Positions 1 through 64,000 of a DNA stretch of 64,000 nucleotides are shown piece by piece; within the stretch, counting starts at the first letter, position 1, and the number at the start of each line of letters is the position of its first letter. The stretch lies in assembly GCF_900108915.1 (NCBI RefSeq), contig NZ_FNYH01000006.1:1-64000 (forward strand), given 5' to 3'. The position numbers were made by a program, and so were the translations under genes. Origin of the DNA: Allopseudospirillum japonicum (GTDB taxonomy: Bacteria > Pseudomonadota > Gammaproteobacteria > Pseudomonadales > Halomonadaceae). The notes below the pieces were generated by a model. It saw nothing but the letters and a program-made list of their open reading frames with translations, ran no database searches and was not told the DNA's origin.

Positions 1-130
1 AACTTAAAGCGGCTGGACTGTCGTTTTCGCTTGCGGAGTCTGTGTAAGTCAATCATTCATTTGATTGTTGCGGACGTTGAAACAAGAAGCCTCGCCCATA
101 GCCGTTAGGCGACGGGCGGGGAGTAGTCAC
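1..130 (+). mobile_element. Right-end remnant of an IS200/IS605-type element with decayed tnpB tail
   Basis: The first 45 bases read in frame 3 as LKAAGLSFSLAESV and then stop, resembling the C-terminal tail of TnpB proteins after the last catalytic region (...RNI-L-AAGL...). The reading continues in frame 1 (about 60-108) ending VETRSLAHSR and a stop, which suggests a frameshift in the tail. It is followed by a hairpin (90-97 pairing with 114-121) and then GTAGTCAC, the kind of subterminal hairpin plus TCAC-like cleavage end seen at right ends of this family. The rest of the element would lie left of the window. The family call rests on remembered resemblance, not on a search. Confidence 0.5.
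90..130 (+). ncRNA. Candidate omega-RNA (reRNA) 3' scaffold at the IS right end
   Basis: CCTCGCCC at 90-97 pairs with GGGCGGGG at 114-121 (one G-U pair). An alternative inner pairing is TCGCC 92-96 with GGCGA 108-112. In TnpB elements the right end is transcribed with the end of tnpB as a guide RNA whose scaffold stops at the transposon boundary. Here that boundary would be near 130, so the guide would be the DNA just in front of pyrR. Since tnpB looks broken, the RNA may be a relic. Confidence 0.3.
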
Positions 131-182
131 AATGTTGCAGTGCCTTGTATTTTCGCAATTTTTTGCATGAGGATTACCCCAC

Positions 183-737
183 ATGATATGTACACAAGCC
201 CCGCCGCCACTGGAAGCCTTTCCTGTATTGATTGAAAAATTGGGTGTTTCTTTACAAGCACACCTTGCCACCTTGGCACCTGAGGAGGTGGTTTGGGTCG
301 GTATTCATAGCGGTGGCGTTTGGGTCGCCCAAGCTTTACAAGCTGAATTAGCGGTAAAAGAGGTGGCGGGCGTGGCGCAAGCCCCTTTGGGGACACTGAA
401 TATTAGTTTTTATCGCGATGATCTCACCCGTATTGGCTTGCATCCGCAAGTTCAGCCTTCACAGCTTCCTTTAAGTGTGCAAGATAAGCATGTCATCTTG
501 GTCGATGATGTACTCCAGTCAGGGCGAACTGTCCGCGCGGCGATGAATGAATTATTTGATTATGGCCGTCCAGCGAGTATTTATTTAGCGGTACTGGTAC
601 AAGTTAACGCGCAAGAATTACCGATTCAAGCCCAAGCGGTTGCCGCAAACGTCGATTACCATCCACATTGGCGCGTGCAATTAGATAGTGAATTAAATTT
701 ACATTGGATTCAAATAGGGGAAGATGCTGGTGAATAA
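183..737 (+). CDS. pyrR: PyrR: pyrimidine operon regulator / uracil phosphoribosyltransferase
   Basis: 184 aa, the usual PyrR length. The PRPP-binding motif [17 protein letters not shown] is at about residues 101-117. PyrR proteins regulate pyr genes and many also convert uracil plus PRPP to UMP. It starts at the ATG at 183, preceded by a TGAGGA-like Shine-Dalgarno. Its last 14 bases overlap pyrB, indicating translational coupling. In related gammaproteobacteria pyrR usually follows ruvX; here an IS200/IS605-like end lies only about 50 bases upstream, so the native promoter region may have been displaced. No clear attenuator hairpin is visible in the short leader. Confidence 0.93.
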
Positions 738-1692
738 TATTCAGCTTACTGCGGATGGTCGTTTGCGTCATTTATTGACTTTAGAAGGCTTGCCAGCAGA
801 TTTATTAACCCATTTGTTAGATACCGCTGAATCTTTTGTCCCTACGAACCGTCAAGCGGTCAAAAAGCTGCCATTATTACGTGGTAAAACCCTCATCAAC
901 TTATTCTTTGAAAATTCTACCCGTACTCGTGCCACTTTTGAGCTGGCGGCGCAACGCCTTTCTATGGATGTGCTCAATCTTGATATTAGTACCTCCTCCA
1001 CGGCAAAAGGCGAAACCTTAAAAGATACCCTGAAAACGCTTGAAGCCATGCATGCCGATATTTTTGTAGTACGGCATTCAGACTCAGGCGCGGCCCATTT
1101 TATTGCGCAGCACCTCACCCCAGATGTGGCCATTATTAATGCTGGTGATGGACGCCATGCCCACCCTACCCAAGCCTTATTGGATATGCTGACTTTACGT
1201 CGCCATAAAGGGGATTTTAACCAACTGAAAGTCGCGATTGTGGGCGATATTTTGCACTCGCGCGTAGCACGTTCACAAATTCATGCGTTAAATATCCTAG
1301 GGGCTGCAGAAGTACGTGTGATTGCCCCGAAAACACTCTTGCCGGTTGCGATTGAAGATTTAGGCGTGCGTGTTTTTACCCGGATGGCCGATGGCCTCAA
1401 AGATGTGGATGCGGTAATTATGCTGCGTTTACAAAAGGAGCGGATGCAAGGCGCCTTATTACCTTCTGAGCAAGAGTTTTACCGTCTTTATGGCTTAACC
1501 AGTGACAAACTCGCTTATGCACATCCACAAGCGGTAGTGATGCATCCTGGTCCTATCAATCGGGGGGTTGAAATTGAATCCGCCGTTGCCGATGGCGAAC
1601 GATCCTTGATTCTCCCCCAAGTGAGCTACGGCCTTGCTGTACGTATGGCGGTGATGAGCCATCTTATTGGCGCGCAAGTTCCACAACCTTAA
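724..1692 (+). CDS. pyrB: Aspartate carbamoyltransferase catalytic subunit
   Basis: 322 aa cytoplasmic enzyme joining carbamoyl phosphate and aspartate in the second step of UMP synthesis. Family motifs are clear: the carbamoyl-phosphate loop FFENSTRTR (about residues 61-69), HPTQALLD and HPGPINRG. It overlaps the end of pyrR by 14 bp and is followed after 14 bp by a dihydroorotase-like gene. That is the pyrB-pyrC' arrangement of pseudomonads, where the two proteins form a large complex and no pyrI subunit is used. No pyrI is seen here. Confidence 0.96.
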
Positions 1693-1706
1693 GGATGTGT
1701 TTTCGT

Positions 1707-2999
1707 ATGAGTGAAGCAACAAAAATTTCCATTATCGGCGCACGCGTTCTCGATCCAACGCAACATTTAGATGCTTGTTTAGATGTGCATTTAGACCAAG
1801 GGCGCATTTTGGCGTTGGGCGATGCGCCTGCGCATTTTATTCCTGAACGCACCTTGGATGCGAGCGGCCTCCTGCTGACACCCGGCTGGATTGATATCGG
1901 TACCCATGTTCGCGAGCCTGGCCCCAGCTATAAAGGCCAGTTAGCCTCTGAGTTACCCGCAGCCGCCGCAGGTGGTTTTACCCATGTATGTGCGCGTCCA
2001 GATACCCAGCCGGTACTGGATAGCCCAGCTTTGGTACGTACCCTAAGAGATAAAGCCGCAGGCATTCAAGGCGCACGTTTTTTACCTATGGGAGCTTTAA
2101 CCCGAGATTTGCAGGGGCAAGCCTTAACTAATATGGCAGGTTTGCAAGATGCCGGTTGTATTGCACTGAGCCAGATGCACTATGGTTTTCAAGATGTGGG
2201 GATTTTAAAGCGTTGTCTTGAATATGCTGCCACCTTTGATTTATTAGTGTGTTTGCAACCGCAAGACCCTGCCCTTGCAAGTAAAGGCTGTGCACATGAA
2301 GGCGCGGTTGCGACCCGAATGGGGCTAGCTGGGATTCCCGAAACTGCCGAAACCTTGGCGTTAGCCAATATCCTGTTATTAGTGGAAGCGACAGGGGCAC
2401 GGGTGCATTTACAGCACATTTCTTGTGCGCGTTCTGTCGATATGCTCTATCAAGCGCAAGAACGTGGGTTAGCGGTCACTGCGGATGTGAGTATTCAGCA
2501 CCTGATGTACAGTGAGCATGATCTGGAAAACTTTAATACCCTCTTTCATGTGCAACCACCGTTACGCACCTTGCAAGATCAAGCCGCATTACGCCAAGGC
2601 TTGCAAGATGGTGTCTTGCAAGTGCTAAGCAGTGGCCATCTGCCGCAAGATGCCGCAGCTAAAAATGCACCTTTTGCAGCCTCTGAGGCAGGTGTTTCTA
2701 GTTTAGAAACCCTGGCCAGCCAAGGATTAGCTTTAGTAAATCAAGGCGTTTTGACCCTGAATCAGCTGATTGAACGTCTCACCTATGCACCGGCTTGTGT
2801 ACTGGGCTTAGACGCCGGACATTTACATTTAGGGGCGAATGCAGATTTTTGCTTACTAGATCCGGATGCACACTGGCAAGTGACGCCCGCGAGCTTAGTC
2901 TCTATGGGGAAAAACACGCCCTTATTAGGGCAAGAATTGACAGGCCGGATTGTGAGCACTTGGGTCCAAGGACGCGAAGTTTTCTCTCGTCTTGCTTGA
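1707..2999 (+). CDS. pyrC': Dihydroorotase-like PyrC' (probably catalytically inactive partner of PyrB)
   Basis: 430 aa, amidohydrolase fold of the type I dihydroorotase family. The family metal motif DxHxHxREPG appears as DIGTHVREPG, so the first metal-binding histidine is Gly. The late Asp-His motif reads SSGHLPQD, so the catalytic aspartate is also missing. Other landmarks (HLQHISC) remain. This is the pattern of the non-catalytic PyrC' that assembles with PyrB in pseudomonads, so an active dihydroorotase should be encoded elsewhere. I prefer the ATG at 1707 because AAGGA at 1691-1695 is well placed for it; an in-frame ATG at 1695 is possible. Confidence 0.88.
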   Translation: MSEATKISIIGARVLDPTQHLDACLDVHLDQGRILALGDAPAHFIPERTLDASGLLLTPGWIDIGTHVREPGPSYKGQLASELPAAAAGGFTHVCARPDTQPVLDSPALVRTLRDKAAGIQGARFLPMGALTRDLQGQALTNMAGLQDAGCIALSQMHYGFQDVGILKRCLEYAATFDLLVCLQPQDPALASKGCAHEGAVATRMGLAGIPETAETLALANILLLVEATGARVHLQHISCARSVDMLYQAQERGLAVTADVSIQHLMYSEHDLENFNTLFHVQPPLRTLQDQAALRQGLQDGVLQVLSSGHLPQDAAAKNAPFAASEAGVSSLETLASQGLALVNQGVLTLNQLIERLTYAPACVLGLDAGHLHLGANADFCLLDPDAHWQVTPASLVSMGKNTPLLGQELTGRIVSTWVQGREVFSRLA

Positions 3000-3070
3000 G
3001 ATAGATAAAAAGTGAATTTTATTTTACAAATCAATTGCAGGGACGCAATTTTTAACCCTAGGTGATTCAG

Positions 3071-3478
3071 ATGCAAGCGATGCAAACAATGCGTGCCATT
3101 TTAACTAGAATGCGCACGATAGCTTTAGTCGGTGCGAGCAACAAACCCGAACGCGCCAGTTATCAAGTGATGCAAGCCTTGTTGGCGCAAGGCTATCAAG
3201 TCTTTCCTATCAACCCTTTATTGGTAGGAGAAGAGATTCTGGGCTGTCCTGTTTTAGCTGATTTAACTGAAGCGCCTTGCCCTATTGATGTGGTCAATGT
3301 TTTCCGCCAATCCGATCAGGTACCACAGATTGTGCAAGCCAGTATACAAGTGCAAGCCAAAAGTATTTGGACGCAATTAGGTATTGAGCACCCACAAGCC
3401 ACCGCACAAGCGCAAGCTGCTGGGTTACAAGTGGTGACGAACGCTTGTATTGCAGTAGAATTAAAAAAACTCACCTAA
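3071..3478 (+). CDS. CoA-binding domain protein (YccU-like)
   Basis: 135 aa single Rossmann-like CoA_binding_2 domain. IALVGASNKPERASYQVM gives the GxS nucleotide-binding turn near the N-terminus, and FPINPLLVGEEILG follows. The family resembles the N-terminal CoA-binding domain of succinyl-CoA synthetase; its role is not established. Start taken at ATG 3071, six bases after AGGTG (3060-3064); an in-frame GTG lies at 3062. It is 60-70 bases downstream of pyrC' with no terminator between, so it may share the transcript. Confidence 0.82.
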   Translation: MQAMQTMRAILTRMRTIALVGASNKPERASYQVMQALLAQGYQVFPINPLLVGEEILGCPVLADLTEAPCPIDVVNVFRQSDQVPQIVQASIQVQAKSIWTQLGIEHPQATAQAQAAGLQVVTNACIAVELKKLT

Positions 3479-3508
3479 TTACTAGAAGCATACTTCCAAG
3501 GACAGGCC

Positions 3509-5131
3509 ATGTTCACCAGCTTGAAATCTCGTTTACTTACTGCATTTTTTATTTTAAACGCCCTGAGTGTGTTCGCCTATACAAGTTACTCGTATCAGAT
3601 CCGCAGTACAGATTTATATCAGGCCATTGATGAACAGCTTATCCTTGCGGCCCATGCAGGGGCTTTTATTACAGACACACGTTTGTATCAAGCAGTGGCT
3701 GCAGGCGATTTTAGCAAAACAACTTCAGATCAATTACAAAGCCGTATCTACCAATTATTAGAACATCATCCCATTCAATACGTGTATACCTTAATTGAAC
3801 GTCAAGGCAAGTTCTATTTTGTTTTAGATACACCGGACCCAGAAGAATATGATGCAAAAGTTTTTCCTGATCCCTTACCCTTATATGAAGAACCCAGCCA
3901 AGCCTTAATCCGTGCTTTTCAAAGTCAAACGCCTGTTTTTGATGAATATACCGATGAATGGGGCCATTTTCGTTCAGTCTTTATTCGTCATCAAACCCCA
4001 GAAGGATATACCTTTGTTGCAGGGGCAGATATTAGTATTAATCACCTCAATCAAGAATTATTAGTGACTTTATTGACGTCTGCAGGTATTGGGATATTTA
4101 TCTTTATTTTTTCTTCCGCATGTATTTATTTGTTAATTCATCATTTATTAAAGCCTTTAGGGCAAGCGCAAACAATTATTCGTGAAGTGGCACAAACGCG
4201 CAATCTGACCTTAAGAACCCAAGCCGGCCAAGATGAGATAGGTTTATTATTACAAGATTTTAATTTTTTAATGCAAGAGCTCCAACAAACCCTTGCCCAA
4301 ACCACCCAAGGGGCATGGCATACGGCAAGTATTTCTGAACAATTAAAATCCAGTAGCCAACAAATTAATCAAAGTGCCATTAGTATTGTGTCGGCATTAG
4401 ATCAGGTGCGTTTGGAAAGCGAAACCAATGCCAGTTTATTGCAGCAATCTTACCAGCAGCTGACAGAAACGGTCACCCAAGTGCTTGATGCAGTGCAGGA
4501 TTTAGACCAAAGCCAAGCAGCCATTCAACACATGGCACAACAAATTCAGTACAGCACCCAAGTACATACACAATTAGCTGAGGATTTGGATCAGCTAGCG
4601 CAAGAAGCACAAGAAGTAAATCAAGTGCTGGATAGTATTAACGAGATTGCAGAACAAACTAACTTATTAGCACTAAATGCAGCGATTGAAGCGGCACGCG
4701 CTGGGGAACAAGGGCGCGGCTTTGCGGTGGTTGCCGACGAGGTACGTAAACTCGCACAACGCACACAAACCAGTTTGCAGCAAACACGTACTATTTTGGA
4801 TCATATTCTACAAGCCATCACGCAAGTGAGTGGCAAAATGCAAGCGGCTTGTACTGAGCACCAAGCCTTATTAGGGCATTCGGCGCAAGCCTGTACCCGT
4901 ATTGATACCAGTACGCAAGCCATGCATCACACCCAATATCAGGTACAAACCACATCCCAGCACCTCACCCAAGTGGTGCAGGCCAATACGCAAGTTTTGC
5001 AACAAATGACCCATATTGAGCAGCATACACAGGAAAACTCCACCAGTATTGAGCAAATCTCTAGTGCTGCCGACCAATTGCAAACCTCGGCAACGGCACT
5101 AAAACAGCAATTAGCGAAATTTACTTGCTAG
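3509..5131 (+). CDS. Methyl-accepting chemotaxis protein (membrane chemoreceptor)
   Basis: 540 aa. A transmembrane helix at about residues 9-28 is followed by a periplasmic sensor region of about 150 aa (contains LYVFV-like strands around [13 protein letters not shown]), a second helix at about 187-215, a HAMP segment, and a coiled-coil signalling domain. The hairpin tip reads [20 protein letters not shown] (about residues 380-399), the CheA/CheW-binding motif. It would relay ligand sensing to a chemotaxis array. No terminal pentapeptide for CheR docking is seen. The ligand is unknown. Confidence 0.93.
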
Positions 5132-5218
5132 TTGCAGTACGAGGCATGGCAGGGCTCCTTGTGATAATTCATAAAAAACAGCAAGATAAGACAAAGTATT
5201 CACACAAGGATCTGCACC

Positions 5219-7957
5219 ATGGCCATCAGCCAAGCCCGTATTATCGAATCCCTTGCCCAGGCTTGTAACCCGCTTAATCCAGATGAATTGATCTTTTCTT
5301 TTTTAGATGCTTACGGTTTTCCAAAAAGTACAATCACTCGGCTGCGTAAAGGCGGTGATAGCCGCAACCTGGCCGAAGGTGAGGATATTGCGCTCAAAAA
5401 GAAACTTTACTTTCGAGCCCTAGCGCAAGGCTCGGATTTGGAGGCTGAGGCCGAGGCGCTCAAGGCTAGCGAATTGGTCACCCGCAATGACATTCGTTTT
5501 GTGATGGTGACGGATTTTGTCAACCTTGTGGCTTTGGATTTGCAAGCGGAAGAAAGTTTGCACACCCCGCTTGAGAAACTCGATAAGCAATATGCCTTCT
5601 TTCTGCCATTGGCCGGTTATGAAAAAGCGATTATGTATGCCGAGCATCCGGCGGATGTAAAAGCCTCTGAAAAAATGGGCCAGTTGTTCGATCTGATTCG
5701 CGAGCGTAACGAGCTTTCCAAGCCGGAAGATATTCATGCGCTGAATGTCTTTCTAACGCGCCTCTTATTCTGTTTCTACGCCGAAGATACCGGCATCTTT
5801 GCGCAAGGGCAGGTAACCTCCGTTATCCAGTCGACCACTCGGGAGGATGGCGCAGACCTTGATCAGTTTTTTATGGACCTGTTTACCGTCTTGAATCTGG
5901 AGCAGGAAGATCCCAAGCGGAACCTAATGCCAGCCCATTTTCAAGCCTTCCCGTATGTCAACGGTGGCCTCTTCCATGATAAGGAGCCGATCCCAGAATT
6001 TGGGCGTAAAGCACGTCGTATTTTGCTGGATTGCGGTTCACTCGACTGGTCCGAGATTAACCCAGATATTTTCGGTTCCATGTTCCAAGCGGTGATTGAT
6101 AAGGAACAGCGCGGCAACCTGGGTCAGCATTACACTTCTGTCTCTAATATTATGAAGGTGATCCAGCCACTGTTTCTTGACAAGCTGTACGCCGAATTAG
6201 AGAAGTCACGTAAAAGTGAGAATAAGCTCAAGGGGTTACTCCTGCGTCTGCAGAATCTGCGGATTTTTGATCCTGCTTGTGGTTCTGGTAATTTTTTGAT
6301 TATTGCCTATAAAGAGTTGCGCAAGCTGGAAATGGAAGTCATCGATGCGCTGAACTCAGTGTCAGATCAGCCTGAGATATATTATTCAGGTATTCGGCTT
6401 TCCCAGTTCTTTGGCATTGAAATTGACGATTTTGCCCACGAGGTTGCGGTTCTTTCGTTATGGCTAGCCGAACACCAAATGAATATGGCCTTTAAAGCTA
6501 AGTTTGGCTATGCCAAGGCGGCGCTGCCATTACGGGATTCCGGCCATATTGTGTGTGGTAATGCCTTACGCTTGGATTGGCAACAAGTCTGCCCGCCGCT
6601 TGATACTCACGGAAATACCTATGAAGTTTATCTCTGTGGCAATCCACCGTTTTTGGGTAGTGCTGGGCGTAGTCAGGTGCAGAATGAGGATATGGCTTAT
6701 GTATTCTCGGAGTTCAAATCCTTCGGTATGCTTGATTTTGTCGCCTGTTGGTTCTGGAAAAGTTCGCAATACATCTCCGAACGTCATGCAGAGTTCGCAC
6801 TGGTTTCCACCAATTCAATCTGTCAAGGGGAACAGGTTGCAACACTCTGGCCCTCTATCCTTGGTAAAGGTCTAAAAATCCGTTTTGCTTATCCCACTTT
6901 TGCTTGGAAAAATCAGGCAAAACAAAATGCTGCTGTTCATGTGGTTGTTGTTGGTGTGGCTAATGCTTCTATCAACCAGAGATCAACACTGTTTAAAGTA
7001 CAGGACGGTAAAAACATTCATCGTGTTGATGTCGACAATATTAACCCCTATTTACTGGAAGGCGGGGATATAGTGATTGAAAGCCGCAGCAAGCCTCTTT
7101 GCTCGGTCCCTGAAATGCTCTATGGAAATAAGCCTATCGATGGTGGGCATTTATTACTTAACACTGCAGAAAAAAACCAGCTTATACAAGCTGAGCCGCA
7201 AGCCGCCCGATGGATTAAACAATTGATGGGAGCACAAGAATTTATCCAAGCCAAAGAACGTTGGTGTTTATGGCTGGTTGAGGCAACCCTTGAAGATATT
7301 GAGGCTATGCCCTTGGTAAAGCAGCGGGTAGAGGCTGTTCGGGAAACACGTCTTGCTAGTCGGGACGCAGGGGCACGAAAATTGGCTGAAAGGCCTCATC
7401 AGTTCAGAGATCTGAAAAATCCAGAATCTTTCATTTTGGTTCCGGCCTTTACAAGCGAGCGGAGGCCGTATGTCCCAATAGGTTTTTTTGGTGCTGAAAC
7501 CATATCAAACAATAAAAACTACATGATACCCAACGGCACCTTGTACGAGTTTGGCGTTCTTGAATCTGAAATGCATATGGATTGGATGCGAACTGTCTGC
7601 GGCCGCTTGGAAAGCCGCTACGGTTACTCGGTTACACTGGTTTATAACACCTTCCCTTGGCCCCAAGTCACCGAACAGCAACGTAAACAGATTGAAGCCT
7701 TGGCCGAAGAGGTCTTGTTGATTCGTGAGGATTACCCAGGCAAATCCTTAGCCAATCTATACGATCCCGATAAAATGCCCGAGCCTTTACTCAAAGCCCA
7801 TCAAACCTTGGATCGCGCGGTGGAAAAGCTGTACCGCGACAAGCCGTTCCGCGATGCGTCCGAACGCCTGGAGCATCTGTTTGCGCGTTACGAGAAACTG
7901 ATTGCCGCTGAGAAAGCGCAAGCACCTGCCAAAAAGAAATCTACACGGAGTAAGTGA
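5219..7957 (+). CDS. MmeI-like class I SAM-dependent DNA methyltransferase
   Basis: 912 aa. SAM-binding motif I DPACGSGNF is at residues 351-359 and the catalytic NPPF at 475-478, typical of N6-adenine methyltransferases. GQHYT at 302-306 precedes motif I, as in MmeI/YeeA-type enzymes. The C-terminal 350 aa would hold target recognition and helical domains. In MmeI the N-terminus carries a PD-EXK nuclease; the corresponding segment here (about 90-140) shows VTDFVNLVALDLQAEE with no D...EXK, so the protein probably only methylates. SD AAGGA lies 8 bases before ATG 5219. First gene of a tight cassette with a helicase (2 bp gap) and a GIY-YIG protein. Codon use favours CTG and GGC, unlike the TTA-rich flanking genes, which suggests transfer. 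Confidence 0.88.
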   Translation: MAISQARIIESLAQACNPLNPDELIFSFLDAYGFPKSTITRLRKGGDSRNLAEGEDIALKKKLYFRALAQGSDLEAEAEALKASELVTRNDIRFVMVTDFVNLVALDLQAEESLHTPLEKLDKQYAFFLPLAGYEKAIMYAEHPADVKASEKMGQLFDLIRERNELSKPEDIHALNVFLTRLLFCFYAEDTGIFAQGQVTSVIQSTTREDGADLDQFFMDLFTVLNLEQEDPKRNLMPAHFQAFPYVNGGLFHDKEPIPEFGRKARRILLDCGSLDWSEINPDIFGSMFQAVIDKEQRGNLGQHYTSVSNIMKVIQPLFLDKLYAELEKSRKSENKLKGLLLRLQNLRIFDPACGSGNFLIIAYKELRKLEMEVIDALNSVSDQPEIYYSGIRLSQFFGIEIDDFAHEVAVLSLWLAEHQMNMAFKAKFGYAKAALPLRDSGHIVCGNALRLDWQQVCPPLDTHGNTYEVYLCGNPPFLGSAGRSQVQNEDMAYVFSEFKSFGMLDFVACWFWKSSQYISERHAEFALVSTNSICQGEQVATLWPSILGKGLKIRFAYPTFAWKNQAKQNAAVHVVVVGVANASINQRSTLFKVQDGKNIHRVDVDNINPYLLEGGDIVIESRSKPLCSVPEMLYGNKPIDGGHLLLNTAEKNQLIQAEPQAARWIKQLMGAQEFIQAKERWCLWLVEATLEDIEAMPLVKQRVEAVRETRLASRDAGARKLAERPHQFRDLKNPESFILVPAFTSERRPYVPIGFFGAETISNNKNYMIPNGTLYEFGVLESEMHMDWMRTVCGRLESRYGYSVTLVYNTFPWPQVTEQQRKQIEALAEEVLLIREDYPGKSLANLYDPDKMPEPLLKAHQTLDRAVEKLYRDKPFRDASERLEHLFARYEKLIAAEKAQAPAKKKSTRSK

Positions 7958-7959
7958 TC

Positions 7960-10029
7960 ATGGCTAACCTCTTGACCGTCCAGTACAAGCAAACCGGGAA
8001 CAGCGCAAACCTCAATGCGCTGGGGATGCGCGAAATGCAAGCGCGTGCCTACGAAGCCCGTGATGCCCAATATCTATTGCTTAAGGCGCCGCCGGCGTCG
8101 GGTAAATCGCGTGCTTTAATGTTTTTAGCGCTGGATAAGCTGCATCATCAAGGTCTCAAAAAAGTGATTGTTGCGGTGCCGGAAATGTCGATTGGGAGTT
8201 CATTCAAGGATACCGATTTGACCCGCGGCGGCTTTTTTGCGGATTGGAAGGTGTTGCCAAGCCATAACCTGTGTATTCCCGGTGGTGAGGCGCGCAAGGT
8301 GCAAGCTTTGGTCAATTTTATGGCTGATCCCCAAGCCCCCATCTTGATTTGTACCCATGCGACCTTGCGCTTTGCTTATCAGCAGCTTCAGCCCGCGGAT
8401 TTTAACCATACCTTATTGGCGATTGATGAGTTTCATCATACTTCCGCCGATGGCGAGAACCGTTTGGGTAATCTGATTGATGGGGTGATGGCTGGTTCGA
8501 ATGCGCATATTATCGCGATGACAGGCTCTTACTTCCGTGGCGATGCCGTGCCTATCTTGCTTCCTGAGGACGAGGAGAAGTTTACCCAAGTCACTTATTC
8601 CTATTATGAGCAGCTCAATGGCTACCAGTATTTAAAATCGCTCGGGATTGGCTATCACTTTTATACTGGGTCTTATCTTGATGCCGTACATGAGGTTTTA
8701 GATACCACCAAGAAAACCATTATTCATATTCCGAATGTGAATTCGGTGGAATCCACCAAGGACAAGCTGACTGAGGTGGATCATATCCTGGATGCGATTG
8801 GCGAAGTGATCGAGAAAGATATGACGACCGGCATTATCACGGTGAAGGATGCCTCAGGCCGGCTATTGAAAGTGGCGGATTTGGTGGATGATGGCCCCTT
8901 GCGGGTTGAAGTCCAAAACTATTTGCGTCAGGTGGCCAAAGCCGAGGATATGGACATGATTATTGCGCTGGGCATGGCTAAAGAAGGTTTTGACTGGCCT
9001 TGGTGCGAGCATGTGCTCACCATTGGGTATCGCTCCTCACTGACGGAAATTATTCAAATTATTGGCCGTGCGACCCGTGACTGTGAAGGTAAAACCCATG
9101 CGCAGTTTACTAACCTGATCTCCCAGCCGGATGCCGAAGATGAGGATGTCAAACGGTCGGTAAACGATATGCTGAAGGCGATTACTGTGTCCTTACTGAT
9201 GGAGCAGGTGTTGGCCCCTGCAGTGACCTTTAAACCACGCTCGCGCTTGCTGGCGGGGGAGCCGATGGCACCAGGGACGATTGTGATTGAAGATACCAGT
9301 GCGCCTGTATCCGTGCGGGTGATTAAGGCGCTGGAAAATATGGATAATATCAAGGCGGCGATTCTGCAAAAGCCCGAAGTGATAGCGCCGGCGGTTACAG
9401 GTGATGCAGATCCCGAGGTGATGGAAGCGGTGGAAATCCCCAAGGTGATCGAAAAGCTGTATCCAGAGATGGAACAACAAGAGGTACAGACGGTCGCGGA
9501 AGCGGTACAGACTTCGATGGCGATTCAATCCACAGGGGGGTTATTTGATGAAGCCCAACTCCCTGCAGGGGCGCAAATTTTCGTACCTCAGGGGATTGAA
9601 GATCAGGCTAGACCTTATGAAGCCGAAGCCAAGCTTTCCTCTAAAACAAGCCCGAGTACATCGACGAGCGATGCGAAAGCGCACCGTAAGTTTGTGCTGA
9701 TTGGCAATAAATTCGTCAATATTGAACATCTGAATGTGGACTTGATCCGCCAAGTAAATCCTTTCCAAGGCGCTTATGAGATTCTTTCCAAAGCGGTCAC
9801 GCCGTCCGTGCTGAAAACCATTCAAGATACCGTGGTGGGGATGCGCTCGCAGATGTCGGAAGAGGAAGCAGTCATCCTCTGGCCGCGAATCAATGAATTC
9901 CGTAAGGACAAAGGGCGTGAGCCTTCGGTGACAGCCAGTGACCTTTACGAGCGCCGATTGGCGGATGCACTGGCTTACATCAAGCGTAAAGCGCAGGAAC
10001 GCAAAGCCGCTCAAGCACACACCGCATAA
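7960..10029 (+). CDS. DEAD/DEAH-box (superfamily 2) helicase of the methyltransferase cassette
   Basis: 689 aa. Walker A APPASGKSR (K49), Walker B DEFHH (D156-E157), motif III-like AMTGSYFRG, and motif VI IIGRATRD (368-375 with R370 and R373) show a two-RecA-domain SF2 ATPase. The last 200 aa are acidic and Pro/Ala-rich, then end in a helical basic tail. Start ATG 7960 has GGAG at 7947-7950 and follows the methyltransferase stop by 2 bp, so the two are translationally coupled. By analogy with type I/III restriction systems it may translocate on or open DNA for the neighbouring nuclease. This role is inferred. Confidence 0.85.
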   Translation: MANLLTVQYKQTGNSANLNALGMREMQARAYEARDAQYLLLKAPPASGKSRALMFLALDKLHHQGLKKVIVAVPEMSIGSSFKDTDLTRGGFFADWKVLPSHNLCIPGGEARKVQALVNFMADPQAPILICTHATLRFAYQQLQPADFNHTLLAIDEFHHTSADGENRLGNLIDGVMAGSNAHIIAMTGSYFRGDAVPILLPEDEEKFTQVTYSYYEQLNGYQYLKSLGIGYHFYTGSYLDAVHEVLDTTKKTIIHIPNVNSVESTKDKLTEVDHILDAIGEVIEKDMTTGIITVKDASGRLLKVADLVDDGPLRVEVQNYLRQVAKAEDMDMIIALGMAKEGFDWPWCEHVLTIGYRSSLTEIIQIIGRATRDCEGKTHAQFTNLISQPDAEDEDVKRSVNDMLKAITVSLLMEQVLAPAVTFKPRSRLLAGEPMAPGTIVIEDTSAPVSVRVIKALENMDNIKAAILQKPEVIAPAVTGDADPEVMEAVEIPKVIEKLYPEMEQQEVQTVAEAVQTSMAIQSTGGLFDEAQLPAGAQIFVPQGIEDQARPYEAEAKLSSKTSPSTSTSDAKAHRKFVLIGNKFVNIEHLNVDLIRQVNPFQGAYEILSKAVTPSVLKTIQDTVVGMRSQMSEEEAVILWPRINEFRKDKGREPSVTASDLYERRLADALAYIKRKAQERKAAQAHTA

Positions 10030-10045
10030 CATAAGGAGATGGACC

Positions 10046-11311
10046 ATGCCCCCGATTGATCACCATCGCAAAGGCAGAGCGCGCCTGTCGTTAGAGGATA
10101 TTTTAAATGGCCCAGATGAATTTGGTTTGCTTGCGGTGAAAGCCAAGGAGGCTGGCGGCGGCCTGCCTGTGGAAGTAACTAAATTTGAAGAAATTAATAC
10201 CTTTATTGAGCAGCATGGCCGGGTGCCTGCTAGTTCAGGTGCCCTGTCTGAAAAGCTGCTGGCTCGGCGGCTCAATACGTATCTTCATTGTCCAGAGTCG
10301 CACGCTTCCCTGAAACCCTATGATCGTTATGGCCTCTTATCCAGTGCGGAAACAGAGACTCAGCCCAGCGCTGACCCTGTACAACCCAGAGTGCAAAGCC
10401 TTTCAGAGACAGAAAATGTCACCTCGTTAGAGGATATTTTTGCCAGTGAAGCCTTTGCGGCGCTAGATCAAGGCGAGGCCGCCTTATTTGAGCCTGTGCA
10501 TGTGGCTTTTGCGACACCAAGAGAAATCCCAGAGGAGATTGCGCAGCGGCGGATTTGCAAAGATTTCTCTGTGTTTGAACCTCTCTTTAAAGCACTGCAT
10601 CAAGGTCTGCAATCAGGAAAAATAAAAACGGCACGTTTTCAGCGGGCCTCCCAGATGCGAACCGGTGATGCCTTTATTTTAGAAGGGGTGCTGTGTTTGA
10701 TTGATGAAGTGGGCGAGCGCCGAGAAGATAATCAAGGCCGCTATGATCCCCGCTTGCGGGTCATTTTTGAGAACGGTACTGAATCAAATCACTTGCTGCA
10801 ATCACTGGCGAAACGTCTTTACCAAGATGAAAACGGCCGCCGGATTATGCGTGATCCTGATTCGGTCGAGGATGCATTCAATAATATTACCCATAAAGAT
10901 CAGCGTGCCGGCCAGATTTACTTGGTCGCGACCAAGAGTGAACACCCAGATCTGCAAGGGATTCCCAACTTGATCAAAATCGGCTACACAGAGCAGACGG
11001 TTGAGGAAAGGACCAAAAATGCAGCGCGGGAGACGGCGTTTCTGGAAGCACCGGTCAAGATTCTCGCATCCATGGAATGCTATAACCTCAATCCAAGAAA
11101 ATTTGAAACCTTAATTCATGGATTTTTGCATGCGCAACGGTTGCAAATCACCCTGATCGGTCAAGATGGCAAAAAGTACCACCCGCAAGAATGGTTTTCT
11201 GTACCTTTGGAGACAGCAAGAGAAGTAGTGAAGCGTATCCTTGATGGCAGTATCGTCCATTACCGCATGGATAACACGCGGGGACAACTGGTGAAAAAAA
11301 GCGCAACTTAA
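10046..11311 (+). CDS. GIY-YIG (T5orf172/MUG113-type) nuclease-domain protein
   Basis: 421 aa. The N-terminal 280 aa are of unknown fold. The C-terminal domain has GQIYLV (289-294) and LIKIGYT (309-315) as the GIY and YIG strands, ERTKNA with the conserved arginine, and FETLIHGFL with the likely metal-binding glutamate E354. That matches the T5orf172 branch of GIY-YIG nucleases. Start ATG 10046 follows AAGGAGATGGACC, an excellent SD, 17 bp after the helicase. As the only evident nuclease domain in the cassette, it is the best candidate for DNA cleavage. Target and cleavage mode are unknown. Confidence 0.82.
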   Translation: MPPIDHHRKGRARLSLEDILNGPDEFGLLAVKAKEAGGGLPVEVTKFEEINTFIEQHGRVPASSGALSEKLLARRLNTYLHCPESHASLKPYDRYGLLSSAETETQPSADPVQPRVQSLSETENVTSLEDIFASEAFAALDQGEAALFEPVHVAFATPREIPEEIAQRRICKDFSVFEPLFKALHQGLQSGKIKTARFQRASQMRTGDAFILEGVLCLIDEVGERREDNQGRYDPRLRVIFENGTESNHLLQSLAKRLYQDENGRRIMRDPDSVEDAFNNITHKDQRAGQIYLVATKSEHPDLQGIPNLIKIGYTEQTVEERTKNAARETAFLEAPVKILASMECYNLNPRKFETLIHGFLHAQRLQITLIGQDGKKYHPQEWFSVPLETAREVVKRILDGSIVHYRMDNTRGQLVKKSAT

Positions 11312-11330
11312 GCTTTATCCCTGCACTTAA

Positions 11331-11345
11331 ATAGCTTAAAGCTAT
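11331..11345. promoter_or_regulatory. OxyR-like half operator upstream of ahpC
   Basis: ATAG (11331-11334), seven bases, CTAT (11342-11345) matches one ATAG-N7-CTAT unit of the OxyR site. The wider 17 bases are a perfect palindrome (AATAGCTT A AAGCTATT). The second unit expected about 10 bases further is not recognisable. It lies about 160 bp before ahpC and about 75 bp before the promoter candidate. OxyR control of ahpC is usual; binding here is inferred. Confidence 0.45.
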
Positions 11346-11416
11346 TGCTTTGTTAAATACAATCAATTTTAAGTATGTGATCTGATCGGCTTATACTCAA
11401 TCCCGTAAACAAAAGT

Positions 11417-11445
11417 TTGCACAGCACACAAAGCATTTTTAATAA
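11417..11445 (+). promoter_or_regulatory. Candidate sigma-70 promoter for ahpC
   Basis: TTGCAC (11417-11422) and TAATAA (11440-11445) are separated by 17 bases, giving a leader of about 50 bases to ahpC with RBS AGGAGA at 11491-11496. Two GCTAGC palindromes (11451-11456 and 11472-11477) flank the predicted start region. Confidence 0.45.
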
Positions 11446-11503
11446 ATTTTGCTAGCCTTTTATAGGCAAGTGCTAGCTCAATCCAAAACGAGGAGAAATC
11501 AAG

Positions 11504-12070
11504 ATGTCTATGTATATTGGTTCTGAAGTACAAGCTTTTAACGCGACAGCTTTTCACAAAGGCGAGTTTGTGGAAGTGTCTGAGCAAGACCTGAAAGGCA
11601 AGTGGTCTGTGGTTTTCTTCTATCCAGCTGATTTCACTTTTGTCTGCCCGACTGAGCTAGGCGATTTAGCAGATAACTATGATGAGTTCCAAAAGCTCGG
11701 CGTAGAAATCTATGGTGTTTCTACTGATACCCACTTCACCCATAAAGCTTGGCACGACACTTCAGAAACCATTGGTAAAATCCAATTCCCTCTGATTGGT
11801 GATCCAACAGGCAAAATTACCCGTAATTTTGGGGTGATGATTGAAGAGGCTGGTCTAGCCGAACGCGGTACCTTCGTGATTGATCCAGAAGGCAAAATCC
11901 AAATCGTCGAGATCAATGCAGGCGGTATTGGCCGTGATGCAAGTGAATTGCTGCGCAAAGTAAAAGCTGCGCAATATGTGGCCACACACCCAGGCGAAGT
12001 TTGCCCTGCTAAATGGAAAGAAGGTGAAGCGACCCTTGCCCCTTCTTTGGATCTTGTCGGTAAGATCTAA
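11504..12070 (+). CDS. ahpC: Alkyl hydroperoxide reductase subunit C (2-Cys peroxiredoxin)
   Basis: 188 aa. The peroxidatic cysteine is in [11 protein letters not shown] (C48) and the resolving cysteine in GEVCPAKW (C167), the classic AhpC1 pattern. It reduces H2O2 and organic hydroperoxides in the cytoplasm and is recycled by AhpF, encoded 140 bp downstream. The SD AGGAGA sits seven bases before ATG 11504. An OxyR-like half site and a promoter candidate lie upstream. Confidence 0.97.
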
Positions 12071-12081
12071 GACGCCAGACC

Positions 12082-12110
12082 ACCAGCAGGGTGATGATCA
12101 CCTTGCTGGT
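12082..12110 (+). other. Strong stem-loop between ahpC and ahpF
   Basis: ACCAGCAGGGTGAT at 12082-12095 pairs almost fully with ATCACCTTGCTGGT at 12097-12110 (one G-U). There is no following T-run. Such a hairpin in the ahpC-ahpF spacer could protect the abundant ahpC message or attenuate ahpF. The remainder of the 140-bp gap is AT-rich leader. Confidence 0.5.
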
Positions 12111-12211
12111 ACCTTCCCAGTAAAAACGCACACTACCTAAAGAAGGCGCTTGTCTGTTCGGGTTAGTCGTCTGTGCAAAATTTAAAAATATTTTTATATA
12201 GGAATATAATT

Positions 12212-13756
12212 ATGTTAGACGCTCAATTAAAACAACAGCTGCAAGCTTATTTAGGTCACTTAAAACAACCTATCGAACTCAGCTTAGCCTTAGATGATTC
12301 TAAAAAATCACAAGAAATTCAAGATCTTGCACAAGAAATTGCCAGTCTATCGGATTTAATCAGCCTGCATCATACCGAGCGGGCACGTGCACCTAGTCTA
12401 GGGATTGCACCAGCAGGGGAAACCGCAAGAGTTATTTTTGCCGGCGTGCCTATGGGGCATGAGTTTACCTCCTTGGTACTTGCCTTATTACATGCGGGCG
12501 GGCATCCACCCAAAACCGATCCCGCCGTGATTGAGCAAATCCGCCAACTGGATACAGAATTACACTTTGAGACTTATATTTCTCTATCCTGCCAGAATTG
12601 CCCGGATGTGGTGCAAGCGCTGAATTTAATGGCAACCTTTAACCCTAAAATCACCCATACCATGGTGGATGGGGCCTTATTTCAAACTGAGGTTGAGCAA
12701 AAACATATTATGGCGGTGCCGGCGGTCTATTTGGCCGGTGAAAGTTTTGCCCAAGGGCGGATGAGCTTGGAAGACATTCTTGGCAAAGTCGATACCCAAG
12801 CCGGCGCACGGCAAGCGCAAGCCTTAGCACAAAAAGCCCCTTATGATGTGCTGATTGTCGGTGGTGGCCCAGCAGGTGCCGCAGCTGCTATTTATGCTGC
12901 TCGTAAAGGGATACGCACCGGCTTAGTGGCCGAGCGTTTCGGTGGTCAAGTCATGGATACTGTGGGGATTGAAAACTTTATTTCTGTGCCCTATACAGAA
13001 GGGCCGAAATTGGTGGCGAATTTGGAAGCCCATGTGCAGGAATACGGTGTAGATATTATTCGTGATCAAAAAGCGCAGGCTTTACGACGTGCACAAGGGA
13101 TTGAGGTCGAGCTGGCTAGTGGGGCGACCTTAACAAGCCGAAGTGTGATTTTAGCGACCGGTGCGCGCTGGCGTGAGTTAAACGTCCCCGGTGAGCAAGA
13201 ATATAAAGGCCGTGGCGTGGCTTACTGTCCGCACTGTGATGGCCCCTTCTTTAAAGGGAAAAAAGTGGCCGTGATCGGTGGTGGGAACTCTGGTATTGAA
13301 GCGGCGATTGATCTTGCCGGCATTGTTGAACAGGTCACGGTATTAGAATTTGGCGAAAGCTTGCGGGCGGATGCGGTATTACAGAAAAAAGCCCAATCTT
13401 TGGCCAATGTGGAGATTATTACGCAAGCGCAGACAACTGCTGTGGTTGGTGATGGCAATAAAGTCACAGGGCTAACTTATCTTGACCGCCGTGATCAAAG
13501 CGAGCATACCCTGGAACTGGCGGGGATTTTTGTGCAAATCGGCTTGGTGCCTAATACGGATTGGTTGCAAGACTCGCAAGTGAATCTATCAAAATTTGGT
13601 GAAATAGAAGTTGATAGCCGAGGCGCGACCTCTATGGCCGGCGTGTTTGCTGCGGGCGATGTCACTAATATCCCATATAAGCAAATTGTGATTTCTATGG
13701 GATCAGGCGCCAGTGCCGCACTGGGTGCCTTTGATTACCTGATTCGGGAAGCTTGA
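12212..13756 (+). CDS. ahpF: Alkyl hydroperoxide reductase subunit F
   Basis: 514 aa FAD/NADH disulfide reductase that recycles AhpC. The N-terminal double thioredoxin-like domain carries SCQNC (C127, C130). The FAD-binding [10 protein letters not shown] motif begins at about residue 213. The thioredoxin-reductase-like redox centre is CPHC (C339, C342), followed by NAD-binding [10 protein letters not shown]. Spacing matches enterobacterial AhpF (C129/C132 and C345/C348). I start at ATG 12212; an in-frame GTG at 12173 would add 13 residues that do not fit the family. Confidence 0.96.
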
Positions 13757-13798
13757 TGCCTTTTTTAAGACACCTTGAAGAGTGCCCCGACAGATCTG

Positions 13799-13830
13799 CT
13801 CCCCAGCCGCAAGGTTTGGGGAGTTTTTTT
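13799..13830 (+). terminator. Rho-independent terminator after ahpF
   Basis: CTCCCC (13799-13804) pairs with GGGGAG (13818-13823), followed by seven T (13824-13830). Confidence 0.88.
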
Positions 13831-13844
13831 ATTTGCAAAAACAC

Positions 13845-13870
13845 CAAAAAAGCCCCATCAAGAAGGGGCT
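13845..13870 (-). terminator. Rho-independent terminator after gor
   Basis: On the minus strand AGCCCC pairs with GGGGCT (13851-13870) and is followed by a T-run (A-run 13845-13850 on plus). It lies 45 bases beyond the gor stop codon, facing the ahpF terminator. Confidence 0.85.
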
Positions 13871-13914
13871 AAAGATTCAGACGCTAAAGTCAGGTTGAGA
13901 TGCCACTAGGCAGC

Positions 13915-15264
13915 TTAATCGCGCATAGTGACAAATTCTTCCGCGGCTGTTGGGTGAATCCCTATGGTGGCGTCAAAAGTTGCTTTGGTCGCACCGGCTT
14001 TTAAGGCGACGGCCATACCTTGAATAATCTCGCCGGCATCTTCACCCACCATATGTAACCCAAGCACTTTCTGGCTAGTTTGATCTACCAGCATTTTCAT
14101 AAGGGTTCGTTCTTGGCTACCGGAGAGGGTATGTTTAAGTGCGCGGAACTCAGAACGATAAACTTTCACATTAGCATATTTTTGGCGTGCTTCTTGTTCC
14201 GTCAGGCCAACACAACCGATATTGGGATGTGTAAAAACGGCAGTCGGAATTAACTCATAATCCAAGTCCACCTTTGCCCCTTGGTACAAGTGTTTTACCA
14301 AGGCCATGGCTTCTGCTAAGGCCACCGGCGTCAATTGCACGCGACCGATCACATCACCTAAGGCATATAACCAAGGCAAATTGGTTTGAAATTCATTATT
14401 GACGGCGACCGCGCCTTTTTCATTGAGTTGCACGCCTAAATCTTCCAGGCCCAAGCCTTGGATTTTGGGTTGGCGTCCTGTGGCGTATAACACTTGGTCG
14501 GCAAGCAAGGCTTGGCCATTGGTGAGTTCAGCGAGAATCCCGCCTTCCCCTTGGCTTAAACTTTCAATATTGGTATTGAAATGCAAGTTCACACCTTTTT
14601 TACGCATTTCACTCACTAAATGTTGGCGGATATCCTCATCAAAACCACGCAAGACCAAATCACCACGGTAAATCAGGTGAGTCTCTGCGCCTAAGCCTGC
14701 AAAAATACTCGCAAATTCCACCGCGATATAACCACCACCAACAATCACTAAGCGCTGTGGAAATTCGGCGAGATCAAAGATTTCGTTCGAAGTAATCGCC
14801 AATTCGCGCCCTTGTAAGCCATGAGGTACACTCGGCCAACCACCGGTGGCAAGCAAAACACGCTCAGCGGTATAGACTTGTTCGCCGATTTTCACTTGAT
14901 GGTCGCCAACTAATTGGCCACGGCCTTCTAACAAGGTGACGCCTGAGTTGACTAATAATTGACGATAAACTTGGTTAAGACGTTGAATTTCAGTTTTTTT
15001 CTGCTCGCGTAAATGGGCCCAATCAAAGCTGACTTCTGCTGAAACTTGCCAACCAAAGCCTTGTGCTTCATGGAGGCTTTCGCCATAGTGTGCCGCGTAC
15101 GAATACAGCTTTTTAGGCACGCAACCCACATTGACACAGGTGCCCCCCAAATAAGTGTCTTCGCAAACGGCGACTTTCACGCCTAAAGCTGCTGCGGTGC
15201 GCGCTGCACGTACACCACCGGAACCTGCGCCAATCACTAATAATTGGTAATCATATTGACTCAT
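13915..15264 (-). CDS. gor: Glutathione-disulfide reductase
   Basis: 449 aa pyridine-nucleotide disulfide oxidoreductase keeping glutathione reduced with NADPH. FAD motif VIGAGSGGVRAA (residues 10-21), redox pair GGTCVNVGC (C43, C48), NADPH-binding GGGYIAVEFA, and C-terminal HPTAAEEFV with the catalytic His-Glu. The start MSQYDYQ at 15264 has AAGGAG just upstream; the open frame extends further 5' but those residues are not family-like. It sits in a redox cluster with ahpC, ahpF and the glutathione-dependent adhC. Confidence 0.94.
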   Translation of the reverse strand: MSQYDYQLLVIGAGSGGVRAARTAAALGVKVAVCEDTYLGGTCVNVGCVPKKLYSYAAHYGESLHEAQGFGWQVSAEVSFDWAHLREQKKTEIQRLNQVYRQLLVNSGVTLLEGRGQLVGDHQVKIGEQVYTAERVLLATGGWPSVPHGLQGRELAITSNEIFDLAEFPQRLVIVGGGYIAVEFASIFAGLGAETHLIYRGDLVLRGFDEDIRQHLVSEMRKKGVNLHFNTNIESLSQGEGGILAELTNGQALLADQVLYATGRQPKIQGLGLEDLGVQLNEKGAVAVNNEFQTNLPWLYALGDVIGRVQLTPVALAEAMALVKHLYQGAKVDLDYELIPTAVFTHPNIGCVGLTEQEARQKYANVKVYRSEFRALKHTLSGSQERTLMKMLVDQTSQKVLGLHMVGEDAGEIIQGMAVALKAGATKATFDATIGIHPTAAEEFVTMRD

Positions 15265-15444
15265 AAAAAAACTCCTTGTGATCAGATACATTAGGGATAG
15301 CTTAACATATCTTATTGATAAAACGAGAAAATAGGGCACGATGACCCATCTTGGTTGCTTACAACTTTGGTCTAGATGGTATGATGTTGAAAGCCAGTCC
15401 ACCAATCAAAATACCTTATTGTGGCCATAAAGGAGACCTAACTC

Positions 15445-16122
15445 ATGTGTCAATCGACAGATACAAGCCCTCAATGTGCTATTAGCAAGTTGTTAGAACA
15501 AAATCGTACGTGGGCCGAATCCATCCGTGCGCAAGATCCGCAATATTTTCAGCGTTTATCTGCACAACAAAGCCCAGAATTTTTATGGATTGGTTGTTCG
15601 GATAGCCGTGTGCCAGCCAACCAAATTACCGGCTTGCAACCTGGGGAGGTTTTTGTACATCGTAATGTCGCCAATATCGTACACAACAACGACTTAAACC
15701 TTTTATCCGTAATCCAGTTTGCTGTTGATGTGCTGCAAGTCAAACACATTATGGTGGTTGGGCATTATGGTTGTGGTGGTGTGAAAGCAGCTATTTCGAA
15801 TAAGGAATTTGGCCTAGTTGATTATTGGATTCACGATATCCGTAATATTTATCAGCTCCACCGTGAAGAGCTAGAAGCCTTAGAGCAGGAAGATTTAATT
15901 GTCGATCGCTTATGTGAGCTCAATGTGATTGCCCAAGTCGCCAATGTGTGCCGTACCAAGATGGTCCAAAGGGCTTGGCGTCGTGGTCAAAATTTGAGTA
16001 TTCATGGTTGGTGTTATGGTTTAAAAGATGGTTTGTTAAAAGATTTGGGCGTGAGTGTCTCGTCCTTAGAAGATGTGCCTTCGGTGTATCGCATGGATAC
16101 CCGCTTTCAGGTACCTAATTAG
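15445..16122 (+). CDS. can: Beta-class carbonic anhydrase
   Basis: 225 aa. The zinc ligands and catalytic dyad are visible as CSDSRVP (C51, D53, R55) and GHYGCGG (H107, C110). The enzyme interconverts CO2 and bicarbonate, feeding carboxylations including carbamoyl phosphate for the pyr pathway. ATG 15445 has AAAGGAGA nine bases upstream. It is divergent from gor, with about 180 bp between. Confidence 0.95.
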   Translation: MCQSTDTSPQCAISKLLEQNRTWAESIRAQDPQYFQRLSAQQSPEFLWIGCSDSRVPANQITGLQPGEVFVHRNVANIVHNNDLNLLSVIQFAVDVLQVKHIMVVGHYGCGGVKAAISNKEFGLVDYWIHDIRNIYQLHREELEALEQEDLIVDRLCELNVIAQVANVCRTKMVQRAWRRGQNLSIHGWCYGLKDGLLKDLGVSVSSLEDVPSVYRMDTRFQVPN

Positions 16123-16178
16123 AGAAAAATGGTGTGCGGGTACCTGCTAAGGTATCCGTATTTTAGGGAGAAAAAAGG

Positions 16179-17213
16179 ATGCAGGGTCGATTAAAACAAG
16201 GTTTAACGCCTTGGTTTGCAGCTTGTTTTTTTGTTTGTGCTGGTGCCATGCTGGCGACAGAAGCTTTAGCGAATGAAAGCACGGCCCCTAAATTACCTGG
16301 CTTAATGAAAGAGACAGAAAGCCATGATTTTGAGTGTGTGCCTTTGCCGCCAAGAGTGACAGTACAAGGGCAAATGTATAAGTGGCGAAATGCACAAGGA
16401 CAATGGGTCTACAGTGATCAGCCCCCTGACGATCCTCGACGCGAATCGCAAATTCTGAATGCCAAGCATCATGGGCTTGCTTTGGATTTATCCTTGCGTA
16501 TTCATGGCGAAAGCGGCGTCAGTTTTCTGCGTGATCAAATCCAAGCGGATACGCAACAGCTAGCCAATTTACTTGCCCGTTACTTGCCTCAGCATTCCTT
16601 CCCTGCCATCCGTCTCAATATTCAAATTTTTAGTGATCAAGACTTGTACCAGCAGTATTTGCAAGAACAAGCACCTCAGCTGAACCCACAAGCGATAGGT
16701 TTTTATAGCTTACGCACGCATGAAGCGGTCGTGATGCGTCAAAATCGTGCAGAAGATACTTTAAGAATTTTACGCCATGAGGTGGTGCATCTTTTAATGG
16801 CAAGCTTGTTTGGTCCCACTCCGCATTGGCTGAATGAAGGCTTAGCAGAAAATTTAGAAGTTTTAGATTTACAAGCTCAGTTAAAACTTCTAGCGCCTTC
16901 CGTTCACCATTACCAACGTGTGCAACAACAAGGAATCGCTTGGCCACTGGCGGAGTTTGTGACCTTTGCTTCCCCAGAATGGGCGCAGTTGTCGGCACCA
17001 GATTTATATGCCCAAGCTTGGGCATTGGTCCGTTATTTACTCGAACCAACGCAAGAACACCACTTACGCGCTTTATTTAAAACCTTATGGGCACAACGTT
17101 GCCAACCCTTTGATAGTTTAGCTTGGTGGCAACAAACAACAGATTTGCAACATTTTGAACGTGAATGGCAAGCCTGGCTTGATGCAGGCTTACCTAAAAA
17201 ATTGCGTTTTTAG
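16179..17213 (+). CDS. Secreted DUF4124-domain protein with gluzincin-like HExxH motif
   Basis: 344 aa. A signal peptide is evident at residues 1-31 (hydrophobic PWFAACFFVCAGAMLATEALA, cleavage near LA-NE). A DUF4124-like segment follows (MYKWRNAQGQWVYSDQPP, 67-83). The second half carries HEVVH (200-204) and, 16 residues on, WLNEGLAE (E220/E224), the arrangement of a gluzincin zinc peptidase. A periplasmic peptidase or scaffold role is inferred; substrate unknown. ATG 16179 follows GGGAGAAAAAAGG. Confidence 0.7.
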   Translation: MQGRLKQGLTPWFAACFFVCAGAMLATEALANESTAPKLPGLMKETESHDFECVPLPPRVTVQGQMYKWRNAQGQWVYSDQPPDDPRRESQILNAKHHGLALDLSLRIHGESGVSFLRDQIQADTQQLANLLARYLPQHSFPAIRLNIQIFSDQDLYQQYLQEQAPQLNPQAIGFYSLRTHEAVVMRQNRAEDTLRILRHEVVHLLMASLFGPTPHWLNEGLAENLEVLDLQAQLKLLAPSVHHYQRVQQQGIAWPLAEFVTFASPEWAQLSAPDLYAQAWALVRYLLEPTQEHHLRALFKTLWAQRCQPFDSLAWWQQTTDLQHFEREWQAWLDAGLPKKLRF

Positions 17214-17229
17214 TGAAAATCTGTGCAAA

Positions 17230-17249
17230 CCCCGCCCGATCGGGCGGGG
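17230..17249. terminator. GC-rich palindrome between convergent genes
   Basis: A perfect 20-base palindrome with CCCCGCCC and GGGCGGGG arms at 17230-17249, between the ends of the peptidase-like gene (+) and adhC (-). Only a short T stretch follows on the minus strand (TTTG), so terminator activity is plausible but not certain. Confidence 0.5.
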
Positions 17250-17269
17250 ATGGATAAAGCCAAGGGGCA

Positions 17270-18505
<1,236 letters not shown>

Positions 18506-18572
18506 TTACAAATCACTTTTACCAATCAGTAATAATCCGAGTTGGTAGCACAAGCACAGAGATAGAAACATT

Positions 18573-19439
18573 ATGGCTCAATGGGAAGGTGTTAATGAAT
18601 TTGTTGCTGTGGTTGAAAGCGGCAGTTTTACCCAAGCAGCACAACGCATTGGAATTTCCACGGCGCAAGTGAGTCGTTTAATTGCCCAATTAGAACAGCG
18701 TTTGGCAACCAAGTTACTGTACCGCAGTACCCGCAAGGTTTCCGTGACGGAAGCAGGCACCCTTTATTATCAGCATTGTCGCCAAGTGCTGGACGCTTTA
18801 GAAGCCGCAGAGCGAAAACTCACCTATTTGCAAACCACCCCAAGGGGTAAGCTGCGTATTACGATGCCGATCACTTATGGTGAAAAAGTCGTAGCCCCTT
18901 TGTTAAATGATTTTATGTGCGATTATCCGGAGTTAAAAATCCAAGTCCAACTCAGTAACCAAAAGCTAGATCTTGTGAAAGAGGGTTTTGATTTAGCGGT
19001 TCGTATTGGTAAATTAGAAGATTCAAATATGATGGCCAAGCGTTTAGCAACACGTCGATTATTTTTATGTGCTTCTCCTAGTTATATTCAAACTTACGGT
19101 ATGCCACAGGCCTTATCTGAATTAAACCGACATAATTGTTTATTAGGAACACTAGATTTTTGGCGTTTTAAAAAAGATGGTAAAGAATATAACTTAAGAG
19201 TACAGGGAAGTTTAAGATATAATAGTGGTCATGCCTTAGTTGATGCGGCTTTAAAAGGCTTGGGTCTAGTGCAACTGCCAGATTTTTATGTGCAATCCTC
19301 TTTACATTGTAAAGATTTGATAGAAGTATTACCTGAATTTCAACCAGAAGATGAAGATATTTGGGCACTGTATCCACATGACTTGCATCTTTCACCCAAG
19401 GTCCGTAGATTAGTCGATTTTCTAAAAGAAAAATTATAA
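18573..19439 (+). CDS. LysR-family transcriptional regulator
   Basis: 288 aa. N-terminal winged helix-turn-helix FTQAAQRIGISTAQVSRLIAQ (about 20-40), then the LysR linker and a substrate-binding domain (GKLRITMPITYGEKVVAPLL). It belongs to the AaeR/DsdC-like group often next to adhC. Divergent from adhC, so it probably controls that gene in response to formaldehyde or a nitrosothiol. That control is inferred from position. Confidence 0.9.
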   Translation: MAQWEGVNEFVAVVESGSFTQAAQRIGISTAQVSRLIAQLEQRLATKLLYRSTRKVSVTEAGTLYYQHCRQVLDALEAAERKLTYLQTTPRGKLRITMPITYGEKVVAPLLNDFMCDYPELKIQVQLSNQKLDLVKEGFDLAVRIGKLEDSNMMAKRLATRRLFLCASPSYIQTYGMPQALSELNRHNCLLGTLDFWRFKKDGKEYNLRVQGSLRYNSGHALVDAALKGLGLVQLPDFYVQSSLHCKDLIEVLPEFQPEDEDIWALYPHDLHLSPKVRRLVDFLKEKL

Positions 19440-19565
19440 ACTGATATCTTATTGTGCTTTAAATGCATTCAAGAATAGATAATTTAAAGATCCAGTTCAA
19501 AATAGGTCTTACCATGTTTGGTGCTTATATTAGATCCATGAATTTTATTAATAGGGACATGACAT

Positions 19566-20402
19566 TTGACGATGCACACGCCACAAACTCGATATTTGTT
19601 TTTAGAAATGCTGGCCTTATGGCAAGGCTATGTCCGTAATAAGGATTTGGTTAATCAATTTGTGATAAGTCGCCAACAGGCTTATCAGGATATCCGCGCT
19701 TACCAAAAGCACTATCCGGGGCGGCTTTATAGAACATCTACTGGTCCTTATCAGTTCACGCCACAATTTATAGAGCAGGCGTCTAAACACTCACTAGAAG
19801 ATTACTTGCATTGGTTGACGACAGGTCAATTTTATGCACCGAAAATATCACAACATGCCTTATTCGGTGAGTTTTGTGTTGCGCCGCAACGCTACGTAGC
19901 ACCTCGGGTGATTGCTGCTTTAACGGAAGCCATACGTCAGCAAAAACGCGTCGAACTTGGTTATGTCTCCCTCTCTCATCCTGAGTGGCAAGGGCGTATT
20001 TTTCACCCACATACTTTTGTGAAAACGAGTCTACGTTGGCATGTCCGTGGGTATTGTGAAAAATCCCAAGATTACCGAGATTTGGTGTTAAGTCGTTGTC
20101 GTGGTGATGCTGAGGTACTGGATACATCCCAATATACGCAAAAAGATGATTATGCTTGGAATACACAGGTGACGCTTATTTTTGCACCTGATCCTCGGTT
20201 AAGTGAAGCACAAAAAGAAGTGGTTAGCCATGATTACCAATTGAAAAACGGGCAAGTACAGATCAGCACACGCGCGGCTTTAGTGAATTATTTATTAAAG
20301 GAAATGCAAATTAACCCCCAATACCTTGAAGGCACACCAGAAGCACAGCAAGTAATTTTAGTCAACCCAGATGACGTTAAACCCTGGTTATTTGGGCGCT
20401 AA
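19566..20402 (+). CDS. WYL-domain transcriptional regulator next to the cas genes
   Basis: 278 aa. The N-terminal winged helix region (LFLEMLALWQGYVRNKDLV) is followed by a WYL domain: KRVELGYVSL, FHPHTFVKTSLRWHVRGYC, and LVLSRCRG with the conserved arginines. A C-terminal WCX-like extension (LLKEMQINPQYL) ends the protein. The layout resembles BrxR/CapW regulators that repress phage-defence operons. It precedes cas1 by 114 bp in the same direction, and a palindromic operator lies between. The TTG at 19566 is eight bases after AGGGA; an ATG at 19572 is the alternative start. Confidence 0.85.
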   Translation: MTMHTPQTRYLFLEMLALWQGYVRNKDLVNQFVISRQQAYQDIRAYQKHYPGRLYRTSTGPYQFTPQFIEQASKHSLEDYLHWLTTGQFYAPKISQHALFGEFCVAPQRYVAPRVIAALTEAIRQQKRVELGYVSLSHPEWQGRIFHPHTFVKTSLRWHVRGYCEKSQDYRDLVLSRCRGDAEVLDTSQYTQKDDYAWNTQVTLIFAPDPRLSEAQKEVVSHDYQLKNGQVQISTRAALVNYLLKEMQINPQYLEGTPEAQQVILVNPDDVKPWLFGR

Positions 20403-20422
20403 TATGCAGTTAAACACACTTA

Positions 20423-20441
20423 AGGTAAAGTCACTTGACCT
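20423..20441. promoter_or_regulatory. Palindromic operator candidate upstream of cas1
   Basis: AGGTAAAGTCACTTGACCT: arms of nine bases around a central C, eight of nine paired. The TTGACC inside (20435-20440) could be a -35 element, with a weak TGTACT (20459-20464) as -10. A dimeric winged-helix regulator such as the neighbouring WYL protein would suit this symmetric site. It lies 75 bp before cas1. The only other notable thing in the gap is AAGGAGG at 20450-20456, far from the cas1 start. Confidence 0.5.
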
Positions 20442-20516
20442 ATACCAATAAGGAGGATTGTACTTTGTATTGATATCAGGTAGATAAGGGAAAGGTAACA
20501 AGGAACGGAGTTAGCA

Positions 20517-21530
20517 ATGGACGATTTATCCCCTTCAGACCTTAAAGTGATCTTGCACTCGAAGCGTGCCAATATGTATTACTTGGAACACTGCCGTGTA
20601 ATGCAAAAAGATGGGCGCGTTTTATACTTAACTGAGGTTAATAAGGAAAACCTCTACTTTAATATCCCTATTGCTAATACCACAGTATTAATGCTTGGTA
20701 ATGGTACTTCGATTACGCAGGCAGCAATGCGTATGCTTGCGCAAGCTGGGGTGTTGGTTGGATTTTGCGGTGGTGGGGGCACGCCACTGTATATGGCCTG
20801 CGAAATAGAATGGCTGACACCACAAAGCGAATATCGTCCTACGGCATATTTACAAGGTTGGATGGGCTTTTGGTTTGATGACGATAAACGTTTAGCTGCC
20901 GCTAAAAGCTTCCAACAAGCGCGGATCCATTATTTACAACACGTATGGCAAAAAGACCGTGATTTAAAAAGTGAGGGCTTTGATTTTGAAGATAAAAGCA
21001 TTCAAAGCGCCCTTGATCTCTTTTTTACCCGCACCCAAGCTGCAACCAGCTCGCAAGAATTATTACTGACTGAAGCACAACTGACCAAAGTGCTCTACAA
21101 GTACGCAGCTCATCTCACGCAAAACGCAGGCTTTAAACGTCAACATGAAGCAACTCGTACGGTGGCGATTGGCAAAGCCAACGATTTTTTAAATCACGGT
21201 AACTATCTAGCTTACGGTTTAGCAGCATGCACACTCTGGGTTTTGGGCATACCCCATGGTTTTGCAGTGATGCATGGTAAAACCCGCCGTGGTGCTTTGG
21301 TATTTGATGTGGCGGATTTAATCAAAGATGCGCTGGTTCTTCCTTGGGCATTTGTATGCGCTAAAGAAGATGCCACTGAACAAGCATTTCGCCAGCAGAT
21401 ACTACAAGCATTCATCGATCATAAAGCGCTTGATTACCTGTTTGAGCAGGTAAAAAAAGTGGCTTTGCAGGCGTTAACAGAACAGCAAATTGACGCAATT
21501 GAAAACGATCAAGTGGGTGACGCTTTATGA
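20517..21530 (+). CDS. cas1f: CRISPR-associated integrase Cas1 (type I-F)
   Basis: 337 aa, usual length for the I-F subtype. Catalytic metal residues are recognisable as E186 (LLTEAQLTK), H253 (AVMHGKTRRG) and D264/D267 (LVFDVADLIKD). LGNGTSITQAAMRML and GGGGTPLYMA are typical of Cas1f. With the Cas2 domain of the next gene it inserts new 32-bp spacers at the leader end of the array. Its last four bases overlap cas3 (ATGA). Confidence 0.97.
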   Translation: MDDLSPSDLKVILHSKRANMYYLEHCRVMQKDGRVLYLTEVNKENLYFNIPIANTTVLMLGNGTSITQAAMRMLAQAGVLVGFCGGGGTPLYMACEIEWLTPQSEYRPTAYLQGWMGFWFDDDKRLAAAKSFQQARIHYLQHVWQKDRDLKSEGFDFEDKSIQSALDLFFTRTQAATSSQELLLTEAQLTKVLYKYAAHLTQNAGFKRQHEATRTVAIGKANDFLNHGNYLAYGLAACTLWVLGIPHGFAVMHGKTRRGALVFDVADLIKDALVLPWAFVCAKEDATEQAFRQQILQAFIDHKALDYLFEQVKKVALQALTEQQIDAIENDQVGDAL

Positions 21531-24500
21531 TGGTCACTTTTGTTTCTCAATGTGAAAAAAATGCGCTCAAGAAAACCCGCCGCGTACTAGATGCCTTTGC
21601 CAATCGGATTGGTGATCATACATGGCAAACCCTGATCACCCAAGAAGGGTTGAACACAGTTAAAAAGATGCTACGAAAAACGGCGAGCCGTAGCACTGCG
21701 GTCAGTTGCCACTGGATCCGCTCTCGTTCGCGCAGTCAGTTGTTATGGGTTGTGGGGAATCAACGGAAATTTACTTTGGAAGGGTATGTGCCGGTGAATA
21801 GTACAGAGAAAAACCTGTTGCACAGTGAATACGAAAATGATTGGAAATATTTACCTTTAATTAAAGCGCTGGCGGCGATGGCGGCATTACTACACGATTG
21901 GGGTAAAGCTTCTTTATTATTTCAAGAAAAATTAAACCCTGAGATAAAAACCAAGCGTCAAGGTGATCCGCTGCGCCATGAGTGGATCTCTTGCTTGCTA
22001 TTTCATCAGTTTGTGACAAGTCAAGGTTCTGAAAATCACGATCAAGCTTGGTTAAACGCACTCATGCATCAAGGAATTGATGAATCGGGCTTTGCTCCTG
22101 ATGCCTTGCTAAGAGAAAAATCTTTAGCAGATTTACCCACAGCTGCAGCCCTTATCGCTTGGTTGATTGTTTCTCACCACCGACTCCCTTTGCCTAAAGA
22201 CGCCGACTTGTGTAAGGCGCAAAGAGAAAAGACAAACGCTTCGTTTAATGACTTATTGAGCAAAATTACCTCAGCATGGGGCTATGAAAACCGCTTTGAT
22301 GAATACAACACATTGCTGCCGAAATGTTTTGAGTTTCCGTTAGGGCTGCTTTCTGACTCCAAGGTTTGGCGTGCTGAACTCGCGTATCGTGCAAAAGATT
22401 TATTACATCACTTACCCTTATTAGCGCAGGCCATGCAAGATGGTAGTTGGCGGGTGATTTTGCATCATGCGCGCTTGAGCTTGATGTTAGGGGATCACTA
22501 TTACTCTTCGCAACCGAATGATCATCAATGGAAAACGTCTGTAGACCTGTACGCTAACACAGATCCTAAAAGCAAAGCACTTAAGCAAAAGCTCGATGAG
22601 CATTTAGTTAAGGTTGCTAAAGTCACTGTGAAGACAGTGAAGTTATTGCCATTTTTCGAATCTGAGCCACTCAAAGCAACGGAGCTCAACGAGCTTGCAC
22701 CTAAGGCTAACACACCAAAAACCTTCCGCTGGCAAGATAAAGCAGTACGTAAAATCACGGAGTGGCGTGCACACACGGAAGATCAAAGCCAAGGCTATTT
22801 TGTGGTCAATATGGCAAGTACAGGCTGTGGCAAAACCATCGCTAACGCCAAAATGATGCAGGCGTTATCTGAAGATGGTGAAAGTTTACGTTTTATCCTT
22901 GCGCTTGGCTTGCGTACTTTGACCTTACAAACGGGGGATGAATATAAAAAACGCCTGCAATTGCAAGACAGTGATTTGGCGGTTCTGATTGGCTCAAAGG
23001 CGATTTATGAACTGCATCAATCCGGTCAAGCGGTTGATAAAGAAGACATTGAGCTTTATCAAGCTGAGCTAGGTTCTGAGTCGCTGGAAAATCTGCAAGA
23101 AGAAACAAGCGAAGTACATTGGCAAGGTGTGTTACCTGAAGAAGAATTGACCACCATTCTTTCAACTGATAAAGGAAAATGTCAGAAATACAGGGCTTTA
23201 CTTTACGCTCCAGTGCTGGTGTGCACCATCGATCACATTATGGCCGCGACCGAAACCAAACGTGGTGGACGTTATATTTTGCCTTGCCTGCGTTTAATGT
23301 CGTCGGATTTGGTGATTGATGAAATTGACGATTTTACGGGCGATGATCTGATTGCGATTGGCCGGTTAGTGCATTTGGCCGGTATGTTGGGGCGCAAAGT
23401 GATGATTTCCTCCGCAACTATTCCACCGGATTTAGCGCTTGGCTTGTACAACGCCTATCGCCAAGGCTGGGCAATTTTCGCTGCTAGTCGTAACCGCGCC
23501 ACTAGGATTAATTGTGTGTATGTTGATGAATTTACGACACAGACGCAATGCATTGGGAGTTGTGATCAGGATTTAGCCACTTACCAAGCGTTGCAGCAAA
23601 ACTTTATCACTCAGCGAGTGGCAAAACTTAAAGGTCAGCCTGTTAAACGTAAAGCTGAAATTCTTGAGTGCGTTAAGTTAGATGATCAACCACTAGAAAC
23701 ACAGTATTTCGAGATCATTAAACAAGCGGTGTTGGTCAAGCATCAGCAGCACCATAGCATAGATCCTGCAAGCCAAAGACAGGTTTCCTTCGGTGTGGTA
23801 CGAGTTGCCAATATTGCGCCTTGTGTCGAACTCACCCGATATCTACTGAGTTGTGATTGGCCTGCAGAGACCGAAGTGCGTTGTATGGCTTATCACAGCC
23901 AGCAAGTGTTGTTGCTGCGTCATGCACAAGAAAAGCATTTGGATGAAGTGCTCAAACGTAAAGAAAAAACCGGAGAATTACCTGCCGCTTTGACTCATCC
24001 TATCATTCGTAACCACCTAACCACTTGCCAAGCAAAAAACCTGATTTTTATTTTGGTGGCAACGCCAGTAGAAGAAGTGGGGCGAGACCATGATTTTGAT
24101 TGGGCTGTGATTGAGCCTTCTTCTTTCCGTTCGATTATTCAAATGGCAGGGCGTGTACGTCGGCACCGTGATGGAGAAGTCTTGGTGCCTAATATTGGTG
24201 TGTTGCAGTACAACGTTAAAGGCTTTCAAGGAGGACAAGCGCGTGTCTTTAACCGCCCAGGCTATGAAACACACCAAGTTCCGCCGCTAAAAACCCATGA
24301 TTTGAAACAAGATTTAGTCGATGAGACCGCACTTTTGCAATCGGTCAATGCGATTGCGCGTATTCAAAAGCCAGCGGCATTACAGCCACAAAATCGCTTA
24401 GTCGATTTAGAGCATTTTGCGACCGCCAAAACTTTTGGGATCGACCAAATTGGTAAGCCAGAGACAAAACAGGTCAGCCGGCAGGATAGATTTAGCCGCA

Positions 24501-24922
24501 ACCGTCGTAACAGCGCGCCGCCGCCATCTTGGAGTGAGCATTTGCACGGTCATATTCACGGCTACTGGTGGCTTACCGCATTACCGCAATTTTTCAAACG
24601 CTTTCGTAAAAGTGAACCCACGGTGCAAATTTATTTGGTTAAAAAAGAGCGCTGCATTGAGTTTTGTTTGCGCGAAGAGCGAGGCGGCGGTTTATACCCG
24701 ATTGAACGCACTTTAAATATTAGTCATCAGCCGCTGGCACCAGAGCAACAAGAGAAACTCTGGCTGCAACGCGATTATAGCGAGTTGGTAAGTCAGTACA
24801 GTCCAAACGCTGAACAGGAGTACGCTATTTCAGTACGTTATGGCGAAATCAGCTTTACCCATCGTGAAGGTCATCAGCAATTCATCTACAACGACCAATT
24901 GGGGTTAGTAAAAGAAGCTTAA
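21527..24922 (+). CDS. cas3f: Cas2-Cas3 fusion helicase-nuclease (type I-F)
   Basis: 1131 aa. Residues 1-90 are the Cas2-like domain fused at the N-terminus, a hallmark of type I-F. The HD nuclease follows with LLHDWGKAS (H123-D124), RHEWIS and SHHRLP. Helicase motifs are GCGKT (K436), DEID (D598-E599), SSATIPP and QMAGRVRRH (from Q872). It degrades DNA bound by the Csy complex and takes part in spacer uptake with Cas1. Translationally coupled to cas1 by a 4-bp overlap. No interruption seen. Confidence 0.97.
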   Translation: MMVTFVSQCEKNALKKTRRVLDAFANRIGDHTWQTLITQEGLNTVKKMLRKTASRSTAVSCHWIRSRSRSQLLWVVGNQRKFTLEGYVPVNSTEKNLLHSEYENDWKYLPLIKALAAMAALLHDWGKASLLFQEKLNPEIKTKRQGDPLRHEWISCLLFHQFVTSQGSENHDQAWLNALMHQGIDESGFAPDALLREKSLADLPTAAALIAWLIVSHHRLPLPKDADLCKAQREKTNASFNDLLSKITSAWGYENRFDEYNTLLPKCFEFPLGLLSDSKVWRAELAYRAKDLLHHLPLLAQAMQDGSWRVILHHARLSLMLGDHYYSSQPNDHQWKTSVDLYANTDPKSKALKQKLDEHLVKVAKVTVKTVKLLPFFESEPLKATELNELAPKANTPKTFRWQDKAVRKITEWRAHTEDQSQGYFVVNMASTGCGKTIANAKMMQALSEDGESLRFILALGLRTLTLQTGDEYKKRLQLQDSDLAVLIGSKAIYELHQSGQAVDKEDIELYQAELGSESLENLQEETSEVHWQGVLPEEELTTILSTDKGKCQKYRALLYAPVLVCTIDHIMAATETKRGGRYILPCLRLMSSDLVIDEIDDFTGDDLIAIGRLVHLAGMLGRKVMISSATIPPDLALGLYNAYRQGWAIFAASRNRATRINCVYVDEFTTQTQCIGSCDQDLATYQALQQNFITQRVAKLKGQPVKRKAEILECVKLDDQPLETQYFEIIKQAVLVKHQQHHSIDPASQRQVSFGVVRVANIAPCVELTRYLLSCDWPAETEVRCMAYHSQQVLLLRHAQEKHLDEVLKRKEKTGELPAALTHPIIRNHLTTCQAKNLIFILVATPVEEVGRDHDFDWAVIEPSSFRSIIQMAGRVRRHRDGEVLVPNIGVLQYNVKGFQGGQARVFNRPGYETHQVPPLKTHDLKQDLVDETALLQSVNAIARIQKPAALQPQNRLVDLEHFATAKTFGIDQIGKPETKQVSRQDRFSRNRRNSAPPPSWSEHLHGHIHGYWWLTALPQFFKRFRKSEPTVQIYLVKKERCIEFCLREERGGGLYPIERTLNISHQPLAPEQQEKLWLQRDYSELVSQYSPNAEQEYAISVRYGEISFTHREGHQQFIYNDQLGLVKEA

Positions 24923-24952
24923 AAACAGGAAAGGCTGGGAAAAACCCAGCCT
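24921..24952 (-). terminator. Minus-strand terminator of the mini-CRISPR RNA
   Basis: AGGCTGGG (24932-24939) and CCCAGCCT (24945-24952) form an 8-bp stem. On the minus strand it is followed by TTCCTG and then five T. On the plus strand, just after cas3, it has no T-run, so its orientation fits the antisense mini-array better than cas3. Confidence 0.7.
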
Positions 24953-24953
24953 G

Positions 24954-25025
24954 AAGCTACCTGCATGGTAGTGAACATCTTAAACAATTAAATAATTTTC
25001 TAAGCTGCGCTTTTCGCAGTGGGTA
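24954..25025 (-). ncRNA. Mini-CRISPR cas-regulating RNA (CreR-like) between cas3 and csy1
   Basis: Minus strand, 5' to 3': pseudo-repeat 1 (25020-24997) matches 19 of the last 24 bases of the array repeat, including the exact 5'-handle CTTAGAAA; its stem is CTGCG/CGCAG instead of CTGCC/GGCAG, a paired change. A 20-base pseudo-spacer (24996-24977) reads ATTATTTAATTGTTTAAGAT. Pseudo-repeat 2 (24976-24954) matches 19 of 23 bases with stem CTACC/GGTAG, again compensated. A terminator follows. Cas6f should process it to a short crRNA-like guide. The guide matches 25077-25096 at the csy1 promoter. The 5' end is not defined; TACTGT (25037-25032) is a weak -10. The published CreR-type or cas-regulating mini-CRISPRs have this layout. 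Confidence 0.85.
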
Positions 25026-25076
25026 GAGGCTACAGTAGGCAAGATGCACTTGCAAAGAAAAAATAATCAATTTTTT

Positions 25077-25098
25077 ATTTTAAATAATTAAATAATGG
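25077..25098 (-). promoter_or_regulatory. Target site (protospacer plus CC PAM) of the mini-CRISPR RNA
   Basis: On the minus strand CC (25098-25097) precedes ATTATTTAATTATTTAAAAT (25096-25077), which equals the pseudo-spacer except at positions 12 and 18. CC is the type I-F PAM on this side of the protospacer. The site touches the -35 element of the csy1 promoter, so a bound Csy complex should block it. Confidence 0.8.
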
Positions 25099-25127
25099 TT
25101 GATAAAATTTTGGGCTGTCTATAGACT
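25099..25127 (+). promoter_or_regulatory. Candidate promoter of the csy1-csy2-csy3-cas6f operon
   Basis: TTGATA (25099-25104) with TAGACT (25122-25127) at 17 bases, or TATAGA (25120-25125) at 15 bases. It lies 33-60 bp before the csy1 start and directly adjoins the mini-CRISPR target. Confidence 0.55.
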
Positions 25128-25159
25128 GATTAAAACTTGATCGAAAAAGGAGATATCAG

Positions 25160-26440
25160 GTGTTAGATCCAGCAATAGCCGCCTTTTTTGCGGAGCGTAA
25201 AGAAGCATGGCTAAAGAAAAATATCAGTGCAGCAATGTCTGATGCAGAAGTATTAGAAAAACAACAGGCGTGTGAGCAGAACTTTTTATTAGATAACTGG
25301 TTGCCTGATGCGTCGCGTAGAGTATGCAGTAGGGCGTTAACTACTCATCCAAGTAAATTTAGCCATCCAAGTACAGGCGTTGGAAAAACAAATATTAAGG
25401 ATGGCACCTTTGTATCTCCTGTATTGTTTGAAGGAAATCAACGTAATGATGGCTTTTTCAGATCTGGCAATGTGAGATTTGATTTGACCGATTCAGTTGG
25501 AGACGCTGGTGCGTTGGCTGCTGAAGATTTTCTTCGCGTTACTCTTTCTGATGGTATGAGTGTTCTTCAACACATCGAGTCTGAGACTAAAGTAGCTAGA
25601 GAGCTTTTAACGGTTAAAGGTGTTGACTATGAACAACTTCGCTCAAGCTTCTTAGCTATTAAAAGTACAAGTGAAGAAACGTCTACGAACTCAAAAATCA
25701 AGCAGGTTTATTTTCCGGTCGCAGATCAGCAGTATCACTTACTTTCTTTATTGACGCATTCTGGGCATTTATTTGAGCTTCGACAACGACTTGATGCCCT
25801 TCGATTTAGTAATGAAGCGAATGAGGCAAGAGAGTGTAAGAAAGCAAATCGGTTTCATCCCGCTGGTTATCAAGAAATATTCGGTCTCACCACGATAGGA
25901 TTTGGTGGAACCAAACCTGCAAATATAAGTGTGTTAAACAATAAATTTGCAGGTAAAGCGCATTTGCTGCCTTCCATGCCACCTGAGTTAACACCTCGCA
26001 ATATCCGTTTGCCAAAAACCGACTTTTTTAAAGAGAGTTTTACCGCTTGGCAAGCCAAAGAGGTACTGGAAGCGCTGCATCGCATCTTTCTCACCGATTA
26101 CAACAATATCAGTATTCGTGATGGGCGCGATTACCGCATTCAGCAATACCTTGATTTGGTGATTGAAAAAATGTGGCAAGTACGTCTGTTTCTCGAAGCG
26201 TATTCGGGTGAATTATCGAGTGCCTTGCCTTTGGAGCAAAAGATTTGGCTCTATCCAGAGTTTACTGAGCAGCGTCAGCAAGAGGATGAGTGGCTCGATC
26301 AAATTACTCGCCATATTGCCCGTGGCTTAAGAAATCACTACACACGCAGTAAAGTGATTGCCAATCCCGTCACCTTGGCAGACCAAGAGCTGTTGGCGAT
26401 TGAAAAAGTGGTCGCCAGCAATCAGGAGAACTTGCGATGA
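25160..26440 (+). CDS. csy1: Cas8f/Csy1, large subunit of the type I-F Cascade
   Basis: 426 aa, usual Csy1 length. Recognised from its overall sequence (IAAFFAERKEAWLKKNI at the N-terminus, the FGGTKPANIS-like segment in the middle, and the C-terminal helical region). Csy1 with Csy2 holds the 5' handle of the crRNA and reads the CC PAM. The start is GTG at 25160, six bases after AAAGGAGA. First gene of the Csy operon; ends overlapping csy2 by ATGA. Confidence 0.95.
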   Translation: MLDPAIAAFFAERKEAWLKKNISAAMSDAEVLEKQQACEQNFLLDNWLPDASRRVCSRALTTHPSKFSHPSTGVGKTNIKDGTFVSPVLFEGNQRNDGFFRSGNVRFDLTDSVGDAGALAAEDFLRVTLSDGMSVLQHIESETKVARELLTVKGVDYEQLRSSFLAIKSTSEETSTNSKIKQVYFPVADQQYHLLSLLTHSGHLFELRQRLDALRFSNEANEARECKKANRFHPAGYQEIFGLTTIGFGGTKPANISVLNNKFAGKAHLLPSMPPELTPRNIRLPKTDFFKESFTAWQAKEVLEALHRIFLTDYNNISIRDGRDYRIQQYLDLVIEKMWQVRLFLEAYSGELSSALPLEQKIWLYPEFTEQRQQEDEWLDQITRHIARGLRNHYTRSKVIANPVTLADQELLAIEKVVASNQENLR

Positions 26441-27324
26441 AGGTATTAATTTTACCGCATTTAAAAATTCACAACGCCAATGCACTTTCCAGCCCCTTTA
26501 CTATTGGCTTTCCAGCGATGACGGCATGGTTAGGCTTTGTGCATGCCTTAGAACGCAAGCTGATCCAAGCTGGTTTATCCGATCTGATGCTGCAGAGTGC
26601 GGCTGTGGTAAGCCACCGTTGTGATGTACAGATTTATAAAGGCGAAGGTGATTACGTCCACTCGATCATAGGGACGGGTAATCCACTTGATAAGGAGGGT
26701 TCACGCCCAGCATTTATTGAGGAAGCCCGCTGTCATTTAGATATTTCCCTTGTGATTGAGTGGAGTGGCAATGAGGATCAAGTTGAGCAAGCAGATTTTG
26801 CCGAACAGTTACAAGCGGTGATCGCGACGATGAAAGTCGCAGGCGGCGACGTTTTTTCCGTTGGGAAGCCCTCAATTCAATCAGTGATTACGGAAGAGGA
26901 TACAGCCCAAGTCCTACGCCAATTAATGCCAGGTTATGTGCTGATCGAACGCCGCGATTTAATGATTGAAGCTATGCAGCAAGGCGCTGATGCGCTGGAT
27001 GCCTTGCTTGGTTACCTCACCGTACACCACCAATGTGAACAACTTGAAGATGAAAGTGTGGTTTGGCGTAGCCAGCGCAAAACCAGTGGCTGGATTGTGC
27101 CCATTGCTACCGGTTTTCAGGGTATTTCGCCATTAGGTGAGGCAAAAAATCAGCGCGATCCTGAGGTACCGCACCGCTTTGCTGAAAGTGTGGTCACCCT
27201 AGGGGAATTTGTCATGGCGCACAAAATCAAGCACCTCGATAACATCCTTTGGCAATACCACCCCGATTTAGAAAACGATCTTTACCTTTGTCAGCAAGTC
27301 AACGCTATCAACGAGCATCAATAA
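26437..27324 (+). CDS. csy2: Cas5f/Csy2, type I-F Cascade subunit
   Basis: 295 aa. The N-terminus (LILPHLKIHNANALSSPFT, then IGFPAMTAWLGFVHAL) is diagnostic of Csy2, as is the long Gly-rich linker region later (VAGGDVFS). It pairs with Csy1 to form the tail of the complex around the 5' handle. Its ATG overlaps the csy1 stop (26437-26440). Confidence 0.95.
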   Translation: MKVLILPHLKIHNANALSSPFTIGFPAMTAWLGFVHALERKLIQAGLSDLMLQSAAVVSHRCDVQIYKGEGDYVHSIIGTGNPLDKEGSRPAFIEEARCHLDISLVIEWSGNEDQVEQADFAEQLQAVIATMKVAGGDVFSVGKPSIQSVITEEDTAQVLRQLMPGYVLIERRDLMIEAMQQGADALDALLGYLTVHHQCEQLEDESVVWRSQRKTSGWIVPIATGFQGISPLGEAKNQRDPEVPHRFAESVVTLGEFVMAHKIKHLDNILWQYHPDLENDLYLCQQVNAINEHQ

Positions 27325-27335
27325 GGAGTGATCTC

Positions 27336-28367
27336 ATGGCTAAAAATAAAGACCTTGTATCAGTACTCGCATTTGAAAAAAAATTAGTGCCATCCGATGG
27401 CTATTTCTTTGGATGCCAGTGGGAAACCAAAGAGCAAGCAACCCCATTAGCTCTGCAAGAAAAATCCGTGCGCGGCACGATTTCCAATCGCTTAAAATCA
27501 GCGGTGAAAAATGATCCCGCTAAACTGAATGCGGAAGTTGAGAAAGCAAACTTACAGCGAGTGGATGCCTGTGCTTTGGGGCAAGATCAGGATACTTTGA
27601 AATTGCATTTTACGCTGAAAGTATTAGGCGGTCTTGCTCAGCCTTCTGCCTGTAATAATGCGCAGTTTAAACAAAGTTACAGTGCTGCAGTTTCCCAATA
27701 TATTGACAAATATGGTTTTGTTGAATTGGCAAAACGCTATGCCACTAACCTTGCTAATGCCCGTTTTTTATGGCGCAACCGAGTGGGTGCCGAAGTAATT
27801 GAAGTGCAGGTGAAAGCGTTAAACCAAGGTGCAGAGCAAACTTGGACTTTTGATGCTAAACAATTTAGCACACGTCATTTTGATCATCAGGATGCACAAG
27901 TCCATAGCTTGGCAGAGCGTATTGCCAAGGCGCTGGCGAGTGAATCTGATTGTTTGATGCTGCAAATTGACTGTTATGCCAAAGTCGGTAAAGCACAAGA
28001 AGTTTATCCAAGTGAAGAGTTAGTGCTGGATAAAAGCAATAGTAAAACCAAGAAAAGTAAAATCCTTTATGCAGTCAAGGATCATGCTGCGATGCACTCG
28101 CAAAAAATCGGTAATGCACTGCGTTCCATTGATACTTGGTACCCAGAATACGCATCCGAAGAACAAAGCGCAGGTGCGATTGCCATTGAGCCTTATGGTG
28201 CTGTGACCAATTTAGGTAAAGCCTTCCGTACCCCAAAAGATAAGCAGGACTTTTACACCTTCTTTGATAAATGGGCGCGTGGTGAAGATTTACCGCGTGA
28301 AGAAGATGAACACTACGTCATGGCGGTATTGGTACGCGGTGGTGTGTTTGGTGAAAGTGATAAATAG
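27336..28367 (+). CDS. csy3: Cas7f/Csy3, backbone subunit of the type I-F Cascade
   Basis: 343 aa. MAKNKDLVSVLAFEKKL and SDGYFFGCQWE at the N-terminus and the TRHFDHQDAQVHSLAERIAK region are typical of Csy3, which polymerises along the spacer part of the crRNA, one copy per six bases. ATG 27336 follows AAGGAG (27323-27328); the open frame extends upstream into csy2 but without family resemblance. Confidence 0.95.
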   Translation: MAKNKDLVSVLAFEKKLVPSDGYFFGCQWETKEQATPLALQEKSVRGTISNRLKSAVKNDPAKLNAEVEKANLQRVDACALGQDQDTLKLHFTLKVLGGLAQPSACNNAQFKQSYSAAVSQYIDKYGFVELAKRYATNLANARFLWRNRVGAEVIEVQVKALNQGAEQTWTFDAKQFSTRHFDHQDAQVHSLAERIAKALASESDCLMLQIDCYAKVGKAQEVYPSEELVLDKSNSKTKKSKILYAVKDHAAMHSQKIGNALRSIDTWYPEYASEEQSAGAIAIEPYGAVTNLGKAFRTPKDKQDFYTFFDKWARGEDLPREEDEHYVMAVLVRGGVFGESDK

Positions 28368-28376
28368 GTGGCAGTG

Positions 28377-29015
28377 ATGAACTACTACCAAGAAATCACT
28401 TTGCTACCAGAGGCAGAAATACCTCTTGCCTTTCTTTGGCAAAACGTTTTTCAACAAGTGCACATTGCTTTGGTGGAGCACAAAGTGGCGAGCAACCAAT
28501 CTCTGGTTGCGGTCGGTTTTCCTGAATACGGCCAGAAAGGCTTTCCTCTGGGCAGTAAGCTGCGCTTATTTGCTAAGGAGCAAGCGACACTGGAAAAGTT
28601 AGCGATTGATCAGTGGCTCACTCGGTTGCAAGACTATGTCCACATCAAAGGAATTAAACCCGTACCAGAGGATGTAAGTTACGTCAGCTTTGTACGCAAA
28701 CCGGTGAAATCACCCGAACGAGTGGAGCAAGAGATGCAGCAAAAGGCCACCCTATGGGCAGCAAAATCCGGTAAACCCTTAGTGGAATGCTTAGCGGATT
28801 TGCAACAAAGCAAGCCGATAGCCTGGTGTACTTTGCCGTTTATTTACTTGCACAGTCAACAAACCAAGCAATGCTCGCCGGATAAAAGCAGCAAATTCCC
28901 GCTGTTTATTGAGATGCTGCCTCAAAGTACAGCATTGGAAGGACAGTTCAATTGCTATGGGCTAAGCCAAAAAGGGAGGACACAGCAGACATTAGCCACT
29001 GTTCCGCATTTTTAG
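28377..29015 (+). CDS. cas6f: Cas6f/Csy4, pre-crRNA processing endoribonuclease
   Basis: 212 aa. With the ATG at 28377 the conserved catalytic histidine falls at H29 (QQVHIAL), the number it has in the P. aeruginosa enzyme. AGGTGG five bases upstream supports this start over the GTG at 28368. It cleaves each repeat 3' of the stem-loop, leaving the CTTAGAAA 5' handle, and stays on the hairpin as the head of the complex. It should also process the mini-CRISPR RNA. Last gene of the Csy operon. Confidence 0.95.
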   Translation: MNYYQEITLLPEAEIPLAFLWQNVFQQVHIALVEHKVASNQSLVAVGFPEYGQKGFPLGSKLRLFAKEQATLEKLAIDQWLTRLQDYVHIKGIKPVPEDVSYVSFVRKPVKSPERVEQEMQQKATLWAAKSGKPLVECLADLQQSKPIAWCTLPFIYLHSQQTKQCSPDKSSKFPLFIEMLPQSTALEGQFNCYGLSQKGRTQQTLATVPHF

Positions 29016-29022
29016 ACCTTAG

Positions 29023-29052
29023 AGAAAGGGTAAGTGTTTACCCTTTCTTTTT
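29023..29052 (+). terminator. Rho-independent terminator after cas6f
   Basis: AGAAAGGGTAA (29023-29033), loop GTGT, TTACCCTTTCT (29038-29048) and T-run to 29052; an 11-bp perfect stem. It separates the csy operon from the array leader. Confidence 0.92.
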
Positions 29053-29170
29053 GCTCTTTAAAAATAGGTTTAAAATACAATAAGTTGTGCTGGATGGCTT
29101 TCAACAAGGTAAAAATACGGTTTTTTCCCTAAGTCTCTATTGCAACTTATTTTTATCTGTTTATTCTATT
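29053..29170 (+). promoter_or_regulatory. CRISPR leader with candidate array promoters
   Basis: 118 AT-rich bases between the cas6f terminator and the first repeat. TACAAT (29076-29081) is a good -10 with a poor -35. Closer to the array, TTGCAA (29140-29145) and TATTCT (29162-29167) are 16 bases apart, but that start would fall inside repeat 1. No clear IHF consensus was found. Intact first repeats and the degenerate last repeat show this is the leader end. Confidence 0.65.
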
Positions 29171-30218
29171 GTTCACTGCCACACAGGCAGCTTAGAAAAC
29201 GCGCCTATCTGACATTATCGACGTAACCGTGTTCACTGCCACACAGGCAGCTTAGAAACTGCTTGACTACCACCGAAAGCATCGTAAAGCGTTCACTGCC
29301 ACACAGGCAGCTTAGAAATGACCGGTGCGGTTGCCTCCTTGAGCGCCACCGTTCACTGCCACACAGGCAGCTTAGAAATGAGCCAGTAAGTACCTCAAAA
29401 CCGCACTGGCGTTCACTGCCACACAGGCAGCTTAGAAAAACGCCGTCTACACGATGGGTGATGCGTCAAAGTTCACTGCCACACAGGCAGCTTAGAAACG
29501 ATGCGTGCATTTGAGTAAAGCATTTTACCCGTTCACTGCCACACAGGCAGCTTAGAAAAGCACTGCGCGACGAACCGCTTTAGACTCACGGTTCACTGCC
29601 ACACAGGCAGCTTAGAAAAGACGCTAGCAGCGGGTGAAGATGGCACAGAAGTTCACTGCCACACAGGCAGCTTAGAAAGATTGTTGGTTGTTCTGTCGTT
29701 GTTTGTGCAAGTTCACTGCCACACAGGCAGCTTAGAAAGATCATGTTCAAGGCTACGATGCAAGCAGTCTGTTCACTGCCACACAGGCAGCTTAGAAAAG
29801 GCTTGTGCGTCCCTTTTTTAGTGATGACTGGTTCACTGCCACACAGGCAGCTTAGAAAGTATAGACGCTTGTAGCGGCGTCCTACGGTTCGTTCACTGCC
29901 ACACAGGCAGCTTAGAAACAAATCCCTTGGGCTTTGTCTGCTATCTCTTGGTTCACTGCCACACAGGCAGCTTAGAAAACCGCGAAATCGAAGCGGCAAC
30001 CAACCTCTTGGTTCACTGCCACACAGGCAGCTTAGAAATCAAGCTGTGGGTAGCTTGTTGTCACCCGCCCGTTCACTGCCACACAGGCAGCTTAGAAAAA
30101 GGCGAGCGACACGCTCATGGTATCGGGTGAGTTCACTGCCACACAGGCAGCTTAGAAAATGCGTGTCATCAGCGCGGCACCACGATTATAGTTCACTGCC
30201 ACACAGGCAGCTTAGAAA

Positions 30219-30910
30219 ATCATTATATCAGAAAGCTCGCTAAAGCTCGTGTTCACTGCCACACAGGCAGCTTAGAAAAGAGTGGAGGGTAAGAAGCCAT
30301 CACTGGCTAAGTTCACTGCCACACAGGCAGCTTAGAAAAGCTCGCGCGCGCGCTCTGCAATTTTTTTCTTGTTCACTGCCACACAGGCAGCTTAGAAAAA
30401 CAGTTTCACCCTACACTAACGCATCCACCAGTTCACTGCCACACAGGCAGCTTAGAAAATATAATCCGCGTGCAGGCGGTTTTGCTCGACGTTCACTGCC
30501 ACACAGGCAGCTTAGAAAAGCTAGATGCTTTTCGTGATACCTACGGTGCAGTTCACTGCCACACAGGCAGCTTAGAAAGTACTCAAGGGCTGATGGCTTG
30601 CAGTCGAGCCGTTCACTGCCACACAGGCAGCTTAGAAAATCATTATATCAGAAAGCTCGCTAAAGCTCGTGTTCACTGCCACACAGGCAGCTTAGAAAAG
30701 AGTGGAGGGTAAGAAGCCATCACTGGCTAAGTTCACTGCCACACAGGCAGCTTAGAAAAGCTCGCGCGCGCGCTCTGCAATTTTTTTCTTGTTCACTGCC
30801 ACACAGGCAGCTTAGAAAAACAGTTTCACCCTACACTAACGCATCCACCAGTTCACTGCCACACAGGCAGCTTAGAAAATATAATCCGCGTGCAGGCGGT
30901 TTTGCTCGAC
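30219..30910 (+). repeat. Duplicated five-spacer block A (spacers 18-22 equal 25-29)
   Basis: The five spacers starting at 30219, 30279, 30339, 30399 and 30459 recur unchanged at 30639, 30699, 30759, 30819 and 30879, an offset of 420 bp (seven units). Spacers 23 and 24 lie between the copies. Probably unequal recombination between repeats followed by loss of units. Confidence 0.97.
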
Positions 30911-33818
30911 GTTCACTGCCACACAGGCAGCTTAGAAAGCGACCTTCAGCCGTCCCTTGCTAGCCTAGGCGTTCACTGCCACACAGGCAGCTTAGAAACC
31001 CATGAGTGGCCCGCTGGGGCGCTAGCACACGTTCACTGCCACACAGGCAGCTTAGAAAGCTAGACGGGGTTTGCGCTTGCTGTGGAGGCGGTTCACTGCC
31101 ACACAGGCAGCTTAGAAATGCGATGCAGCTGATGTTGCGCCTAAGTCACTGTTCACTGCCACACAGGCAGCTTAGAAAAAGACAAGGAGGATTTGGCATG
31201 TATATCTGGCGTTCACTGCCACACAGGCAGCTTAGAAACAATCAGGCATATCATCTTCGGTCATGCTTGGGTTCACTGCCACACAGGCAGCTTAGAAAAG
31301 ATTGAGTTCCGCTGCATTTTGTTGACTTTGGTTCACTGCCACACAGGCAGCTTAGAAAAAAAAGTACAAGGCGCAGAATGGCGTGGCATCGTTCACTGCC
31401 ACACAGGCAGCTTAGAAAATAAATATCGCGTAATCAGCAACCCAACCGTAGTTCACTGCCACACAGGCAGCTTAGAAAGCAGATTACTTAAACGTCGTGG
31501 ATGGCGGCGGGTTCACTGCCACACAGGCAGCTTAGAAATCCCGTTCACTGCGCTTCTTGAAGTGAAAAACGTTCACTGCCACACAGGCAGCTTAGAAAGC
31601 TAGAGTTTAAATTAAAAAGTGAAGCTATCTGTTCACTGCCACACAGGCAGCTTAGAAATCTTATCTTGCGTGCTTGCTCAAAAACAATCTGTTCACTGCC
31701 ACACAGGCAGCTTAGAAAGCACGTGGATCCGAGAGTTATCATCCAGCTAGGTTCACTGCCACACAGGCAGCTTAGAAATGCATCTGTGATGTCAGTGCCC
31801 ATCAAAATATGTTCACTGCCACACAGGCAGCTTAGAAAAATAGTGCCTTCACTAGAACAAATCAAAACGCGTTCACTGCCACACAGGCAGCTTAGAAACA
31901 CAAACCCGGGCGGCGACTCTAGATCAATATGTTCACTGCCACACAGGCAGCTTAGAAAAGCTTGCTTAAAGCGCGGATCGTTTGCCATGCGTTCACTGCC
32001 ACACAGGCAGCTTAGAAAAAAAGTCACTTGCGAAAGGCCGTAGAGTATCGGTTCACTGCCACACAGGCAGCTTAGAAATATCGCACTTACTAAAGCCATA
32101 GTACTTGTAGGTTCACTGCCACACAGGCAGCTTAGAAACGCCATCTTTCTTGATCCGCTAGTAAAGTCAAGTTCACTGCCACACAGGCAGCTTAGAAAGT
32201 CGTTACGAAACTGCATGATGTCGCCGTGGAGTTCACTGCCACACAGGCAGCTTAGAAAAACAAGGTCAAAACAGCCTGCTCAATCTTGGTGTTCACTGCC
32301 ACACAGGCAGCTTAGAAAAATCTTGTCGGTAGCGGCCTTGTAAGCATTAAGTTCACTGCCACACAGGCAGCTTAGAAATAAAGGCGGCGATGCAGGACGA
32401 AAGCGGGCGTGTTCACTGCCACACAGGCAGCTTAGAAAAAAGTCATTTCGCTGCATGGCGCTAAAAGTCAGTTCACTGCCACACAGGCAGCTTAGAAATG
32501 CTGCGGCTGGGCGTTTCTAGTGGTTGGGTTGTTCACTGCCACACAGGCAGCTTAGAAAGGACTGAAAGACGATTTTTAGCGGCACTTGAGGTTCACTGCC
32601 ACACAGGCAGCTTAGAAAAAATCGCGGCATATTGCACGGATGAGATCGGGGTTCACTGCCACACAGGCAGCTTAGAAATGGCGTGGGCCAGTGCGGCTTC
32701 GAAGTGCTTAGTTCACTGCCACACAGGCAGCTTAGAAATTTACTTGATACCTTACCCAAAGGGTGGCGCTGTTCACTGCCACACAGGCAGCTTAGAAATG
32801 CGGTATATGGTTGGCAGGCATGGCCCCGCCGTTCACTGCCACACAGGCAGCTTAGAAAGATAAATAAGCAAATCCTCCCTGCTGTTTTTCGTTCACTGCC
32901 ACACAGGCAGCTTAGAAAGTACGGATCATGGTGCATTCTGTGTGACTTGGGTTCACTGCCACACAGGCAGCTTAGAAAAGTTGATCAACTTTAGTTACAA
33001 GGCCGGTAGAGTTCACTGCCACACAGGCAGCTTAGAAACGGTGCAATGATGGGCACCACATCCCGTGGGCGTTCACTGCCACACAGGCAGCTTAGAAACA
33101 GTTCTGGGCAATCCCCGAAGCCGATTGGATGTTCACTGCCACACAGGCAGCTTAGAAAACAAGAAGTATCCAGAAGCCACGTGGGTCGTTGTTCACTGCC
33201 ACACAGGCAGCTTAGAAATGTGATGATTTCCGCAGCAAGCTCCAGCATGTGTTCACTGCCACACAGGCAGCTTAGAAAAATCAATGCCAAGCTCAGACAT
33301 TAGTTGAGACGTTCACTGCCACACAGGCAGCTTAGAAAGCAGACAACAAAAAACCCGCACTAGGCGGGTTGTTCACTGCCACACAGGCAGCTTAGAAACA
33401 TTGTCGCGCCGTGGATTGAGTCGCCACCAGGTTCACTGCCACACAGGCAGCTTAGAAAACGTAGGCAACCGAAAGGTTAGTGCTAGTTGTGTTCACTGCC
33501 ACACAGGCAGCTTAGAAAAGTACGACGCTTTTAATCACGTCGCTTTACTTGTTCACTGCCACACAGGCAGCTTAGAAAACACTTGCTGTGGCCGCCGATG
33601 CAGGAGTTGTGTTCACTGCCACACAGGCAGCTTAGAAACCAGATGCGCAGCTACTTGCTATCGCGGATGGGTTCACTGCCACACAGGCAGCTTAGAAATC
33701 CAAGATGCATATCCGCGCCCGTGGCGCACCGTTCACTGCCACACAGGCAGCTTAGAAACCCAGCCTTTGCCAGTGTCTTTTTATATAAGCGTTCACTGCC
33801 ACACAGGCAGCTTAGAAA

Positions 33819-34870
33819 GCCACCAAAGGGCAGCAAGAGGCTTACCGTGCGTTCACTGCCACACAGGCAGCTTAGAAACGTCGGGATAGCCGCAAAATAA
33901 AGATAACAAAGTTCACTGCCACACAGGCAGCTTAGAAATGTATATTTTCTTGTCCTGTATAATCCCGATAGTTCACTGCCACACAGGCAGCTTAGAAACA
34001 ACACATCGGGATCAAACTTGATCAGGTCAAGTTCACTGCCACACAGGCAGCTTAGAAAAAAGTGCTCATCCTAGGCCAGCACGCCACCTTGTTCACTGCC
34101 ACACAGGCAGCTTAGAAAGCCAAGCCCGCTGAGGGCATGAGCATCAACGAGTTCACTGCCACACAGGCAGCTTAGAAAAGACCCGTATACACGGGCGACG
34201 GCTGGTGCATGTTCACTGCCACACAGGCAGCTTAGAAAAAGCAGGCAAAGACCTTTAATCGAGCGTGGGTGTTCACTGCCACACAGGCAGCTTAGAAATA
34301 GTATGAAAAAAGTCAAAGCAATCAATACCGGTTCACTGCCACACAGGCAGCTTAGAAATCTTTGTAGTGCAATCCGTCACGCATACCCTTGTTCACTGCC
34401 ACACAGGCAGCTTAGAAAGCGTTGTCCGCGTCTTTCAGACTTTAGCCGAAGTTCACTGCCACACAGGCAGCTTAGAAAGCACGGCGTTTGGCTCATCACT
34501 GCGGGCATTGGTTCACTGCCACACAGGCAGCTTAGAAACGCTTTTCGTGTTTCCGTTCTTCTGTGCTATGGTTCACTGCCACACAGGCAGCTTAGAAAGC
34601 CACCAAAGGGCAGCAAGAGGCTTACCGTGCGTTCACTGCCACACAGGCAGCTTAGAAACGTCGGGATAGCCGCAAAATAAAGATAACAAAGTTCACTGCC
34701 ACACAGGCAGCTTAGAAATGTATATTTTCTTGTCCTGTATAATCCCGATAGTTCACTGCCACACAGGCAGCTTAGAAACAACACATCGGGATCAAACTTG
34801 ATCAGGTCAAGTTCACTGCCACACAGGCAGCTTAGAAAAAAGTGCTCATCCTAGGCCAGCACGCCACCTT
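33819..34870 (+). repeat. Duplicated five-spacer block B (spacers 78-82 equal 91-95)
   Basis: The five spacers starting at 33819, 33879, 33939, 33999 and 34059 recur unchanged at 34599 through 34839, an offset of 780 bp (13 units), with eight unrelated spacers between. Confidence 0.97.
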
Positions 34871-36151
34871 GTTCACTGCCACACAGGCAGCTTAGAAAGT
34901 GGCACTCAGTTCCGGCAATGGGCTACCCGGGTTCACTGCCACACAGGCAGCTTAGAAAAACTCAAGCGCGGCAACCAAGCAGCGGTTGCCGTTCACTGCC
35001 ACACAGGCAGCTTAGAAAGCCTTGTGCCTAATGCGCTAACACAGGCTATCGTTCACTGCCACACAGGCAGCTTAGAAATATAGCGCTCCTTACATAGACC
35101 CCTTTGATAAGTTCACTGCCACACAGGCAGCTTAGAAACGCACGTACTTATACTTTGAGCACTGGACATCGTTCACTGCCACACAGGCAGCTTAGAAATC
35201 AAAGACAAGCGTGTGCACGATCCGCTCAAGGTTCACTGCCACACAGGCAGCTTAGAAATATAAAAGTACAATCTTAACACTGTACGATTAGTTCACTGCC
35301 ACACAGGCAGCTTAGAAAAACACATAGGCACAAAAAAGCCCCTATGGGCTGTTCACTGCCACACAGGCAGCTTAGAAACTTCTGATACGTGCTTGCGATT
35401 AGTCGCAATCGTTCACTGCCACACAGGCAGCTTAGAAAGTAATGACAAGCGCGTTTTTGGGCCTGAAAAAGTTCACTGCCACACAGGCAGCTTAGAAAGA
35501 ACTCAACGCTTACGAAGAAGACAAGGGAAGGTTCACTGCCACACAGGCAGCTTAGAAATGTGGCGTCAAAAGTTCGGCATCCATGCCTAAGTTCACTGCC
35601 ACACAGGCAGCTTAGAAAAGCGAGGTCATGAGCGAAGACGAGTACGTATAGTTCACTGCCACACAGGCAGCTTAGAAAGGACTGTGCTGCGGCCTCATAG
35701 ATGCGGCCAAGTTCACTGCCACACAGGCAGCTTAGAAATCTTGAGCGCTCACGCCTCGCATAATTCTGTAGTTCACTGCCACACAGGCAGCTTAGAAAAT
35801 TGATTTAATGATGGCTTTTTTCTGGGGGTTGTTCACTGCCACACAGGCAGCTTAGAAATTGGGATTGTTTTTCCCGTCTCCCAGCGCCAAGTTCACTGCC
35901 ACACAGGCAGCTTAGAAATGACGCTGTGTTGATTGGTGTTACAGCAACGCGTTCACTGCCACACAGGCAGCTTAGAAATCTGGGACCCCACCGTTTTGTT
36001 ACCGCCCCAAGTTCACTGCCACACAGGCAGCTTAGAAATATAATCCTGGGTAAACCGTGCCGTTTGAGGTGTTCACTGCCACACAGGCAGCTTAGAAAAG
36101 TGTGGACGGCAGGGACGTATACCCGAGGCCGTTCACTGCCACACAGGCAGC

Positions 36152-36589
36152 TTAACTTTTTGTGTATCTTAATTCTAATTTTAGCCTATGCCAGTCTGTT
36201 GCTGTCATTTGATCGGCATACAGGCTACAAGCAAAGGCTTGCCTTGAATGAAGAGGCTTTACTTGGAATCGGATATAGCTTCTGCCAAGCCATAAAGGGA
36301 CAAGACGTGCTGCCTGTACTTGTGTATCGGCCCATTGTAAACGCGGTGTTGGTTCAGCAAACAGAATCAAGCAGTGTAAGCTTTGGGTTTTTTGGTAATC
36401 TTGGTAACTCCAAAACCCCCAAAGCACACTGCCTAAAATAACAGCGATGAGTGCTGGTCCGCCAAGGTGGCTTAGCAGGTAATAGCTGAGAAGAATCAGC
36501 AAAGGCAAGGCCATTCCCCAGCTGATAACCAGCACATAACGTGCATAATTAGAGGGTGCGATATTGATCTGAATTGGTGTTTTCTGCAT
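36152..36589 (-). CDS. ygfX: YgfX/CptA-like membrane protein
   Basis: 145 aa, close to the usual length. Two adjoining transmembrane helices at about residues 17-60 (VLVISWGMALPLLILLSYYLL and LIAVILGSVLWGFWSY), then a soluble tail of beta character. The family is encoded with SdhE, as here, and in enterobacteria has been linked to SdhE function or reported as a toxin; the role is unsettled. Its start overlaps sdhE by 41 bp. Its stop codon (36152-36154) is formed by the last bases of the degenerate terminal CRISPR repeat. Confidence 0.8.
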   Translation of the reverse strand: MQKTPIQINIAPSNYARYVLVISWGMALPLLILLSYYLLSHLGGPALIAVILGSVLWGFWSYQDYQKTQSLHCLILFAEPTPRLQWADTQVQAARLVPLWLGRSYIRFQVKPLHSRQAFACSLYADQMTATDWHRLKLELRYTKS

Positions 36590-36872
36590 GGTCGATGATC
36601 ATCTCGACAATACGTTTGTGTTCAGAATCTTCTGGCAATTCGCGACGCATCATCCACACAAACAGATCTTGATCTTCACAGGTGATTAAGTCCTGATAGG
36701 CTTGTTGATCTGCAGCGGATAAGTAGGGGTAACGGTGTTGTAGGAAAGGAATCAGCAACAAATCCAGCTCCCACATACCACGGCGACTATGCCAGTATAA
36801 ACGCTTTAGTTCTGGATCTGCTTGTGCGGCGAGCTCAGGTGTTGCAATCGAGGAAACTTGCGCTTGTGTCAT
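36549..36872 (-). CDS. sdhE: SdhE: FAD assembly factor for succinate dehydrogenase
   Basis: 107 aa. DPELKRLYWHSRRGMWELD contains the RGxxE flavinylation motif, and the acidic EDSEH tail is typical. SdhE helps attach FAD to SdhA and FrdA. I take ATG 36872 (MTQAQVSS); ATG 36890 is also in frame. Downstream of nadB on the same strand, overlapping ygfX. Confidence 0.9.
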   Translation of the reverse strand: MTQAQVSSIATPELAAQADPELKRLYWHSRRGMWELDLLLIPFLQHRYPYLSAADQQAYQDLITCEDQDLFVWMMRRELPEDSEHKRIVEMIIDHAENTNSDQYRTL

Positions 36873-36981
36873 GGCGAATTTAGGCCTCATTAACAGGTGA
36901 AAAAGATCCCTAGTATAGCATTGGTTGTTGGTGATTAGGGTGTTAGACCTTGGCTATAGCCCCATCGCTTTTGTATACGAA

Positions 36982-38604
36982 TTACCAAATGTCCGGTGTT
37001 AAGATGGTATCACGTGTGCTTGCTGCTGTGCGTGGATAGTCAAGTGTATAATGTAATCCCCGACTTTCTTTACGCAATAAGGCAGAGCGAATAATTAATT
37101 CAGCGACACTGGCCAAATTTCTTAGCTCTAATAAATCCCCACTAATACGATAATTAGTATAATATTCGCTGATTTCACTTTGTAATAACTGAATTCTGTG
37201 GCTGGCTCTTTGTAAACGTTTATCGGTTCTTACAATCCCTACATAATCCCACATAAAACGGCGTAACTCTTCCCAATTGTGACTAATAACCACATCCTCA
37301 TCTGAATCTGTGACTAAAGAAGCATCCCAATCAGGAATCTTCACTTCAGGTAATTTATTTTGGTTTAACTCAGCACGAATCGCCTTGGCTGCACTCAGAC
37401 CATAAACAATACATTCTAACAGAGAATTGCTGGCCATACGGTTGGCACCATGTAGACCAGTAAAACTGGTTTCGCCAATCGCATATAAATGTGGAATATC
37501 GGTACGTCCGGCCTGATCAATGACCACGCCGCCGCAAGTATAATGGGCAGCCGGTACAATCGGAATTGGGGTGCGGGTAATATCAATACCAAATTCTAGA
37601 CATTTTTGATAAACAGTAGGGAAGTGATAAAGAATAAAATCTGCGGATTGATGGCTAATATCTAAATATAAGCAATCACTGCCTAATCGCTTCATTTCAT
37701 GATCAATCGCACGGGCAACAATATCTCTGGGCGCCAGTTCTGCACGTTGATCAAATTTGTGCATAAAACGTTGGCCATCAGGTAATAATAAATGCGCACC
37801 TTCACCACGTAACGCTTCCGTAATCAAAAAAGATTTTGCTTGTGGGTGATATAAACAAGTGGGGTGGAATTGATTAAATTCCATATTAGCCACTCGACAG
37901 CCTGCACGCCATGCCATGGCAATCCCATCACCTGAACTACCATCGGGATTGCTAGTGTATAAATAAACTTTACTTGCGCCACCTGTGGCCAAAATCACAT
38001 GCTGAGCATGAAAAACCTCAGTTTCCCCCGTGGTGCAGTTCAGGACATAAGCCCCCACACACGCTTGGTGGGCAAGGTTAAGTTTGCGGCCTGTAATCAG
38101 GTCAATGGCCATACGTTGGGGGAAGCAATCAATATTGGTTTGTTCATGTACGCGTGCCAGTAAAGTGTCTGTGATCGCTTGGCCGGTAGCATCAGCAGCA
38201 TGCAAGATGCGTCTGTGGCTGTGGCCGCCTTCACGCGTGAGGTGATAAGGAAAGGCATCGGCTTTATCAGGTGTTTGTTGCATCTGCGCTAAGGTGGTGA
38301 AAGGTACGCCTTGCGCAATGAGCCATTCAATGCTGGCACGGCTTTGCTCGACGACAAAGCGTACGGTCTCTGGATGACATAAACCCGCACCTGCATTTAA
38401 GGTATCTTTCACATGCTTGTCGATACTGTCTTTAGCATCCATAACTGCGGCAACACCCCCTTGTGCCCAACGGGTAGAGCCTTCACCTAGGGCGCCTTTG
38501 CTTAATAAGGCAACACGTGCTTGGGGTGCAAGTTCTAGGGCGAGCGTCATGCCTGCAGCCCCACTACCTATAATCAAAACATCATAATGAAAGTGTTCAC
38601 TCAT
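36982..38604 (-). CDS. nadB: L-aspartate oxidase
   Basis: 540 aa FAD enzyme making iminoaspartate for NAD synthesis. Dinucleotide motif [17 protein letters not shown] at the N-terminus, then [39 protein letters not shown] and [15 protein letters not shown], all standard NadB/SdhA-family landmarks. The start at 38604 (MSEHFHYDV) has AAGGA upstream. Divergent from rpoE, as in Pseudomonas. Confidence 0.95.
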
Positions 38605-38643
38605 GGCGTGAAGTCCTTGCTGGTGGCTAAACACAGGGATTAG

Positions 38644-38672
38644 GGAACTGGAGGCTTGCACCTAGAGTCACA
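38644..38672 (+). promoter_or_regulatory. Candidate sigma-E promoter for rpoE in the 346-bp nadB-rpoE gap
   Basis: GGAACTG (38644-38650), 17 bases, TCACA (38668-38672) resembles the sigma-E consensus GGAACTT-N16-TCTGA and would make rpoE autoregulated, as in relatives. It implies a leader of about 275 bases. The rest of the gap shows a long open plus frame in phase with rpoE but no other convincing element. Confidence 0.4.
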
Positions 38673-38950
38673 AGGGTAATCCTGCTGTCTTGCGCATAAG
38701 GCGCTGAGTTGAAGGCAAATTGCCTAACATTGTCAAAGCACGAGCATTGATAGCAAGAGTAAATGATCGCACAATAGTCCTTAGGCCGTTGGGAGTTATG
38801 GGTATGAGTCATGCCACTTTCACTGCCCCTTGTACAGAGGGTAGGTTTTGGTCCAACTGTACACACGCTTTGCGTTTGACGTCTACGTCTAAGCGCAATT
38901 TTGATTCATTGAGCCAGTCAAAGGCCCTTAACTTGGACAATCGTGACCAG

Positions 38951-39553
38951 ATGACAACAGCGAGGGACACTGACCAGCAGCTCGTTGAGCGCGTCAAACG
39001 AGGCGATAAACGTGCCTTCGACCTCTTGGTAAAGAAGTATCAGCATAAAATTTTGGCGTTAGTAGGGCGCTATATTCAAGACCCTCACGAAGTCTACGAC
39101 GTGACGCAAGAAGCTTTTATCAAGGCCTATCGTGCGCTTGGTAAATTTCGTGCTGAAAGTGCATTTTATACTTGGTTATACCGAATTGCGATTAATACGG
39201 CGAAAAATCATCTCGTTGCGCGTGGCCGTCGTCCGCCCGGCAGTGATGTTGATGTGGAAGAAGCGGAAACCTTCGCGCATAACACAGGTTTAAAGGATAT
39301 CGCATCTCCGGAAGCGAATTTGCTACGTGATCAACTAGAAAGTGCGCTTTTTGCTGCGATTGATCAATTACCAGATGATTTGCGTACGGCCATCCGCTTA
39401 CGTGAACTTGATGGGTTGAGTTATGAAGATATTGCGCATGTCATGGATTGCCCTGTGGGCACTGTGCGTTCACGTATCTTTCGGGCACGTGAGGCGATAG
39501 ATCAGCAATTAAGAGATTTGCTAGAAGGTGTCAAAAACGATTTGCGCGCCTAA
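38951..39553 (+). CDS. rpoE: RNA polymerase sigma factor RpoE/AlgU
   Basis: 200 aa ECF sigma factor for envelope stress. Region 2 (RAFDLLVKKYQHKILALV, then DVTQEAFIKAYRAL) and region 4 (LRTAIRLRELDGLSYEDIA, then CPVGTVRSRIFRAREAI) are clear. I choose ATG 38951 because TDQQLVERVKRGDKRAF aligns with the RpoE N-terminus, although no strong SD is seen. The frame is open further upstream. The order rpoE-rseA-rseB-rseC-degP matches algU-mucABCD. Confidence 0.95.
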   Translation: MTTARDTDQQLVERVKRGDKRAFDLLVKKYQHKILALVGRYIQDPHEVYDVTQEAFIKAYRALGKFRAESAFYTWLYRIAINTAKNHLVARGRRPPGSDVDVEEAETFAHNTGLKDIASPEANLLRDQLESALFAAIDQLPDDLRTAIRLRELDGLSYEDIAHVMDCPVGTVRSRIFRAREAIDQQLRDLLEGVKNDLRA

Positions 39554-39620
39554 ATAGGCATCTTGATAGAAAGCTGTTTACAGAACATGTCTGTAAATTC
39601 AAGTAATGAGGGGCATTAAT

Positions 39621-40316
39621 ATGAGTGAACGGTTGCGACAAAGTTTGTCGAGCCTAATGGACAATGAAGCAGACGATTTAGAAGTACGACGTTTGCTCAA
39701 TGCCTTGGAGGCTGACACAGAACTGAGTGAGCGTTGGCAACGCTACCATCTTGCACGTGCACTTTTGCAACAGCAGGCGGTTGATGTCACACAAGATATA
39801 AGTGCGGGTGTGATGCAACGTCTTGCGGATGAAGATCTAGCAGAAGAAGATGATGTTGAAAGACACCCGCACTCAAGCACATCAAAAACGCCTTTGTGGT
39901 TGTGGGTGCGTCAAGGTGCTATTGCGGCGTCTGTGGCTGTGATGCTGGTGACCGGGGTACAAGTATATTATGGCCATCAAGCAGGTCCCTCCGTTGAGGT
40001 AGCACACACGAGTGACAAAATAGCGCCGGTAGAAAAACTAGCCGCAAATACAGGAACAACACCGACTTATCTCAATCTACCTGAGGTGCCGAGTGCCAAT
40101 CAGCCTTATTTGCTACCTGTGAATCAAACCAATTTACCCTTGTCACAAGCACAAGGCACGCCATTACAGCCGTTAGCAAATCAAGGTTTACTTTATCCTT
40201 ATTTGCTCCAGCATGCTGAGGTCTCTGCTTTAGACACTCAGCAAGGCGCTTTGCCCTTGTTGCGCGTTTCTTCGTTGCAGGCATCTTGGCAAAATGTGGA
40301 GTCTGCTAAACCCTAA
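39621..40316 (+). CDS. rseA: Anti-sigma-E factor RseA/MucA
   Basis: 231 aa. The cytoplasmic RpoE-binding domain (ERLRQSLSSLMDNEADDLE) is followed by a single transmembrane helix at about 95-118 (WLWVRQGAIAASVAVMLVTG) and a periplasmic domain. It holds RpoE until proteolysed under envelope stress. Start ATG 39621, seven to eight bases after GAGGGG; a further in-frame ATG at 39606 is less likely. Confidence 0.92.
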   Translation: MSERLRQSLSSLMDNEADDLEVRRLLNALEADTELSERWQRYHLARALLQQQAVDVTQDISAGVMQRLADEDLAEEDDVERHPHSSTSKTPLWLWVRQGAIAASVAVMLVTGVQVYYGHQAGPSVEVAHTSDKIAPVEKLAANTGTTPTYLNLPEVPSANQPYLLPVNQTNLPLSQAQGTPLQPLANQGLLYPYLLQHAEVSALDTQQGALPLLRVSSLQASWQNVESAKP

Positions 40317-40337
40317 ATGGCGTCTTGTCGACAAAAA

Positions 40338-40359
40338 CCCTCGTCTCACAGGACGAGGG
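40338..40359 (+). other. Stem-loop in the rseA-rseB gap
   Basis: CCCTCGTC (40338-40345) pairs with GACGAGGG (40352-40359). On plus it is preceded by an A-run and lacks a T-run; on minus it would be a terminator shape (T-run after). In the 166-bp gap between rseA and rseB it could uncouple their expression. The rest of the gap shows nothing else clear. Confidence 0.45.
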
Positions 40360-40482
40360 AAATCACCGGATACTTATTATTTTCTCGCGTCTTACCTTAA
40401 AGTGGCGGTTGAATGTGCATAAGCTTGTGGCCATGGTGGACACGGATTCAATGCCGCTTTCAGGATTCAATGAGGCTGCCCA

Positions 40483-41580
40483 ATGCCCAACCTGCATCTT
40501 CTTTTTTTATCCTTGCCTAAAACCTGCTGGGTGCGCTTGTTGTGGGTTTGTGTGCTCAGCCTAGGCCAGCAGTCGCTTGTCTATGCTGTATCTAATGTGC
40601 AACCTGCAAAAGGGCAAGCCCATGTACAAACCAGTGAGCATCCGCAAACACCAGAACAAACTCTATTGGCCTTCTTAAATCAGCAGGCGCAATATCATGC
40701 ACAGGGCATCTTGGTATTTCAGAAAGGGACGCATCTAGATACGGTACATTTTCGTTTTCAGCCTCATACTAATGGACACATGTATCGTGAGTGGCAGCAT
40801 ACCAATGGGCTGGTACGCCATTGGCTACAAGAAGGTAATCAATTACAAGGACGTTTTGCACAACATCCCCCCTTACCTGCTTTAGTTGTGCCTTGGGCAA
40901 ACTGGCAGCAAGCTTTGGCGCATCAATGGCAGCATCTGCGCCAGTATTACACAGTGTTAGCAGCGCCGGCACAAAGGATTGCCAATCGTGAGGCTTACTG
41001 TGTGCGCTTGCAGGCGCAAGATATATGGCGTCATGGCTATCAGCTGTGTGTTGATCAGCAAACGGGAACGCCTTTACGTGCTGCTTTTGTCAATCAGCTG
41101 GATCAGGGCATATTAGAGCGCTTTGAAGTGGTGGATTTACAATACCAAGCATTAGCACCAGAGGAGCCTCCCCAAACCCAAGTGCCTGATCCTCAAGTCC
41201 CTAGAGTGAATCAAGGCGAAGCTAGCCACGAGACCCAAGTGCCTGTCACACGGCATTGGCAATATTTATGTCGCCCACATTGGATCCCCCAAGGATTTCG
41301 TTTGCAGTCTTATCAGGACCAACTTATTTTTCAAGGACGTCAGTTACAACAATTTTTCTACACCGATGGTTTGGCAGCCTTTAGTGTGTTTGTTGAACCA
41401 AGCCAAGATGCCCCCATTACTTCGGGAGCCTATCAAACAGGCGCATCCTTAGCTTTGGTGCAAGGGATCGATCCTTTACCAGCCAAAGTCCCCAAGTTAA
41501 CTGGGGTCTTGGTTGGTGAGTTACCACAAATTAGCGCACAACGTATTTTAGCCTCACTCAAGTGCGAGCTGCGCAGATGA
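40483..41580 (+). CDS. rseB: RseB/MucB, periplasmic regulator of sigma-E
   Basis: 365 aa. A signal peptide at about 1-35 (LLFLSLPKTCWVRLLWVCVLS), then a MucB/RseB lipoprotein-sensor domain (TLLAFLNQQAQYHAQGILVF; YREWQHTNG) and a C-terminal domain (RPHWIPQGFRLQS). RseB shields RseA from the first protease. A Pro-rich linker joins the domains (about 225-245). Confidence 0.9.
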   Translation: MPNLHLLFLSLPKTCWVRLLWVCVLSLGQQSLVYAVSNVQPAKGQAHVQTSEHPQTPEQTLLAFLNQQAQYHAQGILVFQKGTHLDTVHFRFQPHTNGHMYREWQHTNGLVRHWLQEGNQLQGRFAQHPPLPALVVPWANWQQALAHQWQHLRQYYTVLAAPAQRIANREAYCVRLQAQDIWRHGYQLCVDQQTGTPLRAAFVNQLDQGILERFEVVDLQYQALAPEEPPQTQVPDPQVPRVNQGEASHETQVPVTRHWQYLCRPHWIPQGFRLQSYQDQLIFQGRQLQQFFYTDGLAAFSVFVEPSQDAPITSGAYQTGASLALVQGIDPLPAKVPKLTGVLVGELPQISAQRILASLKCELRR

Positions 41581-41604
41581 ACAAGCAATCAATAGGTAAA
41601 GCCC

Positions 41605-42093
41605 ATGATTGAAGAAGAAGTCCAAGTCACTCAGGTGACAAGCGATGGGCGCGTTTGGGTACAAGCACAAGGTAAACACGCTTGCATGAGCTGTCAGGCG
41701 CGTCAAGCGTGTGGACAATCCTTACTGGCAGAATCCTTCTTAGGTAAGTTTTTTCAGCGTCACCCAAGCTTGCAAGTCGCCTGTCCTTTTCCTGTGCAAC
41801 TAGGGGATACGCTCCTTGTCGGTATTCCAGAACATACCTTGGTTTGGGGGGCGGTGCGTTTGTATTTGCTTCCTTTGTTAGCACTGATCTTAGTGGGTGC
41901 TTGGGCAGAACAGGTGGTCGCTTGGCCACAAGCTGCAGTGGCTGGGGCAGCCTTGGCTGCGATGGCACTGACTTTTGTCGGGGTACACTACTATGAACGT
42001 CAGTATGCACCCAGCAAATATTTACAGGTACTTAAAAAGAGCTCGTCCCTGTGCGAAGCGGTGCACACGCATCCGCTCAGTATCAAATCCTGA
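41605..42093 (+). CDS. rseC: RseC/MucC family membrane protein
   Basis: 162 aa. N-terminal cysteine cluster CMSCQARQACGQ (28-39), then two transmembrane helices (about 82-100 and 108-126; VRLYLLPLLALILVGAWA and AAVAGAALAAMALTFVGVHY). The family modulates sigma-E or SoxR reduction. 24 bp after rseB and 13 bp before degP. Confidence 0.88.
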   Translation: MIEEEVQVTQVTSDGRVWVQAQGKHACMSCQARQACGQSLLAESFLGKFFQRHPSLQVACPFPVQLGDTLLVGIPEHTLVWGAVRLYLLPLLALILVGAWAEQVVAWPQAAVAGAALAAMALTFVGVHYYERQYAPSKYLQVLKKSSSLCEAVHTHPLSIKS

Positions 42094-42106
42094 TGGAGAA
42101 TGTTTT

Positions 42107-43507
42107 ATGCAACTTGCGATTTCTGCTCGGCGCTATGCGCTTTTTGGTGTTTTGGTACTTGCGGGCTTGATGTCCTTGGTTCCTGAGGTACAAGCACGTT
42201 CCTTACCGGATTTTACAGAACTTGTCGAAGAGGCATCGCCTGCAGTGGTTAATATTAGTACCACTCGGGTCGTCAATCAGCGCAGCGGTTTACAGGGTTT
42301 TATGAACCCAGAGGAACTACCACAATTATTCCGTCATTTTTTTGGTGATCAACTCCCTTTTAACTTGCCTGAAGGGAAAGCCGTACCAAGGCAATCACTC
42401 GGTTCGGGTTTTATCATCTCTGAAGACGGATATATTTTAACCAATAACCATGTGGTGGAAGAGGCGGACGAAATTATTGTGCGCTTAAGTGATCGACGTG
42501 AATTAACAGCCAAGTTAATTGGCAGCGATCCCAAAACGGATATTGCCTTGTTAAAAATAGAAGCGCGTGATTTGCCAGTCGTGGAATTAGGTAAGGTATC
42601 ACGTTTAAAAGTAGGGGAATGGGTGTTGGCAATAGGCTCTCCCTTTGGTTTTGACCACACAGTGACCGCAGGCATTATTAGTGCCATGGGGCGTTCTTTA
42701 CCGAATGAAACCTATGTGCCTTTTATTCAAACCGATGTTGCTATTAACCCAGGCAATTCTGGTGGGCCCTTGTTTAACTTAAAAGGCGAAGTGATCGGGA
42801 TTAACTCACAAATTTATACCCGTTCAGGCGGCTTTATGGGGCTTTCTTTTGCGATCCCTATTGATGTGGCAATGAATGTTGTCGAGCAGCTAAAAGAAGA
42901 TGGGCGCGTGGTGCGTGGTTGGCTAGGCGTGCAAATCCAAGAAGTGGATCGGGATTTGGCAAAATCTTTTGGTTTAGATCGTCCTATGGGCGCTTTGATT
43001 GCCTCTGTTGATGAACAAGGCCCAGCGGCACGCTCTGGTATCCAAAGTGGTGATATTGTCCTTGAATTTGATGGACATGAAATTAGCCGTGCGGGCGATT
43101 TGCCACCTGCAGTAGGGAATTTGCGTCCTGGGAATCAGGCTTATGCCAAAGTCTGGCGTGAAGGGCGTTTAATGACATTGACGGTTGAAGTTGGCGCGCG
43201 TCCTGAAGAAAACAAACTTGCCACCAGTCAGAGTGCACAAAATGCACCTTTAGGTCTGATTGTGAAGACACTAGAAGAAGGCACGCATCAGCCAAGATAC
43301 GGTGTGCAAGTGGAACGTGTTTTAGAGGGTGAGGCAGCCCGTGCAGGGATTCAAGTAGGTGATGTTATTACCCGCTTGGGCTACACTCGCATACGCTCAG
43401 TACAAGATTGGCAAGCGCTAGTGGGAAATCTTGCCAGTGGGGAAGTTGTACATTTGCATGTGGTGCGTGAGGGACGCTCGCATTTTGTGGCCATTAAAGT
43501 GGATTAA
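42107..43507 (+). CDS. degP: DegP/MucD periplasmic serine protease-chaperone
   Basis: 466 aa. Signal peptide 1-30 (cleavage VQA-RS). Trypsin-like triad H115 (TNNHVV), D145 (KTDIALLK), S218 (NPGNSGGP). Two C-terminal PDZ domains (from about 265 and 375; RGWLGVQIQEVD and RVLEGEAARAGIQVGDV). It degrades misfolded envelope proteins and is the usual last gene of this operon. Start ATG 42107; upstream in-frame codons overlap rseC and are not a signal peptide. Confidence 0.95.
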   Translation: MQLAISARRYALFGVLVLAGLMSLVPEVQARSLPDFTELVEEASPAVVNISTTRVVNQRSGLQGFMNPEELPQLFRHFFGDQLPFNLPEGKAVPRQSLGSGFIISEDGYILTNNHVVEEADEIIVRLSDRRELTAKLIGSDPKTDIALLKIEARDLPVVELGKVSRLKVGEWVLAIGSPFGFDHTVTAGIISAMGRSLPNETYVPFIQTDVAINPGNSGGPLFNLKGEVIGINSQIYTRSGGFMGLSFAIPIDVAMNVVEQLKEDGRVVRGWLGVQIQEVDRDLAKSFGLDRPMGALIASVDEQGPAARSGIQSGDIVLEFDGHEISRAGDLPPAVGNLRPGNQAYAKVWREGRLMTLTVEVGARPEENKLATSQSAQNAPLGLIVKTLEEGTHQPRYGVQVERVLEGEAARAGIQVGDVITRLGYTRIRSVQDWQALVGNLASGEVVHLHVVREGRSHFVAIKVD

Positions 43508-43528
43508 GTGAGTCTCAAGGAGTTAAGT

Positions 43529-43771
43529 ATGCCAAAATCAAAGCCAGCCTATGAATACAGTGTGCGTCTTGACGGTTTAGGGTGTACGGATTGTATTCAT
43601 AAAGTGACAGAAGCCCTGATGGAGCTTGAAGGTGTGGTTTTAGTCGATACCTCTTTATCCCATGCTTGGGTTCATGGGCATGTGGATGAAAAGCAACTCA
43701 TCCAAATACTAGAAGACTTAGGGTATAGCGCAGAAATCGAGTCTGTGCGTCCTTCGGAAGCTGGTGAGTAA
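43529..43771 (+). CDS. Small heavy-metal-associated (HMA) domain protein, CopZ-like
   Basis: 80 aa single HMA fold. The metal site reads LGCTDCIHKV (CxxC) rather than the usual MxCxxC, since Met is replaced by Leu-Gly. ATG 43529 lies seven bases after AAGGAG (43516-43521) and 21 bp behind degP, before the terminator, so it is probably cotranscribed with the envelope-stress operon. copA follows after the terminator. A copper chaperone or sensor role is inferred. Confidence 0.8.
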   Translation: MPKSKPAYEYSVRLDGLGCTDCIHKVTEALMELEGVVLVDTSLSHAWVHGHVDEKQLIQILEDLGYSAEIESVRPSEAGE

Positions 43772-43804
43772 ACACTGATCCCCTTGCCTATACTTGGACA
43801 AGTA

Positions 43805-43838
43805 AAGCCTTACATGCCGTGTGCAGTAAGGCTTTTTT
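43805..43838 (+). terminator. Rho-independent terminator after the HMA gene
   Basis: AAGCCTTAC (43805-43813) pairs with GTAAGGCTT (43826-43834), followed by T-run to 43838. It ends the rpoE-degP-HMA transcript before copA. Confidence 0.88.
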
Positions 43839-43872
43839 ATTCTAAGCGGCAAAATTAAGGAGTGAGTTAATC

Positions 43873-46173
43873 ATGGTCCCATCAAATACACAGAAGTTTG
43901 CCTTGCGAGGACTCAGATGCGCCGCTTGTGTAGCTAAAGTGGAGCAAGCCTTAGAACAACTCGATGGCGTGACCCAGATTCAAATCCATCTGGGCAATCG
44001 TACAGCAGTTATTGAAGGGGAGGTGCCGGCAGAAGCGATTCAAACACAAATTGCACACTTGGGATTCCAAGCCACACCGCTAGATACGCAAGCCCAAGAA
44101 GAAGCGTTTCGTGCTCAAGAAGCAAGTGCTCATCGCCATCATTTATATATTACCTTGTATGCCTTAGGCCAGGGTGTGGTGTTAATGGCGCTGATGCTGA
44201 TGGGACTTTTGCCAGAGTTAACACAAGCGCACTGGCCTTCGCAAAGTCTTTGGCTGGGGATTGCACTTTTAAGTTTGAGTGTGATTTGGCTTAGTGGCAA
44301 ACATTTCTATCGTGGTGCTTGGTTTGCCTTGCGCCAAGGCTACGCCAGTATGGATACCCTGATCGCTTTAGGTACAGGCAGTGCTTGGATTTATTCCACC
44401 TTGGTGAGTCTTAACCCCACTTGGTTTCCAGAAGCAGGGCGTCACCCTTATTTTGAAGCCGTCGTATGGATTTTAGGCTTGGTGAATTTAGGCCAATGGC
44501 TGGAACACAAAGCTCGTGGCCGTGCATCGCAAGCAATTCGCGCCTTAATGACATTACAGCCTGAACAAGCAAGTTTGTTACTAAAAGACGGTCAGGAACA
44601 AAAAATTGCTCTGGCTTCTGTGCAGGTTGGTGACAAGGTACGTGTGCGTCCGGGTGAGCGTATTCCTGCCGATGGCATCATCAAGGAAGGTTATGGGCAC
44701 TTGGATGAGTCCATGTTAACCGGTGAGCCTTTAGCTATAAGTAAAACCCAAAATGATTGGGTTTATGCGGGGACCTTGAATCAAACGGGTAGTTTGGTCA
44801 TGCAAGTACGCAAAGTGGGCGAAGATACAGCATTGGCAGAGATTATTCGTCAAGTGGAACAAGCACAGGCAAGTAAACCAGAGATTGCCCGTTTAGCTGA
44901 CCGTATCAGTCGTATATTTGTCCCTGTGGTAGTGATTTTGGCCTTGTTCAGTGGTGCTTTGTGGTGGTGGTTAACAGAATTTCAGTATGCTATGACAGTC
45001 ACTTTAAGCGTATTAGTCATCGCTTGCCCTTGTGCTTTAGGTTTAGCGACGCCTATCTCTTTACAAGTCGGTGTAGGACTAGCAGCACAACGTGGTGTGA
45101 TGTTCCGTCGTGGCGACGCTTTGCAGGGCTTGGCAGAAGTTGATGTGTTAGTCATGGATAAAACAGGGACCTTAACCCAGGGTACGCCTCAATTAGTGGC
45201 TTGGCAAGATACCCAAGGGGTGTGCTTATTTGATCGTCAGAACAGTGTTGCCTTGACAGAAACACAGGCAACTTTGCTGGCAGATATTGCGAGTTTAGAG
45301 CAGCACTCAGAACACGCTCTGGCTGTGGCTTTAGTGAAGGCGGCACAAGCGCGAGCATTAGTTTTAACTTCTGATGTCACGGATGTACAAATTGAGGCCG
45401 GTTTGGGTGTGAGTGCGCGCGTACGTGGCCAGCAATATTGGATAGGTCAGCCTCAGTGGATTCTAGAAATGACTGAACAAGAGGCTTTTCCCCCAACTTG
45501 GGCAGAAAATTTTACAACTTGGTCGCAGCGTGGAGAAACATGCATTGCGGTAGCATGCAAGTCAGCACAGGCACCAATGCCCCATTTAACGGCCTTATTG
45601 GCGTTTGCTGATGAAGTCCGGCCAGAAGCTAAACAAATGATACAGGAAATGCGCACGCTCGGAAAAAAACTCGTTATGCTGACCGGAGATCAGCAAGTCA
45701 CCGCAGAGAGTGTGGCGGCTTATTTAGGAATCGACCAAGTCTATGCTCAAGTCAGCCCGCAAGAGAAGCAAGTCTATATCCAGCAGCTACAAAAGCAGGG
45801 TTGCAAAGTTGCTATGATCGGTGATGGGATTAATGATGCTCCTGCCTTAGCACAAGCAGATGTAGGTATTGCTATGGGTACAGGAACTCATATTGCTTTG
45901 GAGGCAGCCGATGTGGCCTTAATGCGTGATAACTTGTATGCAGTCAAAGAAGCAGTGATCATTGCGCGTGAAAGCTTGCGTAATATTAAACAAAATCTTA
46001 CAGGGGCTTTTATCTACAATATTATTGGGATTCCAATTGCTGCAGGTATTTTATTTCCACTAACAGGGGGGTTATTAAATCCTGCTTGGGCAAGTGCGGC
46101 TATGGCCTTATCTTCGTTAACCGTGGTGACTAATGCCAATCGGTTACATTTAAGTATTCGGCCCCATTTATAA
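43873..46173 (+). CDS. copA: Copper-exporting P1B-type ATPase
   Basis: 766 aa. One N-terminal HMA domain with GLRCAACV (C16, C19). Eight membrane helices, the CPC ion site in ACPCALGLATP (C385, C387), phosphorylated aspartate in DKTGT (D429), SEHALAVAL in place of the usual SEHPLA, and GDGINDAPALA. The CPC motif and HMA domain point to Cu(I) efflux. RBS AAGGAGTG precedes ATG 43873. Only one HMA repeat, shorter than the two-repeat enterobacterial CopA. Confidence 0.93.
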   Translation: MVPSNTQKFALRGLRCAACVAKVEQALEQLDGVTQIQIHLGNRTAVIEGEVPAEAIQTQIAHLGFQATPLDTQAQEEAFRAQEASAHRHHLYITLYALGQGVVLMALMLMGLLPELTQAHWPSQSLWLGIALLSLSVIWLSGKHFYRGAWFALRQGYASMDTLIALGTGSAWIYSTLVSLNPTWFPEAGRHPYFEAVVWILGLVNLGQWLEHKARGRASQAIRALMTLQPEQASLLLKDGQEQKIALASVQVGDKVRVRPGERIPADGIIKEGYGHLDESMLTGEPLAISKTQNDWVYAGTLNQTGSLVMQVRKVGEDTALAEIIRQVEQAQASKPEIARLADRISRIFVPVVVILALFSGALWWWLTEFQYAMTVTLSVLVIACPCALGLATPISLQVGVGLAAQRGVMFRRGDALQGLAEVDVLVMDKTGTLTQGTPQLVAWQDTQGVCLFDRQNSVALTETQATLLADIASLEQHSEHALAVALVKAAQARALVLTSDVTDVQIEAGLGVSARVRGQQYWIGQPQWILEMTEQEAFPPTWAENFTTWSQRGETCIAVACKSAQAPMPHLTALLAFADEVRPEAKQMIQEMRTLGKKLVMLTGDQQVTAESVAAYLGIDQVYAQVSPQEKQVYIQQLQKQGCKVAMIGDGINDAPALAQADVGIAMGTGTHIALEAADVALMRDNLYAVKEAVIIARESLRNIKQNLTGAFIYNIIGIPIAAGILFPLTGGLLNPAWASAAMALSSLTVVTNANRLHLSIRPHL

Positions 46174-46185
46174 TAGGACAGACAT

Positions 46186-46440
46186 AAAAAAGCCCTGCAT
46201 CAGCAGGGCGACCATTTCCTTGGTGGATATCCTATCACTAACTTCCTAACGCTTTCCTTCTAGGCCTTGATAACTCCTTGTCTTAGTTCACTTCCGTGTT
46301 AAACGTCCTAAAATCCTCATACCTTTCCTCGGTAAGTTTACTTCCTGTAAGGCTAGTTTCCCTGCTAGCGATTCCTTGACTCCCGTCCTTGAGATCCTTG
46401 TATGGCGACTCCGTGTGTAGCTCCTTGCTACTGCGCCTAA
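46186..46440 (-). ncRNA. CsrB/RsmZ-family CsrA-titrating small RNA
   Basis: On the minus strand from 46440 to 46186 there are 17 GGA motifs within 210 bases, spaced 5-20 bases apart. Many are in CAAGGA, CAGGAA or AAGGAA contexts, typical of CsrA/RsmA binding sites in CsrB, RsmY and RsmZ. It ends in GCCCTGC ATCA GCAGGGC (46192-46209 on plus) followed by six T, a terminator. A TATAGT -10 (46451-46446) and a GacA-type box lie upstream. No protein can be read through it. About 255 nt, longer than RsmY/Z (about 120) and nearer to CsrB/RsmB. Confidence 0.85.
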
Positions 46441-46445
46441 ACACC

Positions 46446-46451
46446 ACTATA
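46446..46451 (-). promoter_or_regulatory. -10 element of the CsrB-like RNA
   Basis: TATAGT on the minus strand (46451-46446) gives a start near 46439. The -35 position has no consensus, consistent with activator dependence. Confidence 0.6.
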
Positions 46452-46494
46452 GCGGTTTGAGAATTTCATACTAGAGGTTTTTAACATGAAAGCA

Positions 46495-46512
46495 TGTAAT
46501 TTTTTGCTTACA
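46495..46512. promoter_or_regulatory. GacA-type upstream activating box
   Basis: TGTAAT (46495-46500), six bases, CTTACA (46507-46512) matches the GacA box TGTAAG-N6-CTTACA at 11 of 12 positions. Its centre is about 64 bases upstream of the predicted start of the CsrB-like RNA, the normal place for GacA/UvrY. Confidence 0.75.
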
Positions 46513-46524
46513 ACTTAAGTTGTA
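46509..46524. promoter_or_regulatory. Perfect 16-bp palindrome overlapping the GacA box
   Basis: TACAACTTAAGTTGTA is fully self-complementary and shares four bases with the GacA box half site CTTACA. It may bind a second dimeric regulator. Confidence 0.5.
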
Positions 46525-46566
46525 TTTTTGCAGGAGAATAAAAAAGATATGCAAGTAGTGACATAT

Positions 46567-46599
46567 AAAAAAAGCAGTCTTCTTAATAAGAAAGACTGC
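46567..46599 (-). terminator. Terminator of the small membrane protein gene
   Basis: GCAGTCT (46574-46580) pairs with AGACTGC (46593-46599); the minus strand continues with seven T (A-run 46567-46573). About 105 bp beyond the stop of the minus gene. Confidence 0.8.
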
Positions 46600-46704
46600 C
46601 TAAGGCTTACAAGACGCTAGATCAGTGCAGGGTGCTGAATCTAGGTCAACAAGCGGAGATGGAACAGGAGAACAAACAAAAAGGTACCGGCACGCCGCCT
46701 GTGA

Positions 46705-46908
46705 TTAAGCCGCCTGCGTTGAATTGAAATGGGGTTCAACCAAGTAACGCCATGCGCTGAAGCTGACACTCATCAGAACACCGAGTACTAATGCAGGTAG
46801 TACAAGTATTGGCTCCATGATAAAAATACCGGCCAGTGCGGCGCTCACTACGGCAAAGACGAGTGCTTGAATTTCATCTGATACACGAGAGTCTAGGATT
46901 TTCATCAT
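46705..46908 (-). CDS. Small two-helix membrane protein of unknown function
   Basis: 67 aa (MMKILDSRVSDEIQ...). Two hydrophobic segments: about 15-33 (IQALVFAVVSAALAGIFI) and 35-52 (EPILVLPALVLGVLMSVS). The start at 46908 has TGAGGA five bases upstream. I do not recognise it. Up to the Na/Pi gene (46909-47187) I see only AT-rich sequence with a weak inverted repeat TTAATT/AATTAA at 47042-47058. Confidence 0.6.
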   Translation of the reverse strand: MMKILDSRVSDEIQALVFAVVSAALAGIFIMEPILVLPALVLGVLMSVSFSAWRYLVEPHFNSTQAA

Positions 46909-47187
46909 CAAATTCCTCAGTTGATTTGAGTAAAAAGGTAACACAAATTTTGAGAAAAGCAAGGGGGGTAACACTCAAAACTTGATGAATATTTGATGAA
47001 ATTAAAGTTGCATTCGCCTAAGTCGCTGCTAACGTATTGAGTTAATTGCAAGAATTAATCTGCTTGCAAGTCAGGGTGTGTATACACAAGCAGTAAAAAG
47101 TGTGTCATTAAGCTGATGGCTTGGTGTGTTTATCATGTGAGCCAGTTCCAGCAAGAGAGAAGGTATTTGAATTAGGAGAGTTCAAAC

Positions 47188-48933
47188 ATGCATACAGATG
47201 TAATTGCACAGCTTGCCGGCGGGATAGGTTTGTTCCTGTTGGGCATGATGTTGATGACCGAGGGTTTGCGCCTTGCTGCCGGGCATACTTTACGAGATGT
47301 ACTTGCTAAAAGTACGGCAACGACATTACGTGGTTTGCTGTCAGGCGCTTTTATTACTGCTTTAGTACAAGCTTCAGGTGCAGTGACAGTTGCAACTATC
47401 GGCTTTGTGAATGCTGGTCTGATGCAGCTCAAACAAGCAGTGACCATCATTTATGGTAGCAATGTTGGCACCACCATGACCGCTTGGCTCGTGGTAGCTA
47501 TTGGGCTGGAGTTTGATATCGAAGCCTTAGCCTTGCCCATGGTCGCTTTGGGGATGGTACTTAAGCTTGTAGGCAATCAGACCAAAGCTGCCTTGGGGGA
47601 AGCTTTGGCTGGCTTTGGGGTATTTTTCTTAGGCTTAAATATCCTGCAAAGCACTTTTGGTGATATGAGTGCTCAAGTGAATTTGGCGGAATATGCGGGC
47701 GATGGTTGGGCATCACGGCTTATCTTTGTTGGTATAGGCTTCGGGTTGACATTTCTTATGCAGTCATCCAGCGCGGCGATGGCCCTTACCTTAACGGCTG
47801 CTGCAGGCGGTGTTGTCCCTTTAGCTGATGCGGCTTGTATTGTGATTGGTGCTAATGTAGGGACCACCTCAACTGCAGTTTTAGCCACTTTAGGTGCTAC
47901 AGCTAACGCGCGTCGTGTAGCAGCAGCGCATGTAGTTTTTAACCTAGTGACAGGGGTGGTTGCTTTTTTAATTATGCCTTGGTTATTACAAGGTTTATTA
48001 TGGGGTACCCAAGCTTTAGGTGGAGATCAAGATATTGCGGCTATTCTCGCTTTATTTCACACCTGTTTTAATATATTAGGTATTTTATTGCTTTTACCTT
48101 TTACAACCCCTTTAGTGAATGCTTTAGAAAAACGTTTTTGTTCACGTGAAGATGATCAAGCACGGCCACGCTATTTAGATGATACTTTAGTAAAAACGCC
48201 AGTTTTGGCAATGCACGCATTATTAAAAGAGCTAGATCGTATTGGTGAACATACTCAACGTATGATTATTAGTATTTTAAGTGCAGAAGGTCGTGGCAAT
48301 GAACAAATTCTTTTACAGGAACAAGAAAGCTTGCAACGTTTAGTTGTTGCTGTTGGCGAGTTTGGTTCACATATTCAACGTGAACACTTACCTGAATCTT
48401 TGGATCATTTGTTGCCGGAGGCTTTACGGATTTCACGTTATTATCAAGAAATGGGTGAATTAGCTTTACAATTATCTCGACAACAAGCAGAGCTAAAAGC
48501 GATAGAAGTACAAGATTTAGCGAAACAAGTCGCTAGTTATCGTAGTGCAGTGGTTGATTTAGTCGAGGCGGCTCTGGGTATACAAGAAATTGATGCAGAC
48601 GCTTGCACGCAGGCATTACAAGGCTTACAAAAAGAATATCAAAGTTTAAAATCTGCGTTATTAAAAGCAGGGGTCACAGAACAAGTCGCTGTGCGTCAGA
48701 TGGTATTGCATTTAGATGTACTGAGTGATATTCGTCGTATGAGCGAGCAAGCGCAAAAAAGTGCAAGCTATCGCGCACGGGTGGCACGTTATATGCGAGA
48801 AGAAATTCCCGTGCCAGTATCAGAAGAAGAGACTTCTTCAGAAAAAAGCCCAGTGGTAGAGGAAGAAAAGGAAAGCCAAAGTACGCCAGAAGATTTAGCG
48901 CGTAAGTTAGCAGAGCATACCGAGAAAACCTAA
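47188..48933 (+). CDS. Na/Pi cotransporter family protein with PhoU-like tail
   Basis: 581 aa. Two repeated membrane modules with the QASGAVT (about 62-68) and MQSSSAAMAL (about 191-200) motifs that bind phosphate in the NptA/PNaS family, about eight helices in total, then a PhoU-like helical cytoplasmic domain (from about 340) and an acidic tail of Glu and Ser. Predicted sodium-dependent phosphate importer or exporter of the inner membrane. RBS TAGGAGAG precedes ATG 47188. No Pho box was found upstream. Confidence 0.9.
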   Translation: MHTDVIAQLAGGIGLFLLGMMLMTEGLRLAAGHTLRDVLAKSTATTLRGLLSGAFITALVQASGAVTVATIGFVNAGLMQLKQAVTIIYGSNVGTTMTAWLVVAIGLEFDIEALALPMVALGMVLKLVGNQTKAALGEALAGFGVFFLGLNILQSTFGDMSAQVNLAEYAGDGWASRLIFVGIGFGLTFLMQSSSAAMALTLTAAAGGVVPLADAACIVIGANVGTTSTAVLATLGATANARRVAAAHVVFNLVTGVVAFLIMPWLLQGLLWGTQALGGDQDIAAILALFHTCFNILGILLLLPFTTPLVNALEKRFCSREDDQARPRYLDDTLVKTPVLAMHALLKELDRIGEHTQRMIISILSAEGRGNEQILLQEQESLQRLVVAVGEFGSHIQREHLPESLDHLLPEALRISRYYQEMGELALQLSRQQAELKAIEVQDLAKQVASYRSAVVDLVEAALGIQEIDADACTQALQGLQKEYQSLKSALLKAGVTEQVAVRQMVLHLDVLSDIRRMSEQAQKSASYRARVARYMREEIPVPVSEEETSSEKSPVVEEEKESQSTPEDLARKLAEHTEKT

Positions 48934-48983
48934 AATCGGATACATAAGTGCAAATTTGTGCATACAAAGGCACTGAGAAAGCT

Positions 48984-49021
48984 TCCCCAAAGTGCTCATG
49001 AAAGACGTTTTGGGGATTTTT
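48984..49021 (+). terminator. Rho-independent terminator after the Na/Pi gene
   Basis: TCCCCAAA (48984-48991) pairs with TTTGGGGA (49009-49016), followed by TTTTT to 49021. Confidence 0.82.
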
Positions 49022-49144
49022 GTCACCTAGGTATAATATTTGTGTAATGTGGTTACATTTTTTAGCTAAAAGATTACTTACCAAAAAAAATTAAATCTTT
49101 AAAATCCGCATCCATTTGCCATGTTTTATCCTTGTCATTAACTT

Positions 49145-50764
49145 ATGAGTCAATTGCGTATGTTAGATATTTTAAGAAATTTTGCGATTCAAACACGTTT
49201 ACGAGTCATTGTTGGTTTAGCTATTCTGATGTGCATTTTATTGGTGGCTTTAACACTGACAGAATATCGCAAATCTATCTTAGAAGAAAAATATTTAAAA
49301 ATACAGCAACTAGTGCAAATGGCAAAAAACACCCTAGTTGGTTTGCATCAGGCAGGCGCTTCTGATCGTGAGGTGATAGCTGCAGCAGCTAAAATGACCT
49401 TCTCATATCAAGGAGAAGAAAATTATATTTGGATTGCTGATTTGCAAGGAAATATTATTTACCATCCTATGGTTAATCATACCAATGAACAAAATGTAAA
49501 ATCGCAAACTTTTTATAAAAGACTGATTCAGCAAGCCAACCAAGAAGGTCAAGGGTTTTCTCAGTATGATTGGCCAAAACCTGGGCAAGCTCAAGCATTA
49601 CCCAAGCTAACTTATTTAATGACAGACGCGAATAAAGGCTGGATTTATGCCGCTGGGATTTATCTAGATGATGTAGAGAAACAAATTGAACGTGTCATAC
49701 TCAAAGTGGTTGTTATTTTAGTCCCCTTAACACTGACCATGCTATTACTTTCTATATGGATTGCTGCTTCAATTAAAAAACCATTAAAGCAAACTTTAGT
49801 ATTGTTAGATAATATTGCTCGAGGTGAAGGTGATTTAACACAGCGCTTACCTGTGGAGGGCAAAGATGAACTCGCACGATTTGCGAGTCTTTTTAACCAT
49901 TTTGTTCAGCGTATGCAGGCTCTGGTGAGTCAAAGTCATGTGACGGCACGTGAGTTAGCACAGGCTGCAGAAGAATTAACACGTGTTACCCAAGGTAGTC
50001 AAAGCACTTTGCATTCGCAATCTCAGCAGACAGATCAAGTAGCTGTGGCAATGCATCAGATGAGTTTGGCAATTCATGAAATTGCAGAGAATTCTGGGCA
50101 TGCAGCACATATTGTACAAAATTCACAAACTTTAACTGATCAGGGTCATCGATGTCTGCAAACCACTTTAGAACGTTTGCAAGCACTGATGCAAAGCGTG
50201 ACGCAAACCCGCACAGGAATAGGTCAATTACGTCAAGCGGCAGATAATATTGTTGGTATTTTAGATGTCATAGGTGGGGTAGCTGAGCAAACCAATTTAT
50301 TGGCACTAAATGCTGCGATTGAGGCGGCTCGTGCTGGTGAACATGGTCGGGGTTTTGCTGTGGTTGCTGATGAGGTGCGTTCTTTAGCAGCGAGTACACA
50401 AGAAAGTACAGGGAAAATTCAAACCTTGATTGATACGTTATTACATCAAGTGCAAGAAGCAGATCAAAGTATGCAGCTGAGTTATAAACAAGTGCAAGCG
50501 ACCAATGAAGATGCACAACAAACCTATCAAGCATTACAAGAAGTGGGGCAGGCAGTGAAAGCGATTAATGAAATTGGTTTGCAAATTGCTACTGCAACTG
50601 AAGAACAATCGGCAACTGCGGAAGAAATTAATCAGAATTTATTAAGAATTAATCAGCTTAGTGATCATACTTTAAATGGTGCGCAAGAGGTTAACCAAGC
50701 ATCACAAGATCTGGCTCAGCTTGCTGAGACTTTAGATATGAGTATTCGTCGATTTAAATATTAA
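49145..50764 (+). CDS. Methyl-accepting chemotaxis protein with single Cache sensor
   Basis: 539 aa. TM1 at about 20-38 ([19 protein letters not shown]), a periplasmic sCache_2 domain ([35 protein letters not shown]), TM2 at about 185-208, HAMP, then the signalling coiled coil with tip [19 protein letters not shown]. The sensor resembles those binding small organic acids, but the ligand is unknown. It does not end in a CheR-binding pentapeptide. ATG 49145 lacks a strong SD. Confidence 0.92.
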
Positions 50765-50796
50765 TAAAAAAAGCCCCAGTGCGGGGCTTTCTTTTT
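50764..50796. terminator. Bidirectional terminator between the chemoreceptor and xthA
   Basis: AAGCCCC (50771-50777) pairs with GGGGCTT (50783-50789), with an A-run before and a T-run after, so it can end transcripts from both converging genes. Confidence 0.9.
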
Positions 50797-50799
50797 TAA

Positions 50800-51618
50800 C
50801 TAACGAAGCTTTAAATTAACCTCTGTAATTACAGGACAATGATCCGAAGGTTTTTCCATCCCTCGTGCCTGATAATCAATTGTCACTTGGGTACAAAGAT
50901 CTAATACCGGTTGACTGGCTAAAAAAGTATCAATTCTTAGTCCGCGTTTAGGCTCAGCATCAAACCCACGACTACGATAATCAAACCAGCTTAAATCACG
51001 TGATTCTGGATATAAATGCCTGAAAGTATCCGTGAGTCCCCAACTCAATAACTGATGCATCCAGGCACGTTCCTCTGGCTGAAAACTGGTTTTCCCTGTG
51101 CGCAGCCAACGTTTTTTATTTTCTTCACCAATTCCTATATCAGCATCTGTAATGGCAATATTGAAATCGCCCATGACTAATAATAGATCTTGGGGATGAT
51201 AGTCTGTTTGTAGTAAGTTTTGTAAATTGGCATAAAACTGGCGTTTCGCAGGGAATTTAGTTTCATGCTTAATGTTTTCTCCCTGAGGAAAATAACCATT
51301 AATTAAGGTGATTTTTCCCTGATCAGTCAGCCATTCACCTATAATTAAACGTTTTTGTGCCTCTGGCGTATCTTGGGAAAAACCTTTTGTCAGCTGATGC
51401 GGAGGAAGCTTGCTTAAAAAGGCAACACCATAGTGTGCTTTTTGTCCATGATAATAAGCTTGGTAACCTAAGGCATGAATAGCTTCTATTGGGAAAGCTT
51501 CATCATGTACCTTGGTTTCTTGTAGTGCGATCACATCTGGTTGATGTGTTTGAATTAAATATTCAATCTGGTGTAAACGTGCGCGTATGCCATTAATATT
51601 AAAGCAAATAACCTTCAT
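50800..51618 (-). CDS. xthA: Exodeoxyribonuclease III
   Basis: 272 aa. EEP-fold motifs: N-terminal [50 protein letters not shown] and SDHCPV with the catalytic Asp-His. It processes AP sites and 3' ends in base-excision repair. It lies eight bases downstream of a response-regulator gene on the same strand, so it is probably read from the signalling operon. Confidence 0.94.
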
Positions 51619-51626
51619 TTAAACCT

Positions 51627-52001
51627 CTAGGTATTTAAGAGTTTTTTTATTGTGCTAAGTAACTGTTCTTTGGAAAAAGGTTTTTCTAACAAAGCATGAG
51701 CACCAACCAAGCGGGCAGATTGTAAAGAAAAGCCTTTATCTAAAGTGCGGCCACCACCAGAAATAGCTAATATTTTTATATTAGGCCTTTTTTTTAATAT
51801 TTCTGGGATGCCCTCAACACCAGTTTTATCTGGCATCATAATATCTGTGATAACGAGTTGGATGTCGTTATGTTTTATTAACGTTTGAAGCCCAGCATCA
51901 ACGCCTGAGACTTGAGTCACTTGGTAATTTTCTCGATTCAAAAGCATAGAAAGCATGGTGCGTAGATCTTGATCATCATCAATTAACAATAAATGAGTCA
52001 T
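51627..52001 (-). CDS. Single-domain response regulator
   Basis: 124 aa CheY-like receiver. Acidic pocket LLLIDDDQDL, phosphoacceptor D53 (VITDIMMPD), Lys in LEKPF. The loop GGGRTLDKGFSLQSARLVGA closely resembles that of the receiver at 54280-54654, so the two are paralogues flanking the kinase pair. Start ATG 52001; upstream codons extend into the kinase gene. No output domain. Confidence 0.9.
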   Translation of the reverse strand: MTHLLLIDDDQDLRTMLSMLLNRENYQVTQVSGVDAGLQTLIKHNDIQLVITDIMMPDKTGVEGIPEILKKRPNIKILAISGGGRTLDKGFSLQSARLVGAHALLEKPFSKEQLLSTIKKLLNT

Positions 52002-52017
52002 TATTTTTCTCCAAAGA

Positions 52018-53127
52018 TTATTCCATAATAGGTAAAAAAATGGTGAATAAAGTACCCAAACCAACATGACTACTGACGTTTATATTACCTCGATGGGCCT
52101 CAATAATACCTTTGACAATAGAGAGACCTAAACCTGAACCTTGCCCAATATCCTTGGTAGTAAAAAAAGGATCAAAGATATTGCGTAAATGCTCCGGTGA
52201 GATACCTTCTCCTTGGTCTTCAACACTGATAGCAAGTTGGCGGCTGCCGTCTGCATGTGTACTTTTACAGAGGCGTAGTCCAAGCGTTAATTGCCCTTTA
52301 GGCATAGCATCTAAAGCATTCACGACCAAATTATCTAAAACTCTTTCTATTTGGGTTGCATCTGCTTGGATGAATGTAGAGTACGCAGCTTCTTCTATAT
52401 TAACTTTAATATTAACCTTATCACGTGCTTTAATTCGCGCAGTTTGTGCAACCTTTTCTATAAGTAAGCTTGCTTGTAAAGGCTGAAAGTCTATAGGTTC
52501 TTCACGCACATATAAAAGTAAACTATTAATTAAGTTTCGTGCTTTTTTAACAGATTGAATGATTTCTTGGCTGCATTGATAAGAAAAAGACTCTGGATTT
52601 AACTCTTCTTGCAGCATCTCAGCATAACCACTAATGGTTGCTGTAATATTGTTAAAATCGTGGGCAACACCTGCCGCAAAATGCCCAAGCGCTTGAATTT
52701 TTTTATCTTCTTGTTGCCTGTGATAGGCAAGATATAATCTATGTAAAATATGTATCTTATTAAGTAATTTGTGTTTTTCTAAAGGCTTGACTAAGTAATC
52801 ATCTGCACCATAGCGTGTGGCATTTTCCCAGTCTTCCGCTGTGTCATTGGACGTTACCATCATAATAGGCCGCCAATGATGTGCATCTAAAGTACGAATT
52901 TGACGTACCGCCTCAAAACCATTCATGCCAGGCAGGTGGACGTCCATAAGTACAAAATCTATACGCTGTAATGATAACAGCTTTAAACCCTCCTCTGCAG
53001 TGCTTGTGGTAAATACTTTATAGTCAGGCTCCGCAAGAAAGTGTTGAATTAGATACCTTTGCATTGGATCATCTTCAACAAGTAATATCCTTAAAGGATC
53101 CTTAGATTTATCAGGTGTTTGCAACAT
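52018..53127 (-). CDS. Soluble receiver-histidine kinase hybrid
   Basis: 369 aa. An N-terminal receiver (D62, FVLMDVHLPGMNG) is joined to a HisKA region with H156 (AAGVAHDFNN) and an HATPase domain (VLDNLVVNALDAM; GQGSGLGLSIVKGI). No membrane helix. Kinases with a receiver in front are fed by another phosphodonor, possibly the PAS kinase upstream, whose stop it overlaps by 17 bp. Start ATG 53127. Confidence 0.9.
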   Translation of the reverse strand: MLQTPDKSKDPLRILLVEDDPMQRYLIQHFLAEPDYKVFTTSTAEEGLKLLSLQRIDFVLMDVHLPGMNGFEAVRQIRTLDAHHWRPIMMVTSNDTAEDWENATRYGADDYLVKPLEKHKLLNKIHILHRLYLAYHRQQEDKKIQALGHFAAGVAHDFNNITATISGYAEMLQEELNPESFSYQCSQEIIQSVKKARNLINSLLLYVREEPIDFQPLQASLLIEKVAQTARIKARDKVNIKVNIEEAAYSTFIQADATQIERVLDNLVVNALDAMPKGQLTLGLRLCKSTHADGSRQLAISVEDQGEGISPEHLRNIFDPFFTTKDIGQGSGLGLSIVKGIIEAHRGNINVSSHVGLGTLFTIFLPIME

Positions 53128-54235
53128 TATCCTGCCTTTGTAAGGGGAAAAGTAATCGAATATCTGTGTATTTATTTGGCCGTGAATCAATTTCAATTAA
53201 GCCCTGATGCAGGGTAACAAACTGATTGACTAAACTCATACCTAAGCCTGTACCTTTACCAATATCTTTTGTTGTAAAAAAAGGATCGAAAATACGTGTT
53301 TGAATTTCTGGGCAGATACCAGAACCATTATCATAAAAACTAATTACAGCATAGTTTTTGCTTTGATGCGTTTCAATGAAATTAAAGGTTTTAATTTGTG
53401 TAGAAATGATAAATTTTGGTAAATTTTGGCTAGCTAAAGCATCTTTTGCATTACGTACTAGGTTAACAAGTACTTGAATAAAACCATGAGCATCAAGAGA
53501 AACAGGTAAAGAATGCTGATGTAAATTCATCGAAAAATGAATCTCTTCCCCAAGCATATCCTGTACAATGGCTTGTGTTTTGTAGACCAACTGATTTAAA
53601 TTTTTTATTTTTGTATTAGGTGTTTTTTGGTTATCAGGATTGAGAATGTCAAGGTGCTCAAGTAATCGAGCTGCCCTTGTACCTGCACATAATGTCTGTT
53701 GTAAATTTTTATATAAAGGATCTTGAGGTTGGCTAAGAGCAAGATTAAGTTCAGTTAAGCCATTGATGGTACCAAATAGATTATTAAATTCATGTGTCAG
53801 TCCAGCTAATAAATGACCTAAAGCCTCTAATCGACCAAGACGATTCGTATTTTTTTCGAAGAGAAGGCGTGAGGAAATATCTTGTCCAATTGAGATATAG
53901 CCAAGGTGATGCCCTTGAGAGTCTAATAATTTTTTAATACTGGTACTTTGATGCCATAAACTTGTATCTTTACGCTGGCCAGTCAGTTGTCCTTGCCAGA
54001 TTTGATGTCGATGGATACTTTTGAAAATAATAGGAAAGCTTTGATCTGATCGAACTTGTGCTAACCAAAAATGAGCTGGATGTTGGTAGATTTCCTCACA
54101 GGTGTAACCTGTTGCCGTACAATAGGCAGGATTGACATAAATGATATTGAGACGTTTATCAGTAGCGATAACTAGCGTATCTACATCATGAAATAAGGAT
54201 TTTAAAGAAAGCTGATTAAAATACGCATATTTCAT
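53111..54235 (-). CDS. Soluble PAS-domain histidine kinase
   Basis: 374 aa. One PAS domain at about 15-125 (LVIATDKRLNIIYVNPAYCT; GYISIGQDISSR), then H148 (LAGLTHEFNN) and an HATPase domain (DNGSGICPEIQTRIFDPFF; GKGTGLGMSLV). Cytoplasmic, without membrane helices. PAS cofactor unknown. Just upstream of the receiver-kinase; start ATG 54235. Confidence 0.9.
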   Translation of the reverse strand: MKYAYFNQLSLKSLFHDVDTLVIATDKRLNIIYVNPAYCTATGYTCEEIYQHPAHFWLAQVRSDQSFPIIFKSIHRHQIWQGQLTGQRKDTSLWHQSTSIKKLLDSQGHHLGYISIGQDISSRLLFEKNTNRLGRLEALGHLLAGLTHEFNNLFGTINGLTELNLALSQPQDPLYKNLQQTLCAGTRAARLLEHLDILNPDNQKTPNTKIKNLNQLVYKTQAIVQDMLGEEIHFSMNLHQHSLPVSLDAHGFIQVLVNLVRNAKDALASQNLPKFIISTQIKTFNFIETHQSKNYAVISFYDNGSGICPEIQTRIFDPFFTTKDIGKGTGLGMSLVNQFVTLHQGLIEIDSRPNKYTDIRLLFPLQRQDNVANT

Positions 54236-54279
54236 GATGCTGACTCCAAATATTTATCAGTATTTACCTCCTTATAAAG

Positions 54280-54654
54280 TTAACGTCCTTCTGTTAAAGC
54301 TTGATTGACCAAGGTGCGTAATTCTTGCATGCGAAAAGGTTTTTTTAACAAATGATGCGCCCCTACAGAACGTGCAGAAGCTAAACTAAAATCACTTGAT
54401 AACACACGTTGGCCACCAGACATACCAATAATAGCAAGCTTAGGATGTTGCCTGACTAATTGACGGATTAAGTCAACACCATTTATATTAGGCATACAAA
54501 TATCTGTAATAACCAAGTGTGTTTGTGCATTAAGTTTGCTTAACGCTTCTTGGCCATCGCTCGCTTCTATAATTTGATGACCATCTAAAGAGAGCATCTG
54601 TTTAACTGTATACCTGAATTGTTGGTCGTCATCAACTAATAAAATATTTGCCAT
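54280..54654 (-). CDS. Single-domain response regulator (paralogue of 51627-52001)
   Basis: 124 aa. ILLVDDDQQF, D51 (VITDICMPNING), KKPF. Loop GGQRVLSSDFSLASARSVGA parallels the other receiver. I prefer ATG 54654 (MANILL), giving exactly the same length as its paralogue; ATG 54663 is in frame. Confidence 0.88.
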   Translation of the reverse strand: MANILLVDDDQQFRYTVKQMLSLDGHQIIEASDGQEALSKLNAQTHLVITDICMPNINGVDLIRQLVRQHPKLAIIGMSGGQRVLSSDFSLASARSVGAHHLLKKPFRMQELRTLVNQALTEGR

Positions 54655-54669
54655 CTGTTCCATCCAAGT

Positions 54670-55857
54670 TTAAAAAAGTTCGATACGTGCCCCTTGAGAA
54701 GAGGTATTGCCTTGACGAGGATCTTCATCTAGGTCAGGTGCGGATAAAGACAGGTGAGCATCTTCTGCTTGAGCATAGGCCTGTGCAACTTCTTGTAATA
54801 CGTGCCAATCAACCTGCTGATGGCTCTCTAATTGCTCTAAAATACGGATTAATACTTGCTGGCGCTCATTAAAAGAAAATTGTAACCGTTCGACAATCTG
54901 TCGTATGACATCTTGGAATTGAATGCTGCCTAACGCATCATTGACTTCCTTATTTAGATGATCATTATGTGTAATAACAACACTTAATAACATGCGATAA
55001 AATTGTCGCATATCAATATAGCCACTATTGAGCTCACGGGTTAGATTCATAAGACGAGTGACTTCTTCAATATCTTTATTAAGGCGTTGGTCAACTTCAT
55101 CTCCAATGTAAGCATTAACAGAGCTATGCACTTCTTTAATGCCGTGACCAATTAGAGAGGCTGCTTCTGCTGCTTTACTAGCCAAAACACGCACTTCACT
55201 AGCAACCACGGCAAAGCCACGCCCTGCTTCACCTGCGCGCGCTGCTTCAATAGCTGCATTGAGTGCAAGCAAATCGGTTTGTTTACTAATTTCATGAATC
55301 AAATCGACACGGGAGTTTAAATCAATGACACGCTGACCTAGTAAATGAAAGTCACTTTGTTGTCGTTTAATATGTTCAGGTAAAGTATGGATAAATCCAG
55401 AAAGTTCATTGATAACATGTGCACTTTCTTCCATTGATGCTTGCATCTGTTCGCTTTGCCCGCTGGCAACATCTAAATATCGTGTGAGATCTTCTGCAAG
55501 TTCGTTAATATGGGATAAGCGCTCGATAATTTCAAAAGCGGCATTTTCAGTGAATTGAATGCTTTCATTTAATCGGCTTTGTGCGAGTTGATCTTGCTCA
55601 CAAAGTGCATTTAAACCTTGGCTGCAAGCTTGTGTATCTAGGGTGATCGTTTTTTGTGGTTCGGGCTGTATTGCGGCTTGCGCTTTGTATTTTTTAAAGG
55701 TGCGATAAGCCTCTAAACCAAGCAAGCCTCCAGCTGTGATCATGCTGATCAAAGTTGCAGGCAGAGGGGTAATTTGAGCCAGTAAAGGCGCTATCCCATG
55801 CGCCATAACGATAATTGCTACTAAATAGAAAGCTAAACCTAGCGGGATATGCTTCAC
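54670..55857 (-). CDS. Membrane chemoreceptor-like protein with two N-terminal helices
   Basis: 395 aa. Two closely spaced N-terminal helices (about 4-24 and 29-46) with no periplasmic sensor domain, then a signalling region with tip [20 protein letters not shown] (E-Q-T replaced by K-Q-T). A C-terminal region ([21 protein letters not shown]) resembles F7-type receptors. The best start is GTG 55857: AGGAG lies six to seven bases upstream, inside the cheY stop region. It follows cheY directly, so a local array partner is likely. Confidence 0.85.
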
Positions 55858-55858
55858 A

Positions 55859-56230
55859 TTAAGCTCCTGGGACAACCTCTTTAATCACTTTGAGCAAGTC
55901 GGAACCCGATACGGGTTTAACCAACCAGCCGGCGGCGCCTGCACTTTTTGCTTCTTGGCGTCTTGCCTGTTGTGATTCTGTTGTTAATACAAGAATAGGA
56001 ACAAATCTAAATCCAGGTAAAGCTTTGGCAGATTTGATTAATTCAATGCCATTCATAATAGGCATATTAATATCAGTTATAATGAGATCTGGTTTGCCAC
56101 CTGTGGATAATTTTTGCAGTGCTTCTTGGCCATTTTTAGCCGATTCTACATGAAATCCAGCCTGTTTTAAAATGTTGGTTAAGCTAAGTAAAATAGTCGC
56201 AGAATCGTCGACAATAAAAATTTTTTTCAT
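55859..56230 (-). CDS. CheY-like response regulator
   Basis: 123 aa receiver: [11 protein letters not shown]53 ([13 protein letters not shown]), LVKPVSG. Well-placed ACGGAGG before ATG 56230. The stop overlaps the SD of the following receptor gene. It sits between parA and the receptor. Its target may be the kinase CheA encoded upstream. The 98 bp to parA are AT-rich and without clear signals. Confidence 0.9.
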
Positions 56231-56328
56231 ACAAATTCCTCCGTAAAGAAAATATGCCCGTGAATAAAAAACTTGGTAATAGATTAATTTATGTATTATT
56301 GATAAACATTAAAAAAAATACAAGCAAT

Positions 56329-57093
56329 TTAGAAGTGAGCTTCCCATAAAGAAGCAAGCTCTTTAGAGAGTAAATGATAATCCATCGCACCTGGGCTGCG
56401 TGGTGAGAAATAACAAACAGGTTGTGCGGCTGCAAAAGCTTCTGCTAAACGGATATTGGAACGTATGCCACGCAATATACGTGCTTGACCAAAATGCTTA
56501 ATAAGATTATCAAGTACTTGCCGATGTAAATTAAGGCGTGCATCTAGCATAATCGGTAATATACCTATAGATTTAAGGCGTGGATTATAGCTAGAGCGCA
56601 CCTTATAAATAAGTTGGGCAAGTTGTAACGCACCCACTTCACTAAGATGATGTGGAATTAAAGGCAGAACAACACCATCTGCAGCAGTTAAAGCATTAAT
56701 GAGGACAGCATCTAAAGTAGGTGGCGTATCAATAATAATATGCGTATAAGCACTGATTAAGTGGTCGCGTTGAAGGCATTGGTATAAACAATCGACCCCC
56801 CACTCTAAGCCCCGTCCATCAAAACGAGTATCTGCAGCAAGCAAATCCACACCTGTTACAGGGGTAGATTCAATAAGAGAGGGTAATTCGGTATGCGCAT
56901 GACGAAAAATTGTGTGTATACATGCATTGGCAGGGCGCTTATGCGCACACCCTAAGCCGAGTGCACAATGACCTTGAGTGTCTAAGTCAATGACCAAAAC
57001 TCGGGCACCTTGACGCCCCCACTCAGCTGCAAGGTTGACGCTGGTGGTCGTTTTACCTGTACCACCTTTACGATTGGCAATAGCGATAATCAT
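56329..57093 (-). CDS. ParA-family ATPase of the chemosensory operon
   Basis: 254 aa. Deviant Walker A KGGTGKTTT with signature Lys (K9, K14), Walker B-like VIDLDTQGHCALGLGC, and IIDTPPTLDAVLINAL. In Vibrio and relatives ParA-like ParC directs chemotaxis arrays to the pole; this location inside a che operon suggests a similar array-positioning role rather than plasmid partition. No parB neighbour. Confidence 0.88.
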   Translation of the reverse strand: MIIAIANRKGGTGKTTTSVNLAAEWGRQGARVLVIDLDTQGHCALGLGCAHKRPANACIHTIFRHAHTELPSLIESTPVTGVDLLAADTRFDGRGLEWGVDCLYQCLQRDHLISAYTHIIIDTPPTLDAVLINALTAADGVVLPLIPHHLSEVGALQLAQLIYKVRSSYNPRLKSIGILPIMLDARLNLHRQVLDNLIKHFGQARILRGIRSNIRLAEAFAAAQPVCYFSPRSPGAMDYHLLSKELASLWEAHF

Positions 57094-57176
57094 AAATATT
57101 CGTAAGCAGATCGCTTAAAAAATGACGATTTGCTTGACTGCCTCCGTTAACTTGCAGCTGATGATGCTTGGGTCGA

Positions 57177-57446
57177 TTAGGTTTCAAGACTGAGTAAGCT
57201 GGTGAGCGCCCATTGTAACCCTGCTGTATGGCAATAATCATCTGTTTGTGTCTGGTCTTTAGGTAAAATGACAGGGGTTTGCGCAGCTAAAATGACTTGT
57301 AATACAGCAGCATGTAGATGCTGGCAAGCGCTGATATCCAGTTTGGCTTGCGGATGTTGTAAAAGCCAGTCTAGTAAAGTTTCTGCATCTTCGACACTGG
57401 CTAGGGCTTCAATATAAACGCATTCAGGCGTATAGCGAATGGCCAT
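57177..57446 (-). CDS. STAS-domain protein
   Basis: 89 aa. LDISACQHLHAAVLQVILAA corresponds to the STAS phosphorylation-loop helix, but the usual Ser in the loop is not obvious (DISACQHLHAA). A small protein between cheA and parA is common in this type of che operon; its function is unclear. Confidence 0.7.
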   Translation of the reverse strand: MAIRYTPECVYIEALASVEDAETLLDWLLQHPQAKLDISACQHLHAAVLQVILAAQTPVILPKDQTQTDDYCHTAGLQWALTSLLSLET

Positions 57447-57473
57447 GATGTTTTCCTCGGATAAGCTGCGATG

Positions 57474-60185
57474 TTAGAGCCTGTGATCAAGTAGAGCTGC
57501 AAGGTTTAAAATTAATAAAACGCGCCCATCACCCATCAAGGCAGTGCCTGAATAGTAGGTATATCCTGCCATGACACCTTCTAAAGGTTTTTGCACAATG
57601 TCGATGCCTTGATGGAAATCATCAATCACTAAGCCAAGTGCTTGCTGGCCAATCTCAACCACTAAAACCGCTTCTTCTGCCAATTTTTGGGTGTCTGCAG
57701 CAGGTAAGCCCAATAAATCCCGCATACGTTTTAAAGGGATGACTTGTTCGCGCAGTACAACCACTTCCTCTTGCTTGATATAGCGAATTTTTTCTCTTGG
57801 TACACGCACAGTTTCACGAATGACAGACATGGGAATACCATAGATCTGTTGATGGATTTCCACCACCATAACTCGAGCGACTGCCATAGACAGTGGTAGC
57901 AGGATGCGAATCTGTGTTCCCTGACCTACTTGGCTGGCAACTTGTACTTGGCCACCTGCTGATAAAATGCTGGTGCGCACCACATCCATGCCAACCCCAC
58001 GGCCGGAAATATCAGAAACAGCTTGTGCAGTCGAAAGACCCGCGGCAAAAATTAATTGCAAGGCTTCCTGTTCTTTCATGCTATCAAGTTGGGCTTCATC
58101 AATTAAACCCTTTTGATAAGCTTTTAACTTGAGTGTTTCACTATCAATACCACGACCATCATCGATCACTTCAATCAAGACCTGATCATCCATCGGGAGC
58201 GCACGCAAAATAATTTGCCCAACCGGATGTTTGCCAGCTGCCTGGCGTTCGCTAGTATTTTCAATGCCGTGATCCAAGCTGTTACGAATTAAATGGATTA
58301 GAGGATCTGCGAGTGCATCAATCACATTTTTATCTGCTTCGGTTTCTTCGCCTTCTAAATGTAACTCGATTTGCTTATCAAGCTTGCGGCTTAAATCGCG
58401 TACCAGGCGTGGAAAACGTTGAAACACAGTAGAAACTGGGATCATACGTGCAGCCATGACCGTACTTTGAATGCTATCAGCAATACGATCTATATTGGCA
58501 TAGTGGGTTTTAATTTCCTTAGCGAGCTCGGCTGCAGACATCCCTTGTTGTGCATGTTGGGTCAAATAAGGCAAAGCATTTTTGGCAACAATCAGCTCGC
58601 CGGCAAGGGTCATTAAATCATCAATGCGTTTTTGATCGACGCGAATAGATTTGTGAGTCGGTGCTTCGCGAATATGGGCATCTAAGGCTTTGTGGACTTC
58701 CGCCACCTGCTGGGCTTTTGCGGGAAGCGTATTTTCATTGACATCCACTTGCTGATCACAGTTAGGGGGCACAGGTGCCCAAGTATCTAGCAGAGGTGCT
58801 AGCCAGGTTAGTAAGGGCTCAGTCGTTTGTTGCACAAGTGCCGCTTGCTTGGCTGCCTGTAAATGCTGGCTTTGTGCTGGATCCTTTGCGAATAAGCTTT
58901 CAAGTACACAAGCACTTGCTTGAATTGCACCGGTGAGCGTCTCTGGTGTTTTGGGTAAAGACAGCATATGTTGCTGGGCTTGTAAAATCTCCAAGACGAG
59001 GAGGTGATGATCTTGAATACAACTTGGGCTGGCAGAGGTTGGAGCCTCTGTTTGTAAAAGATTATCTAGCGCAGGTTGCAAGTAATCATCTTCCTCCGTG
59101 AGGAGAAAGCCTGTTAAATAAACTAAAAGTCGGCGGTAATCTGCAATTGGCCATACGGAGGCATGGGCAAGTGCCCAATCCAGCCAATCTAAGGCCGCAT
59201 GCGCTTGTAAAAGCCCACTTCCTAGTTCACTAAGGACTTGGGTACGTTCTTTAAGTCCTTGCCAGTCATTGGCTTGAACTAGTTGTGGAAGCTCTTCAAC
59301 AAAGGACTGATAGATAGGCGTTTCTAATGGTTCCCCTGTGGGGAAAATCAGGGTTGTGGCATCTAATTCTAACCACTGAATATCTGTGATCACATAACGA
59401 AAGTGATCTTCTATTGCTTGATGTGGTGCTTGTACAAGTAAATAAAAATCCAGCACGCACTGATAAGGGTCCAAATCGACTAAATCTGGCCAAGGTGTCT
59501 GCGGGCAAACCCCATACCACAGCAAACCTTGCACATGGCGCACCATATGGAAGGGGTCTTGACCTTGAAAAAAGCATTGTGGATCTGGGCGAAAACGTAA
59601 AGCGTAAATTGCTTGCTGCGCTAATAAAGAGGTAGCGGCTTGTTGGCGTACCTTGTTTGGCACTTGTGCCAACCAACTTGTCTGTCCTGCGCCCCAAGTG
59701 ATCGCTTGGGCCGCTATTGAGTTGGTTTGTGTTGGAGCAGAATCTAGTGCTTTGTTGCCTGCCTGAGATGCTGGTGTGTTTTCTGCTGACGTGTGCGTTT
59801 GCTGAAATCCCTGTTTTAATTTTTGGCTCAAGTTTTGCGCATTTTTTACCATTTCCACGCTTGGATGTTCTTGCTGTTCGACTTCATCAAGCCAAGTCGC
59901 CAACACGTCCATAGCAGATAAAAGTAAATCAGTTTGTTCACTGGTGAGTTGGAACAAGCCATCGCGCAATTTATCTAAAGCTTCTTCTGCAAGATGGAGC
60001 ATTTTAGTCAAAGCGCTAAAATCATCAAATAAGCCAGAGGAGCCTTTAATGGTATGCATGGCCCGAAAAAGATCATCTAACTCTGTGCTGTCTTGGGGAT
60101 TTTGTTCCAAGGCAAGCAAACTGCGGCTGGCGACTTCTAGATTATCGCGTGACTCATTAATAAAAGAAATTAATAAAGGATTCAT
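57474..60185 (-). CDS. cheA: CheA histidine kinase
   Basis: 903 aa from ATG 60185 (AGGAG seven bases upstream; a TTG precedes). HPt domain with phospho-His H44 (RAMHTIKGSS), an extended central region of about 370 aa with no classical P2 (contains RFRPDPQCFFQGQDPFHMVR), a dimerisation domain, HATPase (HLIRNSLDHGIE; DDGRGID; SGRGVGMDVV) and a C-terminal CheW-like domain. Much longer than enterobacterial CheA (about 650 aa). Central kinase of this operon. Confidence 0.95.
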   Translation of the reverse strand: MNPLLISFINESRDNLEVASRSLLALEQNPQDSTELDDLFRAMHTIKGSSGLFDDFSALTKMLHLAEEALDKLRDGLFQLTSEQTDLLLSAMDVLATWLDEVEQQEHPSVEMVKNAQNLSQKLKQGFQQTHTSAENTPASQAGNKALDSAPTQTNSIAAQAITWGAGQTSWLAQVPNKVRQQAATSLLAQQAIYALRFRPDPQCFFQGQDPFHMVRHVQGLLWYGVCPQTPWPDLVDLDPYQCVLDFYLLVQAPHQAIEDHFRYVITDIQWLELDATTLIFPTGEPLETPIYQSFVEELPQLVQANDWQGLKERTQVLSELGSGLLQAHAALDWLDWALAHASVWPIADYRRLLVYLTGFLLTEEDDYLQPALDNLLQTEAPTSASPSCIQDHHLLVLEILQAQQHMLSLPKTPETLTGAIQASACVLESLFAKDPAQSQHLQAAKQAALVQQTTEPLLTWLAPLLDTWAPVPPNCDQQVDVNENTLPAKAQQVAEVHKALDAHIREAPTHKSIRVDQKRIDDLMTLAGELIVAKNALPYLTQHAQQGMSAAELAKEIKTHYANIDRIADSIQSTVMAARMIPVSTVFQRFPRLVRDLSRKLDKQIELHLEGEETEADKNVIDALADPLIHLIRNSLDHGIENTSERQAAGKHPVGQIILRALPMDDQVLIEVIDDGRGIDSETLKLKAYQKGLIDEAQLDSMKEQEALQLIFAAGLSTAQAVSDISGRGVGMDVVRTSILSAGGQVQVASQVGQGTQIRILLPLSMAVARVMVVEIHQQIYGIPMSVIRETVRVPREKIRYIKQEEVVVLREQVIPLKRMRDLLGLPAADTQKLAEEAVLVVEIGQQALGLVIDDFHQGIDIVQKPLEGVMAGYTYYSGTALMGDGRVLLILNLAALLDHRL

Positions 60186-60195
60186 CAAGCGTCTC

Positions 60196-60576
60196 CTAAA
60201 TTTCTTGCTTTGACTGACCCAAAATAAGAGTCACCAAGTCTTGTAGACGCTTGGGATCTGTGGGCTTAATTAAATAAAAATTAGCACCAACACTATAAGC
60301 TTTTTGAATATCTTTCGCTTCGGATTCTGTGCTAATCATAATAATAGGTATACTTTGTAAATCAGGGTTTTTGCGTACTTCTTCAATAAAGCGGTAGCCA
60401 TCCATTTTGGGCATGTTGACATCCACTAGCATGAGCGCAAAAGAAGCTTGCATCGCTTTTTCTAGCGCCTCAACGCCATTTTCAGCCTCTGAGGTAGGAT
60501 AACCTAACTCAGTAATTAAGTGCCTGTGATAAAGGCGTACTGTGACCGCATCATCCACAATTAATACTTGCTTCAT
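60196..60576 (-). CDS. cheY: CheY-like response regulator next to cheA
   Basis: 126 aa: VLIVDDAVTV, D52 (LMLVDVNMPKMDG), LIKPTDP. AGGAG eight bases before ATG 60576. Lies directly upstream of cheA, the standard position. Confidence 0.92.
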   Translation of the reverse strand: MKQVLIVDDAVTVRLYHRHLITELGYPTSEAENGVEALEKAMQASFALMLVDVNMPKMDGYRFIEEVRKNPDLQSIPIIMISTESEAKDIQKAYSVGANFYLIKPTDPKRLQDLVTLILGQSKQEI

Positions 60577-60587
60577 TACCCAGACTC

Positions 60588-61436
60588 CTAATCAAGTGGC
60601 TTCTGGTAAGCCAGAGCCTTATTAAATTTACGTACTTTAAATAAGGACGAGATACGGCTCATAGATTCTGAATGTCCAAGGAAAATAAAGCCTCCAGGAT
60701 TTAAGGCATCATAAAAGACTTCAGCAGCGCGCCGACGTGCAGGCTCATCAAAATAAATCAAGAGATTGCGACAAAAAATAATATCAAAATGGCGATATTC
60801 TCGCGTTTGTGCTAGATCAGCTAAGTTGACCTGAGTAAAAAGTACAGAGTCACGAATATCTTGGCAAAGTTGCCATTGATTCGCGCCTTTAGGGAGAAAA
60901 TATCTATCGCGAATATCTTGCGAAATATGCATTAAAGAACGGTCCGAATATAATCCGCGCCGGCAACGATCTAAGACATGAGTATCTATATCTGAGGCAA
61001 CAATTTCGACATCAACTTGTTCGATTAAAGGCCAGTATTCCAGTAAAGACAGGGCAATTGAGTAAGGTTCTTCACCTGTACTTGATGGAATCGACCAAAT
61101 ACGTAAAGTTCGTGCCTTATTTTGAGGATATTGAACAATTTCATTTAAAGTTTCTTCAACTAAGCATTCAAATTGATAACGCTCGCGCATAAAATAAGTT
61201 TCATTCACTGTCATACAATTGACCAGTTGCTGAAACTCTTGTCCAGAAGCCTGAAAACGCATAAAAGTGAAATAACTACGAAAGCTATAATACTCAGTGT
61301 GGCGCATGCGTTCTAATAAACGTTTATCAACAAAATATCTTTTACTGTCTTCGAAATAAATACCTGTGCGCCGGTAAAAATAATCTCGAAAACGTGCAAA
61401 CTCTGCATCGGTAATTTGCAGTACACTAGCCGGCAT
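60588..61436 (-). CDS. cheR: CheR chemoreceptor methyltransferase
   Basis: 282 aa. N-terminal CheR helical domain (FARFRDYFYRRTGIYFEDSK), SAM-binding RIWSIPSSTGEEPYS where the usual GCSTGEEPYS glycine-cysteine is Pro-Ser, and FDIIFCRNLLIYFD. It methylates receptor glutamates. ATG 61436 overlaps the HEAT gene by 11 bp, with GAGGA nine bases upstream. Confidence 0.93.
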   Translation of the reverse strand: MPASVLQITDAEFARFRDYFYRRTGIYFEDSKRYFVDKRLLERMRHTEYYSFRSYFTFMRFQASGQEFQQLVNCMTVNETYFMRERYQFECLVEETLNEIVQYPQNKARTLRIWSIPSSTGEEPYSIALSLLEYWPLIEQVDVEIVASDIDTHVLDRCRRGLYSDRSLMHISQDIRDRYFLPKGANQWQLCQDIRDSVLFTQVNLADLAQTREYRHFDIIFCRNLLIYFDEPARRRAAEVFYDALNPGGFIFLGHSESMSRISSLFKVRKFNKALAYQKPLD

Positions 61437-62079
61437 TACTGGTGTCCTCAATACGTTGAATGGCTGCATCAAGGGCAAATTTTAAATAAGGTGTTTGAGC
61501 AACACGCGCTTGCAATGCGTTCAGTTGAGGAAGCATTTCCGGTGTTCCCAATTCAAGCAAACGATCAATCGCCGTTCCAAGAACATTAGGATGTTGCTCT
61601 TGTGCAAGCACATGCAATAACCATTCAGGTGCACATGGGTGTGCAAGTAATTGCAAAATATCAATCGCAAAAATGCGAATATCTGGGTTGGTATGGGCAA
61701 GTAAATCTTGAATATGTGGTGCGACCTCTTCCGGCAAGGTTTGTAATATTTCAATGACTGTATTGCGAATACCCGCATCATCTGAGTTTAAGCGTGCAAT
61801 CAAGCCTTCCACGACCTGTGGACCGCCAAGACTTTGCAGTGAACAGAAAATCGCTTCTTGTACTTTTAGGTCTGTTTCTCGATCTAGTTGGGTGAACAAA
61901 TGGGGGACACTATGCACGAAATTGGCTAATTCACGTGCGGCCCAGCGTCTTGTGTGTGCTTGAGGATCCTGCAAATGTGCAATCAAGGTTTGCCAGTCTG
62001 GTGCTTGATCACCTTGAGCTGCATCCGCTGTGGCGACGCTCGTTGGTTGAACATGAGTTTGCACACGTTTTAGTGCCAT
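61426..62079 (-). CDS. HEAT-repeat protein of the chemosensory operon
   Basis: 217 aa. Four to five alpha-helical HEAT-like repeats from about residue 30 (DPQAHTRRWAARELANFV; DAGIRNTVIEILQTL; NPDIRIFAIDILQLLA). Likely a protein-binding scaffold. It lies between cheB and cheR, overlapping cheR, and so should be part of the pathway. ATG 62079 with GAGG seven bases upstream. Confidence 0.85.
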   Translation of the reverse strand: MALKRVQTHVQPTSVATADAAQGDQAPDWQTLIAHLQDPQAHTRRWAARELANFVHSVPHLFTQLDRETDLKVQEAIFCSLQSLGGPQVVEGLIARLNSDDAGIRNTVIEILQTLPEEVAPHIQDLLAHTNPDIRIFAIDILQLLAHPCAPEWLLHVLAQEQHPNVLGTAIDRLLELGTPEMLPQLNALQARVAQTPYLKFALDAAIQRIEDTSNAG

Positions 62080-62092
62080 CACTTGACCTCGA

Positions 62093-63226
62093 TTAACAGC
62101 TTGCCCATTGAATCAATTGTTGGGCGATTTCATGGTTAGGAAGAATACAGGTGGCGCCTTGTTGTTCGATTAGGGCGCGTGGCATGCCAAAAACAACCGC
62201 AGTTTCTTCGCTTTCGGCCAAGGTGCGCGCCCCTTGCATTTTGGCCTGTGCCATTTCTTTGGCACCATCATGTCCCATACCGGTTAATTGCACACAAATT
62301 AAATCTTGAGGGCGATAAACTGCTAATGCAGAAGCAACCATCAAAGATACGCTAGGATGCCAGAGGTATTCACTATGTGAAGGTACGCTTAATAAACGAA
62401 TTTGTGTGCCTCGTTTGCTAATACGTAAATCCGCATCACCGCGAGCAATGTACACATGACCTGCTTCCGGCGCACAAGGGCTAGAAACTTCCTGTACAGG
62501 TAAAAGACACGAACGATTTAGGCGATCTGCAAAAACTTGGGTAAAGCGTGCGGGCATATGTTGCGCAACCACAATTGGGTAAGGAAAGTTCGCAGGTAGA
62601 CCTTGCAAAATCGCTTCTAAAGTCCCAGGCCCCCCCGTAGAAACACCAATGAGCACAAGTTTTTTATCTTGGTTGAATGCACGTCTTTGTGTTCGTGCAC
62701 TGGCTTGAGTTTGCGCCTTAGCCTGGCCTTGCTCCTTGGTAAATATGCGAGAGGGAGTCGTTTTTTCTAGTGGCTGGCTGCGGGTTTGTTGTAAACGTAA
62801 ACGCGAACGCAATTGTTTAGCTGTTTTGGGTTTTTGTTGTAAAGCAGCGTGAATTTTTTGTAAAAGTTCTGGAAAAATGCGTTCTAGGTTTTGTGACATG
62901 GTGCCATCAGGTTTGCTGACATAATCAAAAGCACCAAGCTCCAAAGCTTCAAAGGTGGCTAAAGCGCCTTTTTCTGTTAAAGAAGATAGCATAATCACAG
63001 GACAAGGATGATGCGCCATAATGTGGCTTAAACAAGTCAAACCATCCATATTCGGCATATTAATATCTAAAGTAATCACATCAGGGGGATGAGTTTTTAT
63101 TTTTTCTAGGGCATCGATACCATCACGCGCACTGATCAGCTCAAAGTCACCGGTTTGAGTAAAAAAATTTCTGAGTTGCTTACGCATCAAAGCGGAATCG
63201 TCCACGATTAATAAGCGAATGCTCAT
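62093..63226 (-). CDS. cheB: CheB receptor methylesterase/deamidase
   Basis: 377 aa. N-terminal receiver (D55-region VITLDINMPNMDG), linker, and esterase domain with catalytic Ser in IGVSTGGPGTL, His in VVAQHMP and Asp in TGMGHDGAK. It removes receptor methyl groups when phosphorylated by CheA. ATG 63226 (TATAGG upstream). Confidence 0.95.
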   Translation of the reverse strand: MSIRLLIVDDSALMRKQLRNFFTQTGDFELISARDGIDALEKIKTHPPDVITLDINMPNMDGLTCLSHIMAHHPCPVIMLSSLTEKGALATFEALELGAFDYVSKPDGTMSQNLERIFPELLQKIHAALQQKPKTAKQLRSRLRLQQTRSQPLEKTTPSRIFTKEQGQAKAQTQASARTQRRAFNQDKKLVLIGVSTGGPGTLEAILQGLPANFPYPIVVAQHMPARFTQVFADRLNRSCLLPVQEVSSPCAPEAGHVYIARGDADLRISKRGTQIRLLSVPSHSEYLWHPSVSLMVASALAVYRPQDLICVQLTGMGHDGAKEMAQAKMQGARTLAESEETAVVFGMPRALIEQQGATCILPNHEIAQQLIQWASC

Positions 63227-63301
63227 CCTATATGCTTCCTACTTGATTAGCTTATGAACTGGCTTGCAACAGCCCAGAGGCTAGGCTGTTGCTTACTAAA
63301 A

Positions 63302-64000
63302 TTAAGAGGTTTTCGCACTGGCAGCTGCCAATGCTTGTTCTTCGTTACTCATGAGTTCATAAGGATCTATGAGTTGGATCAGGGTTTTTTGCTCAGGTAA
63401 ACGGACCACTTGACCTAAAAGTCGTTCTTGTTCGCTGGATAAATGCGGTGCTTGTTCAATGCGGCTACGCTGAATCCGCATGACGGCATTGACTTCATCA
63501 ACCACAAAACCGGTAAGCAAGTTATTGATATTAAGTACAATAATGCGTTGGCGCTCGCTAGGTTGGGCGCGTGCCATTCCAAAGCGATTGCGCATATCTA
63601 ACACAGGTAAAACGGTACCGCGTAAATTGATCATGCCGTCGATAAACTCAGGGCATTTAGGGACACGATAAAGTTGTTCAGGTAAGCGGGTGATCTCTTG
63701 AACTTGATCGATGGATAATCCATACAGCTGCGTATTGAGCACAAACACCACAAGTTGGCATTCATCCGTGAGATATTCGCTGTCACTTTCTAAAGTTTGT
63801 GGATCATCCATTGTCTGGCTCTCATTGAAAGCAGCAGGTGCCGTGTCTTCTAATAAGGCCTGCATATTGTTAAATAAGGGGGCAATATGTAATAAGGTAA
63901 TTAAACGCTCGCCTGCATCTAAACGACACAAGGCTTCGATTTCCTCATTATTCCCTTGATGGTGGAGCACTGCCGGCATAGGCTCTAACTGTTCTTCGTG
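63302..64000 (-). CDS. Tandem CheW-domain coupling protein (partial)
   Basis: The C-terminal 225 codons from ATG 63979 form a complete CheW domain (LVVFVLNTQLYGLSIDQVQ; GMINLRGTVLPVLDMR). The preceding residues (NNEEIEALCRLDAGERLITL) look like the tail of a second CheW domain, and the frame stays open through the window edge (HEEQLEP before the first Met). So the protein has at least two CheW domains and its start lies outside. It links CheA to receptors. Confidence 0.82.
   Translation of the reverse strand, partial: HEEQLEPMPAVLHHQGNNEEIEALCRLDAGERLITLLHIAPLFNNMQALLEDTAPAAFNESQTMDDPQTLESDSEYLTDECQLVVFVLNTQLYGLSIDQVQEITRLPEQLYRVPKCPEFIDGMINLRGTVLPVLDMRNRFGMARAQPSERQRIIVLNINNLLTGFVVDEVNAVMRIQRSRIEQAPHLSSEQERLLGQVVRLPEQKTLIQLIDPYELMSNEEQALAAASAKTS

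Follow-up and report, generated by a model that had tools for sequence, protein, structure and literature searches.

A short, degenerate CRISPR mini-array lies on the minus strand between cas2-3 and csy1 of a type I-F CRISPR–Cas locus, and it is very probably a CreR-type (cas-regulating RNA) element with which the Csy complex represses csy1–csy4. The window, that is, the whole 64-kb stretch of DNA that was analysed from a host genome of 2.74 Mb, contains the complete locus with cas1, cas2-3, csy1–csy4 and a CRISPR array (Table 1). What can be read directly in the DNA is the anatomy of the element, the match of its spacer to a PAM-flanked target, the geometry of that target relative to promoter-like boxes, covariation of guide and target with a period of 6 nt among relatives and guide lengths that cluster in 6-nt steps. 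The element is contained in the gap of 237 bp that extends from the cas2-3 stop (24922) to the csy1 GTG (25160).

Table 1 Features of the type I-F locus and its mini-array in the window, in order of position
Feature	Position	Strand	Details and basis
cas1 (I-F)	20517..21530	+	PADLOC Cas1f/Cas1fv
cas2-3 fusion (I-F)	21527..24922	+	PADLOC Cas23f/Cas3f
Predicted intrinsic terminator of the mini-array RNA	24932..24952	-	8 pairs, loop of 5, T-rich tail; fold
ψ-repeat 2	24949..24976	-	Stem CTACC-ATGCA-GGTAG; sequence and fold
Pseudo-spacer (guide)	24977..24996	-	20 nt, ATTATTTAATTGTTTAAGAT; sequence; repeat family D18
ψ-repeat 1, in repeat register	24997..25024	-	Hairpin CTGCG-AAAAG-CGCAG, then intact handle CTTAGAAA (25004-24997)
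Predicted mini-array promoter, weak	25027..25055	-	TTGCAA (25055-25050), 17 nt, TAGCCT (25032-25027); start near 25020; by eye
Target (protospacer) of the pseudo-spacer	25077..25096	-	18/20 matched; mismatches at 12 and 18 only; 100 bp away
CC PAM	25097..25098	-	Precedes the target on the minus strand
Predicted csy1 promoter	25099..25127	+	TTGATA (25099-25104), 17 nt, TAGACT (25122-25127); start near 25134
csy1 (cas8f)	25160..26440	+	GTG start; Shine-Dalgarno AAGGAG; PADLOC
csy2 (cas5f)	26437..27324	+	PADLOC
csy3 (cas7f)	27249..28367	+	PADLOC; true start probably further in
csy4 (cas6f)	28368..29015	+	PADLOC
CRISPR array	29171..36158	+	116 exact 28-nt repeats, 60-bp spacing; degenerate final repeat at 36131

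An earlier sequence-only reading had described two degenerate repeats around a 20-nt pseudo-spacer, followed by a terminator, all on the minus strand between cas3 and csy1, and this arrangement proved exact to the base. The two repeat-like hairpins (ψ-repeats) share 20 and 19 of their 28 positions with the array repeat, GTTCACTGCCACACAGGCAGCTTAGAAA, whereas the best of 3000 mononucleotide shuffles reached 18. The paired stem substitutions described in that reading were also found, as each ψ-repeat stem is the stem of the array repeat with one base pair exchanged, and the 5′ handle of ψ-repeat 1 is intact, as it had stated. A short spacer between two repeat-like hairpins is a hallmark of CreR and is present here in both sequence and fold, whereas the identical 28-nt repeats and 32-nt spacers of an immune array are replaced by two degenerate repeats and a 20-nt spacer. 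By analogy with I-F repeats, Cas6f would presumably cut ψ-repeat 2 after 24957.

Scanning for terminators gave 1 compared to a mean of 0.4 in shuffles, and folding of the RNA from 25020 to 24922 recovered both hairpins together with the terminator (z = −3.3; 1 of 200 shuffles was equally good). Part of the handle is engaged in a helix with the pseudo-spacer in the same fold, which counts against a CreR-type reading; the Csy proteins would have to open this helix. The predicted mini-array promoter, with 7 of 12 consensus bases, is equalled in score by the script's own pick, TTGATT-18-CATCTT, a further point against. Promoter-like pairs stand at the same place in two relatives, L035 (TTGAAA-17-TAGCCT, the script's pick) and L037 (TTGCAA-17-TAATCT, by eye).

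The second copy of the pseudo-spacer beside CC was confirmed, with differences at positions 12 and 18 only, as had been claimed. Mononucleotide shuffling of the promoter-side stretch gave no CC-flanked site with two or fewer mismatches in 20000 trials, and by arithmetic two mismatches would both land on multiples of six (6n) with a chance of 3 in 190. Every sixth guide base is flipped out, each Csy3 covering 6 nt (PMC7305327), and guide-base flipping is also stated in PMC11127173. The claim that the site touches the −35 likewise stood, as target and PAM abut the predicted −35 box of the csy1 promoter, whose predicted start site lies about 26 nt from csy1. A spacer with a partial match (18/20) to a CC-flanked site in a predicted cas promoter, another hallmark of CreR, is present. 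Promoter-like pairs in the stretch scanned numbered 4, compared to a shuffle mean of 1.0.

The unit repressed would be csy1–csy4 and not cas1/cas2-3. The terminator scan found no plus-strand terminator after cas3, which counts against the CreR-type reading, since read-through could continue into csy1–csy4 and dilute repression. The host genome was also searched with a pattern that left the flipped positions open and allowed up to 3 mismatches, with the reversed pattern as a control. The target site was matched with 0 mismatches, the pseudo-spacer itself, which lacks a CC, with 2, and a single further CC site with 3; because the reversed pattern gave 4 matches, the 3-mismatch level is noise. 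One exact degenerate pattern of the window's guide gave 0 matches in viral contigs, a result that is silent on other guides.

Relatives were assembled in two sets. A two-row Csy1 alignment scanned against genome contigs yielded 56 loci, 15 of which carried an element, and these together with the window and L005, L009, L089 and L098 from whole-genome searches form the first set (n = 20). Nineteen were picked by inspection from 32 hairpin-plus-handle rows in 103 loci, and L073 was added by eye; the 13 rows not taken comprised 6 second repeats of chosen elements and 7 resembling random matches (L009 plus strand, L011, L035 second, L037 plus strand, L052 at 3973, L087 and L100). The second set was drawn from 40 family upstream stretches (40 of the 48 matches without a locus) and from loci of a phylum and order search. 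An automatic two-hairpin rule applied to 165 csy1-flanking loci gave 43 candidates, or 44 with L073 by eye, and 36 were kept, 16 of them new, in which the best CC site lay on the same strand with at most 6 mismatches. The eight dropped were L011, L035 second, L037 plus strand, L113, L129, L140, L151 and L156. Included in the 165 loci are the window's own copy, duplicates (L002/L042, L042 being an Oceanospirillum multiglobuliferum contig, and L101/L103) and incomplete stretches such as L092.

Divergence of pseudo-spacer and promoter without covariation had been named beforehand as the outcome that would speak against the sequence-only reading. The opposite was seen, as the 36 elements pair locus-specifically with a site beside CC and their mismatches concentrate on 6n positions. 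In each of the 20 elements of the first set, the best CC site lies on the same strand and has 2 to 6 mismatches over 20 positions, compared to 6 to 11 for the second-best CC site. Non-6n mismatches numbered 0–3 of 17 in their own pairs, while 380 swapped pairs had a median of 8 of 17 and a minimum of 1; the 8 swapped pairs at four or fewer are probably close kin. Within positions 1–18, mismatches fell on 6, 12 or 18 in 37 of 50 cases in the first set and in 33 of 51 in the 16 new elements, giving 70 of 101 overall with 31 outside 6n, counts that come from loci sharing ancestry and so not independent (L119/L131 and L126/L136 are near-copies). Positions 19–20, left out of this count, hold 36 further mismatches, and with them the proportion is 70 of 137. 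Expressed per cell over the 36 elements, the mismatch rate is 0.65 at 6n positions and 0.057 at the others of positions 1–17.

The claim that mismatches occur only at flipped-out positions thus stood for the window and failed as a general statement: within positions 1–18, 12 of the 36 elements have mismatches at 6n only and 24 have at least one elsewhere, most often at positions 8 and 14 (6 each). When the best match was sought with no PAM required, it lay on the same strand and was preceded by CC in 36 of the 36 kept elements, which had been kept by the CC-site rule; a preceding CC was present in 40 of 44 candidates overall, the extra four being two opposite-strand matches and two with 8 mismatches. 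Random 20-mers from the same regions matched as well in 1 of 623 cases. Pairing maintained in relatives (36 of 44 candidates kept) is a further CreR hallmark found here. Counting against the reading are three loci with ψ-repeats and no good 20-nt target (L113, L151 and L156) and two with an opposite-strand target only (L129 and L140). L113, L151 and L156 each show a CC site that pairs over about the first 12 positions, with mismatches at 6, 12 (two of them) and from 13 onward, and may have very short guides.

Pseudo-spacers of the 36 elements are 15 (1), 19 (4), 20 (12), 21 (1), 24 (1), 25 (3), 26 (4), 27 (8), 31 (1) and 32 (1) nt long. These lengths form two clusters, near 20 and 26 nt (phase 2.03 modulo 6, R 0.71), which fits 32 minus 6 or 12; single-base offsets may be artefacts because the edge of ψ-repeat 2 was set by rule. 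Spacers of 14–50 nt carry 3–9 Csy3 (PMC7305327), and a I-B system retains repression, but neither interference nor priming, with spacers no longer than 24 nt (PMC10989794).

The promoter geometry of the window recurs in most minus-oriented relatives, in which a −35-like box abuts the site and is followed by a −10-like box at 16–18 nt. TTG lies within 2 nt of GG, the complement of the PAM, in 24 of 33 minus-oriented elements (14/17 in the first set and 10/16 in the second), and the PAM is 60–66 nt from csy1 in 11 of the 17 from the first set. Promoter scores summed at this fixed place reached 139 in the first set (102.8, sd 4.7, in 2000 mononucleotide shuffles) and 115 in the second (89.0, sd 4.6, likewise in 2000). 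Counting against generality, a promoter-like pair next to the PAM is absent in L005, L111 and L144 (scores 3–4) and poor in L126 and L141. Three Campylobacterota loci (L061, L073 and L078) have the opposite layout to the remaining 33 kept elements: the mini-array lies on the plus strand, and its target is located between it and csy1. By eye, these targets coincide with or adjoin a promoter-like pair.

A quick tree of 58 Csy1 proteins, built without bootstrap, contained 18 with an element and 40 without, where absence means undetected by the hairpin-plus-handle rule. Presence required 16 changes on this tree compared to 15.6 for shuffled labels, and well-supported branches force 13. The nearest Csy1 kin of the window (L032–L034, 89–93% identical) have a 14-bp gap and no element, which counts against the reading and makes the mini-array seem dispensable, while the elements of L035 and L037 (Csy1 72 and 63%) look orthologous to that of the window. 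Two Amphritea loci with nearly identical Csy1, L047 and L049, have gaps of 19 and 236 bp. From this patchy presence and the gap differences between close kin, the cassette appears to have been gained and lost often. A more distant Csy1 relative (39%) on an IMG/VR contig catalogued as viral (L031) has a 242-bp upstream gap in which no mini-array was detected.

For the mechanism, we infer the following course from these features. A short minus-strand RNA would start near 25020, and Cas6f (Csy4) would process it to a guide about 48 nt long, consisting of the 8-nt handle, the 20-nt pseudo-spacer and a 3′ hairpin. The guide would be loaded into a Csy complex, probably with fewer Csy3 copies than a 32-nt crRNA carries, and the loaded complex would find the CC-flanked site, sit against the −35 box of csy1 and block transcription of csy1–csy4. 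The short R-loop would allow binding without recruiting Cas2-3 for cutting. Release of the promoter would be expected when array crRNAs compete for the Csy complex or when an anti-CRISPR disables it.

Cas-regulating mini-arrays are a kind of element already known, and the window very probably provides a further example. Mini-arrays whose spacers are imperfect complements of cas promoters, especially that of cas8, were reportedly described by Shmakov et al. 2023 (NAR), where a mini-array of type I-F1 is said to have worked as a regulatory guide in a test. The window element probably does not differ in kind from such I-F1 regulatory mini-arrays. A literature search, which did not reach Liu 2023 or Shmakov 2023, turned up no mention of the 6-nt length steps or of the abutment of PAM and −35. 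PMC13131331, citing CreR (Liu et al. 2023 Cell Host Microbe), names I-B, I-E and V-A as subtypes with such autorepression; CreR is also mentioned in PMC12948488 and reviewed in PMC12737573. The window element resembles CreR in its crRNA-like mini-array RNA, its partial match to a cas promoter and autorepression by a type I effector, the RNA and the repression being predicted here. It differs from CreR as cited in belonging to I-F and in that it would repress csy1–csy4 only.

The I-F CreA of Acinetobacter, with a 20-nt guide and a CC PAM, exerts transcriptional repression through Csy (PMC10097628; Wang et al. 2023), a Csy dependence that is predicted for the window element. Both elements occupy the cas3–csy1 gap and share two ψ-repeats, a 20-nt guide, a CC PAM and few mismatches. 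In Acinetobacter the target governs a toxic RNA that contains a 33-bp ORF (PMC10097628), whereas in the window the predicted csy1 promoter itself is covered. Solitary repeat units of phages (Racr) similarly place CRISPR repeats outside an array, but are phage-borne and act as anti-CRISPRs, in contrast to the chromosomal window element with its guide and target (PMC10651486).

Given the likeness to Acinetobacter, the element could be the antitoxin half of a CreTA pair, in which repression would be directed not at the csy operon but at a small toxin RNA (creT) from the gap; we consider this improbable. The published guide, from the same gap, has mismatches at 6, 11 and 18 (PMC10097628), and a weak Shine-Dalgarno match of 4 bases accompanies each of two 15-codon plus-strand ORFs in the window, which start at 25019 and 25044. 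These ORFs lie upstream of or across the target, however, and neither is downstream of it as creT is in Acinetobacter (PMC10097628). The anatomy of ψ-repeats, short spacer, CC PAM and nearby target is common to CreTA and CreR, and so is not diagnostic. A scan of start codons and Shine-Dalgarno matches found no creT-like ORF in the window from the target to csy1, where the start codon of csy1 alone has a match of at least 4 bases, and for this reason we set CreTA aside here. Room is also short, with the predicted csy1 transcript starting so close to the gene and the narrow PAM-to-csy1 spacing noted above, whereas the Acinetobacter gap by its published description is about 400 bp with the 33-bp ORF and has its target downstream of the start site (PMC10097628). 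An RNA toxin lacking a Shine-Dalgarno-matched ORF may nevertheless be present.

Three other readings give the pairing a different meaning. That the guide is loaded and binds with a main role other than repression, for example in adaptation priming or in holding a pool of idle Csy, is very unlikely, as the position against a −35-like box is conserved in most elements and short spacers lost priming in the I-B system (PMC10989794). A functionless remnant of a decayed CRISPR array would explain the degenerate repeats and the patchy detection among relatives, but not the compensated stems, the intact handle, the terminator or a locus-specific, 6-nt-periodic target match in 36 elements, since a decayed spacer would not track its own promoter; we give it hardly any weight. 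Nearly the same holds for a protein regulator that binds the two copies as a direct repeat, an idea to which two AT-rich 20-mers 90% alike lend some appeal and which has next to no likelihood, given that the sequence varies between loci while own-locus pairing is kept and mismatches recur with a period of 6. Covariation and 6-nt periodicity led us to reject both the array remnant and the protein-bound direct repeat.

Returning to autorepression by a CreR-type guide, a broader account is, on balance, probable. I-F guides of this kind would be shaped by the Csy ruler, such that flipped-out bases drift almost freely and guides are shorter than 32 nt by whole 6-nt steps (6 or 12 nt). A truncated Csy complex with four or five Csy3 subunits would serve each locus as its own repressor, able to bind the promoter there but not to trigger Cas2-3. 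Promoter and guide would form one cassette that has repeatedly been inserted and lost as a whole between cas3 and csy1. A single suggestive match becomes a strong natural experiment, in which 36 elements would reveal the guide positions that Csy reads as a repressor. The recurring placement of the PAM against the −35 should make I-F autorepression easy to predict and test, and near-identical cas loci with and without the cassette offer ready pairs for measuring the worth of self-repression.

Several minor features accompany these loci. A small ORF of 63–75 aa lies between the CreR-type promoter and csy1 in L071 (3784-4011), L074 (3817-4008) and L085 (3784-4008), from Pseudoalteromonas and Endozoicomonas; it overlaps the csy1 start and has MDKRYVITET or MMNKKYVKEE near its own start. 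By eye, a strong GC-rich inverted repeat follows the predicted −10 box in the csy1 leader of L118, L119, L122, L123, L126, L131, L134, L136, L137, L138, L141 and L144, and could be an mRNA-stabilising hairpin or creT-like. The I-F array of the window is very long, with 115 spacers between its 116 exact repeats, 105 of them distinct, and includes a duplicated spacer block, for example at 30191 and 30611.
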